Shown here in pieces: positions 1 to 64,000 of a stretch of DNA of 64,000 nt (position 1 is the first letter of the stretch; the number at the start of each line of letters is the position of its first letter). The stretch covers positions 1 to 64,000 of the forward strand of contig NZ_JAETXJ010000002.1 of the NCBI RefSeq assembly GCF_022508225.1. The letters run 5' to 3'. The notes under the pieces are model-generated. The model had not been told where the DNA came from, ran no database searches, and was given only the letters and a program-made list of their open reading frames with translations. Origin of the DNA: Desulfovibrio sp. UIB00. Lineage in GTDB: Bacteria > Desulfobacterota > Desulfovibrionia > Desulfovibrionales > Desulfovibrionaceae. A program made the position numbers and the translations under genes.

Positions 1-10
1 TCGAGTAACA

Positions 11-60
11 GGCCCTTATAGGGCCTAATCAAACCGCCCCTTGAAGGGGCGGTGCTGATT
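11..60 (+). terminator. Two hairpins upstream of flgI, second terminator-like
   Basis: Two short inverted repeats lie at the left edge: GGCCC/GGGCC arms at 11-25 and ACCGCCCC/GGGGCGGT arms at 33-53. A short T run follows only weakly (57-61). They probably end, or attenuate, transcription of the gene lying before the window, which by flagellar gene order would be flgH. The weak U tract keeps confidence moderate. Confidence 0.45.
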
Positions 61-231
61 TTGCTGCACGGAGGGTCAGGCGGAAAACCGTTTTACGGGG
101 CAGGCAAAGGGGGACAGGTCTGGGCTGGCGGTCAGGATCAGGACGCTCGTTTTGGTCAGCAGTACGTTGGCATGTTCGGCATGGTTTCTGCAATCCCCTG
201 TGTGCCGGTATTCCGGCAAGGAGTCTGCGCC

Positions 232-1344
232 ATGAAATTGACAATACTGCGCCATCCGGCCTTCTGGATAACCACCGCCGCCCTGCTTGTGTGCTGGGCC
301 TTGCCTGCGCACGCCGTGCGTATCAAGGACATCGCCACGTTTTCGGGCGTGCGAGACAACCAGCTCATCGGTTACGGGCTGGTGGTTGGCCTGGCCGGAA
401 CCGGCGACAAAAAGGACTCCGTCTTTACGCTCAGTTCCATGAAAAACATGATGGACAGAATGGGCGTGGGCGTGGACGCCTCCGCACTTAAAATCAAAAA
501 CGTGGCCTCGGTTATGGTCACTGCGCGCATGCCAGTGTCGGCCAAGCCCGGCACCAGGCTCGACGTGACGGTGTCCTCCGTGGGCGACGCCAGCTCCCTC
601 ATGGGTGGGGTGTTGCTGCAAACGGCCCTCAAGGGCGTGGACGGCAAGATATACACCCTGGCTCAGGGCGCGTTGACCGTGGGCGGTTTTTCGGCCTCGG
701 GCAAAGCTGCCAGCACCACAAAGAATATCGCCACCGTGGGCATCATCCCCGGCGGCGGCATTGTGGAACGGGGCATTCCCTTTGAGTTCAACCAGCAGGA
801 CAAACTCACGCTCAATCTGCGCGTGGGCGATTTTTCCACAGCGCAGCAGATTGCGGAACGCCTCAATGGGGCCATGGGCGGGCGCTATGCCCGCGCAGTG
901 GACGCCACCAGCGTGACCATGGACGTGCCGCCCCAGTATCGCAACAACCTTGTGCCGCTTATGGCCTCAGTGGAAAATCTGGATGTCAGCCCCGACACCT
1001 CCGCCAAGGTGGTGGTGGACGAAAAGACCGGTACGGTTGTGCTTGGGCGCGACGTGCGCATCTCCCGCGCTGCCGTGGCTCACGGCAACCTGCAAATCAC
1101 TGTGCAGGAAAGCGAACAGGTTTCGCAGCCCGGCCCCTTCTCGCAAGGGCAAACTGTTGTGACGCCGCAGACGGAAACCAACGTGCGCGAAGAAAACCGC
1201 CATCTTATGATGGTGGAAGGCGCGACCCTTCAGGAACTGGTGGATGGCCTTAATGCCATTGGCGCAACCCCCCGCGACCTCATATCCATTTTACGGACAA
1301 TGCAGGCCTCGGGCTCCTTGCACGCGGATCTGGAGGTAATTTAA
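232..1344 (+). CDS. flgI: Flagellar P-ring protein FlgI
   Basis: Periplasmic P-ring subunit of the flagellar basal body, which forms the bushing around the rod in the peptidoglycan layer. The reading frame is open from 52, but the start at 232 is preferred. It has an AAGGAG ribosome site at 218-223 and gives a 370-residue protein, the usual FlgI length. That protein begins with a Sec signal peptide (basic start, hydrophobic core, cleavage near PAHA). Typical FlgI motifs follow: [26 protein letters not shown], and a C-terminal segment reading [19 protein letters not shown]. It is followed without a gap by flgJ, which matches the usual flgH-flgI-flgJ order and supports a single flagellar operon. 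Confidence 0.97.
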
Positions 1345-2868
1345 ATGACCACGCCCATGTCAACCGCTCTCATTCCTCCTGATGCCGGAGCGGGCGAAGT
1401 TGCCCGCAAGGAAGTTCAGTCGCGCCTGGCGGGCCTTGGCAATCTGGGCGGGAAAAATATTGACCCTGCGCAAAAGGAAAAGAAGCTGCGCGAATCCTGC
1501 GAGGGCTTCGAGTCCATCTTCATCCAGAAAATGTGGGAAGAAATGCGCAAAACCCTGCCCAAGTCCACCTTGCTGCACGGCAAGGAGGAGCAGTTCTGGC
1601 AGGGCATGTACGATCAGGAATTGGCCAAAAAAATGACATCGGCTGGCGGCATAGGTCTGGCCGACATGATGTACGCCCAGCTTTCGCGCGGTCTCACATC
1701 CGCAAGCCGCGCCACGGCGACGGATGCTTCCGCCATTCAGCGGCCCTTTACGCCTGAAGCCGCCCCCATGCTTCCACCAACACCGGAGGCGGATAGCCCG
1801 CACAACGAGAGTGACAAGGATGCAGCTAAGGGCAAGTCTGGGAGATCAAGCACTGCTGCGTCGGTGTACGGCGGTGTTGCCCCCATGCAGGACGCCGGGC
1901 ATACGGAAAACGGCTCCGCTGCATCGCGTACGCTGACCGGAGCTCAGGTCGCTGCAGGCGGGCAGGATCCTGAAGAGGCTGCGCGTCTTGCCGAGCAGGC
2001 CATGCAGGCCTCGGCCCAGCCGGAGCGCCACAGGGTGGTACATACCACCAATGTTGTCGGCAATATGAATTCCGGCCTCAACCTTGCCCGCAAGGCGCAG
2101 TTTGAAGCGGGCAGCAAGCTGGGGCCCAATGCGGTGCGCCCGCCAATGCAGCAGATGCTGGGCCTTGCCCAGCCGCAGAGCAGAGCCGCACAGGCGGGCG
2201 GACAGAACTGGGATCAGGGGGGCATGCAGATGGACATGTCCGGCATGAGTATTCCGCCGCTTACGGGGAATGTGCTGGATGCCCAATCCCTGAACTCCGC
2301 TGGAGGCATGCAGGCGACCATGCACCAGCAGGCCATGCAGGGGCAGAATATGCAGACAGGCTCAAGCGTTCCGGTAGGCCAGGCGGCGCCTCCGCAGCCG
2401 CAAAAGGTACGCTATACCACCAATATTCCGCCCACAGGGCGAGGCGGCAAGCAGGGCTTGATCCGTACGCTCAATGTTGACGGCGCTGGCCCCAACAGTA
2501 ATGCGGGTGCTGGCATTGCCGCCTACCATGCCCAGCAGGCGCAGGGTGCAAGCCTGCAGCAGGCTCCTTCACAGGGTACACAGCCAGCAGCGCAGGTAAG
2601 CAGCCTGCCCATGGGCCCGGCGGGTCAGCCCGCAGTTCTGGCAGCAAGTCAGCCTGCAAGCCCCAGCGTCCAGGCCCCCAATCAGCCTGTGAACCCCGGT
2701 GTTGCCCCTGTGGCTTCGCCCGCATCTGCTCAGGGCGTGACCAGTCCTGTGCCGCTGACGGGCGGGCAGATATTCGTGCGTCAGGGCGGCCAGGGCGGAG
2801 CAGTCAAGGGCGCGGCAGCCTCGGGTATACCGCCGCTGACAGCTACGGACGTGTACGGCAAACCCTAA
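1345..2868 (+). CDS. flgJ: FlgJ-type rod-binding protein with long low-complexity tail
   Basis: The N-terminal part (about residues 40-115) matches the FlgJ rod-binding domain (CEGFESIFIQKMWEEMRKT, FWQGMYDQELAKKM), which caps the growing rod. The usual C-terminal muramidase domain is absent. Instead, residues 115-507 are rich in Ala, Gln, Pro, Gly and Met and look disordered. Two short motifs recur in this tail: VVHTTN (231-236) and VRYTTN (355-360), and IPPLT at about 303 and near the C-terminus. The start codon follows the flgI stop directly, with GGAGGT at 1331-1336. The rod-binding call is secure; the function of the tail is unknown. Many FlgJ proteins outside the gamma and beta groups also lack the muramidase domain, so only the tail is unusual. 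Confidence 0.85.
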   Translation: MTTPMSTALIPPDAGAGEVARKEVQSRLAGLGNLGGKNIDPAQKEKKLRESCEGFESIFIQKMWEEMRKTLPKSTLLHGKEEQFWQGMYDQELAKKMTSAGGIGLADMMYAQLSRGLTSASRATATDASAIQRPFTPEAAPMLPPTPEADSPHNESDKDAAKGKSGRSSTAASVYGGVAPMQDAGHTENGSAASRTLTGAQVAAGGQDPEEAARLAEQAMQASAQPERHRVVHTTNVVGNMNSGLNLARKAQFEAGSKLGPNAVRPPMQQMLGLAQPQSRAAQAGGQNWDQGGMQMDMSGMSIPPLTGNVLDAQSLNSAGGMQATMHQQAMQGQNMQTGSSVPVGQAAPPQPQKVRYTTNIPPTGRGGKQGLIRTLNVDGAGPNSNAGAGIAAYHAQQAQGASLQQAPSQGTQPAAQVSSLPMGPAGQPAVLAASQPASPSVQAPNQPVNPGVAPVASPASAQGVTSPVPLTGGQIFVRQGGQGGAVKGAAASGIPPLTATDVYGKP

Positions 2869-3099
2869 CTAGTACCTGTTGCGAGATTGCTCCGGCGGGG
2901 CTGAGCTGGCGCTGGTGTGCTTCAGCGGCGAGTGCGGCTCCCCATGATGACTCTCTCGTTCAACCGCTCTGGAAGCCTGCGCCGGAAGGATTTTCAGGCA
3001 CGAATTTTGCTTTAATTGTGCCGGGGCGGCAGTTTCTGCCTTTTCCTGTCGGGCAATATCCTGACTACGGCTGAAAACAAAGGCCCTCGGGAGGTTCAC

Positions 3100-3567
3100 A
3101 TGCACAACGCCATTTACGAATCGCTTTCGCGTCAGGATAAGGCCCTTTGCCTGCTGCGCGACCTTCTTGAAGAAGAATATACTTGCCTTCTCAAGCGCGA
3201 TACTGATGCTGTGGTGTCTCTTGAGTTTTCCATACAGGAGCTGATCCGCCATCTGGCCGTGGAAAAAACTTCTGTCATCAGAGGGTTGGGCGGCATGCGG
3301 GCCATGGAATATGCCACTGCACTGCCTGAAGATATGGGCGCTGTTCTGCGGGAAACCCTGCTTCAGATAGACGCAAGCGAGCAGTCGGTTGCGCGCCAGG
3401 CCGCACGCAATACCAATCTTTCTCTGGCACTGCTTGATCAGAGCAGCCGGACGCTTCAGGCGCTCACAAGCCAGGCCATGCCGCCAAAGGCGGAAACCTA
3501 TGGCCGCCGTGGTGGTATGAGTGTGCAGCGGCAGACGCAGGCCGCGTTGATCTCCGGGAGGCTGTAG
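3100..3567 (+). CDS. flgN: FlgN-like export chaperone
   Basis: Predicted cytoplasmic chaperone for the hook-filament junction proteins FlgK and FlgL, 155 residues. The sequence is strongly helical, with heptad-like stretches (CLLRDLLEEEYTCLLKRDTD, IQELIRHLAVEKTSVIRGL), as in the FlgN family. The frame is open from 3016, but the ATG at 3100 is chosen because GGGAGG lies just before it at 3089-3094. It sits two bases before flgK, the usual place for flgN. Family sequences are poorly conserved, so the call rests on helical character, length and position. No flgM-like frame is visible between flgJ and this gene. Confidence 0.8.
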   Translation: MHNAIYESLSRQDKALCLLRDLLEEEYTCLLKRDTDAVVSLEFSIQELIRHLAVEKTSVIRGLGGMRAMEYATALPEDMGAVLRETLLQIDASEQSVARQAARNTNLSLALLDQSSRTLQALTSQAMPPKAETYGRRGGMSVQRQTQAALISGRL

Positions 3568-3569
3568 CC

Positions 3570-5684
3570 ATGCTCAGCGGTCTTATGAATGTGGGCAGGA
3601 CAGCCCTCAACGCCGCGCAAGCCTGGATTTCGGTCACGGGCGGCAACATCGCCAATGCCGATACCGAAGGCTACACCCGTCGCTATGTGGACCAGCGCGA
3701 CGCCGGCACCATCACCGCCAAACCGGGCGGCGAGGGCCTTGGCGTCAATGCGCAGCAGGTGCTGCGGTACTTCAATTCCTTTCTTGAAAGCTCTTACGTG
3801 CGACAGTCCACCAACTCCGCCCGCTGGGGAGAACAAGAAAACATCATGGGGACGTTGGAAAGCCTTTTCAACGAATCCAACCGGGCGGGCGTAAGTTCGT
3901 CCATGAACGCTTTTTTTACGGCATGGCAGAAACTTGCGCAGCGCCCTGGCGATACTGCCTCGCGTGAAGATCTGCTTTCGTACGCAGACAACCTTTGCGA
4001 CATGCTCGGCAATACTTCTGCATCCGTCAAGGCGCTGCAAAGCCAGATGGATGTTTCCATCAATCAGGGAGTTAGCCGCGTCAATGAGCTTGCCAAGAGC
4101 ATTGCTTCTCTTAATAAACAGATCAATGCCACGACCATCGATGGAGTAAGCAATCCCAATGCATTGCTTGACCAGCGCGATCAGCTCGTGCGCGAAATGT
4201 CTACGTATGTTAATGTTCAGACTGTAGACGCAGGAAACGGTGATTTTACGGTTTCGCTCTCCACCGGGCAGCCGCTGGTGCAGGGTATTACAACCAATGA
4301 CTTGCAGGTTCTTGCGCCTCGCGCGGAAAACCGGCTTGCCATAGGATCTTCCTACGCTGGAAACATCCAATATGACGGATCCGACAGTCATGAATATACG
4401 GTAGAAGTCATTTCAGGCGGCACTGCTGGCGCGGCAGGCAGCACGGGTAACCCCTCGTTCCGCGTTTCGCTGGACGGCGGCAAAACATGGCTGCGTGATG
4501 AGAACGGCAAGGAGCAGCACTACGAAATAAGCTCCAATGGCGCAAGCACCGACCCCGTGCAGGTGAAGAATCTGAAGATTTCCTTCAGCTCGATCAGCAA
4601 TTTTAATGCTGGCGACAAGTTCGACATAACGCCAAAGACCGGACTTTACTGGATTGAACCCACGCGCGGCCCGCAAAATGTAACGCCCCAGGTTGGTTTT
4701 GACGGTACGGACAACCCTAGCCGCGTGTCTGGCGGCAAGCTGACCACCTACTTTAATATCCGCGATGACAACTGCGGACGGTACATTGACGAGCTGGACG
4801 CCACCGCCAAGTCGCTTATCTGGGAAGTGAACCGTATTCACAGCCAGGGTGCGGGCACATCGTTGTTTGATTATGCGCAGGGGCAGCAGGGTATTTCCAA
4901 TACTGCGGTGCCCTTGGGCTCGGCGCAGGCTGTGCTGCCGGAGTCCAGCAGACTCCAGGCCGGCAACGTCAATTTCTTTTTTTACAACAAAACTTCGGGC
5001 GACTATGTCTCGTCGGGGCAGATCGACTTCAGCAGCATTACCCCCGGAACGCCGAATTTTGACCCCAGCAAGCACTCGCTGGATGACGTTGTTTCCGCCA
5101 TCAATTCTTCGTTCCCCGGCAAACTTACGGCGAGTATTCAGGATGGCAAGCTTGTGCTCAACACTGCGGCTGGCAGCAACCTGCAATTCGCGCTGGGCAC
5201 CGACAGCACGGGCATGATGGCAGCCCTCGGCGTGAATACGTTTTTTACCGGCACAGATGCCAGCAACATCGCCACTAGCAGCCAGTTGCACGACAATGTG
5301 AACTACATTGCCGCCGGGCAGGTCAACGGGCAGCAGCAGATCAACAAGGGCGACAATGCCACGGCAACAGCCATTGGCAAACTGTCCAGCACCAACGTGA
5401 CCATTTCTACCGCGTGGAAGACAACGAGCAACCAGACCATCGGCCAGTACTATGCCAGCCTGGTTACAACCGTGGGTGCGGATACCCGCCTTGCCAAAAC
5501 AAATTCGGAATACCACAAGGCGCTCACCAGCGACCTTTCCGAGCAGGTAAGTTCTGCATCTGGTGTCAACCTTGACGAAGAAATGGCCAACCTTATCAAA
5601 TACCAACACTCCTACACGGCAGCGGCAAAATTGATAACCACCGCCGACCAGATGCTGCAAACCCTTCTTGGGCTTAAGCAATAG
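3570..5684 (+). CDS. flgK: Flagellar hook-associated protein 1, FlgK
   Basis: Hook-filament junction protein, 704 residues, exported by the flagellar type III system. The N-terminus has the rod/hook signature (GLMNVGRTALNAAQAWISVT, GGNIANADTEGYTRR) that forms the D0 coiled coil. The C-terminus ends with the matching helix (DEEMANLIKYQHSYTAAAKLI, ADQMLQTLLGL). The middle is long and variable, with beta-rich, Ser/Thr/Asn-rich surface domains, so the protein is longer than enterobacterial FlgK (about 547). GGGAGG lies about eight bases before the ATG. It lies between flgN and flgL in the same operon. Confidence 0.96.
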   Translation: MLSGLMNVGRTALNAAQAWISVTGGNIANADTEGYTRRYVDQRDAGTITAKPGGEGLGVNAQQVLRYFNSFLESSYVRQSTNSARWGEQENIMGTLESLFNESNRAGVSSSMNAFFTAWQKLAQRPGDTASREDLLSYADNLCDMLGNTSASVKALQSQMDVSINQGVSRVNELAKSIASLNKQINATTIDGVSNPNALLDQRDQLVREMSTYVNVQTVDAGNGDFTVSLSTGQPLVQGITTNDLQVLAPRAENRLAIGSSYAGNIQYDGSDSHEYTVEVISGGTAGAAGSTGNPSFRVSLDGGKTWLRDENGKEQHYEISSNGASTDPVQVKNLKISFSSISNFNAGDKFDITPKTGLYWIEPTRGPQNVTPQVGFDGTDNPSRVSGGKLTTYFNIRDDNCGRYIDELDATAKSLIWEVNRIHSQGAGTSLFDYAQGQQGISNTAVPLGSAQAVLPESSRLQAGNVNFFFYNKTSGDYVSSGQIDFSSITPGTPNFDPSKHSLDDVVSAINSSFPGKLTASIQDGKLVLNTAAGSNLQFALGTDSTGMMAALGVNTFFTGTDASNIATSSQLHDNVNYIAAGQVNGQQQINKGDNATATAIGKLSSTNVTISTAWKTTSNQTIGQYYASLVTTVGADTRLAKTNSEYHKALTSDLSEQVSSASGVNLDEEMANLIKYQHSYTAAAKLITTADQMLQTLLGLKQ

Positions 5685-5693
5685 GAGCCTGAC

Positions 5694-7223
5694 ATGGCAA
5701 TACGCGTTACGCAAAACACCATGTATGACAAAATGACGAGCCAGATGCAGAAAAGTCTGGCTGCCTACATGGAAAGCAACGAGCAAGGCTCTTCGCAGAA
5801 AAAGATCAACAGGCCCTCTGATGATCCTGCGGGTGCATACCGTGTGCTGGTGACCCGTAACGACATCAGCACCACCACCCAGTATCAGAGCAATGTGGAT
5901 ACGGCCAAGGGCTGGCTGTCGCTTGCCGACAACGTGCTTGGAACACAGTTGAGCAACTCTCTGACAAGCCTTAAAGCGCTGGCCGAGCAAGCCTCTACTG
6001 GTACCTATTCGGCAGAGAACCGCAAACAGATCGCCGACCAGGCCCGACAGATATTTGGCCAGATGCTCAATCTTTCCAACACCCAGTATGAGGGCAACAG
6101 TATTTTTGGCGGTCAGCGCTATGACCGCAACGCCTTTGAAGAAGGTTTGGCCCTGACCAGCGCTGATACCAACTGGAATACGGCCATTCAGGCTGGGGGC
6201 TATACGATTCAGGGCGCGTCCAGCAAATCCATGATGATCCAGTTTACCACTACTGGAACTCTGGATGGCGGGGCGCAGAGCTTTCGCTGGTCAAATGATG
6301 GAGGCACCACCTGGACCACTGGCACTACGGCTGGCAGAACGCTGACGGCCAACGGCGTAACCGTCACCATGAAGAACGATATGGCTGTTACCGCAGCCGA
6401 CACGAGCGCCGGGGCAGGTTCAAAGAACGGCACTTTGGTGTATATCCGGCCTACAGCAGTCTATCAGGGCGATGACAATGACCCTCCGCCGAAGACAACT
6501 GCCATGGGCGGGCCGTCGGGTCTTCTCACGTCTGCCGCCGGTGCATTTGGCAACAACGTTCTTGTGCGCATGGACAGCAACGCCAACCTTTCCTTGACGG
6601 GTAGCACAGTCAACTATTCGTACAGCACCGACAGTGGCTCAACTTGGGTAGCGGCAACTGCCGCCACTGATGGTTCAAACAAGCTCCGACTGCTCGTGCC
6701 AAGCGGATATGTGGATGTGAACGCCGCAGGCGTTACCGGCAACACCGTAAACGCTGGCACGCAGATTCTTGTGCACCCTGACCGCGCCGATCTGAATCTT
6801 GAAATCATGAAGGGTTCGTATATTTCGGTAAACAACGTGGGCAAGGATATCTTTGGCGGATACTACGAAGGCAAGCCAGCCCTGCCAGGTGCGACAAACC
6901 TGTTTGACATGGTGGGCGAATTCGTCAGCTATTGCGAAAATAACAATCAGGAAGGCTGCCAGCAGACGCTCGCAAAAATTGCCACCGTGCAGCAGAATGT
7001 GCTCACCCAGACAGCCCGCATCGGCGGGCTTGAAAACCGGGTGTCCACTGCCAGCGATGTGCTCAGCTTTCAAAAGCTGGACCAGCAGGAACGATTGAGC
7101 TATACTGAAGACGTAGACCTGACCGAGTTGCTGACAAAGCTGACCCGGCAACAGTTGACGTATCAGACAGTGCTTCAGTCTTCTTCAAAGATAATGCAGA
7201 TGAGCCTGGCCAGTTATCTCTGA
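5694..7223 (+). CDS. flgL: Flagellar hook-associated protein 3, FlgL
   Basis: Second hook-filament junction protein, 509 residues. The N-terminal flagellin-like helix is clear: MAIRVTQNTMYDKMTSQMQK, then INRPSDDPAGAYRVLVTRND. The C-terminal helix (ENRVSTASDVLSFQKLDQQE, LTELLTKLTRQQLTYQTVLQ) pairs with it. An insert of roughly 200 residues (about 170-390), rich in Thr, Gly and Asn, makes it longer than the E. coli protein (317) and probably forms an exposed domain. AGGAG precedes the start, nine bases after the flgK stop. The insert is a reasonable place to look for strain-variable sequence. Confidence 0.95.
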   Translation: MAIRVTQNTMYDKMTSQMQKSLAAYMESNEQGSSQKKINRPSDDPAGAYRVLVTRNDISTTTQYQSNVDTAKGWLSLADNVLGTQLSNSLTSLKALAEQASTGTYSAENRKQIADQARQIFGQMLNLSNTQYEGNSIFGGQRYDRNAFEEGLALTSADTNWNTAIQAGGYTIQGASSKSMMIQFTTTGTLDGGAQSFRWSNDGGTTWTTGTTAGRTLTANGVTVTMKNDMAVTAADTSAGAGSKNGTLVYIRPTAVYQGDDNDPPPKTTAMGGPSGLLTSAAGAFGNNVLVRMDSNANLSLTGSTVNYSYSTDSGSTWVAATAATDGSNKLRLLVPSGYVDVNAAGVTGNTVNAGTQILVHPDRADLNLEIMKGSYISVNNVGKDIFGGYYEGKPALPGATNLFDMVGEFVSYCENNNQEGCQQTLAKIATVQQNVLTQTARIGGLENRVSTASDVLSFQKLDQQERLSYTEDVDLTELLTKLTRQQLTYQTVLQSSSKIMQMSLASYL

Positions 7224-7234
7224 TGCCGAGTAGC

Positions 7235-7289
7235 GGCGGATTTTGCCGCCTGATGCCGGGCAGATAACAAACGCTGCCTGGGAGCGTTT
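7235..7289 (+). promoter_or_regulatory. Paired hairpins between flgL and csrA
   Basis: GGCGG/CCGCC at 7235-7250 and AAACGCT/AGCGTTT at 7269-7289 form two small hairpins in the 96-bp gap before csrA. Neither is followed by a T run, so they look like mRNA structure rather than terminators. The loop of the second one contains GGG. A role in mRNA stability or in control of csrA translation is possible but unproven. Confidence 0.3.
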
Positions 7290-7319
7290 CATGCAACGAT
7301 ATAATTAACGGAAGCACCT

Positions 7320-7556
7320 ATGCTCATATTGACGCGACGCCCGGGAGAAAGCCTATATCTGGGCGAGAATATACGCATAACTATCCTGGGCATGCAGGGG
7401 AAGCAGGTCAAACTGGGCCTGGAAGTACCCGATGACACCACGGTATACCGCGAAGAAGTGTACAAGCGGGTTGTTGAAGAAAACCGGCGCGCCCTTGAAA
7501 CCAGTAATAACGACCTCATGGTGGCTGCTGAACTATGGCACGAAACAAAGAAATAG
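7320..7556 (+). CDS. csrA: Carbon storage regulator CsrA
   Basis: RNA-binding post-transcriptional regulator, 78 residues. It opens with the canonical [18 protein letters not shown], followed by the core strand pattern [19 protein letters not shown]. CsrA dimers bind GGA motifs in mRNA leaders. In bacteria with a csrA-fliW pair, CsrA represses flagellin translation until FliW sequesters it. The C-terminal extension (about 15 residues beyond the E. coli length of 61) is typical of FliW-partnered CsrA proteins. It follows the flagellar genes and overlaps fliW by 22 bases, which suggests translational coupling. Confidence 0.97.
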
Positions 7557-8071
7557 AAATCGACACCCGTCTTGGACGCCGTTGTATCGATACGGATAAG
7601 GTTGTGCACTTTCCCCGTGGGCTGGCCGGGTTTGAAAACGAGCGGGATTTTATCCTGCTTCAGATCCGACCTGAAGCGCCCTTGCTTATCTTGCAGAGCG
7701 TGCATACCCCGGTAGTGGGCCTGCTGGTGGCCGATCCTTACAGTTTTTTTGACAAATCCTACGCACCCCAGGTGGGAGATGCCGAAAGGCAATTGCTCCA
7801 TATAGAGAGTCTTGAGCAGGCCGCCGTACTGGTGACGGTTTCCATTCCTGCGGGCGCGCCCGAACAGGCCGCGCTTAATCTCACCGGCCCCATTGTTATC
7901 AACTATGAGGCCCGAGTGGGGTTGCAGGTGCCACAGTGCGGCGAGGGTTTGCAGCAGGTGAACCTGCACTCGCTCAAACCTGTGGAAGAAGCTCAGGGTG
8001 CAGAAACTACGCCTGCTGATAGTGCCAACTCTCAGGAATGTTGCTGCGCCAAGGCCACACCCACGGAATAG
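7535..8071 (+). CDS. fliW: Flagellar assembly factor FliW
   Basis: Allosteric antagonist of CsrA that also binds flagellin, so filament assembly feeds back on flagellin translation. The 178-residue protein has the family pattern [35 protein letters not shown] and later [14 protein letters not shown]. The last 30 residues, ending in [10 protein letters not shown], are an extra tail rich in Ala, Thr and Cys beyond the usual length of about 150. The start lies inside csrA (22-base overlap). A strong terminator follows at 8098. Confidence 0.95.
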
Positions 8072-8097
8072 CACGTTACTTTTTGATGCCACATTGA

Positions 8098-8127
8098 CCC
8101 GACTGTTGAGAAACAGCCGGGTTTTTT
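8098..8127 (+). terminator. Rho-independent terminator of the flagellar operon
   Basis: The stem CCCGACTGTT / AACAGCCGGG (one mismatch, 3-base loop) is followed directly by TTTTTT. It lies 27 bases after the fliW stop and closes the flgI-fliW transcription unit. Confidence 0.85.
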
Positions 8128-8285
8128 CGTGTGGAGTTCGGTTGGGACGCGCTCGCGCTTTGTTCACGGGCTTTGGCTGCTGCCAGACGAAGTAATTTTG
8201 TAACATTTTGTATTTAAAGAGTTTGGCGTTGCGCTGTTGCGCGGAACTTGTTAGTGGAAAAAGCAGCGGTGGTGAAATAAATAAC

Positions 8286-8314
8286 TTGCATGCTTTTTGA
8301 CAAGGTGCTAGATT
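8286..8314 (+). promoter_or_regulatory. Candidate sigma-70 promoter
   Basis: TTGCAT at 8286-8291, a 17-base spacer and TAGATT at 8309-8314 match the vegetative promoter layout. It lies about 215 bases upstream of a strong terminator with no open frame between, which is why it is read together with the candidate small RNA. A chance match is possible in this fairly AT-rich gap. Confidence 0.35.
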
Positions 8315-8320
8315 GAGCGC

Positions 8321-8572
8321 ACAAACAGTCAAGAAAAGAACTTGTTTGTTTGGGAATCATTAATTGATCGGCCTCATAACCGGCTGTAGAATTTACAGAT
8401 GGCAACCCTCGGCAAAATCCGCAGACCCCTTCTGCGAACCCGTACCCCTTAACGGAACAGTTTTGCCTGCCTCTGCGTCCGTGCCGTTCTCTCCTCGCCT
8501 GGCGGAGCGGTAAACAGGACAATGTTGGCCCGGCGGCATACCACAGATGCCGCCGGGCCAAAATGTTTTTCC
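8321..8572 (+). ncRNA. Candidate small RNA or regulatory leader ahead of the YnfA gene
   Basis: No coding frame of family type is visible here. The stretch starts just after a promoter-like element and ends in a very strong hairpin (15-bp arms, 8525-8561) with a short T run after it. In between are at least two compact hairpins with C-rich loops: CGCAGA-CCCCT-TCTGCG (about 8420-8437) and CCGT-ACCCCTTA-ACGG (about 8441-8456). Repeated hairpins exposing CCCCT could pair with Shine-Dalgarno sequences, as some small RNAs do. It could instead be a terminating leader for the gene at 8805, although that lies more than 230 bases further on. I do not recognise a known RNA family. Confidence 0.3.
8525..8571 (+). 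terminator. Strong hairpin terminator in the fliW-ynfA gap
   Basis: The 15-bp perfect arms TTGGCCCGGCGGCAT / ATGCCGCCGGGCCAA are separated by seven bases and followed by AATGTTTTT. The stem is much stronger than most in the window. No gene lies directly upstream on the plus strand, so it probably ends an untranslated transcript. Confidence 0.6.
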
Positions 8573-8804
8573 CGCCAGAGCATAAGCCTCACCTTCCTCC
8601 CAAAAGCCCCAGCCTTGCGTGGGCGTGTGGGGCAGTTATGACCGTTGTGTTGTTGTGCAAACATCGGTGCGGTATTTGCTATTTTGCTTCGCAGACGGTA
8701 CTTGCCAGACTTACAGTGATTACCGGGATATTGGCAGTAAACGAAGCACTCAAAATTGCACTGCGGACCATTCCGCTCACGACCATCAGAGGAATAGTAC
8801 ATTG

Positions 8805-9134
8805 ATGATCAAGACGTTCGCGCTTTTTGTGGCCACGGCCCTGGCAGAGATAACAGGGTGCTATCTGCCCTGGCTGTGGCTGCGCAAAGGGGACTCTGCC
8901 TGGCTGTTGGTGCCCGCCTGCCTGAGTCTTGCGGTGTTTGCCTGGTTGCTGACCCTGCACCCAGCAGCCAGTGGCAGGGTCTATGCCGCCTATGGCTGCG
9001 TATATGTGGTCACGGCCCTCTTGTGGCTACGCCTGGTTGACGGTGTACCGCTGGCCAGCACGGATATCTTGGGCGGTGCGGTGGCCCTGGTGGGTATGGG
9101 CATTATTGTTTCCGGCTGGGGAACAGCCGCCTGA
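8805..9134 (+). CDS. ynfA: YnfA-family small membrane protein
   Basis: Inner-membrane protein of the UPF0060/YnfA family, 109 residues with four hydrophobic helices. The family pattern is clear: [20 protein letters not shown] at the start, [20 protein letters not shown] in the middle, and [18 protein letters not shown] at the end. YnfA proteins resemble the small multidrug resistance fold, but their substrate is not firmly established. The frame is open from 8619; the ATG at 8805 fits the family length and has an AGAGGA site. The gene is on its own, bounded by a terminator on each side. Confidence 0.9.
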
Positions 9135-9160
9135 AGGCTCGAGTTCTCCGCCACAAATGC

Positions 9161-9190
9161 AAAAAGCCGGGTGCAAACCCGGCTTTTTTA
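9161..9190. terminator. Bidirectional terminator between ynfA and dnaJ
   Basis: AAAAAGCCGGGT-GCAA-ACCCGGCTTTTTTA has A and T tracts on both sides of a 7-bp GC-rich stem. It can therefore stop ynfA transcription on the plus strand and dnaJ transcription on the minus strand. It lies 26 bases after the ynfA stop and 25 bases beyond the dnaJ stop. Confidence 0.88.
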
Positions 9191-9214
9191 CGCTCGTGAT
9201 ACTGAGAGGAATGT

Positions 9215-10321
9215 TTAGTCGATGCCCATGGCCTTGCTGATTTTTTTTGCGGCCTTTTTGACCTTTTCCAGGGGGCTTTTTTCCGCCGCTGCCTCAAATT
9301 CGCGCAGCAGTTCCTCCTGCTTGGCAGAAAGGCGGGTGGGCGTAATCACTTTAACCTCTACCAGCAGATCGCCGCGCGAACGGCGCCCGGGGTAAGGCAT
9401 GCCCTCTCCAGAAATTCGCAGCAGGGTGCCGCTCTGAATGCCCTTGGGGATTTCCAGCGGCAGGTTGCCGTCAATGCCGGGGACTTCTGCCCGATGACCA
9501 AGGGCCGCCTGCACAAAGCTGATCTCAAGGGAGTAAATGAGGTCTTGTCCCTGGCGCTGCCAGCGCTTGTCCTGCTCAACGGTGAGCACAACATAGAGGT
9601 CGCCAGCCGGGCCGCCGTGAACGCCGGGTTCACCCTCGCCGCGCACGCGCAGGCGGGTACCGCTGTCAACACCGGCAGGTACGCGCACCACAAGTTCACG
9701 GGTGTCTGTGGTGATGCCTTCGCCCTTGCATTTGGGGCAGGGCTTGGTGATGACTCGGCCCGAACCCTGACAGGAGGGGCAGGGCATGGATATCTGGAAA
9801 AATCCTTGTGAGCGGCGTACCTGACCGCTGCCGCCGCACTGGCGGCATGTTTCCGCCTTACTGCCGGGGGCTGCGCCGCTACCGTTGCATTCGGAGCAGG
9901 TAACATGCTTGGGCAGGGAGATGCTGATCTCGTCGCCCTTGGCGGCCTGGGCAAAGGTGATGGTCAGGTTGTAGCGCAGGTCAGCCCCGGCCATGGGCCT
10001 GGGGCCGCGCGTAGCGGTAGAAAAGCCAAAAAGATCGCCGAAGATATCGCTGAAATGCGCAAAAATATCATCGTTGCTGCCAAAACCGCCCGCGCCGCCC
10101 TGAACGCCAGCGCGCCCAAAACGGTCATAGCGCGCTCGTTTTTCAGGGTCGCGCAGCACGTCATACGCTTCGGCGGCTTCCTTGAACTTTTGCTCGGCCT
10201 CGGCATTGTCGGGGTTGTGGTCAGGGTGATACTTCAAGGCCAGCTTACGGTAGGCCCGTTTGATTTCGTCATCTTCGGCGCTGCGGCTTACGCCCAGCAC
10301 TTCGTAGTAATCGAGCTCCAT
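9215..10321 (-). CDS. dnaJ: Chaperone protein DnaJ
   Basis: Hsp40 co-chaperone that delivers unfolded clients to DnaK and stimulates its ATPase. The J domain occupies residues 1-70 with HPD at 32-34, followed by a short Gly/Phe linker. The zinc region has all four CxxCxGxG repeats ([32 protein letters not shown]). The C-terminal client-binding domains complete a protein of 368 residues. The frame extends five codons upstream to 10336, but the ATG at 10321 gives the family start [10 protein letters not shown]. It lies downstream of rpoZ. dnaK is about 9 kb away at 19105, so the two are not in one operon here. Confidence 0.96.
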
Positions 10322-10375
10322 CGTAGTTCCGGTCACTGTGCGGCTTGTGCGCCTGTGCTAAAGGTTGTACATAAA

Positions 10376-10405
10376 CGCGGCGGCTCCCCTGGGGAAGCCG
10401 CCGCG
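10376..10405 (-). terminator. Hairpin between rpoZ and dnaJ
   Basis: Ten-base perfect arms CGCGGCGGCT / AGCCGCCGCG flank an inner CCCC/GGGG segment, which makes an almost continuous palindrome. On the minus strand only a weak T-rich stretch (GTTTATG) follows. It may terminate part of the rpoZ transcript and so separate expression of rpoZ from dnaJ. Confidence 0.5.
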
Positions 10406-10427
10406 CGGACAATTTGTCCCCAAAAGG

Positions 10428-10664
10428 CTATTCCTCTGCGGCGGCCGCGTTATGGCCGGGCAGGGGGTTGTAAAGACTGTCGTCATCAGGCAGAACCTTT
10501 CCGGCGGCAATTTCTCGCAGGGCGGTTACGGCCTCTTTGTTGCGGGATTCTACCAGCGGTTCATAGCCTTCGCGGTACTGGTGCACACGCTTGATAGCCA
10601 TCTGCACCAGCAGAAAACGGTTGTCCACGCGCTGCTGACAATCTTCCACGGTAATACGGGCCAT
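10428..10664 (-). CDS. rpoZ: RNA polymerase omega subunit
   Basis: Small assembly subunit of RNA polymerase, 78 residues: [20 protein letters not shown], then the family block [14 protein letters not shown]. The frame is open from 10748, but the ATG at 10664 has a strong GGAGG site six bases upstream and matches the known N-terminus. The omega subunit binds the beta-prime C-terminus. In many bacteria it also forms one of the ppGpp binding sites. It precedes dnaJ, with a hairpin between them. Confidence 0.93.
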
Positions 10665-10922
10665 GCTGCCTCCGTAAGTACGCGGCTTAAACGCCGCATT
10701 CCGGGCCGCCACGGGCAACCCGGTTGATAAATAATACCGCCCGACCATTTGTAAAGGCCGGGCGTGTGCATACGCCTTGGTGCAGGATTCCCCTGCTGAA
10801 ATAAGAATTGATATATGTCGTCCGCTGTGCTGTCAATAGGGCTGCTGAAACGGCAGCCAGCGCGGAACAGCAGGCATCCCCCAATTTAACGGTTTTGCCG
10901 GCAACACGTTTACGGGAAAATT

Positions 10923-11726
10923 ATGAGCAGAGAAAAAAGATCATTCGCGCAGGAAACCTGTGTTAAGAGCGCGGGCAAGGCCATGCAGAAAACAGGCATG
11001 CTGTGGCCTGGATGCCGTGTGGCTGTTGCCGTTTCTGGCGGCGTAGACAGCTTTGTGCTGCTGCAAAGTCTTAAAATTCGCCAAGGAATCGTACCTTTTC
11101 ACTTTGAAATAATGGCGATCCACCTCAACCCCGGCTTTGACGAGCAGAGCCATGCGGCTCTTTTGCCCTGGCTGGCCAAGCGGGGCATACCCGGCCACAT
11201 AGAAATGACAACCTACGGCCCGGACGCGCATTCAGAAAAAAATCTGCGCAGGTCGGCCTGTTTTCGCTGTTCCTGGCTGCGGCGCAAGCGCCTGTTTGAG
11301 CTGTGCGCCCAGTATGGCGTGACCCACCTCGCCCTTGGCCACAATGCGGACGATCTGGTGCAGACGTTCTTCATGAATCTGAGCCGCAACGGGCGTGTGG
11401 ACGGCATGAGCATGAATGAATCGTTTTTTGGTGGCGGCCTGCAACTGATACGGCCGCTGCTGCTGGTGGAAAAAAAGTTTATCCTCAAGGCCGCCAAGCA
11501 GTGGGAACTGCCCATCTGGGCCAATGCCTGCCCCTCGGCAGGCAATACCGCCCGCAGTTCCATGGGGGAAACACTGCAACACCTGTATGGGGTATCCAAA
11601 GATTCGCGCCGGTGTATTTTTAATGGTCTGACCCGCTGGCAGCTTGAAAAGAACAGCGCGGTTGCGGGCTTGGGTGATGAGCAGCCCCTGCCAGACGCAG
11701 AATCGCGTGACGGCGGTGCGGATTGA
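10923..11726 (+). CDS. ttcA: TtcA-like PP-loop tRNA thiolation protein
   Basis: ATP-pyrophosphatase of the TtcA/TilS superfamily, 267 residues. The PP-loop SGGVDS is at 38-43. A CFRC pair (C113, C116) and a third cysteine in NACPSAG (C203) match the three cysteines that hold the 4Fe-4S cluster in TtcA. TtcA adds sulfur to cytidine 32 of certain tRNAs. LALGHNADDLVQTFFMN is the expected catalytic-core segment. The PP-loop reads SGGVDS rather than the SGGKDS of E. coli TtcA, so a related thiolase of different specificity is possible. It starts with a weak ribosome site and precedes the LytM peptidase by 35 bases. Confidence 0.75.
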   Translation: MSREKRSFAQETCVKSAGKAMQKTGMLWPGCRVAVAVSGGVDSFVLLQSLKIRQGIVPFHFEIMAIHLNPGFDEQSHAALLPWLAKRGIPGHIEMTTYGPDAHSEKNLRRSACFRCSWLRRKRLFELCAQYGVTHLALGHNADDLVQTFFMNLSRNGRVDGMSMNESFFGGGLQLIRPLLLVEKKFILKAAKQWELPIWANACPSAGNTARSSMGETLQHLYGVSKDSRRCIFNGLTRWQLEKNSAVAGLGDEQPLPDAESRDGGAD

Positions 11727-11761
11727 CACAGGCCGCATCCCGGCTCTAGAGTGTTAGCCCA

Positions 11762-12661
11762 ATGCTGTTCGGCAAATATCACATAGTCATCTTCACTGAA
11801 GGTCGTAGCGGCAGCCGCAACCTGCGCATGCGCGGCTGGTTTGGCTTTATTGCCTGCGTGCTGGTGCTGGCCCTTGTGGCCTGCAATGTCTGGCTGCTGC
11901 GCAGTTGGCTTGAAACCCGGCACTTGGGCGACGACCTGCGCAATGCAGACAAAACCATTGAAGAACAGCGCCGCCAGCTTGTGAATCTGGTTGAGCGTAT
12001 TTCTGTTGTGGGGCGTGATCTGGAGCGGGTGCAAAGCTTCGACTCCAAGCTGCGCATCATGATGAATATGGAGAAAGATCCCACGGAGGCCGGTTCCATC
12101 GGCGACAGGCCGGGGGATTTTTCGCGTACCTATCTGCCCTTGCACCGGCAGGAACTTGCCGCCCGCAAGATGCTTGAATTCCTTACCCGGCTCTCTGAAT
12201 CCGTGCGACTTGAAGAAGTGCGCCAGCAGGACTTGCTGCTGGCCCTGCGCGAAAACCGCGATGCCCTTTCTTCCATGCCGACCATCTGGCCTGTGGTGGG
12301 TTTTGTTTCTTCCAGTTTTGGCTGGCGTTCCGCACCCTTTGGCGGGCGGGGACAGTTCCACAAGGGGCTGGACATCACCAACCGCATCGGTACGCCCATT
12401 ATGGCTCCAGCCCAGGGCATGGTGACCCTCTCGGGGCGCGATGGCGCGTACGGTTTCAGTGTTGAGATCAACCACGGCAGCGGCATTGTCACCAAATACG
12501 GTCACATGCAGCGTTGCGCCGTGCAGGAAGGCCAGTGGGTCAAGCGCGGCGAAATTGTGGGCTATGTGGGCATGAGTGGCCGCACCACCGGGCCGCACCT
12601 GCACTACGAGGTGCGCCTTAACGGTGTGCCGGTTGACCCCATGCGCTATATTCTGGAGTAG
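11762..12661 (+). CDS. Membrane-anchored M23 (LytM-type) peptidase
   Basis: Peptidoglycan endopeptidase or LytM-fold activator, 299 residues. A single N-terminal membrane helix (about 25-45, FIACVLVLALVACNVWLL) is followed by a coiled-coil stretch (about 55-100). The C-terminal M23 domain reads HKGLDITNRIGTPIMAPAQG, then YGHM, and HLHYEVRLNG near the end. The zinc ligands H/D of HKGLD and the HxH of HLHYEV are all present, so it should be catalytically competent rather than a degenerate EnvC type. It acts in the periplasm, anchored to the inner membrane. The substrate peptide cross-link cannot be deduced. Confidence 0.9.
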   Translation: MLFGKYHIVIFTEGRSGSRNLRMRGWFGFIACVLVLALVACNVWLLRSWLETRHLGDDLRNADKTIEEQRRQLVNLVERISVVGRDLERVQSFDSKLRIMMNMEKDPTEAGSIGDRPGDFSRTYLPLHRQELAARKMLEFLTRLSESVRLEEVRQQDLLLALRENRDALSSMPTIWPVVGFVSSSFGWRSAPFGGRGQFHKGLDITNRIGTPIMAPAQGMVTLSGRDGAYGFSVEINHGSGIVTKYGHMQRCAVQEGQWVKRGEIVGYVGMSGRTTGPHLHYEVRLNGVPVDPMRYILE

Positions 12662-13139
12662 GCCCCACCATTTCCGATTGTTCATTTTTGCATCATGAAC
12701 CCGGCGCGCGCATCTATAAACGGTTTGCGGCGGCGTACGCAAGCAATGGGGAAAATGCGGCACCATGCGCAAGCATCACAAAATTTCTGGCAGGCCTACG
12801 AGCTGCGCGCACAGCATGCCCCGGCGTGCTGGTCTGCGTGGCGCTGCTTGCCGTAATTTCTCTGACATCAGCGCGACATTTCCGTTGCTGCTGACTGCAA
12901 GCATGTTTGCAGTCAGGGGCGCGGGCATGACCTGACGTGCGGACGCTGTGGGGCAGGTTGTCTCGCTACGTGCCGCTGGTCGGGCTTTCCGCTGATTCCC
13001 CCTCCCCGATCAATCAAGCTCAGGCGCTCCCCCTCACAATACAGGTTTCGCATCCCGAATGCGGAACCGTTTTTTATTTTTAAGGGTTGAATGCGCGCTT
13101 TGCGCTTTTGCTGGATCACTATTCTTTGTGGAGAGGCAT
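12662..13139. other. Non-coding gap with two hairpins before the binding-protein gene
   Basis: No convincing coding region is seen in these 478 bases. CTGACTGCAA/TTGCAGTCAG (12891-12916) forms a hairpin without a T run. A true terminator hairpin follows at 13044. A 68-codon frame at 12688-12894 has one hydrophobic stretch but no family resemblance or good ribosome site. The spacer probably holds the promoter and a regulated leader of the gene at 13140. Confidence 0.5.
13044..13081 (+). terminator. Terminator hairpin in the leader of the binding-protein gene
   Basis: GGTTTCGCAT-CCCGA-ATGCGGAACC (one G-T pair) is followed by GTTTTTTATTTTTAAG. This is a textbook intrinsic terminator placed 58 bases before the start codon at 13140. 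The nearest upstream gene on this strand ended about 380 bases earlier, so the terminator more likely attenuates the downstream operon than ends the upstream gene. Confidence 0.75.
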
Positions 13140-13994
13140 ATGGAAACTACCGAAAAAGGACGGCGCAATTTTCTCAAATCGCTGGCGCTGGGGGCAGCGG
13201 GCGCTGCCATGCTGACGCCGCAAACCGCCAATGCGGCGGAGGGCGGAACCTTGCAGGTATGGTCGTGCGGCGGCCTTGCCGAGGCCATGATGCCTGCCCA
13301 TGAGGCCTATCAGCAGCACTCGGGCGTCAAAGTTGTCTACACCGGGGCCTTTGCAGCGGCCTTGGGCAAATCCCTGCTGACTGGCGGCGGGCAGACCGAG
13401 GTCTTCGCCGGGCGCGTCCTGGCTCTGGCCCAGAATCTGCGCAAGGCTGGCAAGATGGTCAATTTCAGGCCCTTGTGTTTTACCAGCTATGTCATTGCGG
13501 TTCCCAAGGGAAATCCCGCTAAAATCAACGATATTGAAGATCTGACCCGCCCCGGTGTGCGGGTTTCCATGGCGCGGGATGCTTCCGCTCCTGGTGGACA
13601 GGCGGTTATGGGCATCCTCAAGGCTGCGGACATCACGCCCAAGGTGCTTGCCAATGTGCCCGAGCAGGGCAGTTGTGTACAGCGTTCTGTAGAAAGCGTT
13701 GCCGAGGGCAAGGCTGACGCCATGATCGTGGAGCGGCGCATCACCCGCATGACGCGGTTTGCTGATCGGCTGGACTTGGTGGAAATTCCCGAACGGTTTT
13801 TTCCCGCCGGGCCGTTGACCTTTACCGTGGGCATGATGGCCAACGCCTCCGACCCGGCAAAGGCCGCAGCCTATATGGACTGGATTACCAGTGCGCAGGG
13901 ACAGGCCTTTTTTGAAGTGGCGGGCTTTATTCCCGCCATTTCGCCCAAGGGCATGGAACTTGTGGAAAAGCTGGGGGTAAAGGATGTTGCATGA
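13140..13994 (+). CDS. Tat-exported periplasmic binding protein (ModA-like fold)
   Basis: Type 2 periplasmic binding protein, 284 residues. The start at 13140 has GAGAGG upstream and gives a twin-arginine leader (RRNFLK at 8-13, then SLALGAAGAAMLTPQTANA). The protein should therefore be exported folded, possibly with a cofactor. The mature part begins LQVWSCGGLAEAMMPAHEAY and resembles molybdate- or tungstate-binding proteins (SYVIAVPKGNPAKI, RPGVRVSMARDASAPGG). Three cysteines are present in the mature chain. No permease or ATPase is nearby. Instead the C-terminus overlaps the next gene, a membrane polyferredoxin, by 11 bases. A redox or sensing role is possible; the ligand is unknown. Confidence 0.75.
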   Translation: METTEKGRRNFLKSLALGAAGAAMLTPQTANAAEGGTLQVWSCGGLAEAMMPAHEAYQQHSGVKVVYTGAFAAALGKSLLTGGGQTEVFAGRVLALAQNLRKAGKMVNFRPLCFTSYVIAVPKGNPAKINDIEDLTRPGVRVSMARDASAPGGQAVMGILKAADITPKVLANVPEQGSCVQRSVESVAEGKADAMIVERRITRMTRFADRLDLVEIPERFFPAGPLTFTVGMMANASDPAKAAAYMDWITSAQGQAFFEVAGFIPAISPKGMELVEKLGVKDVA

Positions 13995-14754
13995 AATTGT
14001 CGCCCGTCCCAGCCTGCGGTTGAGGGCGCTCCAGTGGTGTAATCGAGCGGTATTGTTTGCCTCCACGCTGTTTCTGGGCGAGTGGGCCTTGTTTGGCGTG
14101 TTCCGTTGCCCCTTTGTTGTGCCCTTTGTGAGCTGCCAGAACTGTCCGGTCATTACCTGTCCCGGTCAGGCCGCGCGGATGTTCTGGGGATTCTGGGGCG
14201 TGTGGCTGGCTGTGGCGGCCCTGTTTGGCAAGGCTTTTTGCGGCTGGTTGTGCCCAGGGCAGCTTGTGAACCGGGTGCTCGCGCTCAATCCTTTCCGCTT
14301 TGGCCCCAACCCTGTGGGCGTGGCGAACTTTCGCTGGGCCCGGTATCTGGTGCTGGCGGCGGGGCTGACAGCATGGTTTGTTCTGGGGCAGCCGCGCGTG
14401 GACGTTCCTATCCGTGTGGGGGAATTTTGGCCTTCGGCCTGGCTTACGTGGAAGCATGCTTTCCCCATGTGGGATTTGCGTCTGCTTATCACCTTGGGCG
14501 GGCTGGCGTTGGGGCTGGTGGTGCTGATGTGCTGGTGTCGGTTTGTCTGTCCTTTTGGCGCGGCGCTGGAGGTTGCGCGCAAGTTTGCGCCGTTCCGTTT
14601 TTACAGAACGGAGCAGTGCAATGATTGCGACAAGTGCAGGCGGGTTTGCGTTATGCGGACGAGGCCGGGCGAGGAGAATTGCACCAATTGCGGTGATTGC
14701 GCGGAGAGTTGCCCCACGGATTGCATCCGTTTTGGTGTGAAGGGCCAAAAGTAG
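13984..14754 (+). CDS. NapH-like membrane polyferredoxin
   Basis: Integral membrane Fe-S protein, 256 residues. About four to five hydrophobic helices alternate with cysteine motifs typical of the NapH/YccM/CcoG group: FVSCQNCPVITCPG and FCGWLCPGQL, then CWCRFVCPFGAALE. Two 4Fe-4S ferredoxin motifs follow near the C-terminus: CNDCDKCRRVCV and CTNCGDCAESCPTDC. Such proteins pass electrons from the quinone pool or cytoplasm to periplasmic partners. No nap, nos or cytochrome gene is adjacent; the only partner is the overlapping binding protein upstream. Strict overlap implies coupled translation. The electron donor and acceptor cannot be read from the sequence. Confidence 0.82.
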   Translation: MLHEIVARPSLRLRALQWCNRAVLFASTLFLGEWALFGVFRCPFVVPFVSCQNCPVITCPGQAARMFWGFWGVWLAVAALFGKAFCGWLCPGQLVNRVLALNPFRFGPNPVGVANFRWARYLVLAAGLTAWFVLGQPRVDVPIRVGEFWPSAWLTWKHAFPMWDLRLLITLGGLALGLVVLMCWCRFVCPFGAALEVARKFAPFRFYRTEQCNDCDKCRRVCVMRTRPGEENCTNCGDCAESCPTDCIRFGVKGQK

Positions 14755-14814
14755 AGAAAAATTTTTGATTGGGGTTTGGGTAGAGCCTGTCGAGCGCATT
14801 TACGCAAACCCGAC

Positions 14815-14912
14815 TTTTGCACCCTGAATGCGTCAGCGCCGGGATTTTGATGCTCACGTACATGAGTACGCTGCGCTCAAAATCCCGGCGCTGACGCATT
14901 CAGGCCGCAAAA
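14815..14912. repeat. Long palindrome, 28-bp perfect arms
   Basis: The arm 14823-14850 is exactly the reverse complement of 14877-14904. After a two-base mismatch on each side the match continues, TTTTGC (14815-14820) against GCAAAA (14907-14912). The 26-base centre itself contains GTAC-ATGA-GTAC. As RNA this would form one very stable hairpin of about 98 bases. It resembles a mobile palindromic intergenic element of the REP/RIP kind more than a simple terminator, since no T run follows. Reading through it produces the false frame 14828-15064. Confidence 0.8.
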
Positions 14913-15408
14913 CGCGTATTTTGCAAATTCACTCAACACCAGCCATCGCCTCGCTTCGCTCCGGCGAGTTTAAGGAAGGCAACGCCACGACCAGTTCCTT
15001 ATGGCGGCTGAAACTTTTGACCCACAAGTTATCTGCTTATGTTGGACTGAATAAGAGTGGGTAGCGCACACGGAATCATGCAAGCAGAGTTTTGCTTTGG
15101 TATTTTGAAGGTAGAACAATTTTCATTGCCAAGGCTGACGCCACAAAGCCTTACTTTCAACCATGAAAATTATTAGAGGTATCGGGCTGAAACGGAGTCC
15201 GATTCAAAGCGAAAGCGAACTCTGGCATTTACGCGTCGCGGAGGGAGATCACCTGAGCGAGCGTAGCGAGTGAGGGAAGCTCCCGCAGCAGGAGACGCGT
15301 TGCCCTCGCCACGCTTAGGAAGCTGACAGCCCCTCTTAGGGGGTGCTTCGGGGGGGATGCAAGGGGGGCCGAGAAGGGGGCGTAGCCCCATAACCGGCCC
15401 CACCTTGC

Positions 15409-15569
15409 CGCACGCCGCGCAGGCGTCCCAGACTTCGCCGGAGGGCGAAATCCAGTGCCCGCAGGGCAGAAACAATCAAAAGAACAGTCCTCGCCGGGCA
15501 GGCGAAATCGCACGCCGCGCAGGCGTCCCAAACTTCGCCGGAGGGCGAAACCAAGCGCCCGCAGGGCAG
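15409..15569. repeat. Two-copy 61-bp direct repeat, 100-bp period
   Basis: Copies at 15409-15469 and 15509-15569 differ at four positions by eye. Each contains small inner hairpins, such as CTTCGCCGGAGGGCGAA and GCCCGCAGGGC. The spacing of exactly 100 bases suggests tandem duplication of a longer unit, with the 39-base spacer diverged. It lies downstream of gatA. Confidence 0.7.
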
Positions 15570-15646
15570 CAATGCCGACCACAAAAAAGGGAGCAAGCCT
15601 CTCGGCCTGCCCCCTGCGTTATTCAGAAAGAATCTGCAACCCCAAG

Positions 15647-17107
15647 TTACAACTTCGCCGCTCCAACTCCCGGCAAAACCTGCTCCAAGGCATAGCCAAG
15701 AGAAAGCAACTCGCCCTCGGCAAAGGCCTTGCCAAAAAGCTGCATACCCACGGGCAGCCCGCTTTCGGCGCCAACACCTACGGGCATGGAAAGCCCGGGC
15801 AGCCCGGCAAGGTTCAGCGAAAGCGTGTAGGCATCCATGAGGTACATCTGGAGCGGATCGGCGGTCAGACTGCCCACATTCCACGCAGGAACGGGCGAAA
15901 CCGGAGCCCACAGGACATCGCATGTATCAAGGGCGGCGAGGTATTCATCGCGGATGAGGCGGCGCACCTGAGCGGCCTTGCGGTAGTACGCATCGTAATA
16001 GCCGGAGGAAAGCACGTAGGCTCCCAGCATGATGCGCCGCTTGACTTCCTGCCCGAAGCCCTCGGTGCGCGAGCGCACGTACAGGTCTTCAAGATTCTTG
16101 ATATCCGTTGCGCGGCGTCCATAGCGAACGCCATCAAAGCGGGCGAGGTTGGAACTGGCCTCAGCCATGGCGATGATATAGTAGGTGGCGATGGCCGCAT
16201 CGGTGTGGGGCAGGCTTACTTCCACCAGTTCCGCACCCTGGGCCTGAGCAATGTTCATGGCGTTCTGGCATACGGCACGTACTTCAGGGGCCAGCCCTTC
16301 GCCAAAAAATTCCTTGGGTATGCCCAGCCGCGCGCCCTTGAGGGGCTTGCTGTTCAGTGCCGTCACATAGTTGTCCACCGGGCGAGGAGCGCAGGTGCCG
16401 TCACGCTGGTCATGCCCGGCAATAACGCCGAGTACGCGGGCGCAGTCTTCCACGCTGCGGGTCAGCGGGCCCACCTGATCCAGTGACGAGCCGTAGGCGA
16501 TAACGCCGTAGCGCGACACGCGGCCATAGGTGGGCTTGAGGCCCACACAGCCGCACAGTGAGGCGGGCTGACGGATGGAGCCGCCGGTGTCCGTACCCAG
16601 CGATGCAAAGCATTGCCCGGCAGTGACGGACGCGGCAGAGCCGCCGCTGGAGCCGCCGGGAACGCGGTTGACATCGCGCGGGTTGCGGGTGGTCTGGTAG
16701 GAGGAATTTTCCGTGGTGGAACCCATGGCGAATTCGTCCATGTTGTTCTTGCCCAGAATGACGGCTCCGGCCTCGCGTAGCTGCTGCACGGCAAAGGCAT
16801 CATAAAAGGGCGTGTAATTTTCGAGAATACGCGATCCGGCGGTGGTGCGCAGCCCCTTGGTGGAGAGGGCGTCCTTGACCGTTACCGGCACACCCCACAG
16901 GGGTTTTGCCGGATTGGGACCTTCCTTGTCCAGAGCGGCGGCAGCGGCAAGCGCCCCTTCCCTGTCCACGGTCAGCATGGCCGCGATGCGCGGCTCGGTG
17001 GCATCCATGCGCGCAAGGCAGGCCGTAACGGCGTCAACTGCGCTCAGTTCCTTTTTTTGCAGGGCCTGAGCCGCTTGGGTAAGCGAGAGGGAACAAATTT
17101 CTGTCAT
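15647..17107 (-). CDS. gatA: Glutamyl/aspartyl-tRNA amidotransferase subunit A
   Basis: Amidase subunit of GatCAB, which converts Glu-tRNA(Gln) and/or Asp-tRNA(Asn) to the amidated forms; this subunit releases ammonia from glutamine. The catalytic triad of the amidase signature family is in place: Lys78 (TVKDA), cis-Ser153 (GGSSGGSAA) and nucleophile Ser177 (DTGGSIRQP). The length of 486 residues is normal. The frame continues eight codons upstream to a GTG at 17131, but the ATG at 17107 gives the family start. gatC lies upstream with a 129-base gap to this start, including a 20-bp palindrome. gatB is not in the window. Confidence 0.96.
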
Positions 17108-17209
17108 GGCGTTCTCAAATATGTTCTGCACTGCGGTTTGCGCAATGTGTGCGTTGTTGTGCGGGATGCTTCAGCGCGGGTGATTGCCGGGCTGCTGCAC
17201 AGGGCCGGA

Positions 17210-17229
17210 CCAGAGCAATATTGCTCTGG
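17210..17229. repeat. 20-bp perfect palindrome between gatC and gatA
   Basis: CCAGAGCAAT followed directly by ATTGCTCTGG is a perfect dyad starting seven bases after the gatC stop on the minus strand. It has no U tract and no loop, so it is either an operator-like site or a weak mRNA hairpin that limits read-through into gatA. Confidence 0.55.
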
Positions 17230-17236
17230 AACTGCG

Positions 17237-17533
17237 CTAGACGATGCGGGGCACGATGAAATATTCACCATCAGCCTCGGGCGCGTTGGCGAGTACTTCG
17301 CTACGCTCACGCCGCCGGGCCGACACATCGTCCCGCAGGGGGCCGGGGTGCTGGGCCGGGCTGTACAGAGGCTCCACATCGTTGGTGTCCACGCGCGCAA
17401 GCACGTCCATATAGGCCAGAATATCGCCCATCTGGCGGGCAAACAGGGTCTGTTCTTCTTCGCTGACGCTCAACCGGGAAAGTGTAGCCATGTGGGCCAC
17501 TTCTTCCAGACTGATGGTTTTGTTGTCTGCCAT
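17237..17533 (-). CDS. gatC: Glutamyl/aspartyl-tRNA amidotransferase subunit C
   Basis: Small GatC subunit that wraps around GatA and GatB and stabilises the complex, 98 residues. Family landmarks are VAHMATLSRLSVSEEE near the N-terminus, the FARQMGDILAYMDVLARVD helix, and a C-terminus ending in EYFIVPRIV. Like other GatC proteins it has a Val/Ile-Pro-rich end that runs along GatA. It begins the gatC-gatA unit and lies 35 bases downstream of the lipoprotein gene stop, which is transcribed in the same direction. Confidence 0.95.
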   Translation of the reverse strand: MADNKTISLEEVAHMATLSRLSVSEEEQTLFARQMGDILAYMDVLARVDTNDVEPLYSPAQHPGPLRDDVSARRRERSEVLANAPEADGEYFIVPRIV

Positions 17534-17568
17534 GTGTCGTCCTTTAAAGGCAATGCCTGCGGGCGCGA

Positions 17569-18963
17569 TCAGCGCGCAGCGGGCAGGCTGAGTTTATACG
17601 AGGGGCGCGGCGTGTTGCTCATGATAGGCGCAGACGGCGGCGTCTGACCTGTCTGCACTGCCGGGGCGGCTTCCGCACCTGCGGCAGGAGCCGCAAGGGG
17701 GGCGCCGGTGGCGTCCACGGGGGGCAGACCCTGCATACGCAGAGCCGCCTGCTGCAATACGCGAGCGCGGGTTTGCTGGAAGGTTTCCACATCCACGGGC
17801 GTCATGCCAGTGGGCGAAACGCCGAACAAAAAGAGCTTTTGGTGGGCAACGCCCGCGTTGTCCCACGAAATGGGGGCCATGCCCCAGATCATCTTGGAGG
17901 CGCGCTGCGCGCGGGCCGTGACCTGCGGCGTTGTCAGGCGCGAATCAAGCCCCATGGACACGGCAAAGCGCACAAAGTCGTAGCCCAGAGCGTTCCAGAA
18001 GTCCGTGCCGGGTGCCTGAAGGGCGCGGGGGGCCTGCGGCTGGTTCCATGCGCCGGGAAAGACCGCCAGAGCGAACTTGTCGGCATTGGCAATCGTTTTG
18101 CCGGAGAGGCTCTGCTCCCAAAGCGTGGTACCCAGGAGCACCAGCCGATCCTCGCCGTTATAGAGCAGGCTTGTGGTCAGCATTTCCATGCTCTTCCACG
18201 AATCTGGCAGGAACAGGGCTTCAAAGGATGTCTGCGGCACAGGGGTTTTGCTGCCCTGCGGCGTCTGGGCATTGATGAGCGGAGCCACGGCATTGCTCCA
18301 AGAGGTGGAGTCGGCGGGGTTATACGAGGCCTTTTGCAGCAGCATGTTGTGGCTGGCAAGGCTCTGTTCCATGAGGCCGGTCATACGCACACCGTAGGCA
18401 TCGGTAGGATAGAAGGCTCCGTAGGTGCGGATGTTCAGGCCAGTGCTGGCAAAATTGATGAGCGTGTCGATCTGGTCTTGCGGGCTGGGGAAGAAGCGCC
18501 AGGCGCGCGCGCCTTCGTCACCCTGTTCAAGTGAAGGTACAAAGGTGAAGAAGGCTCTTTTTTCGAGCTGACCATGCTCGCGGGCCTGAGCGTAGTTGCG
18601 CGCTTGCAGGGGGCCGCCCACAACAGCGCAGGCCGGGGGCAGCGCGTCCAGACGCTGCAACCAGTCGGCGGCTTCGGTATTGACCGTTTCAAGGCGCATC
18701 TTGACGCCGCTGGCGGCAAGCTCGTTCTGGGCCATCTGCGCACCGTGGCGTACCTTGCTCGCAATGGGGGCATACGTGCCGGAAGACGGCAGGGCCAGCA
18801 CCACGCAAGGGCCAGTGGCGGGAGCGGGGGCAACCGGTTGGGGTTTTGGCTCGGGCGCTCTTTGACCAAGGCCAAAGGGCATCTGACACGCGGCAAGACA
18901 GCCAAGAAGCGCCAGCAGCGAAACGTTGCGAGCCAGCGCGGCGAAAGAGCGGCAAAAATTCAT
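17569..18963 (-). CDS. Lipoprotein with periplasmic-binding fold (LppC/LivK-like)
   Basis: Lipoprotein of 464 residues. The signal ends in the lipobox LAAC (Cys26), and Gln follows the cysteine, which favours outer-membrane sorting. After a Pro-rich linker the protein has the type 1 periplasmic-binding fold of LppC/LpoA and branched-chain amino-acid receptors (VLALPSSGTYAPIASKVRHG, CAVVGGPLQARNYAQA, GAFYPTDAYGVRMTGLM). The tail of about 60 residues is Ala/Pro-rich. LpoA-type proteins activate penicillin-binding proteins, but here no PBP is adjacent. An amino-acid receptor role is less likely without a transporter. The gene sits upstream of gatC. Confidence 0.75.
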   Translation of the reverse strand: MNFCRSFAALARNVSLLALLGCLAACQMPFGLGQRAPEPKPQPVAPAPATGPCVVLALPSSGTYAPIASKVRHGAQMAQNELAASGVKMRLETVNTEAADWLQRLDALPPACAVVGGPLQARNYAQAREHGQLEKRAFFTFVPSLEQGDEGARAWRFFPSPQDQIDTLINFASTGLNIRTYGAFYPTDAYGVRMTGLMEQSLASHNMLLQKASYNPADSTSWSNAVAPLINAQTPQGSKTPVPQTSFEALFLPDSWKSMEMLTTSLLYNGEDRLVLLGTTLWEQSLSGKTIANADKFALAVFPGAWNQPQAPRALQAPGTDFWNALGYDFVRFAVSMGLDSRLTTPQVTARAQRASKMIWGMAPISWDNAGVAHQKLFLFGVSPTGMTPVDVETFQQTRARVLQQAALRMQGLPPVDATGAPLAAPAAGAEAAPAVQTGQTPPSAPIMSNTPRPSYKLSLPAAR

Positions 18964-19011
18964 GACGGTATCCTGGTTGTAGTACCGGCAGGCCCGCCGT
19001 ACGCGGGCCGC

Positions 19012-19046
19012 AAAAAAAGGTCTGGTTCAGGGAACCAGACCTTTTT
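19012..19046. terminator. Terminator after dnaK
   Basis: AAAAAAAGGTCTGGTTC / GAACCAGACCTTTTTA is a stem of ten bases with A and T tracts on both sides. It lies 59 bases past the dnaK stop on the minus strand and before the lipoprotein gene start, so it ends dnaK transcription. Confidence 0.88.
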
Positions 19047-19104
19047 AGTACAGGGTAGGCGTGGTTGCAAGTTCGGGGCGTGTGCCGCCGAGCTGCCCTT
19101 GCCC

Positions 19105-21021
19105 TTATTTCTTCACTTCAGTGTAGTCTGCGTCCACAACATCATCGCCCGCATTGCCGTGCTGCTGGCCTGCGCCTGCTGCTCCGGCCTCTGCGCCGGG
19201 CTGACCGCCAGTCTGCTGGGCCTGCTGCTGATAGAGCTGTTCGGCAAGCTTGTGTGAGGTCTTGGCGAGGTCGTCGGTGGCAGCCTTGATAGCTGCGGCG
19301 TCTTCGCCTTCCATGAGCTTGCGCAGAGCGGCGATTTTGCCGTCAATGTCGCTCTTGAGCGCTGCATCTGCCTTGTCGCCCAGATCGGTCAGGGATTTCT
19401 CCGTGCCATAGATCAGGCTGTCCGCGTGGTTGCGCGCTTCAATCAGTTCCTGCTTCTTCTTGTCGTCCGTGGCGTGGGTTTCAGCCTCGCGCACCAGACG
19501 CTGGATGTCGTCTTCCGACAGGCCGGAAGAAGCCGTGATCTTGATGGACTGTTCCTTGCCGGTGCCCATGTCCTTGGCGGACACGTTCACGATGCCGTTG
19601 GCGTCGATGTCAAAAGACACCTCGATCTGCGGCACGCCACGGGGCGCCGGGGGAATTCCAGCCAGGTCAAAGCGGGCCAGGGTCATGTTGTCGGGCGCCA
19701 TGGGGCGCTCGCCCTGAAGCACGTGGATGGACACCGAGGGCTGGTTGTCGGACGCAGTGGTGAACACCTGGCTTTTACGCGTCGGGATGGTGGTGTTGCG
19801 GTCGATCAGCTTGGTGAACACTCCGCCCATGGTTTCGATACCAAGGGAAAGCGGGGTCACGTCGAGCAGCAGCACGTCCTTGACGTCGCCGGTGAGGATG
19901 CCGCCCTGAATGGCAGCGCCCATGGCCACAACTTCGTCCGGGTTCACGGAGCGGTTGGGCTCCTTGCCAAAGAACTTGCCCACCACGCTCTGCACCAGAG
20001 GCATACGGGTCATGCCGCCCACAAGAATGACTTCATCAATCTGCGAGGCGCTCATGCCAGCGTCTGCCAGGGCCTTTTTGCAAGGCTCAATGGTGCGGTC
20101 AACAAGGTCGCTGACCAGCGATTCAAGCTTGGCGCGGCCAATCTTGATGAGCATGTGCTTGGGGCCGTTCTGGTCGGCAGTGATAAAGGGCAGGTTGACC
20201 TCGGCCTCCATGGAGGTGGAAAGGTCTTTCTTGGCCTTTTCAGCGGCTTCTTTCAGGCGCTGGAGGGCCATGCTGTCCTTGGCAAGGTCAATGCCGTTTT
20301 CACGCTTGAACTCTTCCACCAGGAAGTTGATGACGCGCTGGTCAAAGTCTTCGCCGCCGAGGAAGGTGTCGCCATTGGTGGCGCGCACTTCCACAACGTT
20401 GTCGCCAACTTCAAGGATGGAAATATCAAAGGTGCCGCCGCCGAGGTCGAACACCGCGATCTTTTCGTTGGCCTTTTTGTCAGCGCCGTACGCCAGCGAG
20501 GCCGCAGTGGGCTCGTTGATGATACGCTTGACGTCAAGACCGGCGATGCGGCCCGCGTCCTTGGTGGCCTGACGCTGGGCGTCGTTAAAGTAGGCGGGCA
20601 CGGTGATGACCGCTTCTGTAACGGTTTCGCCGAGGTATGCTTCCGCATCGGCCTTCAGCTTGGCCAGAATCATGGCCGAAACTTCAGGCGCGCTGTAGGT
20701 GCGGCCATCCACTTCCACGCCAGCGTCATCATTGGCGGCCTTGACGATGGCGTAGGGCGAATGCTCTTTCCAGCGGCCAACTTCAGGGCTTTCAAATTTA
20801 CGGCCCATGAGGCGCTTGATGGCAAAAACCGTACGCTTGGGATTGGTGACGGCCTGGCGCTTGGCGATATCGCCAACCAGACGTTCCTTATCTGTAAAGG
20901 CGACCACGGAAGGAGTGGTACGGCCACCTTCGGGATTGGTGATGCACTTGGGGTCCTTGCCCTCCATGACGTAGACGCAGGAGTTCGTGGTACCCAGGTC
21001 GATGCCTATGATCTTGGACAT
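19105..21021 (-). CDS. dnaK: Chaperone protein DnaK (Hsp70)
   Basis: ATP-dependent Hsp70 chaperone, 638 residues. It begins [16 protein letters not shown] with a GAGGAGG ribosome site. The ATPase motifs [16 protein letters not shown] and [20 protein letters not shown] are intact, followed by the linker ([19 protein letters not shown]), the substrate-binding domain and the helical lid. The C-terminus is QQ- and G-rich and ends ADYTEVKK. The frame is open to 21069, but the start at 21021 is the family one. dnaJ is elsewhere in the window and grpE is not seen. No CIRCE element or clear sigma-32 promoter was found upstream. Confidence 0.98.
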
Positions 21022-21257
21022 ATCTGAATCCTCCTCAGGAAAACTTCTCTGTGCGCTTCGCGCTACCACCTCCGAGGGGCCTCAGGGAGTGCGCAAACGG
21101 CGGCGAGCGCGGGAAAATCAGCGCCATTGGTTGGGCGCGAACAATATGTAAGTCCTTCTCCGTTATCGTCCAGAGCGGTTGGGCAAAAAAAATCAAAAAA
21201 CTTGCGCAAGTGGTGGGTTGCAAGCGTAACTCTGACGTTTTTTCCCGCGAGCAGCAT
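21022..21257. other. dnaK upstream region
   Basis: About 240 bases between dnaK and the terminator of the chemoreceptor gene. A ten-base palindrome CTTGCGCAAG lies at 21201-21210, but no convincing CIRCE inverted repeat or heat-shock promoter can be read. The segment near 21170-21200 on the minus strand is T-rich. Confidence 0.4.
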
Positions 21258-21291
21258 AAAAAAAAGCCGCCGGAAGCGTACTCCGGCGGCT
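21258..21291 (-). terminator. Terminator of the chemoreceptor gene
   Basis: On the minus strand AGCCGCCGGA and TCCGGCGGCT (ten-base perfect arms, seven-base loop) are followed by TTTTTTTT. It stands about 40 bases past the chemoreceptor stop. Confidence 0.92.
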
Positions 21292-21329
21292 GAATTATGT
21301 CAGGCCCTGGTGCCCGGTAATTTTATGGA

Positions 21330-22922
21330 TTACGCCTTGGCTGCATGTTTTTTGTCGTCCTTGCGTATGTCGTCAAGGATGCCCGTTACAATATTGACCT
21401 GAGCAGCAAGATCACGCACCTGACTGGCGGCGGCATTGGTGGCCTCGGCTATCCGGGCGCTCAGCGTGTTGACCTCGGCAATATTGCGGTTGATTTCTTC
21501 CGAGGCAGCCGACTGCTGGGTGGCTGCCGTGGCAATGGCGGAAACCCGGCTGCTGGAATCGCCGGCAAGGTTTGAGATAAGATCAAGCGAGTGGCCCGAT
21601 TCCTGCGCCATATGGCTCACTTCTTCAATGGAATTGACAGTGTGATCCACTGTGGTGGCGCTTTTGCTGGTGCCTTCCTGAATGGCGGCAATGGCTTTTT
21701 CCACCTCGCTGGTGGCGCTCATGGTTTTTTCGGCCAGTTTGCGCACTTCGTCCGCCACCACTGCAAAGCCACGGCCAGCATCGCCAGCGCGGGCTGCTTC
21801 AATGGCGGCGTTAAGGGCAAGCAGATTTGTCTGGTCGGCAATATCGCGGATAAGCGTCAGCACTGCGCCAATGTCCCTTGCCTGTTTGTCCAGCGTGCTC
21901 ATCTCGCCCTTGAGGCCAGAGGCCTTGCCCTGCACTTCCTGCATATTCTTGATGGTGCGCAGCACAATGTCCGCGCCTTCCTGGGCGTGTCCCTGCACGG
22001 AATTGGCCGCATCGGCAGCGCCGTCTGCGTTGTGGGCCACTTCAAGCACGGTGGAGTTCATTTCGTCCATGGCAGTGGCGGTTTCTGCCATGCGGTCGGC
22101 CACCGTGCCGGACTTGTCGCGCACATCGTTGAGTGATTTGTCGAGAGTGTTGGCGGCATGCTGCAATGTTTCCACAACACCCTCAAGCTGGTTCACTGTT
22201 TCCATGCGGGCCTTGTGCGCGGCTTGATCAGCTTTCTTTTCAAGAGCGATGCGTTCGGTGATGTCCTCGCCAATTTCCACATGGCCCACCACGTTGCCTC
22301 GTCGGTCCTGCAAAAAGTCGAGCATGATCTTCATGGTTTTGCCATTGGGCATTTCATTGAGAACCTGCTTGTTGCCCAGGCGCAGCTGCTCAATGCCGCA
22401 CTGCGGCGTGTTGCAGATGTTGCCCTGCTTTTCCGAGCAGTGCTTGCCCACCACATCGCCCTGACAGGATTTATTCATGCTCTCGAGCGCGACCTTGTTG
22501 CAGAATGTCCAGACCATGTCGTTATCTGTTACCGAAATGGAAAGGGGCAGGGTATTGAGTATGCTCTCATACCAGTGGGCCTGGCCTTCGAGCTTGGCAA
22601 CCATTTCTTGCAGGGCCGTGGCCATGTGCCCCAGGCAGTCGGAGCGGTCTATGTCCAGCTTTGCTTTTTCATCGCCAGCGGCAATGGCTTTGGCGTAGAG
22701 CACAATTTTACGGATGGGGCAGAGCCTGTTGCAGATAAAAAAAGAGCCAGCAACGGCTAGCAGGAGTGTAAAGCCGCCACCAATCAGCAGGGCTTTCAGG
22801 GCGGCAGCGCCGGACAGGGTGTCGCCCAGAACCATATTAAAACCGATGAGCATGGCCATACAGGCCAGCACGAGACCCGCGACAAAAACAAAGATAATCC
22901 GATAAGCCAAAGTCATGTTCAT
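21330..22922 (-). CDS. Methyl-accepting chemotaxis protein with PAS domain
   Basis: Membrane chemoreceptor of 530 residues from the ATG at 22922. Two membrane helices (about 8-28 and 44-64) are separated by only a short loop, so there is no periplasmic sensing domain. After a HAMP-like linker comes a PAS domain (about 115-225) carrying C141, C153 and a cluster C162/C170/C175 ([17 protein letters not shown]), ending in GEDITER. The C-terminal signalling hairpin is classic ([31 protein letters not shown]). The cytoplasmic PAS may bind haem or an Fe-S cluster and sense redox or oxygen. Other starts at 22936 or 22916 are possible. Confidence 0.9.
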
Positions 22923-23276
22923 GGAATGGAACCTCATCCTGCGCCTTTGATTTGCTGGCAAACGCCATTTGGCCCGGGCGCTGTCAGTTGGCCAGTGCAA
23001 AGAAATGCAGCGCGCAAACAGAAACCATCCCACTGAGATTCCTGAAAGTTTTTACGATGCATATGTCTTTGGCAAAACACGTAGCATATATTATTTATCC
23101 AATAGTATATGCTGGGAGGCAGAAAAACAAGGAGATTGCGCAAATGTGCACAAATCACAAACGCATTGCAGGGCAACGCAGAAAGTCTCCGTGTTGCCCT
23201 TCTTACGGCAGAATCATCGAAAAATTTATACCGGAGTGAAAAAAAAGACGAGTCGCTGAGTTGGGTATGTGGGATG
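22923..23276. other. Spacer between the chemoreceptor and recR
   Basis: These 354 bases contain the promoter region of the chemoreceptor (AT-rich near 23050-23110) and the tail of the recR transcript. AGGGCAAC/GTTGCCCT (23170-23200) forms a hairpin with a 15-base loop and no T run on the minus strand. No gene is supported. Confidence 0.45.
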
Positions 23277-23888
23277 TCAGGAGAGATCCTGCCGGAATTG
23301 CAGGGATTGTCGCAGGGTTTCTTTGTCCATAAATTTTACTTCGGCCCCAAGGGGGATACCCTGTGCAAGGCGCGAAACGCGCACGGCGGGGAACTGCCTG
23401 CGCACCATCTGCCGGATGAAGGAAGCCGTATTCTCAGCCTCAAGCGTCGCACCCAGGGCTAGAATAAGTTCTTGCACTTCGCCCTCGCCCAGGCGTTTCA
23501 CAAGCCTGTCCATGTCGAGGCTGTCGGAGTCCATGCGCTCAAGAGGAGCGAGCAGACCGCCCAGAATTAGATACTGGCCGTGATAAAAGCCGCCCTCGTC
23601 CAGCGTGAGCATGCTGTCCCATTCCGTCACAAGGCAGAGCGTATCGCGGGCGCGCTCCGTATCGGAACAGACGGTGCAGGGGTCAGTGGAAGAAAGCCCG
23701 CCGCAGCGCGAGCAGAGGTGCAGATTGTCGCGCAGGTCGTGAATGCCGCGCCCAAGACGCCGAGTTTCGGCTTCCGGCCATTTGAGCAGGGCCATGGCGG
23801 CCCGCATGGCGGATTTGGGGCCAAGGCCCGGCAGACGCGAAAGTTGCTCTACCAGGGCCTTGAGCGGTTCGGGAATCCGATCGTGCAT
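23277..23888 (-). CDS. recR: Recombination protein RecR
   Basis: DNA-binding clamp of the RecFOR pathway that helps load RecA at gaps, 203 residues. It shows the N-terminal helix-hairpin-helix (LPGLGPKSAMRAAMALL), a four-cysteine zinc finger (CSRCGGLSSTDPCTVCSD) and a Toprim domain beginning LCLVTEWDSMLTLDEGGFY. The length is normal for the family. It follows ybaB by four bases and dnaX further upstream. The order dnaX-ybaB-recR is conserved in many bacteria, so the unit is one operon. Confidence 0.97.
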   Translation of the reverse strand: MHDRIPEPLKALVEQLSRLPGLGPKSAMRAAMALLKWPEAETRRLGRGIHDLRDNLHLCSRCGGLSSTDPCTVCSDTERARDTLCLVTEWDSMLTLDEGGFYHGQYLILGGLLAPLERMDSDSLDMDRLVKRLGEGEVQELILALGATLEAENTASFIRQMVRRQFPAVRVSRLAQGIPLGAEVKFMDKETLRQSLQFRQDLS

Positions 23889-23892
23889 GGCT

Positions 23893-24204
23893 CTAGAAAA
23901 GGCCGGGCAGCTTGATGCCGCCGGAGATGGAGCTCATTTCGCGCTCCATGGTTTCGCGGGCGATGCGACCGGCTTCGTTAACAGCGGCCAGGATAAGATC
24001 CTGGAGCATTTCAACATCGTTGCCTTCAAGGGCCTTGGGATCAATGACCAGCTTGCGCAGTTCCTGCTTGCCGGAAACTTCGGCTTTGACCATGCCGCCG
24101 CCGCTGCTGGCTTCGTAGCTGTGCTCGCCCAGTTCCTGCTGGAGTTTGGCAATCTTGTTCTGCATAACCTGCGCCTGGCGCAGAATGTCGTTCATGTTCC
24201 GCAT
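23893..24204 (-). CDS. ebfC: YbaB/EbfC nucleoid-associated protein
   Basis: Small DNA-binding nucleoid protein of 103 residues with the family pattern: ILRQAQVMQNKIAKLQQELG, VKAEVSGKQELRKLVIDPKA and a C-terminal helix ending SISGGIKLPGLF. YbaB dimers bind DNA with tweezer-like helices and affect nucleoid compaction. The start at 24204 (MRNMND) has AAGGAG upstream. Starting three codons later is possible. It sits between dnaX and recR as usual. Confidence 0.93.
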   Translation of the reverse strand: MRNMNDILRQAQVMQNKIAKLQQELGEHSYEASSGGGMVKAEVSGKQELRKLVIDPKALEGNDVEMLQDLILAAVNEAGRIARETMEREMSSISGGIKLPGLF

Positions 24205-24292
24205 GTGTTTCTCCTTGCGTCTGTTGCATGCTTCCGGTTCCGGCGGCGTGGGCCGGGCGGACGCGGAAAGTTTTTTCCAGTTGTCAGCGGGC

Positions 24293-26302
24293 TCAGCGGT
24301 TGTCCTGATCCACCGGGCGGCACCCTTTGACCCGTGCGTTCAGCACTTCAAGGCAGGGCTGCAACTCGGGCCTCTGGCTGAATTCTTCAATAAGTTCCGC
24401 CTCTGGGCGATAGGGCCGGGGCGCCACGAGTTCCAGCTGCGTCTGCCCTGCGCCGTAGGCGGTCAGAGCTGCTGTCAGCTCCTCGCGTCCGCGCTCAAGC
24501 TGGAACAACTGGGTTTCAGCCTTGGGGGAGAGGCGTAAAATCCCGTCCGTCCATGTGGCGCTCACGCTGCGAAGCAAATGCTGGCGCGGCATGTCGCGCC
24601 CGGCATCTTGCCATGAAGAGCAAAAATCACAAAATGCCACCCAGTTGCAGGCTGCCTGACCTTCCTGCTTGCTCTGGCCTGATATGCCCGCGCCGCTTTG
24701 GTTGAAGCCTTGCCCGCCAGCGAGGCTTGCGCCGGAGTCCGGCTGGTCAGAACCTCTGGAACCAGTTCCATTTTGTCCAGAATCATCTTGCCCGAAATTT
24801 CGGGAGCCAGAATCTTCCTGACGGGGGGCCTTCTGGCCTGGACTGCCCAGATTTGAGCCGTCCTGGCTTGAGCAACCCTGGTCAGGCCCGCCATAAGCAG
24901 GGCTGTTCTGGTCTGGTTGCGCTGCTCCTGTTTGCGCACCGGGCCGCCAGGGGCGGTGCGTAGGGGGTGCAAAATTTGGGGCCGCGTCAGGCTCGTCAGA
25001 TTCCGTATCGTCCGCATCATTGGCGGCGTGCTGCACCGTGGCGGCATCCCTGGGGCGGGATTGCGCCATTTGCGCGTTTCCGGTTGGCATTCCCGCACTG
25101 CTTTCCATCCGCTGCGCAGAGGGGGGCACGGCATGAGCCTGCTGGGTTCCCTGTCCGGCTCCACCAGCCTGCCCAACGGGGCCGGGCGTGGCTTGCCCAA
25201 CGGGCAGCAACTGCGGCAGCAGGGCAAGGTTGAGCAAAAGCAGTTCAAGCGCGGCTGCTGGTTCCGGGCTTTGCACTATGCCGCGCTGCGCGTCAAGGGC
25301 CATCTGCCATGCCGCGTGCAGATGCGCGGCAGAAAATTGCGGGGCAATGCCCTGCCACAGGGCTGCCTCGTCTGCAGGAAGGCGCAGGCTCGGCACAATG
25401 GCCTGACCGCTCTGGCGCAGTAAAAAAAGGTTGCGCAGATTGCCTGCAAGCTCCCGCATGAAAAATCCAATATCCACGCCTTGCTGCAATATCTGCCCAC
25501 ACAGGTTTGCCACTGCCGCGCAATCCTGCCCTTGCAGGGCGGTAAACAGCTCCGCAAACAGTTCCTGCCCTGCGAGTCCGAGCACCTGCCGGGTGGCTGC
25601 AACGGTGAGTTCCTCGCCGCCAAGGGCGAGGGTCTGATCCAGCAACGACATACTGTCGCGCACGCTGCCCGCAGCCCTGCGCGCAATAAGCCGTACGGCC
25701 CCCTCTTCAAAGGCCGCGTTTTCCTTGCGCAGCACGGCGGTGAGGTGGGCAAAGAGCGCGTCTTCACTCAGGTGGCGAAACACAAAATGCTGGCAGCGGC
25801 TCACAATGGTGATGGGGAACTTGTGCGCCTCGGTGGTGGCAAAGATAAAGACCACGCGTTCCGGCGGCTCTTCCAGCGTTTTCAGCAACGCGTTGAAGGC
25901 GTTGCGGGTAAGCATGTGGGCTTCGTCAATGATGAAAATCTTGTAGCGGCCTTCCATGGGCGCGTAGCCGATGGTTTCGCGCAGGGAGCGGGCGTCTTCC
26001 ACGCTGTTGTTGGAAGCGCCGTCGATCTCGGTCACGTCAACATGTACGCCCTGAGTGATCTTGCGGCACTGCTCGCACTGGTTGCACGGTTCCGGCCCCG
26101 GTGCGTGCTGACAGTTGAGCGCCTTGGCAAAAATGCGGGCAATGGTAGTTTTGCCCACGCCGCGAGTGCCGCTCAAAAGATAGGCGGCTGCGGGCCTGTC
26201 TTCAGCCGCAGCACGGGAAAGGACGGCTTTGACCATGTCCTGTCCTGCTACCTGAGCGAAGTTTTGCGGCCTGTATCGTGCGGCGAGGGAAAGATGTTTC
26301 AT
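24293..26302 (-). CDS. dnaX: DNA polymerase III subunit gamma/tau
   Basis: Clamp-loader ATPase that opens the sliding clamp and organises the replisome, 669 residues. Walker A is GTRGVGKTT (45-53), followed by the zinc-binding cysteines (CQHAPGPEPCNQCEQC), Walker B DEAH in FIIDEAHMLT, and the SRC sensor motif in IVSRCQHF. Domains I-III cover about residues 1-365. A very long Gly/Gln/Ser/Asp-rich linker (about 375-560) then leads to a C-terminal tau-type domain. I saw no run of As on the coding strand that would suggest the E. coli-type frameshift to gamma. Long open frames on both strands inside the gene are composition effects. Confidence 0.95.
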   Translation of the reverse strand: MKHLSLAARYRPQNFAQVAGQDMVKAVLSRAAAEDRPAAAYLLSGTRGVGKTTIARIFAKALNCQHAPGPEPCNQCEQCRKITQGVHVDVTEIDGASNNSVEDARSLRETIGYAPMEGRYKIFIIDEAHMLTRNAFNALLKTLEEPPERVVFIFATTEAHKFPITIVSRCQHFVFRHLSEDALFAHLTAVLRKENAAFEEGAVRLIARRAAGSVRDSMSLLDQTLALGGEELTVAATRQVLGLAGQELFAELFTALQGQDCAAVANLCGQILQQGVDIGFFMRELAGNLRNLFLLRQSGQAIVPSLRLPADEAALWQGIAPQFSAAHLHAAWQMALDAQRGIVQSPEPAAALELLLLNLALLPQLLPVGQATPGPVGQAGGAGQGTQQAHAVPPSAQRMESSAGMPTGNAQMAQSRPRDAATVQHAANDADDTESDEPDAAPNFAPPTHRPWRPGAQTGAAQPDQNSPAYGGPDQGCSSQDGSNLGSPGQKAPRQEDSGSRNFGQDDSGQNGTGSRGSDQPDSGASLAGGQGFNQSGAGISGQSKQEGQAACNWVAFCDFCSSWQDAGRDMPRQHLLRSVSATWTDGILRLSPKAETQLFQLERGREELTAALTAYGAGQTQLELVAPRPYRPEAELIEEFSQRPELQPCLEVLNARVKGCRPVDQDNR

Positions 26303-26444
26303 GGCGCTCGTTGCCTTTGAATGATGACCAACGGGCTGTCGGGCAGTCCCGGATTGCGCTGCGCGCGAACCCGCAGGAAAGGCTGTTACCTGTTGTGTCC
26401 GTGCTGCGCCGAATTACAACGCGACCGGGCTTGTTTTCTGTCTG

Positions 26445-26482
26445 GCATCCGGCAGCCCCGCGAGGGCGGAACTGCCGGATGC
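26445..26482. terminator. Hairpin between ilvE and dnaX
   Basis: GCATCCGGCAG/CTGCCGGATGC has 11-base perfect arms and a 16-base loop. It lies 44 bases past the ilvE stop on the minus strand. No T run follows, so it may be a structured 3-prime end or part of a Rho-dependent terminator. Confidence 0.45.
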
Positions 26483-26525
26483 ATATCTTGTAAACGACGG
26501 CATTGTAGCCCGCCGTTTGTCTGCA

Positions 26526-27446
26526 CTAAATGGTAAAGCGGTGCAGCCAGCCTTCGTACTTGGGATTTTCGCCCTTGACGATGGCAAAGTATTCTTTCTG
26601 CAGATGCTTGGTCACCGGGCCAGCGTGTCCAACGCCGATCTGGCGGTGGTCAAGCTCGCGGATGGGGGTGATTTCAGCCGCCGTGCCGGTAAAGAACGCT
26701 TCGTCAGCGATGTAGAATTCATCGCGGGTGAACTGCTGTTCTTCCACAGTGTAGCCGAGGTCTCGGGCAAGCTTCATGACGGAATCGCGCGTGAGGCCGC
26801 CCAGAATGGACGTCCAGGGCGTGGTCTTGATCACGCCGTCGCGCACGATAAAGATGTTTTCGCCCGTGGCTTCGGAAACGTAGCCGTTGGTGTCGAGCAT
26901 CACGGCTTCGTCATAGCCGTCTTCCTTGGCTTCCACCTTGGCAAGGATGGAGTTGATGTAGTTGCCGGCGGCCTTGGCCTTGGACATGCTGGTATTCACA
27001 TGGCTGCGGGCAAAGCTGCTGGTCTTGACGCGGATGCCCTTTTCAAGAGCTTCTGCGCCAAGGTACGCGCCCCAGGCCCAGGCGGCGATGATGGTCTGCA
27101 CCGGGTTGTTGCCAGGGTAGACGCCCATTTCGCCGTGGCCCACAAAAGAAAGGGGGCGCACGTAACCTTCGGGCAGTTTGTTGGCCTTGAGGGTCTCAAT
27201 ACAGGCGGCTACGAGCTGTTCAGCCGTGAAGGGTACTTCCAGGCGCATAATCTTAGCGGAGTTAATTAGGCGCTTGCAGTGGTCTTCCAGACGGAATACG
27301 GCAGAAGTGCCGTCGGCGCAGGCGTATGCGCGAATACCTTCAAATACGGCGCTGCCGTAATGCAAGGCGTGGGTCAGCACATGAACCTGTGCTTGTTCAG
27401 AAGGGAGCATTTTTCCGTCAAACCAGATAAACTTTGCGTTCTGCAT
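26526..27446 (-). CDS. ilvE: Branched-chain amino acid aminotransferase
   Basis: PLP-dependent class IV aminotransferase of 306 residues that makes or breaks down Leu, Ile and Val with glutamate/2-oxoglutarate as partner. The start at 27446 has GGAGG upstream and gives MQNAKFIWFDGKML. Landmarks are ALHYGSAVFEGIRAY, the PLP lysine at about 158 in SKAKAAGNY, and EATGENIFIVRDGVIKT further on. The substrate assignment follows the IlvE family pattern. A D-amino-acid transaminase is less likely from the length and the N-terminus. It is divergent from the hydantoinase gene. Confidence 0.95.
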   Translation of the reverse strand: MQNAKFIWFDGKMLPSEQAQVHVLTHALHYGSAVFEGIRAYACADGTSAVFRLEDHCKRLINSAKIMRLEVPFTAEQLVAACIETLKANKLPEGYVRPLSFVGHGEMGVYPGNNPVQTIIAAWAWGAYLGAEALEKGIRVKTSSFARSHVNTSMSKAKAAGNYINSILAKVEAKEDGYDEAVMLDTNGYVSEATGENIFIVRDGVIKTTPWTSILGGLTRDSVMKLARDLGYTVEEQQFTRDEFYIADEAFFTGTAAEITPIRELDHRQIGVGHAGPVTKHLQKEYFAIVKGENPKYEGWLHRFTI

Positions 27447-27746
27447 GGCTTTCCTCCGCAGTAGCCTGCTGTATAAGACGCGGGCGCGCCGGGGCAGTCC
27501 CGGCGGTTGCCGCAAGAGCAAAAATCTACTGAAAATGACCGCATATGGCAAGCAATTGCGCCAGTGGGAGAAAGAATATCCACAATTGCGGGCGCATGGA
27601 GCGAGCACATGGAACAGGCAAGGGGGATGCGCGGCGGGGCAGGGCGGGTAAGGACGCCTGAAAACTGTCCAAATAATAAGGGCTGGCCCTGCGGGGGGCG
27701 ATGCCGTATGTTCAGGGCAGCAAACAAGTATTATGAGGCCGGAATT
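27447..27746. other. Divergent promoter region ilvE / hydantoinase-like gene
   Basis: About 300 bases separate two divergently transcribed genes, so both promoters should lie here. I could not choose convincing -35/-10 pairs, operators, or an RNA structure. The open frames that enter it are unsupported by ribosome sites. Confidence 0.4.
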
Positions 27747-29570
27747 ATGAGCGAAACATATGTGCTGGGTATTGACGCCGGGGGCACGCACACAGACGCC
27801 GTGCTGCTTGCCTGCGATGCCGCCGCAGAGGAGCAGGCTCCGGGTGAAATTTGTGCAGCAGGATTGGGTGCGGAGGCTTTGCCCTCCGCCCGGTTGGTGG
27901 CCAGCGCCAAGGCGCGCACCCGTCACGACAATCTGCCCGCATCTGTGCGCGAGGTGCTTGCCGCCTTGGCAAAGGCTGCTCCTGATTGCGATTTTGGCGC
28001 TATTTCACGCGTGACACTGGGGGCGACCCTGGCCGTCAACGCCCTGGTGCAGGATCGCGCAGACCCTGTGGGGCTGGTGCTTTCCGCCGGGCCGGGGCTT
28101 GACCCGCACCATTTTGCAATGGGCGCGCATGTCTGTATTGTTCCCGGCGGGCTGGATCACCGGGGCGTGGAGGTCAGCCCCCTGCGCACAGCTTCCTTGC
28201 CCACCGCTGTCAGGGAATGGGAGGCCGCAGGTGTTGCCGTCGTGGCCTGCGTGGGCAAATTTTCGCCTCGCAATGCCGCGCACGATCTGTCCATGGCCGA
28301 GGTCGTGCGGTCGGCTGCGCCGCTGATGTCCATAACTATGGGGCATAGGCTCTCGGGGCGGCTCAACTTTCCCCGGCGCATGGCAACAGCCTATTTCAAC
28401 GCCGCCGTGCAGCGCCTGCACAATGAATTTCTGAATGCTGTGGAGGCAGCCCTTGCCGAGGCTGGCATTACAGCTTCCGTGCGTCTGCTCAAGGCGGACG
28501 GAGGGGCGGTGCCACTGACGCTTTCGCGCCAGGAGCCTGTGCAGTCCATACTTTCCGGCCCTGCGGCCAGCGTCATGGGCGTGCTCGCCCTGTGCGGCGG
28601 CAGCAAGGCCATGCGGCAGGGCTGCTCCCTGTTGCTCGACATGGGCGGCACCACTACGGACATGGCGCTCTTTGTGGACGGCTCCCCGGTGGTGGACAGG
28701 GACGGTATGCTGCTCAAGGGACGGCGCACCCTTGTGCGCGCTCTGGCTTCGGTTTCCATAGGCGTGGGCGGCGATTCGCTGCTTACGGTGGATGCCGCGC
28801 CCGGTGCTGCGCGCCCGGTTCAGGTCGGCCCCCTGCGCGAAGGCCCGGCCATGGCCTTTGGCGGTTCCCGTCCCACCCTGCTGGATGCTCTGAACGTATT
28901 GAATTTTGCCGCTGGCTCGGCTGGCGCGCAGGGTATCAATGGCGGGGATGCCGTGGCGGGCGATGCGACCGCATCCACGGCGGGCATTGCTGCACTGGCC
29001 GCAGAATACGGTCTGTCCCCGGAATCTTTGGCTCAAATGGCCGCAGACGATGCCCTTGCGCAGGTGGCTGCCGCTGCCCGCGCCCTGACCGATGGCATCA
29101 ACGCCCGCCCCATTTACACCCTGGCGGCACTCAAGGCCGTGCGCGAGGCGCGCCCGCAGCACGTGTGGCTGGTGGGCGGTCCTGCGGCCTGCGTTGTCCG
29201 GCGCATGTCCAAAGCTCTGAACTTGCCCGTGGAAACGCCGCCGCATGCGGATGTTGCCAATGCCGTGGGCGCGGCTCTGACCCTGCCCACAGACGCACTG
29301 GAACTCTACGCCGATACCGGGCGCTGCGTGCTGACAATCCCGGCCGTTGAATTGACCGAGCGCATCGGCAAGGGCTACAGCCTGAACGAAGCCCGCCAGC
29401 GAGCCAGCGCCCTGCTGCGCGAAAGGCTGGAGGCGGCAGGCGTCAGCGGCGCGCGGGTGGAAGTGACCGAGGCAGACATCTTCGCCACGCTGGACGATGC
29501 GGGCTTTGGCAGCAAGGATATTCGCGTTGTTTGTCAGGTTGTGCCTGGTCTCTCCGCCAAGGTTGGTTAG
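27747..29570 (+). CDS. Hydantoinase/oxoprolinase family protein
   Basis: ATP-dependent hydantoinase A / 5-oxoprolinase-type protein, 607 residues. It begins with the ASKHA phosphate-binding loop LGIDAGGTHTDAVLL (residue 6 on) and has the second one at LLLDMGGTTTDMALFVDG. FAMGAHVCIVPGGLDHRG and ILSGPAASVMG are expected blocks for the family. No hyuB partner is adjacent, so it may act alone, as some stand-alone HyuA proteins of anaerobes seem to. The frame is open far upstream (27507), but the ATG at 27747 with GAGG in front gives the family start. The substrate is unknown. Confidence 0.88.
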   Translation: MSETYVLGIDAGGTHTDAVLLACDAAAEEQAPGEICAAGLGAEALPSARLVASAKARTRHDNLPASVREVLAALAKAAPDCDFGAISRVTLGATLAVNALVQDRADPVGLVLSAGPGLDPHHFAMGAHVCIVPGGLDHRGVEVSPLRTASLPTAVREWEAAGVAVVACVGKFSPRNAAHDLSMAEVVRSAAPLMSITMGHRLSGRLNFPRRMATAYFNAAVQRLHNEFLNAVEAALAEAGITASVRLLKADGGAVPLTLSRQEPVQSILSGPAASVMGVLALCGGSKAMRQGCSLLLDMGGTTTDMALFVDGSPVVDRDGMLLKGRRTLVRALASVSIGVGGDSLLTVDAAPGAARPVQVGPLREGPAMAFGGSRPTLLDALNVLNFAAGSAGAQGINGGDAVAGDATASTAGIAALAAEYGLSPESLAQMAADDALAQVAAAARALTDGINARPIYTLAALKAVREARPQHVWLVGGPAACVVRRMSKALNLPVETPPHADVANAVGAALTLPTDALELYADTGRCVLTIPAVELTERIGKGYSLNEARQRASALLRERLEAAGVSGARVEVTEADIFATLDDAGFGSKDIRVVCQVVPGLSAKVG

Positions 29571-29615
29571 GTGAACGGGTGCTCCGTGCGTGGCTCTTGC
29601 CCTCCGGCTGCGTCA

Positions 29616-29680
29616 AAATATTGCCCGGTGTCGGTCGAGTACCGTTATGTACACTCCCTCCACGGGCAATATTTTTCCTT
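29616..29680 (+). terminator. Terminator after the hydantoinase-like gene
   Basis: AAATATTGCCCG (29616-29627) and CGGGCAATATTT (29663-29674) are perfect 12-base arms with a 35-base loop, followed by TTCCTT. It is 45 bases past the stop codon and probably ends this transcript. Confidence 0.65.
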
Positions 29681-29850
29681 GCCGGAGAACAAAATCCATC
29701 GCACGGCGCACCCGCTCACGAAGAGACAAGGGTTTCAGAATTTCGGCGGAGAGCAAAAGGCGTTCAGTGCAGACATACCTTGTCGGGGTGAGTTTCAAAG
29801 AATTGAAGCCCTGGTTGCCGGAATTGACACGAGTAGCGCGGCGGATTGAT

Positions 29851-30384
29851 ATGAAAATTCCTCAGGGATACATCATAGAGCAGGCATCGGCAGACCGTGT
29901 GCCCCTGCTGGCGGCTATCGAAGTAGCCGCTGCGGGGATTTTTCCTTCAGGCTCCATACCGGATCACATCCGTTCTGATTTCACGCCTGTGGACAAACTG
30001 CATGAAGCTGTTCAAAACGGCCTTCTCTGGGCGGCCCTTGATCAAGCGGGCAATCCTGTGGGCTACGCCTATGTGCGTTTGGTTGACCATGCCGCCCTGC
30101 TGGCCCAGATTGACGTGCACCCCGACCACATGCGCAAAGGCATAGGCGCAGCCCTCATCGGGCAGGTTGCGGAGGGCTTGCGGCAGCGCAGAATGCCCGC
30201 CCTCTATCTGACAACGTTTACCCACGTGCCCTGGAATGCGCCATTTTACGCCCGGTTGGGCTTCACGGCGCTGGAAGATGCGGACACTCCCCTGTTTCTC
30301 AAGGATATTCTTGAAGAAGAAAAGCGCTGCGGCCTGACCAGCCGCATCGGCATGCGCCTGTCCCTCGCGGGGGAGGCCAACTAG
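29851..30384 (+). CDS. GNAT-family N-acetyltransferase
   Basis: Acetyl-CoA dependent transferase of the GNAT fold, 177 residues. The acetyl-CoA loop is recognisable (QIDVHPDHMRKGIGAALIGQ), followed by the motif-B strand YLTTFTHVPWNAPFYARLGF, which is common to small-molecule and amino-acid acetyltransferases. The frame runs from 29590, but the upstream part has no family match, so the ATG at 29851 (MKIPQGYIIEQASADRVP) is chosen despite a weak ribosome site. The acceptor is unknown. It lies 75 bases before trmL on the same strand. Confidence 0.85.
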   Translation: MKIPQGYIIEQASADRVPLLAAIEVAAAGIFPSGSIPDHIRSDFTPVDKLHEAVQNGLLWAALDQAGNPVGYAYVRLVDHAALLAQIDVHPDHMRKGIGAALIGQVAEGLRQRRMPALYLTTFTHVPWNAPFYARLGFTALEDADTPLFLKDILEEEKRCGLTSRIGMRLSLAGEAN

Positions 30385-30459
30385 ATATGTTTGCCACGGC
30401 AATATGACTGGCACTCCCAGTCTGAGCCATTCACATTATTACCACCAGTCAGCTACACC

Positions 30460-30933
30460 ATGCAGATAGTTCTTTTTGAGCCGGAAATCCCCCCCAATAC
30501 AGGCAATATCGCCCGACTGTGCGCCGCCACGGATACCACCCTGAACCTCATTGAGCCTCTGGGCTTCAAGCTTGAAGACCGCTACCTCAAGCGCGCAGGG
30601 CTGGATTACTGGCCCAACGTGCGGCTGCGCGTCTGGCCCGACTGGGCCGCCTTTGCGGCGCAGGGGCAGCAGGGCGCGCGCCTTGTGCTGACCTCGGCCA
30701 AGAAAGGGCAGGTCAGCGCCCCGGCCCACCAGTTTGCCTTTGAGCCGGAAGACTGCCTCGTGTTCGGGCCGGAAACACGCGGTCTGCCGCAGGAAATCCT
30801 GGAGCTTTCGCCCCACCGCATCCGTATTCCCATGTTGGAGGGCCGCGTGCGCAGCCTCAATCTTTCCACATCGGCGGGCATTGTGCTGTACATGGCCCTG
30901 GCCCGTACCGGCCTCATGGAGGATTGGGCGTGA
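30460..30933 (+). CDS. trmL: tRNA (cytidine/uridine-2'-O)-methyltransferase TrmL
   Basis: SPOUT-class methyltransferase that 2'-O-methylates the wobble base 34 of leucine tRNAs. At 157 residues it is the same length as E. coli TrmL. Signatures are VLFEPEIPPNTGNIARLCAA at the start, VFGPETRGLP, and the knot segment RIPMLEGRVRSLNLSTSAGI. The frame is open from 30391, but the ATG at 30460 is the family start. Its stop overlaps the GTG start of cbiB by two bases, so the two genes are translationally coupled although functionally unrelated. Confidence 0.94.
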   Translation: MQIVLFEPEIPPNTGNIARLCAATDTTLNLIEPLGFKLEDRYLKRAGLDYWPNVRLRVWPDWAAFAAQGQQGARLVLTSAKKGQVSAPAHQFAFEPEDCLVFGPETRGLPQEILELSPHRIRIPMLEGRVRSLNLSTSAGIVLYMALARTGLMEDWA

Positions 30934-32000
30934 GTCTGGCGCAGCTATTCCCCTATTCCGCGTGGGAATGCTGGTGGCTTGCCCCTCTGGCCCTGATTTT
31001 TGATCTCTGGCTGGGCGACCCTGACTTGCCGTGGCGGCATCCTGTTTGCGCGGTGGGCAAGCTGCTGGACTGGCTGGAAGCTCCGGCGCGGCGTTTTATG
31101 CGCAAGAACGGGCCGGATGCCGAACGCCAGCGCGGGCGCTTTGCCGGGGCAGTTGCCCTGGCAGTGCTTGTGAGCCTGACAGGCGCGGTTGCGTGGGGGC
31201 TGGTTTCCTTGCCGGTAGTTGGTCCGTTGCTGGCCCTGTATCTGGCCTGGGCCGGGCTGGCTCTGGGCAGCTTGCTGCGCACCGGGCAGGAGGTGCTGCG
31301 CCGGGTGGAACACTATGACGAGCCGCAAGCGCGCGAAGCGCTTTCGTGGCTGGTCAGCAGGGACACTTCCAGCATGGATCGCCCCCTCATGCGCAAAACT
31401 CTGGCCGATACGCTTTCTGAAAATCTCACGGACGCCTTTATGGCTCCTTTTTTCTGGCTGCTCGTGGGCGGGCCTGTGGCCATGTGGTGCTACAAGGCCG
31501 TGAGCACAACTGATTCCATGTGGGGCTACGTGACCGAAAAGTGGCTCTGGCTGGGCTGGGCCGGGGCGCGCGGCGATGATACGCTGGCCTACATTCCTGC
31601 CCGTTTGTCGGCCTGCGCGGCCTGTCTTGCGGACAGATGCGTAGCCATCTGTGAACGTTATCTGCGGTTTTTGCCCGGCAAGATGCGGCCCTCGCGCCTG
31701 TGGCAAGGCCGCTGGCCCGGTTTCCGGATTGTGGCTCAGCAGGCCGTAGGCATGCCAAGCCCCAATTCGGGCTGGTCCATGACGGTCTGCGCATGGTTGT
31801 GTGGGGCGCGCATGGGGGGGCCGTCCGTGTACTTTGGCACGCTGACGCCAAAACCCTGGCTTGGGCCAGAACAGGACGAGGCCGAGCCTTGGGATAGCAA
31901 GCGCTTGCTGGCGCTTTGTGAACTCTTGCGCTATAGCGCCTTGTGTGGGGGACTGACGCTCTGGCTATGCTTCATGGTGGTCAGTCTGCCTATTTTTTGA
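30930..32000 (+). CDS. cbiB: Adenosylcobinamide-phosphate synthase CbiB
   Basis: Membrane enzyme that attaches aminopropanol (or its phosphate) to adenosylcobyric acid in cobalamin synthesis, 356 residues. The N-terminus shows the family block LIFDLWLGDPDLPWRHPVCA, and further on SRDTSSMDRPLMRKTLADT and SENLTDAFMAPFFWLLVGG. About four to five membrane helices are predicted. GTG at 30930 is chosen as the start because GGAGG lies seven bases ahead; the preceding TTG at 30924 is too close to it. The other cobalamin genes of the window are at 56641-60710, so the pathway genes are scattered. Confidence 0.93.
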   Translation: MSLAQLFPYSAWECWWLAPLALIFDLWLGDPDLPWRHPVCAVGKLLDWLEAPARRFMRKNGPDAERQRGRFAGAVALAVLVSLTGAVAWGLVSLPVVGPLLALYLAWAGLALGSLLRTGQEVLRRVEHYDEPQAREALSWLVSRDTSSMDRPLMRKTLADTLSENLTDAFMAPFFWLLVGGPVAMWCYKAVSTTDSMWGYVTEKWLWLGWAGARGDDTLAYIPARLSACAACLADRCVAICERYLRFLPGKMRPSRLWQGRWPGFRIVAQQAVGMPSPNSGWSMTVCAWLCGARMGGPSVYFGTLTPKPWLGPEQDEAEPWDSKRLLALCELLRYSALCGGLTLWLCFMVVSLPIF

Positions 32001-32007
32001 GGAAGAT

Positions 32008-32760
32008 ATGTTGTTAATAGCGCTGGGTGCTGTATGCCTGCTGGTGGGTATTCTGGTTGGGCTCACGGGCGTAGGCGGTATCCTTGTTCCTCCCGGGCTG
32101 ATCCTGCTGAGCGGGCTTGAGCCGCACGAGGCCATGGGGACGGCGCTGGCGTCCTTTTTGCCCATTGGGCTGGTGGGAACCGTCATGTACCGCCGTTTGG
32201 GCCATGTGGACTGGTCGCGGGCCACGCCCTTTATGATTGGCGGCCTTGCGGCTCTGCCCGGAGCCGTGCTCAACGCCAGCATCAACGCAAAGCCGCTGGT
32301 AATTTTGCTGGCGGGCATCATCCTGTTTGCAGGCTTTTGCGTATTGCGCCCCCCCAAGGCTGGCGGCAGCGTTTTTTGGCAGAGCAGGGCGGGGTTTTTC
32401 TTCATCGGGGCGAGCACTGGCTTTCTGGCGGGCATGACCGGCGCTGGCGGCCCGGTGCTGACCATCCCGTGGATGATAGCCGCCGGTGTTGCCCCCATGA
32501 CGGCTGTGGGCCTTGCCATGCCGTATCAGGTGGTTACAGCCGTGTTTGGCACTGTGGGCAATATAGCTGACGGCCATGTGGATTTTGCCCTGTTGCCGAT
32601 AGTCTGCATTCTTGAAATTGCAGGTTTTGCTGGCGGTGTTGTTCTGGCAAAACGCACGCCCACGGGCATGCTGCGCACCCTCATTGGAGGCGTGTGCTGT
32701 TTGCTGGGCCTGTTCCTGCTTGTGCGGGAGCTGGAGCCTGTCATACTCAAGATGTTTTAA
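32008..32760 (+). CDS. TauE/SafE-family permease
   Basis: Membrane transporter of 250 residues with about eight hydrophobic helices and the two repeated TauE/SafE motifs: GLTGVGGILVPPGLILLSGL near the N-terminus and GFLAGMTGAGGPVLTIPWMI in the second half. Family members export sulfite, sulfoacetate or related organosulfur anions. That would make sense in a sulfite-producing sulfate reducer, but the substrate is not readable here. It begins seven bases after cbiB and likely shares its transcript. Confidence 0.9.
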   Translation: MLLIALGAVCLLVGILVGLTGVGGILVPPGLILLSGLEPHEAMGTALASFLPIGLVGTVMYRRLGHVDWSRATPFMIGGLAALPGAVLNASINAKPLVILLAGIILFAGFCVLRPPKAGGSVFWQSRAGFFFIGASTGFLAGMTGAGGPVLTIPWMIAAGVAPMTAVGLAMPYQVVTAVFGTVGNIADGHVDFALLPIVCILEIAGFAGGVVLAKRTPTGMLRTLIGGVCCLLGLFLLVRELEPVILKMF

Positions 32761-32886
32761 CCATGTTTTGTGCGCCGCAAGGCGAGTGGCTCAGACGTTG
32801 ATTGTTTTCCACGGGCAAACCTGATTCGGGCTGCCTTTTTGCCGCAAGGCACGTGTGCCGTCCATTGCATTCCCCGAGGGGGCCGC

Positions 32887-35800
32887 ATGAATATTGCCGC
32901 GCTTTTTATCCGCCGCCCTGTGGCCACTGTGCTGATAATGCTGGGCATGCTGTTTTTTGGCGTGTCGGGGTACCGCAATCTGCCCGTAAATCAGTTGCCC
33001 ACGGTGGATTTTCCCACCATTCAGGTGCAGGCCGAGCTTGCCGGGGCCGACCCGGAAACCATGGCTTCCTCCGTGGCTACGCCGCTGGAAAAAGAATTCT
33101 TCACCATTGCGGGCATCGATTCCATTTCATCGGTCAATTCCACGGGCCGCACACGCATCACCATTCAGTTTGCCCTTGACCGCAATATCGATGCGGCGGC
33201 TCTGGACGTGCAGTCGGCCATCGGCCTTGCCCAGCGCCGTCTGCCCTCCAACATGACCGTGCCGCCGAGCTTCCGCAAGGTGAACCCTGCCGATCTGCCC
33301 ATCCTGCAACTGCGCGTATCGTCTGCCACCTTGCCGCTCTATGTGCTCAATGAATACGCGGACACGCTCATAGGTCAGCGCCTTTCCATGGTGGACGGCG
33401 TGGCCCAGGTGGTCATTTACGGGCAGAAGCAGTACGCCGTCCGCGTGCAACTGAACCCGGACGAGCTGGCTACGCGGGGTCTTGGCATTGACGAGGTGGC
33501 CGAAGCCGTGGCCGCAGCCAACAGCATGTTGCCCACAGGTTCCCTGGAAGGGGCGCACCGGGCTGATTCCATCAAGTCTTCGGGCCAGCTTATGAACGCC
33601 CGGGCCTTCAGTGACGCGGTGGTGGCCTACCGCAACGGCGCGCCCGTGCGCCTGCGCGATCTGGGCGAAGTGGTGGACAGCTTCAAACAGGACAAGCAGC
33701 TCACCTGGAGCAACGGCGGCGCACCCAGCATCATGCTGGCCGTTGAGCGCCAGCCCGGCACCAATACCGTGCAGGTGGTGGATTCCATCCGCGCCCTGCT
33801 GCCCGCGCTGGAAAAGCAGTTGCCGCCCTCCGCCAAGGTGGAGGTTTTTTACGACCGCTCGGAATCCATCCGTGAATCCGTGGCGGACGTAAAGTTCACA
33901 CTGGTACTCACTGTGTTTCTGGTGGTGCTGGTTATTTTTATCTTTTTGCGTAACCTGCCCGCCACGATCATTCCCAGCCTTGCCCTGCCCATGTCGGTCA
34001 TTTCGACCTTTGCCGTCATGTCTGTGCTGGGCTACAGCCTGGACAACCTCTCGCTCATGGCCCTGACTCTTGCCGTGGGCTTTGTGGTGGACGATGCCAT
34101 CGTCATGCTTGAAAACATCGTGCGCCATCAGGAAATGGGCAAGGACCCACAGACTGCGGCCTTTGACGGCTCGGCGGAGATCGGCTTCACCATTGTTTCC
34201 ATGACGCTCTCGCTGGCGGCGGTGTTCATTCCCGTGCTGTTCATGGGGGGTATTGTGGGGCGGCTGTTCCGTGAATTCGCGGTGGTCATCATTGCCGCGA
34301 TCCTGAGTTCCGGCGTGGTATCGCTCACGCTCACGCCCATGCTTTGCGCCTATTTTTTAAAGGCGCAGGGGCGGAACATGGCCGGGCACAAGCCCGCCGT
34401 GAGCGGGCTGTACGGCGCGCTTGAACGATGTTTTGACAGGCTGGCCGACCTGTACGCCCGTTCGCTTGATGTGGCGTTGCGCCATCGGCGTATTACCCTG
34501 TTGGCCTCGTTTGGCCTGTTGGCCCTGACAGTATGGCTGGGCATGGTCATTCCCAAGGGCTTTTTGCCCACGGAAGACATGGGCCTGTTGCAGGCCAGCA
34601 CCGAGGCGGAGCAGGGCGTGTCCTTTGAGGGCATGGTGCGGGCGCAGCACAGCCTTGACCCCATGCTGGAATCATCCACCCATGTGGCGGCCTACAACTC
34701 CATTGTGGGCATTGTGGGCGGCAGCCAGAGCATGAACAACGGCATTCTGCTCATGCGGCTGGCGGAGCACGATAAACGCCCCGGCATTGAGACCGTGGCC
34801 CAGAAGCTGCGCAAGGATCTCAACACCTCGCCTTCCATGCGCGTATTTGTGCGTGTGCCGCCAACCATCAGCATTGGCGGCCGTGCGTCCAAGGCCCTGT
34901 ATCAATACACGCTGTTTGGGCCGGATATGGGTTCGCTTTTTGAAAGCGCCCAACGCATTGAGGATGCCCTGCGCAAGCTGCCGGAATTGCAGGACGTTAA
35001 CAGCGATCTGCAACTCAAGAATCCAGAACTGCGCGTGACCATTGATCGCAACCGCGCCGCAGCGCTAGGCGTGACCCCGCAGCAGATAGAGCTGGCCCTG
35101 CAATCGGCCTACGGCTCGCGTGAGGTTTCGACAATTTACGCCCCTACGGACGACTATTCTGTCTTTGTGGAATTGCAAAAGCCCTTCCAGAAAGACCGCT
35201 CGGCCCTTTCACGGCTCTACGTGCGTTCCAAGAGCGGCGATCTTGTGCCGCTGAGTACCCTGGCCCAGCTTTCCACTGGGGTCGGCCCCATCGCGGTCAA
35301 CCACAACGGGCAGTTCCCATCGGTGACCATCTCGTACAACCTGCGCCCCGGTATTTCGCTCAGTCAGGGCGTGGGCGCGGTGGAGGCGGCGGCGCGCCCG
35401 CTGCTGCCCGATACTGTGACCGCCGAATCGCAGGGTACGGCACAGGCCTTCCAGAGTTCGCTCAAGGGTATGGGCTGGCTGCTTGTGCTGGCCATTGTGG
35501 TCATTTATCTTGTGCTGGGCATTTTGTACGAGAGCTTCATCCACCCGTTCACCATCCTTTCCGGCTTGCCGTCGGCTGGCTTTGGCGCGCTGGCGACCCT
35601 GTGGCTGTTCGGCATGGAGCTTGATCTGTACGGCTTTGTGGGTATCATCATGCTGCTCGGCATCGTAAAGAAAAATGCCATCATGATGCTTGATTTCGCA
35701 CTGGAAGCGCAGAAGAATGATCCGGCCCTTGACCCGCTGGCGGCCATTACCCAGGGCTGTCATGTGCGCTTTCGGCCAATTATGATGACCACCGTGGCCG

Positions 35801-36045
35801 CGCTCATGGGCGCGCTGCCCATTGCCGTGGGCATTGGCGCGGGGGCCGACGCCCGCCGCGCGCTGGGTCTGGCGGTGGTGGGCGGGCTGTGTTTTTCGCA
35901 GCTGGTCACGCTCTACATCACACCAGTGTACTACTATTATATGGAAAAACTCTCCCGCAGGCTGGGACGCCTCTGGGGCGGGCGTTTCAAGCAGAACCGG
36001 CAGGAACATGCGGAGAACGGGCAAGCCTTTCCGCCTTCGCACTGA
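32887..36045 (+). CDS. RND-type multidrug efflux permease (HAE1-like)
   Basis: Proton-driven inner-membrane efflux pump of the AcrB/MdtB class, 1052 residues. It starts MNIAALFIRRPVATVLIMLG with a strong purine-rich ribosome site. The N-terminal helix is followed by YRNLPVNQLPTVDFPTIQVQ and the large periplasmic loops. The helix-4 motif LAVGFVVDDAIVMLENI contains the two aspartates of the proton relay. The second half repeats the fold (GFLPTEDMGLLQ, FVGIIMLLGIVKKNAIMMLD). No membrane-fusion protein or TolC partner is adjacent, so it probably borrows them from elsewhere. The frame extends upstream to 32770 without a family match. Confidence 0.95.
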   Translation: MNIAALFIRRPVATVLIMLGMLFFGVSGYRNLPVNQLPTVDFPTIQVQAELAGADPETMASSVATPLEKEFFTIAGIDSISSVNSTGRTRITIQFALDRNIDAAALDVQSAIGLAQRRLPSNMTVPPSFRKVNPADLPILQLRVSSATLPLYVLNEYADTLIGQRLSMVDGVAQVVIYGQKQYAVRVQLNPDELATRGLGIDEVAEAVAAANSMLPTGSLEGAHRADSIKSSGQLMNARAFSDAVVAYRNGAPVRLRDLGEVVDSFKQDKQLTWSNGGAPSIMLAVERQPGTNTVQVVDSIRALLPALEKQLPPSAKVEVFYDRSESIRESVADVKFTLVLTVFLVVLVIFIFLRNLPATIIPSLALPMSVISTFAVMSVLGYSLDNLSLMALTLAVGFVVDDAIVMLENIVRHQEMGKDPQTAAFDGSAEIGFTIVSMTLSLAAVFIPVLFMGGIVGRLFREFAVVIIAAILSSGVVSLTLTPMLCAYFLKAQGRNMAGHKPAVSGLYGALERCFDRLADLYARSLDVALRHRRITLLASFGLLALTVWLGMVIPKGFLPTEDMGLLQASTEAEQGVSFEGMVRAQHSLDPMLESSTHVAAYNSIVGIVGGSQSMNNGILLMRLAEHDKRPGIETVAQKLRKDLNTSPSMRVFVRVPPTISIGGRASKALYQYTLFGPDMGSLFESAQRIEDALRKLPELQDVNSDLQLKNPELRVTIDRNRAAALGVTPQQIELALQSAYGSREVSTIYAPTDDYSVFVELQKPFQKDRSALSRLYVRSKSGDLVPLSTLAQLSTGVGPIAVNHNGQFPSVTISYNLRPGISLSQGVGAVEAAARPLLPDTVTAESQGTAQAFQSSLKGMGWLLVLAIVVIYLVLGILYESFIHPFTILSGLPSAGFGALATLWLFGMELDLYGFVGIIMLLGIVKKNAIMMLDFALEAQKNDPALDPLAAITQGCHVRFRPIMMTTVAALMGALPIAVGIGAGADARRALGLAVVGGLCFSQLVTLYITPVYYYYMEKLSRRLGRLWGGRFKQNRQEHAENGQAFPPSH

Positions 36046-36063
36046 TCCGGCCCTGGAGAACCT

Positions 36064-36855
36064 ATGAGTATGCAAAATTCCCCCTTTTCATCCATGCCCG
36101 CCGATTCCGGCGGTGCACCTGTATGCAGGCGCTGCGGCACCTGCTGCCTGCTGGGCGGGCCGACCCTGATGCTGAGCGACGCCGCATTGCTGGTTTCCGG
36201 CACATTGACACTGGAAGCTCTGGTGTGTCTGCGCGCCGGGGAGTGGGCGCGGGATGACTCGCGCAAGGCATTGCGCCCTCTGGAGGGGGAACGTCTCAAA
36301 ATTGCCGGGCCCGGCGGCAGGGTGCATCCCTGGCGCTGCCGCTATTACCGTGAAGGCGCGGGTTGCGGCATCTATGAACAGCGCCCTGCGCAATGCACGG
36401 CCCTGTTCTGCATGGACACCGGGCCGCTGGAGGCCCTGCTTGCCAAGGGTTCACACCTTGGGCGGTATGCGGCTCTGAACGCGCTGGCCGACGGGATTCC
36501 CGGATTTTCAACTCTTAGTGCTGCCAGCAGGGCCTTGCTGCCTGATCTTGTGAGCGCGCATGAAGAGCAGGTTTCTGTGCGGGCGGTGCTTGAACTGGCC
36601 GACAGACTGGGATTTTTTCCGCAGCAGGGGCAAGGCCTGACGGTGGAGCGTTATGCGGAGCAAGGCCCGCTGGAGGGCAGCGAGCGCGAAGCCGCCGTGG
36701 CGGAGCTGGGCGAAGCCGCCCGCATGGACGCGGCCTTTCGCGAACTTTGCGTGGAGCGCGCTGGCGTTCCCCGCGCCATGCTGCCCTTTTTGTTCGGCAG
36801 GTCGGTCAAGGATCTGCTGGCAGAGGTTGGCCTCAAGCCTGTTTCGGGCAGTTAG
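36064..36855 (+). CDS. YkgJ-family cysteine-cluster protein
   Basis: Protein of 263 residues with the CxxCxxCC-type cluster of the YkgJ (UPF0153) family: CRRCGTCCLLGGP near residue 20 and a second group CRYYREGAGCGIYEQRPAQC followed by FC. These cysteines probably bind zinc or an Fe-S cluster. The C-terminal half (about 130-263) is helical and family-specific to this lineage as far as I can tell. It follows the RND gene by 18 bases with a GGAG site, so co-transcription is likely. No known function links the two. Confidence 0.8.
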   Translation: MSMQNSPFSSMPADSGGAPVCRRCGTCCLLGGPTLMLSDAALLVSGTLTLEALVCLRAGEWARDDSRKALRPLEGERLKIAGPGGRVHPWRCRYYREGAGCGIYEQRPAQCTALFCMDTGPLEALLAKGSHLGRYAALNALADGIPGFSTLSAASRALLPDLVSAHEEQVSVRAVLELADRLGFFPQQGQGLTVERYAEQGPLEGSEREAAVAELGEAARMDAAFRELCVERAGVPRAMLPFLFGRSVKDLLAEVGLKPVSGS

Positions 36856-37019
36856 CCCACAGCGCGGGCGATTGCCTCTGCGTGGCGGCCCTGCCCCTTT
36901 TGCGGGCAGAAAGGCGCGGGGCGCTTAACCCGCCTGCGGTTGACAGAACAGGCCTCCGTACCTAACCTTTGATGAAAGTAAAAAAATCACGCCCCCCGGC
37001 GGGCAATGAAGGAAGCAAC

Positions 37020-38234
37020 ATGCCATTGTGCAGCATTGAAGAGGCCATTGCCGACATCCGGCAGGGCAAAATGATTATTCTGGTAGATGACGAAGGCCGC
37101 GAAAATGAAGGCGACCTCACCATGGCAGCCGAGCATGTGACTCCGGAAGCCATCAATTTTATGGCCAAGTTCGGCAGGGGACTCATCTGCCTGCCTATGG
37201 CTCCCGAGATCATTGACCGCTTGCAATTGCCCCTGATGACCCAGCGCAACGGCTCGCGCTTTGGGACCAACTTCACCATTTCCATTGAAGCCCGAGAGGG
37301 AGTGACCACGGGCATTTCCGCAGCCGACCGCGCCACGACCATTCTGGCTGCCGTTGCCGACAATGTGCGGCCTGACGACATCGTCACCCCCGGTCATATC
37401 TTCCCCCTGCGGGCCAAGGCTGGCGGTGTGCTTTCGCGCGCCGGGCAGACCGAAGGCGGCGTTGACCTTTCCCGTCTGGCAGGGCTCAAGCCTGCGTCCG
37501 TCATCTGCGAAATCATGCGCGACGACGGCACAATGGCACGTATGCCCGACCTCGAAATTTTTGCCGAAGAACATGGCCTCAAAATTGCCGCAGTCAAGGA
37601 TCTCATCCGCTATCGCCTTGACCGGGGTCAGGTTTCGGTGCGCCGTGTGGCGCAGGCCCACCTGCCCACGCGTTTTGGCGATTTTACTGTTATCGCCTAT
37701 GAAAGCGAAAATGAACCCGGCACGCATCTGGCCCTTGTGAAGGGAGACCTTTCCACGCCGGAACCGGTGCTGACCCGTATCCACAGCGAATGCCTCACGG
37801 GCGATGCCCTGGGTTCGTTGCGCTGCGACTGCGGCGGCCAGTTGGGCGCTGCCCTGCGCCAGATTGAAAAAGAGGGACGCGGCGCGTTGCTCTACATGCG
37901 TCAGGAAGGGCGCGGCATCGGCCTTGCCAACAAGATCAAGGCCTACGCCTTGCAGGATGAAGGTTACGACACGGTCGAAGCCAACCGCAAGCTGGGCTTC
38001 CCCCCGGATTTGCGCGACTACGGCACCGGCGCGCAGATGCTGGTTGATCTGGGCATCCACAAGATTCGTCTGCTGACCAATAACCCCAAAAAGATTGTGG
38101 GGCTTTCCGGTTACGGCATAGAGATTGTGGAGCGGGTGCCCATTGAAATGGAAGCCTGCCCGGAGAATGAAAATTATCTGCGTACCAAGAAAGAAAAGAT
38201 GGCGCACATGCTTTCATGTTCGTGCCACCATTAG
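37020..38234 (+). CDS. ribBA: Bifunctional riboflavin enzyme RibBA
   Basis: Fusion of 3,4-dihydroxy-2-butanone-4-phosphate synthase (RibB, about residues 1-205) and GTP cyclohydrolase II (RibA, about 210-404), the two entry enzymes of riboflavin synthesis. RibB landmarks are [20 protein letters not shown] and the [20 protein letters not shown] stretch. RibA carries the zinc cysteines in [20 protein letters not shown] and the catalytic block [20 protein letters not shown]. The frame starts at 36969, but the ATG at 37020 with AAGGAAG upstream gives the family start. A strong terminator follows. No FMN riboswitch was recognised upstream in the 164-base gap. Confidence 0.97.
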
Positions 38235-38241
38235 ATCTGTT

Positions 38242-38271
38242 GCGCCGCCCCTTGGGGCGGCGCTTGTTTTT
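38242..38271 (+). terminator. Terminator of ribBA
   Basis: GCGCCGCCCC-TT-GGGGCGGCGC is a ten-base perfect stem followed by TTGTTTTTT. It starts seven bases after the ribBA stop and is among the clearest terminators in the window. Confidence 0.93.
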
Positions 38272-38342
38272 TGCGGGATTGAAGCCACAGGCGCGCCGTT
38301 GCGCCGCCGTTCTTGAAAAGTTGCAAAACAGGGAGCGACGCC

Positions 38343-38903
38343 ATGGGCTTGGGTGAAATGCTGAAAACCCAGTTGGGTTTGCTGTGGAAGTTTCTCGGAT
38401 TTTTTCAGCCCCCGGTGCTGCGTTTTTTGCACGCGCTGGTGGTCTGCCTGATAATGGTGCAGGTGCTGACGCAACTTTTTGGCCTTGGCACAATCCACAT
38501 GATTCTGGGCCTTGTATTGTGCGTGCTGGGATTTGGCCTAGTGGCCTGTGGGCTTGGCATGCGTGGGCCGCGCCACTACTTTCCCTATCTGTGGGGCGAC
38601 ATGGATCAACTTTGCAAAGACGTTGCGGCCATACGCGGCGGCAAGCTGATTATCGCGCCGCGCCCCAAGGGGCTTGCCTGTGTTGTGCAGGGCCTTGGCA
38701 TGGGAGCCTTGAGCATGACCTTGCTCACGGGCCTGTGGTGGTTCCGCTCGTGGCAGATGGGTGATGTGTCGCACACTGCGGCAAGCCTGCACAGCACCTT
38801 TGTATGGCTTTTGCTTGCCTATGCCGTTGGGCATGGCGGCATGGCTCTGGGGCATTTTTTCTTTTGGAAGCAGGCCGCAGCAAAAAAGCCTCAGGCAAAC
38901 TAA
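38343..38903 (+). CDS. Cytochrome b561-like membrane protein
   Basis: Small integral membrane protein, 186 residues, with four hydrophobic helices. Histidines at 30 (LRFLHALVV), 52 (TIHMILG), 150 (SLHSTF) and 164 (AVGHGG) are placed as in b561/hydrogenase-type di-haem cytochromes, so it likely carries b haem and moves electrons between quinone and a periplasmic donor. The start at 38343 (MGLGEML) with AGGGAG upstream is preferred over the frame start at 38313. It follows ribBA's terminator, so it probably has its own promoter. No cytochrome c or hydrogenase partner is adjacent. Confidence 0.65.
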   Translation: MGLGEMLKTQLGLLWKFLGFFQPPVLRFLHALVVCLIMVQVLTQLFGLGTIHMILGLVLCVLGFGLVACGLGMRGPRHYFPYLWGDMDQLCKDVAAIRGGKLIIAPRPKGLACVVQGLGMGALSMTLLTGLWWFRSWQMGDVSHTAASLHSTFVWLLLAYAVGHGGMALGHFFFWKQAAAKKPQAN

Positions 38904-39230
38904 CAAAATCTGCCTGATCGGGTATATCCGCTGGTGTCCGCCGTTGACGGCATCTGTTGGCAGCAGTAATTTTTTTGTGGTGGCGCGCGCTACGCCGTCA
39001 CATCCTCACAATCGCCTGATTCCGGCATGTCTGCCGGGCAATGGGCCGTCCTTTTCACGTCTCCTCACTGCTTGAGTTTTGCCATCCGTTGGGAGAACAC
39101 GGAATATCTTTTTTCATGACAGCCGCAGATTTTTTTATGTGCTTCTTCCCGTCAAACGGCAGGAAACTTTGTGTGCACTGCGTCTTCACAATACCGCGTA
39201 TAAGGCTTAACTGTTTAAAACGATTTGAAT

Positions 39231-39254
39231 TGCAATGATGCAGATCGCATTGCC
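39231..39254. promoter_or_regulatory. Candidate operator upstream of the lactate operon
   Basis: GCAATG (39232-39237) and CATTGC (39248-39253) are perfect six-base arms around ten bases, with a partly symmetric ATGC/GCAT core. A dyad of this size about 100 bases upstream of a promoter-like element suits a regulator bound as a dimer. A chance match cannot be excluded. Confidence 0.3.
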
Positions 39255-39336
39255 CCGGTATGGTTGCAACGACAGTAGGCAAGTTTTTTTGCGATAATGT
39301 CAGACTGTGATACCAAAGTTTTTTGGCTCGTGCCCT

Positions 39337-39364
39337 TTGCAAACTTGTCAAACAACGCTATACG
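39337..39364 (+). promoter_or_regulatory. Candidate promoter of the lactate operon
   Basis: TTGCAA (39337-39342), a 16-base spacer and TATACG (39359-39364) fit a sigma-70 promoter 136 bases before the first gene. A second, weaker pair TTGACC / TATGGG lies at about 39385-39413. No perfect sigma-54 element was seen; TGGCTCGTGCCCTTTGC at 39324-39340 has the right halves but the wrong spacing. Confidence 0.35.
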
Positions 39365-39499
39365 TCTTCATTCTCGTAAAAAAGTTGACCGACTGTTCAA
39401 ACAACCGTATGGGAATCCAAATCTGTCAGGCCCGCGCAAGGGGCGCGAGGTCTGTGCCTTACCATAAAGACGTTCATGACGGACTTTTAAGGAGGCCTT

Positions 39500-40885
39500 A
39501 TGGCAAGCCAGGCGTTGATTAAGGATTTTGAAGACATGATCGGCAAGGAAAACGTGTTCAGTTCCGAAGCCGACCGCATGAGCTATTCGTATGATTCTGC
39601 GGTGTTGCCGCCGGTCATGCCTTCTTTGGTGGTGCGCCCCACTACCAAGGAACAGCTCGGCCAGTGTGTGAAAAAACTGTATGACAACGGTATCCCCATG
39701 ACCGTGCGCGGCGCGGGAACCAACCTTTCCGGCGGCACCATTCCGGACAAGTCCGAGACTGTGGTCATTCTGACCACCGGCCTTAACCGCATTATTGAAA
39801 TCAATTCTGACGACCTCTACGCTGTGGTGGAACCGGGCGTCATTACTGCTGAATTTGCGGCTACGGTTGCCAAGAAAAATCTTTTCTACCCCCCCGATCC
39901 GGGTTCTCAGGCAGTGTCCACCCTCGCGGGCAACATTGCTGAAAACGCTGGCGGCCTGCGCGGCCTCAAGTACGGCGTTACCAAGGATTACCTCATGGGC
40001 ATCGAATTTTTCGACGCCACGGGCGAAGTGGTCAAATCCGGTTCGCGCACGGTCAAGTGCGTTACCGGTTACAACCTCGCCGGCATGATGGTGCAGTCTG
40101 AAGGCACGCTGGGCGTTATTTCTGAAGCCATTCTCAAGCTCGTGCCGCCGCCAAAGGCCTCCAAGGCTCTGATGGCAGTGTTCTCTGACGTGCAGGACGC
40201 CGCCGACGCCGTGGCTGGCATCATTGCCGCCCACGTTGTGCCCTGTACTCTCGAATTCCTCGACAACAACACCATTGTGCGCGTTGACGACTTCACCAAG
40301 GCTGGTCTGCCGCGCGAAGCGGGCGCCATCCTGCTCATCGAAGTGGACGGCCATCCCGCCCAGGTTGCTGACGATGCCGAAGCCGTTGAAAAGGTGCTGA
40401 AGGCCAACCACGCCACCGCCGTGCACGTGCCCAAGGACGCCGCCGAAAAGTTCAAGCTGTGGGAAGCCCGCCGCATGGCTCTGCCCGTGCTGGCCCGCGC
40501 CCGGCCCACCACCGTGCTTGAAGACGCCACCGTGCCGCGTTCGCAGATCCCCGCCATGGTCAAGGCCGTCAACGACATCGCGGCCAAGTACCGCCTTGAA
40601 GTGGGCACCTTTGGTCACGCTGGCGACGGCAACCTGCATCCCACCTTCCTGTGCGACAAGCGCGACGCCGACGAATTCAAGCGCGTGGAAGAAGCCATCG
40701 ACGAAATGTTCGACACGGCTATCAAGCTGAAGGGTACGCTCTCCGGCGAACACGGCATCGGCACCGCCAAGTCCAAGTGGATGGAAAAGGAAACCTCACG
40801 CGGCACCATTCTGTTCTCGCAGCGGCTGCGCCGGGCTCTTGACCCCAAGGGACTGCTTAACTCCACCAAGCTGGTGGGCATCTAA
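39500..40885 (+). CDS. FAD-linked D-lactate/glycolate dehydrogenase (GlcD-like)
   Basis: FAD-dependent 2-hydroxyacid oxidase of the GlcD/Dld type, 461 residues, that feeds lactate electrons to the membrane pool. The FAD-binding PCMH domain covers about residues 35-215 (VVRPTTKEQLGQCV, TVRGAGTNLSGGTIPDKSET, PPDPGSQAVSTLAGNIAENA). The C-terminal cap ends with FGHAGDGNLHP and LSGEHGIGTAKSKWM, typical of this family. GlcD-like proteins need partner Fe-S subunits, and the next gene supplies one. The operon has no lactate permease in the window. D-lactate rather than L-lactate is preferred from the family but not certain. Confidence 0.9.
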   Translation: MASQALIKDFEDMIGKENVFSSEADRMSYSYDSAVLPPVMPSLVVRPTTKEQLGQCVKKLYDNGIPMTVRGAGTNLSGGTIPDKSETVVILTTGLNRIIEINSDDLYAVVEPGVITAEFAATVAKKNLFYPPDPGSQAVSTLAGNIAENAGGLRGLKYGVTKDYLMGIEFFDATGEVVKSGSRTVKCVTGYNLAGMMVQSEGTLGVISEAILKLVPPPKASKALMAVFSDVQDAADAVAGIIAAHVVPCTLEFLDNNTIVRVDDFTKAGLPREAGAILLIEVDGHPAQVADDAEAVEKVLKANHATAVHVPKDAAEKFKLWEARRMALPVLARARPTTVLEDATVPRSQIPAMVKAVNDIAAKYRLEVGTFGHAGDGNLHPTFLCDKRDADEFKRVEEAIDEMFDTAIKLKGTLSGEHGIGTAKSKWMEKETSRGTILFSQRLRRALDPKGLLNSTKLVGI

Positions 40886-41005
40886 GTAGTTCGCTCCGGC
40901 ATTGCAGAGGCGGGGTCTTTTGGCCCCCGTCTTTTCCGGGGGCTGCCCGCCCTGTGCGGGCGCTACCGGGCAAGAGCAAAAATTCAACCGCTCCAGGAGC
41001 GTTTC

Positions 41006-42301
41006 ATGAGTACTATGCACGAACTGGCCCAGCGCCTTATGGCCCTGGACGACAGGATCACTGCCTGCATGAAATGCGGCATGTGCCAGGCCGTGTGCCC
41101 CATGTTCGGCGCCACCGGTATGGAAGCTGACGTGGCTCGCGGCAAGCTGGCCCTTATTGACAACCTGGCCCATGAGATGATTCAGGACCCTGCGGCTGTG
41201 GCCGAAAAACTGGGCCGCTGCCTTTTGTGCGGTTCCTGCCAGGCGTCCTGCCCGCCCGGCGTCCAGATTATGGACGTCTTCATGGAAGCCCGTGAAATCG
41301 TAAACGAGTTTATCGGCCTGCACCCGGTCAAGAAGATGATCTTCCGGTCTCTTCTGACCAAGCCTGGCCTCTTCAACTTCGCCATGCGCGTTGGCGCGCC
41401 CATGCAGGGCCTTATCTTTGGCTCGAGCAACGACGCGCAGGGTACCGTGTGCGCGCCTCTGCTCAACTTCATGCTGGGCGACCGCCACATTCACCCCCTG
41501 GCAAAAACGCCTCTGCACGCCCGTTACGGCGCGCTTGACGAACCCCGCCGTGCTGGCGGGCTCAAGGTGGCGTTCTTCCCCGGCTGCGTGGGCGACAAAA
41601 TGTACACCGATATGGCAGAAGCCTGCCTGAAGGTGCTGCGTTATCACAACGTGGCCGTGTTCATGCCCAAAAACCTCACCTGCTGTGGTATTCCGGCGCT
41701 TTCGTCCGGCGATGCCAAGGGCATGGTGGAGCAGATGCGCGTGAACGTGGAAGCCCTCAAAAACGGCGACTTCGACTATATTCTCAGCCCCTGCGGTTCC
41801 TGCACCTCCACGGTCAAGGAACTGTGGCCCCGCTACGCGCACCGTCTTGGTTCTGCCGAAAAGCACAAGATTGAAGAACTGGCCGCCAAGGCCATGGACA
41901 TCAATGCCTTCCTGGTGGATGTGCTCAAGGTGCAGCCCGCCGAGCAGGCTCAGGATAACGCCGTCAGCGTGACCTACCACGATTCTTGCCACCTCAAGAA
42001 GTCGCTTGGCGTTGTCAGCCAGCCCCGTTCCGTTGTTGCGGCCAACCCGGCCTACAAGATTACGGAAATGGCCGAAGCTGACCGCTGCTGCGGCTGCGGC
42101 GGATCGTTCAACCTCTTCCACTACGACTATTCGCGCAAGATCGGCCAGCGCAAGCGCAACAATGTGGTAGCCTCCGGAGCCAAGATTGTGGCCGCCGGTT
42201 GCCCTGCCTGCATGATGCAGCTTGAGGACGTGCTTTCGCACAACCACGACTCCGTGCGCGTCAAGCACACTGTGGAGTTGTACGCTGAAAGCCTGAAGTA
42301 A
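41006..42301 (+). CDS. Fe-S subunit of lactate dehydrogenase (GlcF/LutA-like)
   Basis: Iron-sulfur subunit of 431 residues that accepts electrons from the FAD subunit. Two ferredoxin-type clusters near the N-terminus are clear (CMKCGMCQAVCPMFG and CLLCGSCQASCPPG). Two CCG domains follow (FFPGCVGDKMYTD through LTCCGIPAL, and YHDSCHLKKSLGV through RCCGCGGSF). This is the GlcF/LutA pattern. It begins 120 bases after the FAD gene, with a GGAG site before the ATG; GC-rich hairpins in that gap may tune relative expression. The partner assignment follows the conserved gene order in sulfate reducers. Confidence 0.92.
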   Translation: MSTMHELAQRLMALDDRITACMKCGMCQAVCPMFGATGMEADVARGKLALIDNLAHEMIQDPAAVAEKLGRCLLCGSCQASCPPGVQIMDVFMEAREIVNEFIGLHPVKKMIFRSLLTKPGLFNFAMRVGAPMQGLIFGSSNDAQGTVCAPLLNFMLGDRHIHPLAKTPLHARYGALDEPRRAGGLKVAFFPGCVGDKMYTDMAEACLKVLRYHNVAVFMPKNLTCCGIPALSSGDAKGMVEQMRVNVEALKNGDFDYILSPCGSCTSTVKELWPRYAHRLGSAEKHKIEELAAKAMDINAFLVDVLKVQPAEQAQDNAVSVTYHDSCHLKKSLGVVSQPRSVVAANPAYKITEMAEADRCCGCGGSFNLFHYDYSRKIGQRKRNNVVASGAKIVAAGCPACMMQLEDVLSHNHDSVRVKHTVELYAESLK

Positions 42302-42547
42302 CATGTGAGCGCGGCGGGGGACTGTGGTTCCTCCGCCGCGTTTATCAACCCGGCGGTTATTCTGCCAGAATGCCCATCTGAAGAAGAGCCGTGGGGTTTT
42401 GTTTCTGAAGCTATGGGCGTGTTACGCCGTTCGCAGGAATATGAGCGCAAACAATGGCAGCGGGTGAATCCGGCCCTCTGCACACTACTTTTCGCGGCGA
42501 AGCTGCATGGTTCAAGAACCCGGCGTGTTTTGAAAAAGGAGTTGTTT

Positions 42548-43174
42548 ATGACACATCAGGAATTGGTAGAAGCCTTTTCCGCCAAGGCTGCGGCTGTTAC
42601 CGCCGTAGTGCAGGAAGTGCCCAACATGGCAGCCGCCTTGCAGTATGTTGTGGACGTTTGCGCCAACAAGGCTCCCGCAGAGCTTTTGGCTGACGAACCC
42701 GGCACGGAACAAGGCCCCCTTGGCCCCAATAAGGTTCCCACGCGCGTGCAGCGTGTGGTGGCAGCGCCCCAGCTTGGCGACGCCGACTTTGCCGCGCTGG
42801 CAGCTGCCTGTGAAGAAAAAGGTTTTCTGTGCATCCGCGAAGGGCTGCGCAACTATCTTGCCGGTATTGACGTGGGCGTTTCCACCGCCGAACTTGGCGT
42901 TGCCGCCAGTGGCACCTGCCTGCTCAATACCGACAGTGAAGACGTGCGCCTTACGGGCATGATCTCGGAAGTTTCCGTGCTGATGCTGCGCAAGTCCACC
43001 ATCTACCCCGATCTGCCCTCCATAGCCCAGTTGCTGCGCGAGCGCATGAACGAAGGTACTGCCACGTACACCACCCTGGTGACTGGCCCCAGCCGTACCG
43101 CCGACATTGAGCGCGTGGCTGCCGTGGGCGTGCATGGGCCGCTGGAACTGCATATCATTCTGCTGGAGGACTAA
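42548..43174 (+). CDS. lutC: LutC/YkgG-family lactate utilisation protein
   Basis: LUD-domain protein of 208 residues, the LutC-type subunit needed for L-lactate use in other bacteria. The C-terminal half has the family pattern: GVSTAELGVAASGTCLLNTD, then STIYPDLPSIAQLL and GPSRTADIERVAAVGVHGP at the end. The frame opens at 42305, but the ATG at 42548 with AAGGAG upstream is the natural start. The 246-base gap from the previous gene is unusually large inside an operon. It is followed by the fused LutB-type gene after three bases. Confidence 0.9.
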   Translation: MTHQELVEAFSAKAAAVTAVVQEVPNMAAALQYVVDVCANKAPAELLADEPGTEQGPLGPNKVPTRVQRVVAAPQLGDADFAALAAACEEKGFLCIREGLRNYLAGIDVGVSTAELGVAASGTCLLNTDSEDVRLTGMISEVSVLMLRKSTIYPDLPSIAQLLRERMNEGTATYTTLVTGPSRTADIERVAAVGVHGPLELHIILLED

Positions 43175-43177
43175 CCC

Positions 43178-45328
43178 ATGCATGACGCCCTCAAGAGCTC
43201 ATCGGGATATCATAAGGAACTGGACGAAGCCCTGAACGACGAATTTCTGCGTCGTACCCTTGATACCTTTGCCGTGGCCTACCGCGCCAACCGCGAAGCC
43301 GTGTTCAAGGAAGTGGACGAGAAGGCGCTGATCAAACAGATCGCCGACGCCAAGGACTACGCCTGTCAGCACATGGACGAGCTGTACGCTCAGTTCAAGG
43401 CCGAGGCTGAAAAGCGCGGCGTGCACGTGCACCGTGCCGCCACAGCTGCCGAAGCCAACGACATGATCGTGCGCATCGCCAAAGAAAACAAAGTGAAAAA
43501 GGTGGTCAAGTCCAAGTCCATGACCGCCGAAGAAATCGGCCTGAACACCGCGTTGGAAGGCAATGGCCTGATCGTGGACGAAACCGACCTTGGCGAATGG
43601 ATCATCCAGCTGCGCCACGAAGGTCCTTCGCACATGGTTATGCCCGCCATCCACCTTTCGCGTTATCAGGTGGCGGACGACTTCACCAAGGCCACCGGCG
43701 TCAAGCAGGATTCTGACGTGCAGCGTCTGGTCAAGGTGGCCCGCGTGCAGTTGCGCCGCAAGTTCATCGCCGCCGATATGGGCGTGAGCGGCTGTAACTT
43801 TGCAGTGGCCGAAAACGGCGCCATCTCTACCGTGACCAACGAAGGCAACGCCCGCATGGTTACGACCCTGCCGCGTGTGCATGTTGCCATTGCCGGTCTG
43901 GACAAGCTCGTTGCCAAGCTGGACGATGCCCTGGTGGCTCTTCAGGTTCTGCCCCGCAACGCCACCGCCCAGCGCCTTACCTCCTATGTCACCTGGATGT
44001 GCGGCGCAGGCCCCTGCGCAGCCAATGCCGACGACAAAAAGATCCTGCACGTTATCTTTCTTGATAACGGTCGTACCGAAATCGCCAAGGATCCCCTGTT
44101 CTCGCAGGTGTTCCGCTGTGTGCGCTGCGGCGCTTGCGCCAACGTCTGCCCTGTGTACCGCCTCGTGGGCGGCCACAAGATGGGCTACATTTACATTGGC
44201 GCCATCGGCCTGATCCTTACCTACTTCTTCCACGGCAAGGATCGTGCGCGTATTCTCAGCCAGAACTGCATGGGCTGCGAATCGTGCGCCAATGTGTGCG
44301 CTGGCGGCATTGACCTGCCGCGTCTTATCCGCGAAGTGCGCTCGCGTCTCAACGTGGAACAGGGCGCGCCCATCGAAGCCAACCTGCTTTCCGCTGTGAT
44401 GAAGAACCGCAAGCTGTTCCACAAGCTGCTCAAGTTCGCCAGCTTCGCCCAGAAGCCCTTCACGCGCGGCGCGCAGTTCCAGCGCCATCTGCCTGCCGTC
44501 TTCCTTGGCAAGCACAACTTCAAGGCTCTGCCTGCCATCGCCAACAAGTCCTTCCGTGACCGTTGGCCCGAACTGGCTCCCAAGGTGCAGAACCCCACCT
44601 TCCGCGTTGCTATCTTCAGCGGTTGCGCCCAGGACTTCATCTACCCTGAAGAACTGGAAGCCTGCGTGAAGATCCTGGCCGCCAAGAACGTGGCTGTGGA
44701 CTTCCCCATGGAACAGTCCTGCTGCGGCCTGCCCCTCGAAATGATGGGCCAGCGCAAAACCTCCATGGATGTGGCCAAGCAGAACATTGCCGCATTCCGT
44801 GGCGGCAACTACGACTACATCATCACGCTGTGCGCCAGCTGCGCCGGTCATCTCAAGCACCACTACCCTGAAATCCTGGATCAGGATTTCTCCACGGTGG
44901 AAGCTCAGGCCTTTGCGGCCAAGATCATCGACTTCAGCTCTTTCGTGCATGACGTGCTGGGCCTCAAGGCCGAGGACTTCAACAAGTCCGCGCAGAAGGT
45001 CACCTACCATGCCTCGTGCCACCTGTGCCGTGGCCTGGGCGTCAAAAAGGCCCCCCGCGACCTTATCGGTGATGCGGCGGAATACGTGCCTTGCGAGGAA
45101 GAAGAAGTGTGCTGCGGCTTTGGCGGCAGCTACTCTGTGAAGTTCCCCGAAATCTCCGCCCAGTTGCTGGACAAGAAGATCGCCAACATGAAGGCCACCG
45201 GCGCTGACCGCCTGGTGGTGGACTGCCCCGGCTGCGTCATGCAGATCCGTGGTGGTGCTGAAAAGCAGGGCCTCAAGATAAAGGTCGATCATATTGCCGA
45301 ACTTCTGGCTGAAAATCTGAAAAAGTAA
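43178..45328 (+). CDS. Fused LutB-LutA-type Fe-S protein
   Basis: Large protein of 716 residues joining two parts that are separate in the Bacillus lutABC system. Residues 1-300 carry the LUD domain of LutB (KKVVKSKSMTAEEIG, VSGCNFAVAENGAI). Two 4Fe-4S motifs follow: C314-C317-C320-C324 (CVRCGACANVCPVYR) and C364-C367-C370-C374 (CMGCESCANVCAGGIDL). The C-terminal half has two CCG domains as in LutA (FSGCAQDFIYPEELEAC to SCCGLP; YHASCHLCRGLG to VCCGFGGSY). Fusion fixes the stoichiometry of the electron path. It is the last gene before strong terminators. Confidence 0.92.
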   Translation: MHDALKSSSGYHKELDEALNDEFLRRTLDTFAVAYRANREAVFKEVDEKALIKQIADAKDYACQHMDELYAQFKAEAEKRGVHVHRAATAAEANDMIVRIAKENKVKKVVKSKSMTAEEIGLNTALEGNGLIVDETDLGEWIIQLRHEGPSHMVMPAIHLSRYQVADDFTKATGVKQDSDVQRLVKVARVQLRRKFIAADMGVSGCNFAVAENGAISTVTNEGNARMVTTLPRVHVAIAGLDKLVAKLDDALVALQVLPRNATAQRLTSYVTWMCGAGPCAANADDKKILHVIFLDNGRTEIAKDPLFSQVFRCVRCGACANVCPVYRLVGGHKMGYIYIGAIGLILTYFFHGKDRARILSQNCMGCESCANVCAGGIDLPRLIREVRSRLNVEQGAPIEANLLSAVMKNRKLFHKLLKFASFAQKPFTRGAQFQRHLPAVFLGKHNFKALPAIANKSFRDRWPELAPKVQNPTFRVAIFSGCAQDFIYPEELEACVKILAAKNVAVDFPMEQSCCGLPLEMMGQRKTSMDVAKQNIAAFRGGNYDYIITLCASCAGHLKHHYPEILDQDFSTVEAQAFAAKIIDFSSFVHDVLGLKAEDFNKSAQKVTYHASCHLCRGLGVKKAPRDLIGDAAEYVPCEEEEVCCGFGGSYSVKFPEISAQLLDKKIANMKATGADRLVVDCPGCVMQIRGGAEKQGLKIKVDHIAELLAENLKK

Positions 45329-45340
45329 TCCAACGAAACA

Positions 45341-45437
45341 TCTTCCTGCGGGTGGAGAGCTGAGGCTCTTCATCCGCAGGAAAGTTGAGGGAAGGTTTCG
45401 GTTCTCCACTGTGGGGAGGGCCGAAACCTATTTTTTT
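45341..45437 (+). terminator. Double hairpin and terminator after the lactate operon
   Basis: A first hairpin, CTTCCTGCGG... against ...CCGCAGGAAAG (45341-45384), has a near-perfect stem of about 18 bases. A second, AGGTTTCGG (45393) against CCGAAACCT (45421-45429), is followed by ATTTTTTT. Tandem stable hairpins may protect the mRNA 3-prime end as well as stop transcription. Confidence 0.9.
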
Positions 45438-45580
45438 GCCACATTGAGCGGCATTAGCAGGCGAAGCCCTGCGCCGCATTCTTTTCATCCCTTGTGGCAT
45501 CGTAGATTAGCGCACAGTGCTGCGTCTGCTCATTCCCGGCGTGTTCCCATAGTGCCCAGGGCGAGGCAGCACATATGTTG

Positions 45581-45612
45581 AAAAGGCCGCCCAGCATTGC
45601 AGGGCGGCCTTT
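45581..45612. terminator. Convergent-side hairpin terminator
   Basis: AAAGGCCGCCC / GGGCGGCCTTT has eleven-base perfect arms with an eight- to nine-base loop. On the minus strand a T run follows (CCTTTTCAAC), consistent with ending the gene at 45670-46074. Confidence 0.7.
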
Positions 45613-45669
45613 GCGCATTGAGCGGTCTGGTGGATATGTCTGGATAATCCTTTGTGGAATACTGTTTCG

Positions 45670-46074
45670 CTAATGGCTGCGCTGCTTAGCTGGAAGTTGC
45701 TTCCAGTACCAGTTGCTCACGAGCGTATCGTCACGTGACGCCCACTCACCGCACGATTCAAAATAGTCCAGCACGCTCTGTTCCCTGAGGCTGAGCTCAA
45801 GGCCTGGACGTGCCATCTGGCGCATGCGGATGAAGATCACCAGACATTCAAAGAGCGAAAAAAGATCGTCAGTCTCCAGGGCATCCTGCTTCAGGTATTT
45901 TGTAAATTCCTGATAAAAGGGGTTGTGCTCGTCAACTATGGCATCATAGTCCGTGCTGAATTCCTTGAGTGACATGAAGCCAGAACGAAAGTGCTTTTCG
46001 AATGGGCACTCATGATCCTGTCCTGCTTTGGCACAGAGGCGCTGCATAAGTTCCAAATGATCTGAAAGCGGCAT
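45670..46074 (-). CDS. Hypothetical protein, all-helical
   Basis: 134 residues from the ATG at 46074, which has AGGAGAC upstream. The longer frame to 46131 has no better site. The protein is acidic and looks helical, with scattered Phe and Tyr (HFRSGFMSLKEFSTDYDAIV, FECLVIFIRMRQMARPG), two cysteines near the N-terminus (C14 and C22) and one near the C-terminus. I recognise no family. No signal peptide or membrane segment. It is alone between two convergent units; a terminator at 46148 lies upstream of it. The ribosome site and clear terminator on both sides support a real gene. Confidence 0.6.
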   Translation of the reverse strand: MPLSDHLELMQRLCAKAGQDHECPFEKHFRSGFMSLKEFSTDYDAIVDEHNPFYQEFTKYLKQDALETDDLFSLFECLVIFIRMRQMARPGLELSLREQSVLDYFESCGEWASRDDTLVSNWYWKQLPAKQRSH

Positions 46075-46147
46075 AGCTTGTCTCCTGAGACAAAATGTTC
46101 TGCTTAAAGATAGTTTATCTTCTATAAACATTCAAATCAAGCAGGCG

Positions 46148-46178
46148 AAAAAAAAGCCCGCTCTTGTACCGGGCGGGC
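46148..46178 (-). terminator. Terminator for the secreted-protein gene
   Basis: On the minus strand GCCCGC / GCGGGC arms are separated by a loop of eleven bases and followed by TTTTTTTT. It lies 136 bases past the stop of the gene at 46314 and just before the next minus-strand gene. Confidence 0.7.
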
Positions 46179-46179
46179 A

Positions 46180-46313
46180 GTCGCAAAAACAATTTTAAAA
46201 AACAGCGTTTGAAGCTAAAATTATTTAACTTGTTTGCTCAATGGGCTGTTTGAACAATAAAAAAGTTTTTTTGATTTTTTTGTTAAAAGTAAAAATTGTT
46301 TTTTGCAATTAGG
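46180..46313. other. AT-rich intergenic island
   Basis: This 134-base stretch is extremely A/T-rich with runs of T and A (for example TTTTTTTGATTTTTTTG), unlike the GC-rich surroundings. No promoter can be fixed in it because A/T runs match -10 elements everywhere. It might bind H-NS-like or IHF proteins, or be a scar of acquired DNA. Confidence 0.4.
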
Positions 46314-46880
46314 CTAACGCTGGTTGCGCCGTGGTTGCAGATACTGCGGCTGAAAAAGCAGGCGATACTGCTTCACAGTGGACAACCGCTGGGGGGCTGT
46401 TACTTCGCCTTCGATAGACAGCGCCTTGTCGGAAAGCCCAAAGGGTTGAAGCTGTCCGGGCGGAACATCCATGTGCGAAAGCCTTTCGCCGCTGACATTG
46501 AACACCGGAAGGCTGCTGGAAGAAGAACCAGCCATGAGCACTGCGGTGGCGTTGGCCGAAGGCGAGACGTTTTTTCCAGCCGCCGAGCGCTGCGAGGTGG
46601 CGTTGAGCAGGCTTGGCATGGAGATTTCGGCCCTGCGCAGCACATCGATAAAGTCGTTGCCGGTGCGGCCAACAAAGGTCACGAGCGAAGATCCGTCGCC
46701 ATAAACAAGCAGGCTGACGGGCATGGTGCCGCCGTGTATGCCAAAGTAGGCTGGGCGCGCGCCAGCTGGCATGACCACCCAGCCTTGCTGTTCTGGCAAA
46801 CCCTGACTGTCGGTGCTCCAGGCGGTTGCGGGGACTAGGGCAGCCAGTAAAAAACAGAACAAATAAATTGTGTTCCGCAT
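46314..46880 (-). CDS. Secreted hypothetical protein
   Basis: 188 residues with a standard Sec signal peptide (basic start, hydrophobic LFCFLLAALVPATAWS). The mature chain is small, Gly/Ser/Pro-rich, and has no cysteine that would suggest Fe-S or haem. GWVVMPAGARPAYFGIHGGT and LVTFVGRTGNDFIDVLRRAE look like beta-strand-forming blocks. I recognise no family. It starts at 46880 with AGGAT upstream. It shares direction with the hydrolase-fold gene 129 bases upstream, so the two may be co-transcribed. Confidence 0.6.
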   Translation of the reverse strand: MRNTIYLFCFLLAALVPATAWSTDSQGLPEQQGWVVMPAGARPAYFGIHGGTMPVSLLVYGDGSSLVTFVGRTGNDFIDVLRRAEISMPSLLNATSQRSAAGKNVSPSANATAVLMAGSSSSSLPVFNVSGERLSHMDVPPGQLQPFGLSDKALSIEGEVTAPQRLSTVKQYRLLFQPQYLQPRRNQR

Positions 46881-47009
46881 ATTATCCTGTTCCGGATAGG
46901 GAAATTTGCATGTTACGGTATGATCCTACCGCCATGCCACACCCTTTAGTGAGCCGTGCGGCAATTGTCAAGGCGGCTGAAAAGGCGCATGTAATCTGCC
47001 TTTACAAGC

Positions 47010-48134
47010 CTAGCCGGGGCGGCGCTTTTTGGATTTTGACGCAGGCTGCGTAGCTGGCTCTGGCGCTGCCTTTTGCGGCTGCGGCGTCAGGTCGGGCGGC
47101 GGCGGAATCTGGGGCAGATTCTGGGCATTGCCGAGGTAGTGCAGAAAAAAATCGCCCAAGGATTCGGTCATGCGTCTGTGGATTGCCCCGCGTGTTTCTT
47201 CCGTGACCGAGCGGCACAGCTCCGGCAGTTCCATTGCCAGAGATTCGGGGCAGGGCGCCATGAGCGCGCCGGTGTCGGCTTGCGGCAGGCTCAGCCAGCG
47301 GGGCTTTTTATCCATAAGCTCAAATATGCGCCGCGCATGCAGGGCCGGGTTGTTCAGGCTGTCGTTGGGCGCGGCCATAATCAGCAGCGGCGGGTAGAAC
47401 CAGTGGAACGACTGGCGCGAAAACAACATGCCAAAACCGGGCGCCACCGCCGCAATGGCGCGGATGCGCGTGTCGGCGAGGCTGCGTGTGAGCGGCAGGT
47501 TTTTGCACAGCGATTCCATGCGCTCGCGAGCCCAGGTATTGCAATACATGTCGTTAGGAGCTGTGCGCGAGCAATAGCTGGCCCAGCCCTCGCAGTCCGG
47601 CAGCGCGCCGCCCAGCAGCAGAGCCGCCGCGCCGCCAACGCCAAAGCCGATTGCTCCGATGCGCGAAGCGTCAATGCTGGGCTCCACTTCCGGATCATGC
47701 AGGAGCAGGTCAATGCTGCCAGAAAGTTCATGCGCACGGTTTTCAAGCTGCTGCCATGTCAGCAGATTGTCCATGTTGTCCATGTTGTCGCCAGGGTGAT
47801 TGGGGGCAGCCACCACAAAACCCAGCGATGCCAGCCATGCGGCGGTATCATGATAGGAGAAACGCGTCCCTGCGGTATCGTGCGAGAGCAGAAGCAGAGG
47901 AAAACGCCCGTCCACAGCCTTGCCTGCTCGGGAGGCGGAAATCTCCCACGGTGCATAGTTGAGATCACGCGGCGGGCGCGATGATGGATACCACACATTC
48001 ACATCCAGGCGCAGGCCTGTTTCCGGCGACCACTGGCCAAGCGTTCTGAAACCGACCATATAGGTGTCGGCGGCATTGGCGGCAGGAGCGAACAGGAGCA
48101 GGGCAAGGACAGCTATAGTGGTGAGTACGCGCAT
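47010..48134 (-). CDS. Exported alpha/beta-hydrolase-fold protein lacking the serine nucleophile
   Basis: Predicted secreted protein, 374 residues from the ATG at 48134, with a signal peptide ending near ANAA. The chain matches the predicted dienelactone hydrolase group: PLLLLSHDTAGTRFSYHDTA and ASLGFVVAAPNHPGD, then RIGAIGFGVGGAAALLLGG. The nucleophile elbow, normally GxSxG, reads GFGVG (163-167), so Gly165 takes the place of Ser. The usual catalytic His near the C-terminus also cannot be found. It therefore looks like a non-catalytic relative or an enzyme using another mechanism. The C-terminus is Pro/Lys-rich. Confidence 0.75.
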   Translation of the reverse strand: MRVLTTIAVLALLLFAPAANAADTYMVGFRTLGQWSPETGLRLDVNVWYPSSRPPRDLNYAPWEISASRAGKAVDGRFPLLLLSHDTAGTRFSYHDTAAWLASLGFVVAAPNHPGDNMDNMDNLLTWQQLENRAHELSGSIDLLLHDPEVEPSIDASRIGAIGFGVGGAAALLLGGALPDCEGWASYCSRTAPNDMYCNTWARERMESLCKNLPLTRSLADTRIRAIAAVAPGFGMLFSRQSFHWFYPPLLIMAAPNDSLNNPALHARRIFELMDKKPRWLSLPQADTGALMAPCPESLAMELPELCRSVTEETRGAIHRRMTESLGDFFLHYLGNAQNLPQIPPPPDLTPQPQKAAPEPATQPASKSKKRRPG

Positions 48135-48218
48135 GGCTGTGTTGTGCCACAAGCGGCCTTGGGGTACAAGAGCAGACCGAAGGCGCGCCAATGCGCCCGA
48201 TGAGGGAGATCAGCCTTT

Positions 48219-48863
48219 ATGGAACTACTGAGCAGTTTTGTCAGTTTTATTCTGCACATAGACGTGCATTTGTTTGAACTTGCCAATCAGTACGGATTGT
48301 GGCTTTACGCCATACTGTTCGTCATTGTTTTTTGCGAAACAGGTCTTGTGGTAACCCCCTTCCTGCCAGGCGATTCCCTGCTGTTTGCCTCCGGCGTGGT
48401 GGCCGGGGCCGGATTGCTGGGTTATGGCGAAGTGATGGGCGTACTGCTGGCGGCAGGGATACTGGGCGATGCGGTGAATTACTTTATCGGGCGGCATGTG
48501 GGCCCGACCATTTTCTCGCGCGAGAACCGCCTTATCAAAAAATCCCACCTGATCAAGGCGCACGATTTTTATGAGCGGCACGGCGGCAAGGCTATTGTGC
48601 TGGCCCGATTTGTGCCCATAGTGCGCACCTTTGCGCCCTTTGTGGCGGGCATTGCCCTGATGCATCCGCCCACGTTTTTTCTGTTCAACATCACCGGCTG
48701 CGTGCTCTGGGTGGGCGGGCTGGTTTCCGCCGGGTACTTTCTGGGCAACCTGGAATGGGCGCGACAGAACTTCAGCCTGATTGTTTACGGCATCATCATT
48801 GTTTCCGTACTGCCTGTGGCTATTGAAGTAGCGCGCTCCAAGTTTGGGAAGGGCAAGGATTAG
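48219..48863 (+). CDS. DedA-family membrane protein
   Basis: Integral membrane protein of 214 residues in the DedA/VTT family. GLVVTPFLPGDSLLFASGVV, the GDAVNYFIGRHVG block, and VLARFVPIVRTFAPFVAGIA are standard motifs, with acidic and basic residues that proton-coupled members need. DedA proteins support membrane lipid (undecaprenyl phosphate or phosphatidylethanolamine) recycling. A GAGGGAG site lies before the ATG. It is divergent from the hydrolase-fold gene and convergent with the ABC gene. Confidence 0.92.
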   Translation: MELLSSFVSFILHIDVHLFELANQYGLWLYAILFVIVFCETGLVVTPFLPGDSLLFASGVVAGAGLLGYGEVMGVLLAAGILGDAVNYFIGRHVGPTIFSRENRLIKKSHLIKAHDFYERHGGKAIVLARFVPIVRTFAPFVAGIALMHPPTFFLFNITGCVLWVGGLVSAGYFLGNLEWARQNFSLIVYGIIIVSVLPVAIEVARSKFGKGKD

Positions 48864-48866
48864 GCC

Positions 48867-50348
48867 CTACAGCACTACACGCAGGCGTCCGCCTTCCATA
48901 TGCGCCTCCCTGTTGATGCACAGGGGGGCGTCTTCATTATGGTGGGACACAAACACCATCTGGACGCCCTGCAGGGCAAGCTGATCCAGCAAATGCAGGT
49001 ATTGGGCACGGCTTGGCGCATCCAGGCCGGAGCAGGGTTCGTCCAGCAGCAGGATATCCGGCCCGCCCACCAGGGCGCGCGCCAGAAACAGGCGGCGCAA
49101 CTGCCCTGTGGACAAATGGCGGATGGATTGCCGCCCAAGCTGCTTCAGCCCCTCGGTGCTTTCATCGGGGAACATCTGGGCCATGCGGTTTGCGGCCTCG
49201 GCCCGCTCGGCATCAGAAAAGCGGCGGTATACGCCGATGCTGTTGTCAAAGCCTGTGCAAACCATATCAAGCGCATTAAGGGAATAGCCGTACAGAGCCT
49301 GAGAAAGATCGGACACAAGGCGTACTCCCTTGCGCAGGGCTTCAAGGGTGTCCACCTGCCCGCCCTGACCGGGCAGCCATCGGTCAAATCTGCCCCCGGC
49401 GGCAACAAATTCATCACCTGCCAGCAAACGCAGCAAGGTGGATTTGCCCGAGCCGTTGGCCCCGGTGATGCGCCAGTTTTCGCCCTGATGCATGCACCAG
49501 CTGATGTCGCGCAGCACTTCCTGCCGATCAATGAATACGGTGACATTATCCAGATCAAGCATGGCGTGTCCGCCGTTGAGTACGTGCTCCGCAACTCCGG
49601 AGGCATTGTCGTTCTGCGGCATCTTCGGCGCTTCTTCACCGGACTCAGATGCAGGCGGCGCTGTGAGCAGGCGGCCATTACGCACATAACGGCGGCCTGC
49701 GCACCAGTCGGGAATATTGGCGGCGCGGTGCGCTGTCATCACAACCGTGCAGCGGCTGGCGTATTCGCCGAGAGTCTCAAAGAAAATCTGACGATAGCGT
49801 TCGTCAAGGCCTTCATCGCACTCGTCAAGCAGCAGCAGGGTGGGGGCGCGCAAGAGGGCGCGTCCGAGTAACAAAAGGCGCAGCTGCCCTTGCGAAAATG
49901 TGGGTACAGTCCGTTCAAGCAGGCCTTCGGCATCAAGGCGTGCGGCCATGTCTTCCACAGCCTGACGCCTGTAGGCTGTGCTGTCAGCATAGACCAGCGG
50001 GGTATCCTCAAAGCCTGTGAGCAGCAGGTCGCGGCCTGTGAGATCCCAGGCCTGCCGCTGATAGTTTTCCTGCTGCGCAGGAGAGACAAGGCTTGTCATG
50101 CCCCTGCCCGCCAGTGGGGAGTCTTCCGGGCCGTCAGGCCCGTGCCACTGGATGCGCCCGTGGGCGGGCCACAGCTCGCCGCGCATGAGCCGCAGCAGGG
50201 TGGACTTGCCCGAGCCATTGGGGCCAATGAGCGCGCAGTGCGCGCCGCGCCGCACCTGCCAGTTGATGTTGTGCAGCACATGCTTCTGGCTGGCATCGCC
50301 GGGCAGGAAAAGACTTACGTCATCAATGGATACGATAATTTCGGACAT
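48867..50348 (-). CDS. modF: ModF-like protein with two ABC ATPase domains
   Basis: Cytoplasmic protein of 493 residues made of two ABC ATPase domains without any membrane part. Domain one has Walker A GPNGSGKST (42-50), signature FSQGQLRLLLLGRAL and Walker B LLLLDECDEG. Domain two has GANGSGKST, LSTGQLRRLFLARAL and LLLDEPCSG. This arrangement fits ModF (also called PhrA), linked to molybdenum transport in E. coli, but its exact role is unsettled. No mod transport genes are adjacent. It follows the hisJ-like gene on the same strand after 33 bases. Confidence 0.85.
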   Translation of the reverse strand: MSEIIVSIDDVSLFLPGDASQKHVLHNINWQVRRGAHCALIGPNGSGKSTLLRLMRGELWPAHGRIQWHGPDGPEDSPLAGRGMTSLVSPAQQENYQRQAWDLTGRDLLLTGFEDTPLVYADSTAYRRQAVEDMAARLDAEGLLERTVPTFSQGQLRLLLLGRALLRAPTLLLLDECDEGLDERYRQIFFETLGEYASRCTVVMTAHRAANIPDWCAGRRYVRNGRLLTAPPASESGEEAPKMPQNDNASGVAEHVLNGGHAMLDLDNVTVFIDRQEVLRDISWCMHQGENWRITGANGSGKSTLLRLLAGDEFVAAGGRFDRWLPGQGGQVDTLEALRKGVRLVSDLSQALYGYSLNALDMVCTGFDNSIGVYRRFSDAERAEAANRMAQMFPDESTEGLKQLGRQSIRHLSTGQLRRLFLARALVGGPDILLLDEPCSGLDAPSRAQYLHLLDQLALQGVQMVFVSHHNEDAPLCINREAHMEGGRLRVVL

Positions 50349-50381
50349 ACGTGATCCGTGGTGTCAAAGGCATGCGCCGTT

Positions 50382-51209
50382 TTACAGGGGCAGCACGATC
50401 CGCTGGCCCCGATTAAAGATGGTGTACTCGGCAAAGCCAAAGGCGCGCGCGTAGGAGGCCAGCCGGGCAAAGCCATAGCCCACATCATCGGTGCCGTGCG
50501 CATCTGAGGCAAAACTCACGGGCAGGCCCATTTGCGCGGCCATGAGCATGATGGGGGGCGCGGGGTAAATTTCGCGGCAGGCCTTGCGCAGACCAGCGGA
50601 AGATATCTCCATGCTCATGCCCATGCGTTGCAGGGCGGCGAGGCCGCGCTGCACCAGCGCCATGCTTTCCGGCTTTGCCAGCCAGATGTGGAACTGCTCC
50701 ACAGAGAAAATCTTGATGAGGTCAGGGTGCGCGGCAATGTTGAACAGGCCGGATAGGATCATGCGTTCCCATGCTTCAAAATAAGCCTGATACTGCTTTT
50801 CGCATTCTTCCTGCGAAAAGGCTTTCCACGGTTCAGCGCCATCGTCAAAGCCCCAGTGACCGATAAAATGTACGCTCCCCAGCAGGTAATCAAAGTCAAA
50901 GGCGGCGCAGGAGGCCCGGGTGTAGTCCTCCTGTCCTTCAAGCCAGTCCATTTCCATGCCGAACAAAACGCGGCAGGGGCCATTAAGGTTGGCGGCCTTG
51001 AGGGCGCAGACCTCGCGCTCGTAGTCCGGCAGGTGGCGGGTCAGCTGCTCGCGGTATTCGTGGGTGTAGTCAAAGCCCACGGGCCGGGGTGAATGCTCGG
51101 TAAAACCCATGTACTCTAGCCCCTTGGCCTGGGCGGCAGCGTACATCTCTGCCGGAGTGTTGCCGCCGTGCGAATACTTGGTGTGCGTGTGCAGGTCTGC
51201 GAGAATCAT
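50382..51209 (-). CDS. PHP-family histidinol-phosphatase-like protein
   Basis: Metal-dependent phosphoesterase of the PHP fold, 275 residues from the ATG at 51209. Metal-binding motifs are in order: DLHTHTKYSHGG at the start, MGFTEHSPRP, LLGSVHFIG, AAHPDLIKIF and FASDAHGTDDVG. The match is with HisJ/HisK-type L-histidinol-phosphate phosphatases, although PHP relatives acting on other phosphates cannot be excluded without his neighbours. The frame is open to 51395, but the upstream part has no match. It is followed by the modF-like gene. Confidence 0.82.
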   Translation of the reverse strand: MILADLHTHTKYSHGGNTPAEMYAAAQAKGLEYMGFTEHSPRPVGFDYTHEYREQLTRHLPDYEREVCALKAANLNGPCRVLFGMEMDWLEGQEDYTRASCAAFDFDYLLGSVHFIGHWGFDDGAEPWKAFSQEECEKQYQAYFEAWERMILSGLFNIAAHPDLIKIFSVEQFHIWLAKPESMALVQRGLAALQRMGMSMEISSAGLRKACREIYPAPPIMLMAAQMGLPVSFASDAHGTDDVGYGFARLASYARAFGFAEYTIFNRGQRIVLPL

Positions 51210-51435
51210 GCTGATTTTCCTGATATGCCGGGCCGCGCCCTTGGCCCGCCGGAGAATGACATTCCGGCCCCTGAAAGGGGATGTTGTCGATATAAAAGGG
51301 CCTGCCGTATTGGCGCAGGGGGCGGCAGGTCTGATGCTGGTGTGAACTCTGGTTTGAGTATGACCGTGAACAGCCGGTCTGGCAAGCCGGAGCAAATGGA
51401 CAGGCTGAGTTGTTGCCTTCTTTATGAATGGTCAT

Positions 51436-51472
51436 GAAAAAAAGGGAGCCTCCAGCGGAGGCCCCCCCTTTT
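51436..51472 (-). terminator. Terminator of nfnAB
   Basis: On the minus strand GGGGGGCCTCC / GGAGGCTCCC (one mismatch) is followed by TTTTTTT. It stands 20 bases past the nfnB stop. Confidence 0.85.
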
Positions 51473-51491
51473 ATCAGATGCCGGGCTGCAA

Positions 51492-52910
51492 TCAGCCTGC
51501 GATTCTTTTGACTATTTCCTGTCCGGCCTTGCGCCCTGCGCCCATGGCCAGAATGACCGTGGCCGCGCCGGTGACGATGTCGCCGCCCGCAAAGACGTTG
51601 GGAATGGAGGTTTCGCCAGTGGCCTCATCGGCCTCGATGTAGCCCCACTTGTTCAGTTTGAGCTCAGGGGTAGCCTCAAGGAGGATGGGGTTGGAACGGG
51701 TGCCCAGAGCCACAATGGCAAGGTCGGTGGGCAGATCGTATTCCGAGCCTTCCACAGGCACAGGCCGGCGGCGACCAGAAGCATCGGGTTCGCCCAGTTC
51801 CATACGCTGCAGGGTTACGGACTGAAGGCGCATTTCCGCATCGCCGTTGAAGCGCAACGGAGCGGAAAGCATGGCAAACTGCACGCCTTCTTCCTCCGCA
51901 TGTTCCAGCTCTTCCAGACGGGCGGGCATTTCGGCCCTTGTGCGGCGATAGACCACATGCACGCTTTCCGCGCCCATGCGCAGTGCTGTGCGCGCTGCGT
52001 CCATGGCCACGTTGCCCGCGCCAAACACGGTAACATGCTTGCCGGGGTAGGCCGGTGTGTCCTGCGAGGGGAAGTTGTAGGCGCGGCCAAGGTTGACGCG
52101 GGTGAGGTATTCGTTAGCGGAGAACACGCCCACCAGATTTTCGCCGGGAACGCCCAAAAAGACGGGCAGGCCAGCGCCGACGCCGATGAAAATGGCGTCG
52201 TACTCCTTGCGCAGGTCGTCAATATCAATGGTGCGGCCACCCACGGAATTGAGGTGGAAATCCACACCGGCCTGACGCAGGCCGTTGATTTCCGTGGCTA
52301 CCACGGTCTTGGGCAGGCGGAAGGCAGGGATGCCGTAAATAAGCACGCCGCCGGGTTCGTGCAGGGCTTCAAACACATCAACCTTGATGCCTGCGGTGGC
52401 GCACACGCCAGCACAGGTCAGGGACGAAGGGCCGGAGCCGATGCAGGCCACCTTTTTGGCTCCCAGGGGCAGGGCGCAGGCATTGGTGCCGGTCACCTGC
52501 TCACAGGCTGTTGTGGCGATATACGTGTCTGCCACAAAGCGTTCAAGACGGCCAATGGCCACGGGCTGCCCCTTGGCCTTGAGCACGCACTTTCCTTCGC
52601 ACTGGTGCTCCTGGGGGCACACGCGACCGCACACGGCGGGCAGGCTGTTGGTGGTCTTGATGATGCGGTAGGCGGCATCCATGTTGCCCTCGGCAACCTG
52701 ATGGATAAAGTCGCGGATGGGCACTTCTACAGGACAGCCCGACACGCACAGGGGCTTTTTGCACTGAAGGCAGCGGCTGGCCTCGGTCTGTGCCATTTCC
52801 TTGGTGTAGCCAAGGGCGACTTCTTCAAAATTGGCGCGGCGCACTTTTGCGGGCTGGCAGGGCATGTCCACACGGGGAGCCACGGTCTTTTTGGGCTTGC
52901 TATTCTCCAT
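51492..52910 (-). CDS. nfnB: NfnB: ferredoxin-NADP+ oxidoreductase, large subunit
   Basis: Large subunit of the NADH-dependent, ferredoxin:NADP+ oxidoreductase, 472 residues, which couples NADPH, NADH and reduced ferredoxin by flavin-based electron bifurcation. Two 4Fe-4S motifs of the GltD/NfnB type are at the N-terminus (CLQCKKPLCVSGCPVEVPI, CGRVCPQEHQCEGKC). FAD- and NADPH-binding Rossmann motifs follow (CIGSGPSSLTCAG and VFGAGNVAMDAARTALRMGA). The C-terminus ends in the family GDIVTGAATVILAMGAGRKA. The start at 52910 lies inside nfnA (11-base overlap), so the subunits are co-translated. A glutamate synthase role is less likely next to nfnA. Confidence 0.93.
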   Translation of the reverse strand: MENSKPKKTVAPRVDMPCQPAKVRRANFEEVALGYTKEMAQTEASRCLQCKKPLCVSGCPVEVPIRDFIHQVAEGNMDAAYRIIKTTNSLPAVCGRVCPQEHQCEGKCVLKAKGQPVAIGRLERFVADTYIATTACEQVTGTNACALPLGAKKVACIGSGPSSLTCAGVCATAGIKVDVFEALHEPGGVLIYGIPAFRLPKTVVATEINGLRQAGVDFHLNSVGGRTIDIDDLRKEYDAIFIGVGAGLPVFLGVPGENLVGVFSANEYLTRVNLGRAYNFPSQDTPAYPGKHVTVFGAGNVAMDAARTALRMGAESVHVVYRRTRAEMPARLEELEHAEEEGVQFAMLSAPLRFNGDAEMRLQSVTLQRMELGEPDASGRRRPVPVEGSEYDLPTDLAIVALGTRSNPILLEATPELKLNKWGYIEADEATGETSIPNVFAGGDIVTGAATVILAMGAGRKAGQEIVKRIAG

Positions 52911-53742
52911 GGCTGACTCTCCGGTATTCTTCAATGGAAATGGTTTCCTGCTCCCGGTAGGCGGCCAGGCGGCGGCGCAGTTCGGGAAAATCCACTTCGT
53001 GACCGTCAAATTCGGGGCCGTCCACACAGGCGAACTTGGTTTTGCCGCCAACGGTGACGCGGCAGGCGCCGCACATGCCAATGCCGTCAACCATGATGGG
53101 GTTGAGGCTGACCGTGGTCTTGACGCCAAAGGGGCGCGTGGTTTCAGCCACGGCGGCCATCATGGGCACGGGGCCGACGGCCACGACTTCAAACACGTCC
53201 TTGTCTTTTTCAAGCCGGTCGCGCAGAAGCTCGGTAACAAGGCCCTTGTGGCCGTAGCTGCCATCGTCAGTGGAAACAAGCAGTTCATCCACAAAGGATT
53301 TGAGCTCGTATTCAAAGAGCAGCAGATCTTTGCTGCGAGCGCCTATAACGCCCACAACCTTGTTGCCGATGCGGGCATGGCCCTTGGCGATGTGGTGCAT
53401 GGCGGCAATACCGGTGCCACCGCCCACGCATACGACCGTACCGCGTTTTTCAATATGGGTGGGGTGGCCCAGGGGGCCGCAGACGTCAAGAATGGCATCT
53501 CCAACGCCGAGTGCTTCAAGCATGGCCGTACTCTTGCCCATAACCAGATACACTATGGTAATGGTGCCGTTTTCCCGGTCAGTATCTGCAATGGTCAGCG
53601 GAATGCGCTCGCCCTGTTCGCTCATGCGCAGCATGACGAAGTGGCCGGGGCGCGCTTTTTGCGCGATTTGCGGCGCGTGGAGCACCAGTTTGCTGGTTTT
53701 GCCCGGGATCAGGCTTTCCTTGTGCAATATAGGTGTTGGCAT
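52900..53742 (-). CDS. nfnA: NfnA: ferredoxin-NADP+ oxidoreductase, small subunit
   Basis: Flavin and NAD(H)-binding subunit of the bifurcating Nfn complex, 280 residues, related to dihydroorotate dehydrogenase electron-transfer and sulfide dehydrogenase subunits. RPGHFVMLRMSEQGERIPLT is the FAD-binding block and TVVCVGGGTGIAAMHHIAKG the NAD block. The cysteines of a 2Fe-2S cluster lie in IGMCGACRVTVGGKTKFACVDG. GAGGAG precedes the ATG. The gene is followed by nfnB, and a dyad lies upstream at 53794. In sulfate reducers this complex balances NADPH and ferredoxin during lactate growth. Confidence 0.94.
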   Translation of the reverse strand: MPTPILHKESLIPGKTSKLVLHAPQIAQKARPGHFVMLRMSEQGERIPLTIADTDRENGTITIVYLVMGKSTAMLEALGVGDAILDVCGPLGHPTHIEKRGTVVCVGGGTGIAAMHHIAKGHARIGNKVVGVIGARSKDLLLFEYELKSFVDELLVSTDDGSYGHKGLVTELLRDRLEKDKDVFEVVAVGPVPMMAAVAETTRPFGVKTTVSLNPIMVDGIGMCGACRVTVGGKTKFACVDGPEFDGHEVDFPELRRRLAAYREQETISIEEYRRVSHGE

Positions 53743-54040
53743 AGGTTCTCCTCGTCAGGCATCTGAGTTGCTGCATGGTAGCTGCGATCGAAATTACTTG
53801 CAAGTAACAGTTTTATCGTATCTCTTTTACATGACTGATATAATTTGTTCTCCGCTTTTACTTTGCGTTTATGGGCATGCAATGGGCCTTTTTTTTAGAC
53901 CTACCCTAAAGATCTGGCCTAATGTTCCGATAAAAATCTTGACGAGTGGGGAAGGGGAGACGGTATAAAACCAAACAAGGAGGCGGACAGGGCCAACCCC
54001 TTTGCAAGGAAGCAAGTGATCCATTCATGGAGGAATGGTC
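53743..54040. other. Divergent control region of nfnA and a small gene
   Basis: Two divergent starts (53742 and 54041) flank 298 bases that are relatively AT-rich. They include the 14-base palindrome TTACTTGCAAGTAA at 53794-53807, a possible -10 TACGAT (minus strand) about 20 bases away, and a T-rich stretch near 53890. Plus-strand promoter elements cannot be chosen with confidence. Confidence 0.45.
53794..53807. promoter_or_regulatory. Perfect 14-bp palindrome upstream of nfnA
   Basis: TTACTTGCAAGTAA is exactly self-complementary and lies 52 bases before the nfnA start. It is well placed between the presumed promoter and the gene, as for a dimeric repressor. The bases do not match Rex (TTGTGAA-type) or FNR sites. 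Confidence 0.45.
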
Positions 54041-54325
54041 ATGTCGCAACACATCGGTGACGTTTTCCAGTTGGGAGCCTCGCCGCCTGAATTGGCCGAT
54101 AATCCATCACAGAATCGTGATCTGAGGCTGGTTGAGCGGTATCTTGCAGTTCTGGAAGAAAACAAAAAGGCATGCCGCTCGGCTTTGACTGACGCGGATA
54201 TGGCTTTGGACATGGCGGGTTTTGTGCGGCGGCAGCTGCGCAGACCTGCCCAGATGCCCAGGATGTCTCCGGCCTTGCTGGCCCTGGCTCTTGTGCGGCG
54301 TGTCCCTGACGCGCCCGAACAATAA
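54041..54325 (+). CDS. Small hypothetical protein
   Basis: 94 residues. It starts at 54041, six bases after GGAGGA; the alternative ATG at 54035 would be too close to the site. The sequence is amphipathic and helical (RDLRLVERYLAVLEENKKAC, LDMAGFVRRQLRRPAQMPRM) with one cysteine, basic in the middle and no signal peptide. I recognise no family. It is divergent from nfnA and is followed by a hairpin-rich gap. The strong ribosome site is the main support. Confidence 0.5.
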   Translation: MSQHIGDVFQLGASPPELADNPSQNRDLRLVERYLAVLEENKKACRSALTDADMALDMAGFVRRQLRRPAQMPRMSPALLALALVRRVPDAPEQ

Positions 54326-54490
54326 ACCGGACGGACTTCTACGTTGAACTCCTGCCCGGATGCAGAACGCCCATGCGTTCCCAATGCAACATTAACAGTG
54401 CATTGCAGAACACAAACCACTAGCATCACTTTTCCGTGACATGATAGGGGGCATGGCAGTCCGCAATCCATGACGAATTCTCCACTCATA

Positions 54491-54528
54491 GAGAGGCGGG
54501 GGCGTGGGGCCTCCGCCTCTCGCGTTTT
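54491..54528 (+). terminator. Terminator of the small-protein gene
   Basis: GAGAGGCGG (54491-54499) and CCGCCTCTC (54513-54521) form a perfect nine-base stem followed by GCGTTTT. It lies about 165 bases past the stop at 54325. Confidence 0.65.
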
Positions 54529-54717
54529 ACGCGCCGCAACTATCTTCAGTCAGCGACGGCCCGCCTCTCGTGCTGCCGGGCAGGGGCAGCACCGAAAAGG
54601 TTGAGCCGGTTGCGGCTTTGCCGCACCGCAAGCGAAAACTTTTCGTGCCTTTAGCCGAGCACAGCTCGGCGCTGTGAGCTTGTAGCGGGGGCGTGGGGCC
54701 TCCGCCTCTCGCGTTTT
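54496..54717. repeat. 33-bp direct repeat carrying the terminator core
   Basis: Positions 54496-54528 and 54685-54717 are identical over 33 bases. Both contain the GGGGCC... CCGCC core and the TTTT end. The first copy has an extra GAGAG on its left that completes the stem; the second copy lacks it and so cannot form the full hairpin. A duplication or a dispersed element seems likely. Confidence 0.7.
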
Positions 54718-54747
54718 TGCGGGGTTTCCCAAGCCCACCCGCTAGAG

Positions 54748-54773
54748 AGAACGGCCCCTTCCGGGGCCGTTCT
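54748..54773. terminator. Hairpin before the aldehyde dehydrogenase gene 3-prime end
   Basis: AGAACGGCCCC-TTCC-GGGGCCGTTCT has eleven-base perfect arms. It stands 46 bases past the dehydrogenase stop on the minus strand. No T run follows on either strand, so Rho-independent termination is uncertain. Confidence 0.55.
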
Positions 54774-54819
54774 GATACGTCGGCAACAGCCAGGGCGTTT
54801 GCTGCATGTGCGCTTGCTG

Positions 54820-56301
54820 CTAGGGATAGAATCCCGTGGGTTTTTCCGACAGATTGATAAGAATATTTTTCTGCTGGGTGTAGTGCTCAAGGATGACCTT
54901 GTGCGTTTCACGCCCGATGCCCGACTCCTTGTGCCCGCCAAAGGGAGCGCCAGCCGGAATGCTGTTGTAGGTATTCACCCACATGCGGCCCGTTTCAACG
55001 GCGCGGCTTATGCGCATGGCCCTGTTGATGTCGCGCGTCCAGACCGCGCCGCCCAGACCGTAGGGGCTGTCGTTGGCCATGGACACAACTTCTTCTTCCG
55101 TCCTGAACTTGATGATGACCGCCACGGGGCCGAAGATTTCGTCCTGCGCCACGCGCATGTTGTTGGTGACGTTGCCAAGCAGGGTAGGACGCATGAAGCA
55201 GCCCTTGGCAAGCTCGCCATCTGTGATGCGCTTGCCGCCGCAGAGCACGGTGGCGCCCTCCGCCTTGGCCTGTTCAATGCAGAGCTGAATGGCCTTGAGG
55301 TGCGATTCGTAAATCTGCGAACCCATCTGTGTTGCGGGATCCCACGGCAGGCCAACCTTGACGCGGTTGAAGCGTTCCACGGCTTCTGCCACAAACTGGT
55401 CGTAAATATCCTCATGCACAAAGACGCGCGACCCGGCGCAGCATACCTGCCCCTGATTGAACAGAATGCCCATTTGCAGGCCGTCCATGGCCAGATCCCA
55501 CTGACAATCGGGAAAGTAGATATTGGCCGATTTGCCGCCCAGCTCAAGGGTGGAGGGGATAAAGCGTTTTGCCGCTGCAAGGCCCACCTGACGGCCAACT
55601 TCTGTTGATCCGGTGAAAGCAAGCTTGCGGAAGCCAGGGTGCTCAAGCATGAACTGGCCGGAGCGTGAGCCGCGCCCGGTGATGACGTTGAACACCCCCT
55701 TGGGCAGCACGTCGGCAATAAGCCGCGCCAGTTCAAGCACGGAAAGCGAAGTGTGGTTGGAAGGCTTGAACACGGTGCAGCACCCGGCGGCAAGCACGGG
55801 GGCCAGCTTCCAGGCAGCCATGAGGAAGGGGAAGTTCCACGGCACAATCTGGCCCACAACGCCGATCGGTTCGCGAAACACCAGGGACATGGTGTTTTCG
55901 TCCAGCATGACTGCGGTGCCTTCATCAGCGCGCACCACCCCGGCAAAGTAGCGGAAGTGGTCGGCGGCAAAGGGAACGTCCACATTCATGGTTTCCCGGA
56001 TGGGCTTGCCGTTGTCCAGGGTTTCCACCATGGCAAGGTGTTCTTTGTTGGCATCAATAATATCTGCAATTTTCAGCAGCATATTGGCCCGTTCAATGGG
56101 GTCGATCTTTTTCCAGCTGTCCCATGCCTTGTTGGCAGCCGCCACTGCTGCGTCCACGTCTTCCTTGGTGGCTTCGGCGCAGGTTGCCAGGCACTCGCCA
56201 TTGGCGGGGCAGAACGTTTCAAACGTGCCGCCGTCGGAGGCCTGTCTCCACTGGCCGTCGATGAAAAGGGAGTACGAATCCTGAATGTCCGGTTTGTTCA
56301 T
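54820..56301 (-). CDS. NAD(P)-dependent aldehyde dehydrogenase
   Basis: ALDH-superfamily enzyme of 493 residues that oxidises an aldehyde to the acid. The catalytic glutamate is in TLELGGKSANIYFPD, the catalytic Cys in LFNQGQVCCAGSRVFVHED, and the NAD-binding block is TVFKPSNHTSLSVLELARLI. The C-terminus resembles the betaine aldehyde/acetaldehyde (AldB/ExaC-like) groups. AAAAAAGGAG lies eight bases before the ATG. It is a single gene with an unusually AT-rich upstream region. In an ethanol- or lactate-oxidising sulfate reducer, acetaldehyde is a plausible substrate, but this is not established here. Confidence 0.92.
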   Translation of the reverse strand: MNKPDIQDSYSLFIDGQWRQASDGGTFETFCPANGECLATCAEATKEDVDAAVAAANKAWDSWKKIDPIERANMLLKIADIIDANKEHLAMVETLDNGKPIRETMNVDVPFAADHFRYFAGVVRADEGTAVMLDENTMSLVFREPIGVVGQIVPWNFPFLMAAWKLAPVLAAGCCTVFKPSNHTSLSVLELARLIADVLPKGVFNVITGRGSRSGQFMLEHPGFRKLAFTGSTEVGRQVGLAAAKRFIPSTLELGGKSANIYFPDCQWDLAMDGLQMGILFNQGQVCCAGSRVFVHEDIYDQFVAEAVERFNRVKVGLPWDPATQMGSQIYESHLKAIQLCIEQAKAEGATVLCGGKRITDGELAKGCFMRPTLLGNVTNNMRVAQDEIFGPVAVIIKFRTEEEVVSMANDSPYGLGGAVWTRDINRAMRISRAVETGRMWVNTYNSIPAGAPFGGHKESGIGRETHKVILEHYTQQKNILINLSEKPTGFYP

Positions 56302-56353
56302 GAATCACTCCTTTTTTTAAAACCATGATTGTCTGAAGGACAATAAGATAGAT

Positions 56354-56374
56354 ATATGGATTGCAAATCCATAT
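56354..56374. promoter_or_regulatory. Candidate operator upstream of aldehyde dehydrogenase
   Basis: ATATGGATT-GCA-AATCCATAT has nine-base perfect arms and a three-base spacer, 53 bases upstream of the start at 56301. The position fits an operator for a homodimeric regulator. Confidence 0.45.
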
Positions 56375-56556
56375 TGAATAGTAGATTTTTGTTCATGCTG
56401 ACATGATTTAATGCACATTGTGAAAAAAAATACAATTTAAAACTATATTTATATAATCATTCAACACTACAAAATCTGCTTGTTGCGTAGTAAATAAAGC
56501 AATACTGGCTTATATTGCAAATGTGTCACGATAATATTGCGTATCAGGATGGCTTG

Positions 56557-56615
56557 CTTAAAAAAAATATGGGATTCAGGCAGGATGTGTGAAAGCACCC
56601 GGCCTAAATCCCATA
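56557..56615 (-). terminator. Terminator of the cobalamin operon
   Basis: On the minus strand TATGGGATTTAGGC and GCCTGAATCCCATA (14-base arms, one mismatch, 20-base loop) are followed by TTTTTTTT. It stands 26 bases past the cbiF stop. Confidence 0.85.
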
Positions 56616-56640
56616 GTAAAGGCGATATGTTGGAATAAAA

Positions 56641-57429
56641 TCAGCTTTTTGCTGCGCGGTAACCGTGCGAAAAGTCGGCGGCATACAGGCGTGAGGGCGC
56701 GCCCTCGCGGCTTTCTGCGGGCAGCACAAGAAAAACTGTCTGTCGGGTGAGGTTGTGGCGGGTTATGCACTGGGCCAGCTCGCCCAGCGTTGTCCAGTGC
56801 AGCTGCTCCTCGGGCCAACTGACCATATGGGCGCAAAAAACCTGGGTTTCTGACGGCAGGCTGCGCAAGAGCTCGTCCTGAAGGGCCTGAGCCGACGCTG
56901 CGGAAAGATAGACGGCCATGGAGGCCCCATGCTGGGCCAGCAGGTGAAGATGCTCACGCGCCGGCACCGGGGTACGGCCCTCAAGGCGGCTGATAATGAG
57001 GCTCTGGGTTACTTCCGGCACGGTAAAGGTAATGCCCGCCGCAGCCGCCGCAGCGCAGGCGGCGGTAACGCCCGGCACCACACGCCAGGGGATGCCGTCC
57101 GCATCCAGCAGGGCGGCCTGCTCGCGCAACGCACCGTACAGGGATGGGTCGCCCGTATGCACGCGGGCCACGGAGCGGCCCTCCAGCGCAGTTGCCCGCA
57201 CCAGCGCATGGCACTGCTCAAGGTTCAGCGGGGCGGAATCCACAACCATGGCGTTGGGCGCGGCGCAGGCCACTACCTCGCGCGGCACCAGCGAACCCGC
57301 ATAGAGCACAAGGGCGGCCTGCTCAATGGCATTGCGCCCCTTGATGGTCATGAGATCTGGATCGCCTGGCCCTGCGCCCACAAATGTAACGATGCCGGGC
57401 GTCATCCCGGTCTGTTGCGCGCTGTCCAT
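56641..57429 (-). CDS. cbiF: Precorrin-4/cobalt-precorrin-4 C11-methyltransferase
   Basis: SAM-dependent methyltransferase of corrin synthesis, 262 residues. The tetrapyrrole methylase motifs are clear: VTFVGAGPGDPDLMTIKGRN, VLYAGSLVPREVV, VARVHTGDPSLYGALREQ and VVPGVTAACAAAAAAGI. Most conserved positions agree with CbiF/CobM rather than the other methylases. It starts three bases after the cbiET stop and is the last gene of the operon. CobM would be the name in an oxygen-dependent organism; the presence of cbiD points to the anaerobic type. Confidence 0.93.
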   Translation of the reverse strand: MDSAQQTGMTPGIVTFVGAGPGDPDLMTIKGRNAIEQAALVLYAGSLVPREVVACAAPNAMVVDSAPLNLEQCHALVRATALEGRSVARVHTGDPSLYGALREQAALLDADGIPWRVVPGVTAACAAAAAAGITFTVPEVTQSLIISRLEGRTPVPAREHLHLLAQHGASMAVYLSAASAQALQDELLRSLPSETQVFCAHMVSWPEEQLHWTTLGELAQCITRHNLTRQTVFLVLPAESREGAPSRLYAADFSHGYRAAKS

Positions 57430-57432
57430 GCG

Positions 57433-59394
57433 CTACCTGCCTTCGGGCTGTGCGCCGGACTGAATGGGAGCAGGCGCGGGTTTTTGGGCGGCAAGCAAAA
57501 ATACGGGGTTCATGGCCGCCAAATGAACATCACCGCCAAGGCTCTTGCCTTCAGCTGCGCTGATTTGCAGAATTTCCACAGGCCAGCCCATGTCTTCAAA
57601 AAAGCGACGGCACAGGCTGAAACTGTCCAGAAGCACGCAACTGACCACCACGCGGCCCCCCACGGGCAAACGCAGGCATACATGCCCCAAGATGTCATCC
57701 CCGTCATCGCCGGAAAGGCCGCCGCCGATGAACACTCGCTGCGGATCAGGCAGGCCGGGCAAGCATTCGGGGGCTTGCCCGAGGCGTACTTCCACATTGG
57801 CCGCACCAAAGCGGCGGCGGTTTTCCTGAATGCCCATGGCGCGCCCGGCAGAGCGTTCCACCGCGATCACACGCCCCTCGTGCGCCAGCACGGAAGCTTC
57901 AAGGGCCACCGCACCCGAGCCGGAACCGAGATCCCACACCACGTGCCCGGCTTCAATGCGCAGCAGCGCCAGTGCGGCAGCGCGGACGGGCTTTTTGCTG
58001 ATGAGCCCTCGGTCAACCGCGAGCTGGTCGGCGTCAAGCCCAAGGTGCGGGCGGCGGGCCGGAGCCATGGGTATCAGCACCATTGTGCAGGCCGGGCCAA
58101 ATTCGCGCCCGGCGGCATCGGCCATGCTCAAATGGCTGACGCATTCATCGGCTGCGCCCATGCGCTCAAAAATATGGGCATCAAACCAGTCCACCCCACG
58201 GTCAAGCAGATGGCGGGCGAGTACATCGGGCGACATGCGCGCATCAGTAAGGATGCAGAGCGGCGCATTCTTGCCGCAGGCCACGTTGAGGGGGCGCAAA
58301 TCATCGCGTCCGTGCAGGGAGAGGCAGATAACCTTGTGCCACGGCAGGGAAAGGCGCGCGCAAGCCTGCTGCAGAGAACTGACAGCGGGCAGCAGGCGCA
58401 CGGCATCTGCCCCCATGCGGCGTACCAGGGTCGCGCCAATGCCAAACAGCAGGGGGTCGCCGTCTGCCAGCACAAGCACACGCTCCCCTGCGGCCCGCAA
58501 CTGGCTGAGGCGGGTGAGCAAAGGCTCCAGAGGCGTGGTCAGGGGCAGTAGGCGCGCCTTGAGGGCGGGTCCTGCTGCGGGAGAGTCCTCCTGATCGCCT
58601 GCGGGCTGGTTTTCTGTTGAATTCCCGTCTGCGTCACGGGTTGCGTCCCCAGTTGCTCCGTTGCTGGAGTCCAGACTGCTGCCGGAAAATTCCTCCAGCA
58701 GCATGCGCCCGGCGCAGATCACATCGGCTTGCTCCGCCAGCTGGCGCTGGGCTTCAGCCAAACCTGCCAGGCCGCGCGGGCGTGCGCAGTCGAGGCCCAT
58801 GACCGTGATGGGTTCCGGCGCGACAGTCGTTGGTTCAAAAACAAAGAATGACTGCAACATTTCCGACATGGGCGGCCAGTCGTCCTGCTCTGACGTGCCC
58901 GCAACGGCAGGGCTGGCGGGCGCAGCGGCGGGGGGGGCAGGAGCGGCCTGTGTGATATTGGCGGCAAGTGTGGTTGCTGCTGTTGCAGCGGCTTCGGCTG
59001 GCAACTCTGCGGGCGTGGCAGGGGCTTCATCCGCGTTTGCGGGAGCGGAATCCATAAGGAGGGGTTCGTCCCTGCCTGATGCGTCCGCATGTGCCGTTTC
59101 GGTATCCGCATTGTCAGAGGAACACTGTGCTTTATCAGCGTTAATCGGCGCGTCACAGTGCGGAGTGGCGAGTTCTGCAAAGGCGCAGATATTGGGGGCA
59201 ACTACCGGGGCGTCATCAGCAGGAAACTCCGGCAATTCGGCAGCATGTTCATCTGGATGTTCGCCGGGAGTCTCCAGCGGGCCAGCGGCAAGGGCCTCGG
59301 CCTGAACGGCGTTGGTTGCGTCATCGTCCCGTGTCGGGGTGTCGGGCGTATGGGTTGGCACGGCAAAGCCGGGCAGTGAGACCTGTTGTTTCAT
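57433..59394 (-). CDS. cbiET: Fused CbiE/CbiT precorrin-6Y methyltransferase with long N-terminal extension
   Basis: Enzyme that methylates C5 and C15 and decarboxylates in corrin synthesis (CbiE plus CbiT, like CobL). The CbiE part starts at about residue 196 (PITVMGLDCARPRGLAGLAE) and the CbiT part at about 460, with the SAM motif DLGSGSGAVALE at 488-499. Two features are odd. Residues 1-195 are an Ala/Pro/Glu/Asp-rich, probably disordered extension. Residues about 237-278 are a second such insert inside CbiE. The start at 59394 overlaps the cbiD stop (ATGA), which supports it, though shorter starts at 176 or 199 are possible. Total 653 residues against about 400 usually. Confidence 0.9.
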   Translation of the reverse strand: MKQQVSLPGFAVPTHTPDTPTRDDDATNAVQAEALAAGPLETPGEHPDEHAAELPEFPADDAPVVAPNICAFAELATPHCDAPINADKAQCSSDNADTETAHADASGRDEPLLMDSAPANADEAPATPAELPAEAAATAATTLAANITQAAPAPPAAAPASPAVAGTSEQDDWPPMSEMLQSFFVFEPTTVAPEPITVMGLDCARPRGLAGLAEAQRQLAEQADVICAGRMLLEEFSGSSLDSSNGATGDATRDADGNSTENQPAGDQEDSPAAGPALKARLLPLTTPLEPLLTRLSQLRAAGERVLVLADGDPLLFGIGATLVRRMGADAVRLLPAVSSLQQACARLSLPWHKVICLSLHGRDDLRPLNVACGKNAPLCILTDARMSPDVLARHLLDRGVDWFDAHIFERMGAADECVSHLSMADAAGREFGPACTMVLIPMAPARRPHLGLDADQLAVDRGLISKKPVRAAALALLRIEAGHVVWDLGSGSGAVALEASVLAHEGRVIAVERSAGRAMGIQENRRRFGAANVEVRLGQAPECLPGLPDPQRVFIGGGLSGDDGDDILGHVCLRLPVGGRVVVSCVLLDSFSLCRRFFEDMGWPVEILQISAAEGKSLGGDVHLAAMNPVFLLAAQKPAPAPIQSGAQPEGR

Positions 59395-60710
59395 AACGCC
59401 AATAATTCCCTGCCGTCAGTGTGAAAAAGGTGCAAGCTCACGGGGCGTCCTGCAAAAAGTTGTGCTGTGCGCGCCGCCTGCTGCGCCACCCGTTTGATGG
59501 TCTCGGCCCCTGCGTTGTCTGCCAGCAGCAGTTCCAGTGCGTGAGCCGCAGTTACGCAGCGGGTGATGGCATCCGCGCAGGTAGCGCCAGCCTCGCTGGC
59601 AAGTCGTCCAAGGGCCTGCATGTCCAGCGTGGAATCCTTGGCATGAGTGTATGTATGCCCTTGGGCAAGTTTGACCAGTTTGCCAAAAAAACAGCCCCAG
59701 ATAATCCGCTCAAACGGCATGCTCCCCACAGCTTGCAGTGAGAATTGCGCAAAATCCGCCACCTGCACAAAGCACCGTTCCTGCAGGTCGGGGTAGCGCT
59801 CCATAAGCAGCCGTTCAGAGCGCCTTCCCGTGGTAAGACAAGCACATTGGCAGCCTGTGGCGCGGGCCACGGCAAGCCCCTGCTCAATTGTGGCCTTCCA
59901 CGCATCATGGCTGAACGGACGCACCGTGCCCTGGGTTCCCAATATGGAAATGCCGCCTTCAATGCCCAATCTGGGATTGAAGGTCTGGTGCGCCAGCCGC
60001 GCGCCATCAGGTACGCTGACAAATACCGTCAGCCGGGTGCGGTTTCGAAGGGCTGCGGCGTACTCCTGCTCCTGGGCTTGCAGCGCAAAGGTTATCTGCT
60101 GACGCGGCACCGGGTTGACAGCAGCCTGACCAATGGGGACGGGCAGACCGGGCAGGGTGACTCGCCCCACCCCCGGCCCTCCCTTTATAATGATGTGGTC
60201 GGGGTATGCAACTGCTGTGTCGGGGGATGTCCCCACGGCATCATGGGAGGGCGTATGCCATGCTGCATCCTCGAACTGGTTGGCTGGGCGAGGTATGGTG
60301 GGCAGCGCGCTTTCCACCACCGTGGCTGTAATGCGCGCGCCTGAGGTGGCGTCAGGGTCATCGCCGCCGTCCTTGATTATGCTGGCGTGGGCAATGGCAA
60401 TGATATCCGGTGGCGGCGGATCGGCCAGCCCGCTTGCGGCGTTGGCTTCGGCAGCGGACCATACCGCACCCAGTTCCGGCGCAGGCCCTGCGGCGCAGCT
60501 TTCAATATTCAGGCGCAGCCAGCCCCGAGGCTCAGGCAGACAGTCAGCGTTTTTGCACGGATCAAGTCTGCCCTGACCAGCCCCAAAAGGGGGCAGGGGC
60601 ACCCGGATTGCATCCGGGGCTGTGCCCGTGCGCAACAGGTGCAGTGCGGCCAGTGCTGCACCCGTGGCGGCGCTGCCTGTAGTGAACCCTTCCCGAAGCT
60701 TTGCAGCCAT
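59391..60710 (-). CDS. cbiD: Cobalt-precorrin-5B C1-methyltransferase CbiD
   Basis: Enzyme of the anaerobic cobalamin branch, 439 residues. The N-terminal block reads LREGFTTGSAATGAALAALH; later blocks are IIIKGGPGVGRVTLPGLPVP and GEGGIS-like IEGGISILGTQGTVRPFS. The protein is longer than the usual 360-380 because of an insert (about residues 115-165) rich in Ala, Pro and Asp. The stop overlaps the start of cbiET, and the gene begins three bases after the racemase-like gene. Presence of cbiD marks the early-cobalt pathway. Confidence 0.93.
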   Translation of the reverse strand: MAAKLREGFTTGSAATGAALAALHLLRTGTAPDAIRVPLPPFGAGQGRLDPCKNADCLPEPRGWLRLNIESCAAGPAPELGAVWSAAEANAASGLADPPPPDIIAIAHASIIKDGGDDPDATSGARITATVVESALPTIPRPANQFEDAAWHTPSHDAVGTSPDTAVAYPDHIIIKGGPGVGRVTLPGLPVPIGQAAVNPVPRQQITFALQAQEQEYAAALRNRTRLTVFVSVPDGARLAHQTFNPRLGIEGGISILGTQGTVRPFSHDAWKATIEQGLAVARATGCQCACLTTGRRSERLLMERYPDLQERCFVQVADFAQFSLQAVGSMPFERIIWGCFFGKLVKLAQGHTYTHAKDSTLDMQALGRLASEAGATCADAITRCVTAAHALELLLADNAGAETIKRVAQQAARTAQLFAGRPVSLHLFHTDGRELLAL

Positions 60711-60713
60711 GCG

Positions 60714-61676
60714 TCAGCTCAAAGTGGGGGACAAACCAGATGTCAGGCTGGATGCCATGCCGGGAGCCGGATTTGAGGCCAACCCGGGGCGGGCGGCTGG
60801 ATCAGACAGCCAGACCTTGCCACGGGCCACAAGCGACACCGGGCCGTCTATGCCAGCCATATCAAGGCCGCCTTCGGCAAACAGCCGCACGTCCAGGGCC
60901 GAGCCGCCGGGCTGCATAATGGAAAAAGATCGGCGCGTGCCTGCGCGCGCAAGGCACAGGGCCAGTGCCAGTGCCCCGGAACCGCAGGCATTTTCAAGAA
61001 ATGTTGTTCCGGCGTCGCGCACATGCACAAGGGGCAACATGTCCAGCAGACCCTGGCATTCCCGCCACCAGATGACACCTGCGGCAGGTTCGGCCTCAAG
61101 GCCGTGCTGCTGGCGTAGTTGGGCAGCCACGGCATGGCAGTCATCCGGCAGGGGGTGTGTTGCCCCGCCAAGCAGCAGATGGCAGATGCCAGGCAGGCGC
61201 ACCAGATGCGCGCCTTTTTCTATAGTAGTAATGGAATATTCAGGGAGGCGCAGCAGAGCCTCCACCTGCCAGAGCGGGGCAGAGCCTCGGGTGCGCAGGC
61301 GTACAGGAGTCTGCCAGCCGGAAACCTGGATTTCATCAAAACGGACAGGGTGTTCTGCGGGTGCAGCAGCTTCGTTTCTTTGTTCACTGCGAGGGGCGAT
61401 TCCATCCAGCACACCCTGTTCCGGGCCTGAGTATTGGGCAGTGTATGCCAGCAAGGCCCCCACGGCGCGGCTGGCATTGACGCAAAATTCACCGCCCGCC
61501 ATACGCAGTTTGCGCTGGGGCAGGTTCACAAATCCCGCCTGTTCGCCCCCAAGCATGGAAGAATCCAGCGCCAAAGACGCCAGACGAGCCTGTTCTGCCG
61601 GGCGCTGACCAGCGTCGGGAAAAAGCAGGGTGGTGTTGCCCCCGGGGCTCCATTTGGAAAAAGTCAGTGCAGGCAT
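60714..61676 (-). CDS. CntK-like racemase of the DapF fold
   Basis: Protein of 320 residues with the diaminopimelate epimerase (DapF) fold. It begins with FSKWSPGGNTTLLF, then GGEFCVNASRA (Cys65) and FLENACGSGALALAL (Cys231). These are the two catalytic cysteines of cofactor-independent racemases. Key blocks match CntK, the histidine racemase of staphylopine synthesis (FSKYNPSGN, GNEFCGN, ENSCGSG, QPGGS), rather than true DapF. It heads the cobalamin operon, three bases before cbiD. No opine-metallophore genes (cntL or cntM type) are in the window. The substrate is unknown; histidine or another amino acid is a guess. Confidence 0.7.
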   Translation of the reverse strand: MPALTFSKWSPGGNTTLLFPDAGQRPAEQARLASLALDSSMLGGEQAGFVNLPQRKLRMAGGEFCVNASRAVGALLAYTAQYSGPEQGVLDGIAPRSEQRNEAAAPAEHPVRFDEIQVSGWQTPVRLRTRGSAPLWQVEALLRLPEYSITTIEKGAHLVRLPGICHLLLGGATHPLPDDCHAVAAQLRQQHGLEAEPAAGVIWWRECQGLLDMLPLVHVRDAGTTFLENACGSGALALALCLARAGTRRSFSIMQPGGSALDVRLFAEGGLDMAGIDGPVSLVARGKVWLSDPAARPGLASNPAPGMASSLTSGLSPTLS

Positions 61677-61991
61677 GGAAAATCCTTGGTTCTTGACAAA
61701 GTATGCCTCAGGCCCGGCGGGCTGTCCAGCGCTGGCGGCAGAGCGGGGTCAGCCGCCGGATTTTTGCTGCCAAAGGGAAATAATCGGATGTGCGTTGCAC
61801 TTGGACTGTGATGAAAAAGCGAAAGAGTGTTTCCTATTTACAACTTGCGGTTTTTCCTAAACGCGGGTATGTGAAAGGCAGTTGCCGTCTCCAAGGCCTA
61901 TGGCTGTGAGTGAGCCGGTAACGTGGCGGGCACACCGCGATTTACTGTTGTTGACGGTAATCGACGACACTAACAACGTTTGGGAGGCAGT
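61677..61991. other. Divergent region between the cobalamin operon and the VWA-OmpA gene
   Basis: 315 bases between divergent starts. On the minus strand a GC-rich segment (about 61705-61765) contains AGCCCGCCGGGCC, which resembles part of a B12 box but lacks the rest of a cobalamin riboswitch. On the plus strand GGGAGGC lies just before 61992. No gene is supported. Confidence 0.45.
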
Positions 61992-62987
61992 ATGAAATCG
62001 TTTCGTCTTCTTGCTCTTGCGGCCGCTCTTGTTCTGAGCTACGCCGTGGCCGCTGCGGCCGCTCCGGCTTGTAACAAGAAAATTGAGAGCTTCGACTTCG
62101 TAGTGGACTATTCTGGTTCCATGATGATGAAGAACGACAAGCTGAAGCAGGACAAGATTGTTGTGGCCAAAAATGTGCTTACGCGCATCAATGCCGCTAT
62201 CCCCGCTCTGAGCTACAATGGTGGCTTGCACACCCTTTCGCCCAACGGCGCCATCATTGCCCAGGGTCCTTGGGATCGCGCCGCCATGGCCGCTGGCCTC
62301 AAGAAGCTGAGCAGCAACTTTGATATTTTTGGCCGCATGACCAGCATGGGCAACGGCCTGCAGGCGTATGAACCCTTCATCTCCAGCATGAAGCGCGACG
62401 CCGCCCTGATCCTCGTGACCGACGGCGACAACAACCGTGGTACCGACCTCGTGCAGGTTGTGAGCCAGATGTACGCCAGCCAGCGTAACCTGGTTGTGCA
62501 TGTGATCTCCCTGGCCGACACCCCCAACGGTGAAGCCACCATCAAAAAGATTGGCGCCCTGAACTCCAACGCCGTTGTGGTGCGTGGTGAAGAACTGGCT
62601 ACCAGCGATGCCGCTGTTGAACGCTTTGTGCTTTCCGTGTTCTGCAAGGACGAAGACGTCATCGTGCTGCGCGGCGTGCACTTCGCTTTCAATTCCTATG
62701 CTCTTGACGGCAAGGCCATGGGCATCCTGAACGAAGCCGCCACCCTGATCAAGAACAACCCCAACAAGCGCGTTGTTCTCTCCGGCTGGACCGACTTTGT
62801 GGGTTCCGATGCTTACAACATGAAGCTTTCGCAGGAACGCGCCAGCTCCGTGAAGAACTACCTCGTGAAGCAGGGCATCCCCTCCAGCCGCATGACAGCC
62901 ATTGGCCGCGGCAAGTCCTTCAAGTATGACAACAAGACCGACGAAGGTCGCGCCATGAATCGGCGCACCGAAGTGTCCTTCGAGTAA
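61992..62987 (+). CDS. VWA-domain OmpA-like outer-membrane protein
   Basis: Exported protein of 331 residues with two domains. After the signal peptide comes a von Willebrand A domain with the metal-binding start FVVDYSGSM (residues 36-44) and the late motif LVTDGDNN. The C-terminal OmpA-like peptidoglycan-binding domain follows (VHFAFNSYALDGKAMGILNE, SGWTDFVGSDAYNMKLSQER, IGRGKSFKYDNKTDEGRAMN). It should anchor to the cell wall and bind a protein or ligand through the VWA part. Two cysteines (27 and 218) may link the domains. GGGAGGC lies before the ATG. A terminator follows. Confidence 0.88.
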   Translation: MKSFRLLALAAALVLSYAVAAAAAPACNKKIESFDFVVDYSGSMMMKNDKLKQDKIVVAKNVLTRINAAIPALSYNGGLHTLSPNGAIIAQGPWDRAAMAAGLKKLSSNFDIFGRMTSMGNGLQAYEPFISSMKRDAALILVTDGDNNRGTDLVQVVSQMYASQRNLVVHVISLADTPNGEATIKKIGALNSNAVVVRGEELATSDAAVERFVLSVFCKDEDVIVLRGVHFAFNSYALDGKAMGILNEAATLIKNNPNKRVVLSGWTDFVGSDAYNMKLSQERASSVKNYLVKQGIPSSRMTAIGRGKSFKYDNKTDEGRAMNRRTEVSFE

Positions 62988-63024
62988 TCTCGGAGCGTCT
63001 TCGCGTCAGTCGAATTAAAGCAAA

Positions 63025-63055
63025 AGCCGGGTGGTGTATGCCGCCCGGCTTTTTA
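63025..63055 (+). terminator. Terminator of the VWA-OmpA gene
   Basis: AGCCGGGTGG / CCGCCCGGCT (one mismatch) with a six-base loop is followed by TTTTTATG. It lies 37 bases after the stop and 16 bases before the lipoprotein gene, so expression of the next gene depends on read-through or its own promoter. Confidence 0.9.
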
Positions 63056-63070
63056 TGAGGTGCATGGCAC

Positions 63071-63652
63071 ATGCGTAAGATTCTGGCACTCATTCTCACG
63101 TTGGGGTTGACCACTGGCGGTTGCGCCTGGTTTGGCGGCTCTTCTTCCACTGATGAAGAAATAAAGCCCGCTCAGCCGCAGGAACAGACTGCAGCCCCCG
63201 AACCGGCCCCGGCCCCTGTGGCTCCTGCCAAGGACGCCAAGGGCAAGAAGGGTAAAACCAAGGCCGAAAAACCGGCTGAAGTTAAGCCCGTTGCCGCTAA
63301 AAAAGGCGCGAAGACCGAAGCTCAGGTCGCCGCCGAGCTCACCATGGTGGGCAACAGACTGGCTGCCCAGGCTGCCCGCACGGTGATGCCTTCCAAGTCT
63401 TCCAGGGAAGTGCGCCAGGACGGCAAGGATTACGTGGGGACCTACATTGATGTGGACTCTTCCAACGTAACCACTGAATTGCGCCCCAGCCCCACTGGTC
63501 AGTACGTCGGCTTTATCAGGTATCAGGAAAGGGTGATGGATTGCCGTGGCAAGACTCGCCAGGAAGCTATGTCTACTGCTTCTTGCGAACAGGTCAAGGC
63601 CCGCAACATCAACGAGCTGATCCGTTTTGACGGTTCGACCTGGCAGTATTAG
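63071..63652 (+). CDS. Lipoprotein with Ala/Pro/Lys-rich linker
   Basis: 193-residue lipoprotein: signal peptide and lipobox TGGC (Cys18). Residues 30-80 are an Ala/Pro/Lys/Glu-rich linker. A compact C-terminal domain (about 95-193) has TYIDVDSSNVTTELRPSPTG and FIRYQERVMDCRG, with two cysteines that could form a disulfide. I recognise no family. The linker and the OmpA neighbour suggest an outer-membrane or cell-wall location. The start is good, but the terminator just upstream implies weak or separate expression. Confidence 0.75.
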   Translation: MRKILALILTLGLTTGGCAWFGGSSSTDEEIKPAQPQEQTAAPEPAPAPVAPAKDAKGKKGKTKAEKPAEVKPVAAKKGAKTEAQVAAELTMVGNRLAAQAARTVMPSKSSREVRQDGKDYVGTYIDVDSSNVTTELRPSPTGQYVGFIRYQERVMDCRGKTRQEAMSTASCEQVKARNINELIRFDGSTWQY

Positions 63653-63753
63653 TATAAAGTAGTAACGCCGCTCTGGTTGCGCGCTGCCTTGTGCCGCGTT
63701 CTGCCGGAGCGGATGTTCCACGCTCGGTGAGTCACCGTTCGTGAAGAGATTTC

Positions 63754-63786
63754 AGCGGGGTTTCGGCCCCGCTTTTGCTTTTTTTG
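63754..63786 (+). terminator. Terminator after the lipoprotein gene
   Basis: AGCGGGG-TTTCG-GCCCCGCT is followed by TTTGCTTTTTTTG. The stem is perfect and the T tract is long; it lies about 100 bases past the lipoprotein stop. Confidence 0.9.
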
Positions 63787-63949
63787 AGGCATCAGCGGGA
63801 AGCGAGCGGCAGTGACCACGGCACAGGCAGAGTGGCACTGATGCCCTTGGGCCTGAAGGGCTGAATGAATCGGGGTCAGCCCTTGGCTATGCACTTGGGG
63901 TAAAAGGGCTGGGTTGTCCTTGTCTGAGGTGAGCGTGGCAAGGGCCTGA

Positions 63950-64000
63950 TCAGGCGGCATCGCCTTTCAGAAAACCCTCCGGCAGATGATCACGAATCCA
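63950..64000 (-). CDS. Possible C-terminal end of a minus-strand gene (partial)
   Basis: At the right edge the minus strand reads WIRDHLPEGFLKGDAA and then a TGA stop (63950-63952). The codon pattern and the lack of stops to the window edge look like the tail of a gene entering from the right. Only 16 codons are visible, so no family can be named. The rest of the gap (63787-63949) shows nothing. Confidence 0.35.
   Translation of the reverse strand, partial: WIRDHLPEGFLKGDAA

What the first reader, a model, noticed from the sequence alone, without database searches (positions are those of the whole stretch)
60714..61676. CntK-like racemase heads a cobalamin operon
The first gene of the cbiD-cbiET-cbiF operon encodes a DapF-fold protein whose motifs agree with the staphylopine histidine racemase CntK: two catalytic cysteines at 65 and 231, GEFCVN, NACGSG and QPGGS. 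No known step of B12 synthesis needs a racemase. A spacing of three bases to cbiD implies a shared transcript. One reading is that the product supplies a D-amino acid for a cobalt- or nickel-binding opine, so metal capture is tied to corrin synthesis. Another is that it makes an unusual lower-ligand or side-chain precursor. No partner opine genes are in the window, so both remain guesses.
Basis: partly seen in the sequence, partly recalled or inferred. Interest (0 to 1): 0.65.

Follow-up and report, generated by a model that had tools for sequence, protein, structure and literature searches.

The report
Orphan histidine racemase beside vitamin-B12 genes
A Desulfovibrio gene sitting in front of vitamin-B12 genes most likely makes the mirror-image form of the amino acid histidine, but its place there looks like inherited gene order rather than a role in making B12.

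Summary
The gene is real: 60714-61676 (-), 320 aa, with Cys65, Cys231 and the motifs named; its stop lies three bases before cbiD. It belongs to the HisR/CntK histidine-racemase branch of the DapF fold: a family profile finds HisR (4e-47) and CntK (1.5e-36) in the PDB and no DapF, the model matches HisR best, and the tree separates it from DapF. Both cysteines and the three glutamates proposed for histidine binding are conserved; one proposed contact, HisR Gly68, is Val66 here.

The B12 reading is not supported. 52 of 149 Desulfovibrionaceae genomes carry the gene; 18 of these lack a CbiD hit, nine of them at least 95% complete. Direct adjacency to cbiD was seen only in Desulfovibrio; other genera show racemase-C7-cbiD or racemase-C7-spacer-cbiD, so the three-base gap fits loss of C7 from an older order. 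Selection is about as strong away from cbiD. One assembly has a broken racemase remnant right before cbiD. No CntL was found; CntM too was not found, but its control was silent.

Best reading: an orphan histidine racemase supplying D-histidine for an unknown use, as in Fusobacterium. Substrate untested.

The parts
60714..61676 (-). HisR/CntK-type racemase, 320 aa (C65, C231; E45, E63, E228); residues after about 295 are a low-confidence tail
59391..60710 (-). cbiD, three bases after the racemase stop
   Evidence: PF01888 2.9e-74, TIGR00312 1.9e-95
57433..59394 (-). cbiET fusion
   Evidence: TIGR02467 CbiE and TIGR02469 CbiT over cut-off
56641..57429 (-). cbiF (cobM)
   Evidence: TIGR01465 3.2e-85
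61677..61979 (.). divergent intergenic region with one sigma-70-like site facing the racemase (61728-61700, -), no Rfam match
61980..62987 (+). divergent gene with OmpA domain and weak vWA match; neighbour of the racemase in 27 of 30 visible named loci
63071..63652 (+). lipoprotein-like gene following the OmpA-domain gene, found in many of the same loci

Best explanation
It is an orphan cofactor-independent histidine racemase of the HisR/CntK type. Two cysteines (C65, C231) on either side of the alpha-carbon take and give the proton and so interconvert L- and D-histidine; Glu45, Glu63 and Glu228 are candidate contacts for the imidazole and amino group. The D-histidine serves a use not yet known, which is neither the known opine route nor corrin synthesis. 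The gene came to stand in front of cbiD because an older order, racemase - C7 - spacer - cbiD - cbiET - cbiF, was shortened in Desulfovibrio; the likely shared transcript is a by-product. Shown here: family membership by sequence and fold, residue conservation, purifying selection, the gene orders, and that the racemase and cbiD occur without each other. Inferred: histidine as substrate, the direction of the deletion, co-transcription, and that the pairing has no function.
For: A profile of 39 relatives hits HisR (4e-47) and CntK (1.5e-36) among PDB sequences, and else only O-ureidoserine racemase at 0.067. NCBIfam HisR 1.4e-21, CntK 1.8e-14, DapF 0.028. AlphaFold pLDDT 89.4, pTM 0.86; Foldseek HisR 6.4e-23, CntK 1.1e-19, O-ureidoserine racemase 2.8e-13, DapF 1.1e-12; VIA Z 29.0 HisR, 26.2 CntK, 26.0 DapF. 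Tree: 85 relatives, HisR and CntK on one side of a branch with SH-aLRT 100 from 10 DapF. E45, Q46, F64, S119, G120, P215, E228, Q255, P256 go with HisR and CntK and not with DapF. Of the eight HisR residues named as contacts in PMC11602996 or matched there to CntK Glu46 (sections 8 and 11), six are identical here (Asn18, Glu49, Glu65, Asn69, Glu206, Ser211). Own genome has a separate dapF and hisD. Gene orders; two C7 copies elsewhere in the own genome. Racemase without CbiD in 18 of 52 genomes. dN/dS 0.17-0.26 in three pairs away from cbiD, 0.14-0.25 beside it.
Against: No biochemical test. Scores lie far below the NCBIfam equivalog cut-offs (77 of 400, 54 of 300). Two proposed carboxylate contacts differ from HisR: Gly68 is Val66 here (V, L or A in 84 of 99 rows) and Ala210 is Gly232 (Gly also in CntK), so the substrate could differ. 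Glu63 is shared with 9 of 10 readable DapF rows. CntK and DapF tie in VIA Z. The tree is a quick one with flagged long branches. Within Desulfovibrio cbiD is adjacent in 22 of 34 visible loci, and the racemase lies upstream of cbiD in three genera, which a functional link would also give. Nine of the 18 racemase genomes without CbiD are under 95% complete.
Confidence: 0.62

Rival explanations
1. It makes D-histidine for a cobalt- or nickel-binding molecule, so that metal capture is switched on together with corrin synthesis.
For: CntK does this for staphylopine (PMC7438024, passages); the gene heads a cbi operon; the racemase lies upstream of cbiD in three genera.
Against: No NAS/CntL over cut-off in 149 family genomes; no CntM hit, though that control was silent. 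18 of 52 racemase genomes have no CbiD hit. No Rfam riboswitch in the window. A non-opine ligand such as free D-His is not excluded.
Confidence: 0.08
2. It makes a precursor for an unusual lower ligand or side chain of the corrinoid.
For: Spacing of three bases to cbiD.
Against: Racemase without CbiD in 18 of 52 genomes and CbiD without racemase in 81 of 149; broken racemase before cbiD in L056; no known corrinoid step needs a racemase (established knowledge).
Confidence: 0.03
3. It is a racemase or epimerase of the same fold with a substrate other than histidine, because the residue after the first cysteine has changed.
For: Val66 for HisR Gly68, V, L or A in 84 of 99 rows; low scores against the equivalog models.
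Against: E45, E63, E228 and the HisR/CntK-type signature positions are kept; HisR is the best match by profile and fold.
Confidence: 0.2
4. It makes a D-amino acid for the cell wall or envelope and works with the divergent OmpA-domain gene.
For: The OmpA-domain gene is the divergent neighbour in 27 of 30 visible named loci, and stays in 10 loci where cbiD is not adjacent.
Against: That neighbour is found in 12 of 49 visible loci of the second set and is missing in genus g39 and most other genera.
Confidence: 0.05
5. It is a second diaminopimelate or lanthionine epimerase.
For: DapF fold; two racemase-bearing genomes (G017, G019) gave no DapF hit.
Against: Own genome has a separate dapF; tree and signature positions set it apart from DapF; no PF01678 match.
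Confidence: 0.02

Closest known systems
HisR, histidine racemase of Fusobacterium nucleatum (PDB 9cr1, 9cr6; NCBIfam NF052224)
   Same: Closest solved relative by profile, Foldseek and Z; both cysteines and six of eight named contacts kept; also without cntL and cntM (PMC11602996)
   Different: About 28% identity over the aligned structure; Val66 for Gly68, Gly232 for Ala210; C-terminal tail; neighbours are cbi genes, not the folate-type genes reported for Fusobacterium
CntK, histidine racemase of the staphylopine pathway (PDB 6jis, 6jiw, 6l4l; NCBIfam NF033599)
   Same: Both cysteines, E45/E46 and E228/E208 equivalents, HisR/CntK signature positions
   Different: About 21% identity over the aligned structure; no CntL in the genome, no CntM hit; not in an opine cluster
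DapF, diaminopimelate epimerase
   Same: Fold and two-cysteine chemistry
   Different: Not matched by PF01678, separated in the tree, signature positions differ; own genome has a separate dapF

Membership tests
HisR/CntK histidine-racemase branch | two catalytic cysteines at HisR C67 and C209 | tested here: met
   C65 and C231; 98 of 99 and 99 of 99 rows
HisR/CntK histidine-racemase branch | glutamates proposed for histidine binding (HisR E49/CntK E46, E65, E206/E208) | tested here: met
   E45 98 of 99, E63 99 of 99, E228 99 of 99; E63 is also in 9 of 10 readable DapF rows
HisR/CntK histidine-racemase branch | grouping with HisR and CntK apart from DapF | tested here: met
   quick tree, SH-aLRT 100, long branches flagged
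HisR/CntK histidine-racemase branch | racemisation of histidine | not testable with these tools
   needs an assay
NCBIfam equivalogs NF052224 (HisR) and NF033599 (CntK) | score over the curated cut-off | tested here: not met
   77.4 of 400 and 53.9 of 300 bits
Staphylopine-type opine pathway | CntL (NAS) in the genome | tested here: not met
   PF03059: none in own genome, 0 of 149 over cut-off; control rings
Staphylopine-type opine pathway | CntM in the genome | tested here: inconclusive
   PF10100: 0 of 149, but no control genome rang
DapF | match to PF01678 or TIGR00652 over cut-off | tested here: not met
   no Pfam family; TIGR00652 13.9 of 114.65 bits
Cobalamin-pathway gene | co-occurrence and linkage with cbi genes across relatives | tested here: not met
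   149 genomes: 34 both, 18 racemase only, 81 CbiD only, 16 neither; direct adjacency only in the window's genus
PhzF | placement in a tree with PhzF | not tested
   only the fold was compared: VIA Z 23.5 for PhzF, 29.0 for HisR

The most novel reading that the evidence does not exclude
Desulfovibrionaceae, Clostridia and Fusobacteria keep an opine-free histidine racemase because D-histidine itself, or a small product of it, is a metabolite with its own job, for example a ligand for cobalt or nickel that protein synthesis cannot consume, and the Desulfovibrio branch has put its synthesis under the same promoter as corrin-ring methylation.
Probability: 0.1. Interest if true: 0.7.

Novelty: new member of a known kind. 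Interest (0 to 1): 0.36.

Why it matters
The 2024 HisR paper calls HisR only the second cofactor-independent histidine racemase identified and leaves its purpose open (PMC11602996, discussion). A conserved and selected set in sulfate reducers (52 of 149 family genomes) and relatives in Clostridia give further systems in which to find what D-histidine is for. It also shows how a three-base gap to a known operon can mislead: the direct pairing is local to one genus.

Tried and rejected
A B12 enzyme: rejected on co-occurrence, gene order and the broken copy in L056. A DapF duplicate: rejected on tree and residues. Rescue of histidine auxotrophy by D-His scavenging: unlikely, since HisD is found at E <= 0.001 in 48 of 52 racemase genomes. 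Plasmid carriage: no match in the plasmid collection. A riboswitch in front of the operon: no Rfam match over gathering score in the window. C7, the ~1,016-aa protein next to the racemase in other genera: one of two members had no Pfam hit and the other only sub-threshold ones, one faint NCBIfam hit to 3',5'-nucleoside bisphosphate phosphatase (0.0043, cut-off not reached), no PDB hit; its role stays unknown. In 7 of 16 Firmicutes loci (L042-L055, L057, L058) an M20 gene, ArgE/DapE-like in the two members scanned, is next to the racemase; this gave no clear substrate. The phylum sample matched 8 of 297 genomes, all of the window's genus. VIA's list does not exclude families it does not show.

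Searches for print (open-licence PMC papers only): 'histidine racemase' with 'Desulfovibrio' 0 papers; 'D-histidine, racemase, bacteri, DapF' 1, the HisR paper; 'epimerase, cbiD, Desulfovibrio, cobalamin' 2, of which PMC545781 was read in passages and the other seen in the listing; 'racemase, cbiD, operon' 2 and 'Desulfovibrio, D-amino acid, racemase, peptidoglycan' 2, listing only. PMC11602996: abstract, passages, section 9 part 1, sections 8 and 11 in full. PMC7438024: passages.

The one row with Tyr for the first cysteine is by elimination L106. For the tree 85 of 99 rows under 88% identity were kept, and 3 of 13 DapF rows, read in a wrong frame, were dropped; the DapF columns still contain them. 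The five g39 loci were chosen because one search had placed cbiD on the same contig; the other three g39 racemase genomes (G124, G136, G145) had no CbiD hit. One search took 10 of the 12 named loci without adjacent cbiD (not L013, L035). The named set and the genome set overlap, so their counts are not to be added.

Full report
What is there. The ORF at 60714-61676 (-) codes for 320 aa and is followed after three bases by cbiD, then cbiET and cbiF. AAGGA stands six bases before the ATG. One promoter-like site faces the gene in the divergent region (61728-61700, 9 of 12 matches; shuffles average 0.1). Rfam finds nothing over gathering score in the window. A shared racemase-cbi transcript is plausible but not shown.

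What family. Pfam gives no family. NCBIfam gives HisR 1.4e-21, CntK 1.8e-14 and DapF 0.028, all far below the curated cut-offs. A single-sequence PDB search finds HisR first (6.8e-16), then CntK (1.6e-10) and O-ureidoserine racemase (0.027). The profile of 39 relatives finds HisR at 4e-47 and CntK at 1.5e-36, nearly full length, and up to E 0.1 otherwise only O-ureidoserine racemase at 0.067. The AlphaFold model (mean pLDDT 89.4, pTM 0.86) matches HisR best by Foldseek (6.4e-23; CntK 1.1e-19; O-ureidoserine racemase 2.8e-13; DapF 1.1e-12) and by VIA (Z 29.0 HisR, 26.2 CntK, 26.0 DapF, 23.5 PhzF; CntK and DapF tie). In a quick maximum-likelihood tree, 85 relatives, HisR and CntK form one side and 10 DapF the other, SH-aLRT 100. 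The program flags long branches for CntK and HisR, the root within the racemase side is unsure, and PhzF was not included.

Active site. In 99 rows Cys65 is kept in 98, Cys231 in 99, Glu45 in 98, Glu63 and Glu228 in 99. These match HisR C67, C209, E49, E65, E206 (numbering matched by me on the alignment; contacts as proposed in PMC11602996, sections 8 and 11). Of the eight HisR residues named there as contacts or as the match of CntK Glu46, six are identical here: Asn18, Glu49, Glu65, Asn69, Glu206, Ser211. Gly68 is Val66 (V 67, L 15, G 15, A 2 of 99 rows) and Ala210 is Gly232, as in CntK. Glu63 is no proof of histidine, since 9 of 10 readable DapF rows carry Glu there; Glu45-Gln46, Phe64, Ser119-Gly120, Pro215, Glu228 and Gln255-Pro256 go with HisR and CntK and not with DapF.

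Distribution. 52 of 149 sampled Desulfovibrionaceae genomes carry it. In a phylum sample 8 of 297 genomes match, all of the window's genus. Of the 56 loci, 40 are Desulfovibrionaceae (L004 is titled only Deltaproteobacteria) and 16 are Clostridia, Bacilli or other Firmicutes. The window's genome has a separate dapF and hisD.

Is it tied to B12? Among 149 family genomes racemase and CbiD occur together in 34, racemase alone in 18, CbiD alone in 81, neither in 16: no positive association (odds ratio 0.37, Fisher p 0.015, not corrected for kinship). Nine of the 18 are at least 95% complete: G006, G035, G065, G070, G103, G115, G127, G138, G147; in the other nine the lack may be a gap in the assembly. 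Only CbiD was sought, not the whole pathway. Of the 40 named Desulfovibrionaceae loci, 34 show at least 1.5 kb downstream; cbiD is within 200 bp in 22 and not in 12. Of 30 with at least 1.5 kb upstream, 27 have the divergent OmpA-domain gene. Of 24 with both sides in view, 11 have both neighbours, 10 only the OmpA-domain gene, 3 only cbiD. In the second, overlapping set, 52 loci from 51 other family genomes, 50 with downstream sequence, cbiD is adjacent in 7, all of the window's genus; C7 is within 400 bp in 13, from genera g4, g27, g36 and g39; the OmpA-domain gene is present in 12 of 49. One genome of the window's own genus, G126, has the racemase without adjacent cbiD. In 10 genomes chosen from those without adjacency, 7 have cbiD elsewhere.

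How the pairing arose. Five genus-g39 loci, chosen because cbiD lay on the same contig, all read racemase - C7 - 3.6 to 3.8 kb - cbiD - cbiET - cbiF in one direction. L035 (the same locus as L102) reads racemase - C7 - cbiD - cbiET - cbiF. Desulfovibrio reads racemase - cbiD - cbiET - cbiF, and the window's genome has two C7 copies elsewhere. The simplest history is loss of the spacer and of C7 at this place; the direction is inferred. This old neighbourhood across three genera is also the best argument left for a functional link, which I keep open at low odds. In L056, a metagenome assembly, the racemase is a broken remnant directly before cbiD.

Selection. dN/dS against five relatives is 0.14-0.25 for the racemase and 0.16-0.22 for cbiD; in three pairs not adjacent to cbiD it is 0.17-0.26. 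Several dS values are near or above 1, so the ratios are rough. The gene is maintained for its own sake.

Metallophore reading. No NAS/CntL over cut-off in 149 genomes, with one sub-threshold hit in a genome without the racemase and a ringing control; no CntM hit, control silent. The known opine route (PMC7438024, passages) is therefore not supported. Free D-His or a new D-His product stays possible.

Verdict. A well-supported new branch of the HisR/CntK group, probably a histidine racemase, and an orphan as in Fusobacterium, where a knockout gives a small growth lag and the purpose is unclear (PMC11602996, abstract and discussion). The cobalamin link is most likely gene-order heritage. Interest is moderate because the use of D-His outside opines is an open question.

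Noticed in passing
L035:8813-11863 (+); copies at G000:C5:128346-131300 and G000:C3:501369-504341: A ~1,016-aa protein family (C7) without a Pfam hit over cut-off or a PDB match, next to the racemase in genera g4, g27, g36 and g39 and in two copies in the window's genome.
   Followed up: partly
L056:8001-8310: Broken racemase remnant directly upstream of cbiD in a Desulfovibrio metagenome assembly.
   Followed up: partly
L042, L043, L045, L046, L049, L050, L053: In 7 of 16 Firmicutes loci an M20 gene (ArgE/DapE-like in the two scanned) is next to the racemase, a possible lead to the use of its product.
   Followed up: partly
G017 and G019 (whole genomes): Two racemase-bearing genomes of 97 and 96% completeness gave no PF01678 (DapF) hit.
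   Followed up: no
window 57433-59394 (-): The cbiET protein has a long N-terminal part rich in Ala, Pro and acidic residues and an insert rich in Ser, Asn and Gly; in many relatives the alignment begins only at about residue 130-200.
   Followed up: no
L012, L013, L024: cbiET follows the racemase directly and cbiD is not between them; two of the loci are D. piger, and D. piger ATCC 29098 (L012) has a cbiD elsewhere.
   Followed up: partly
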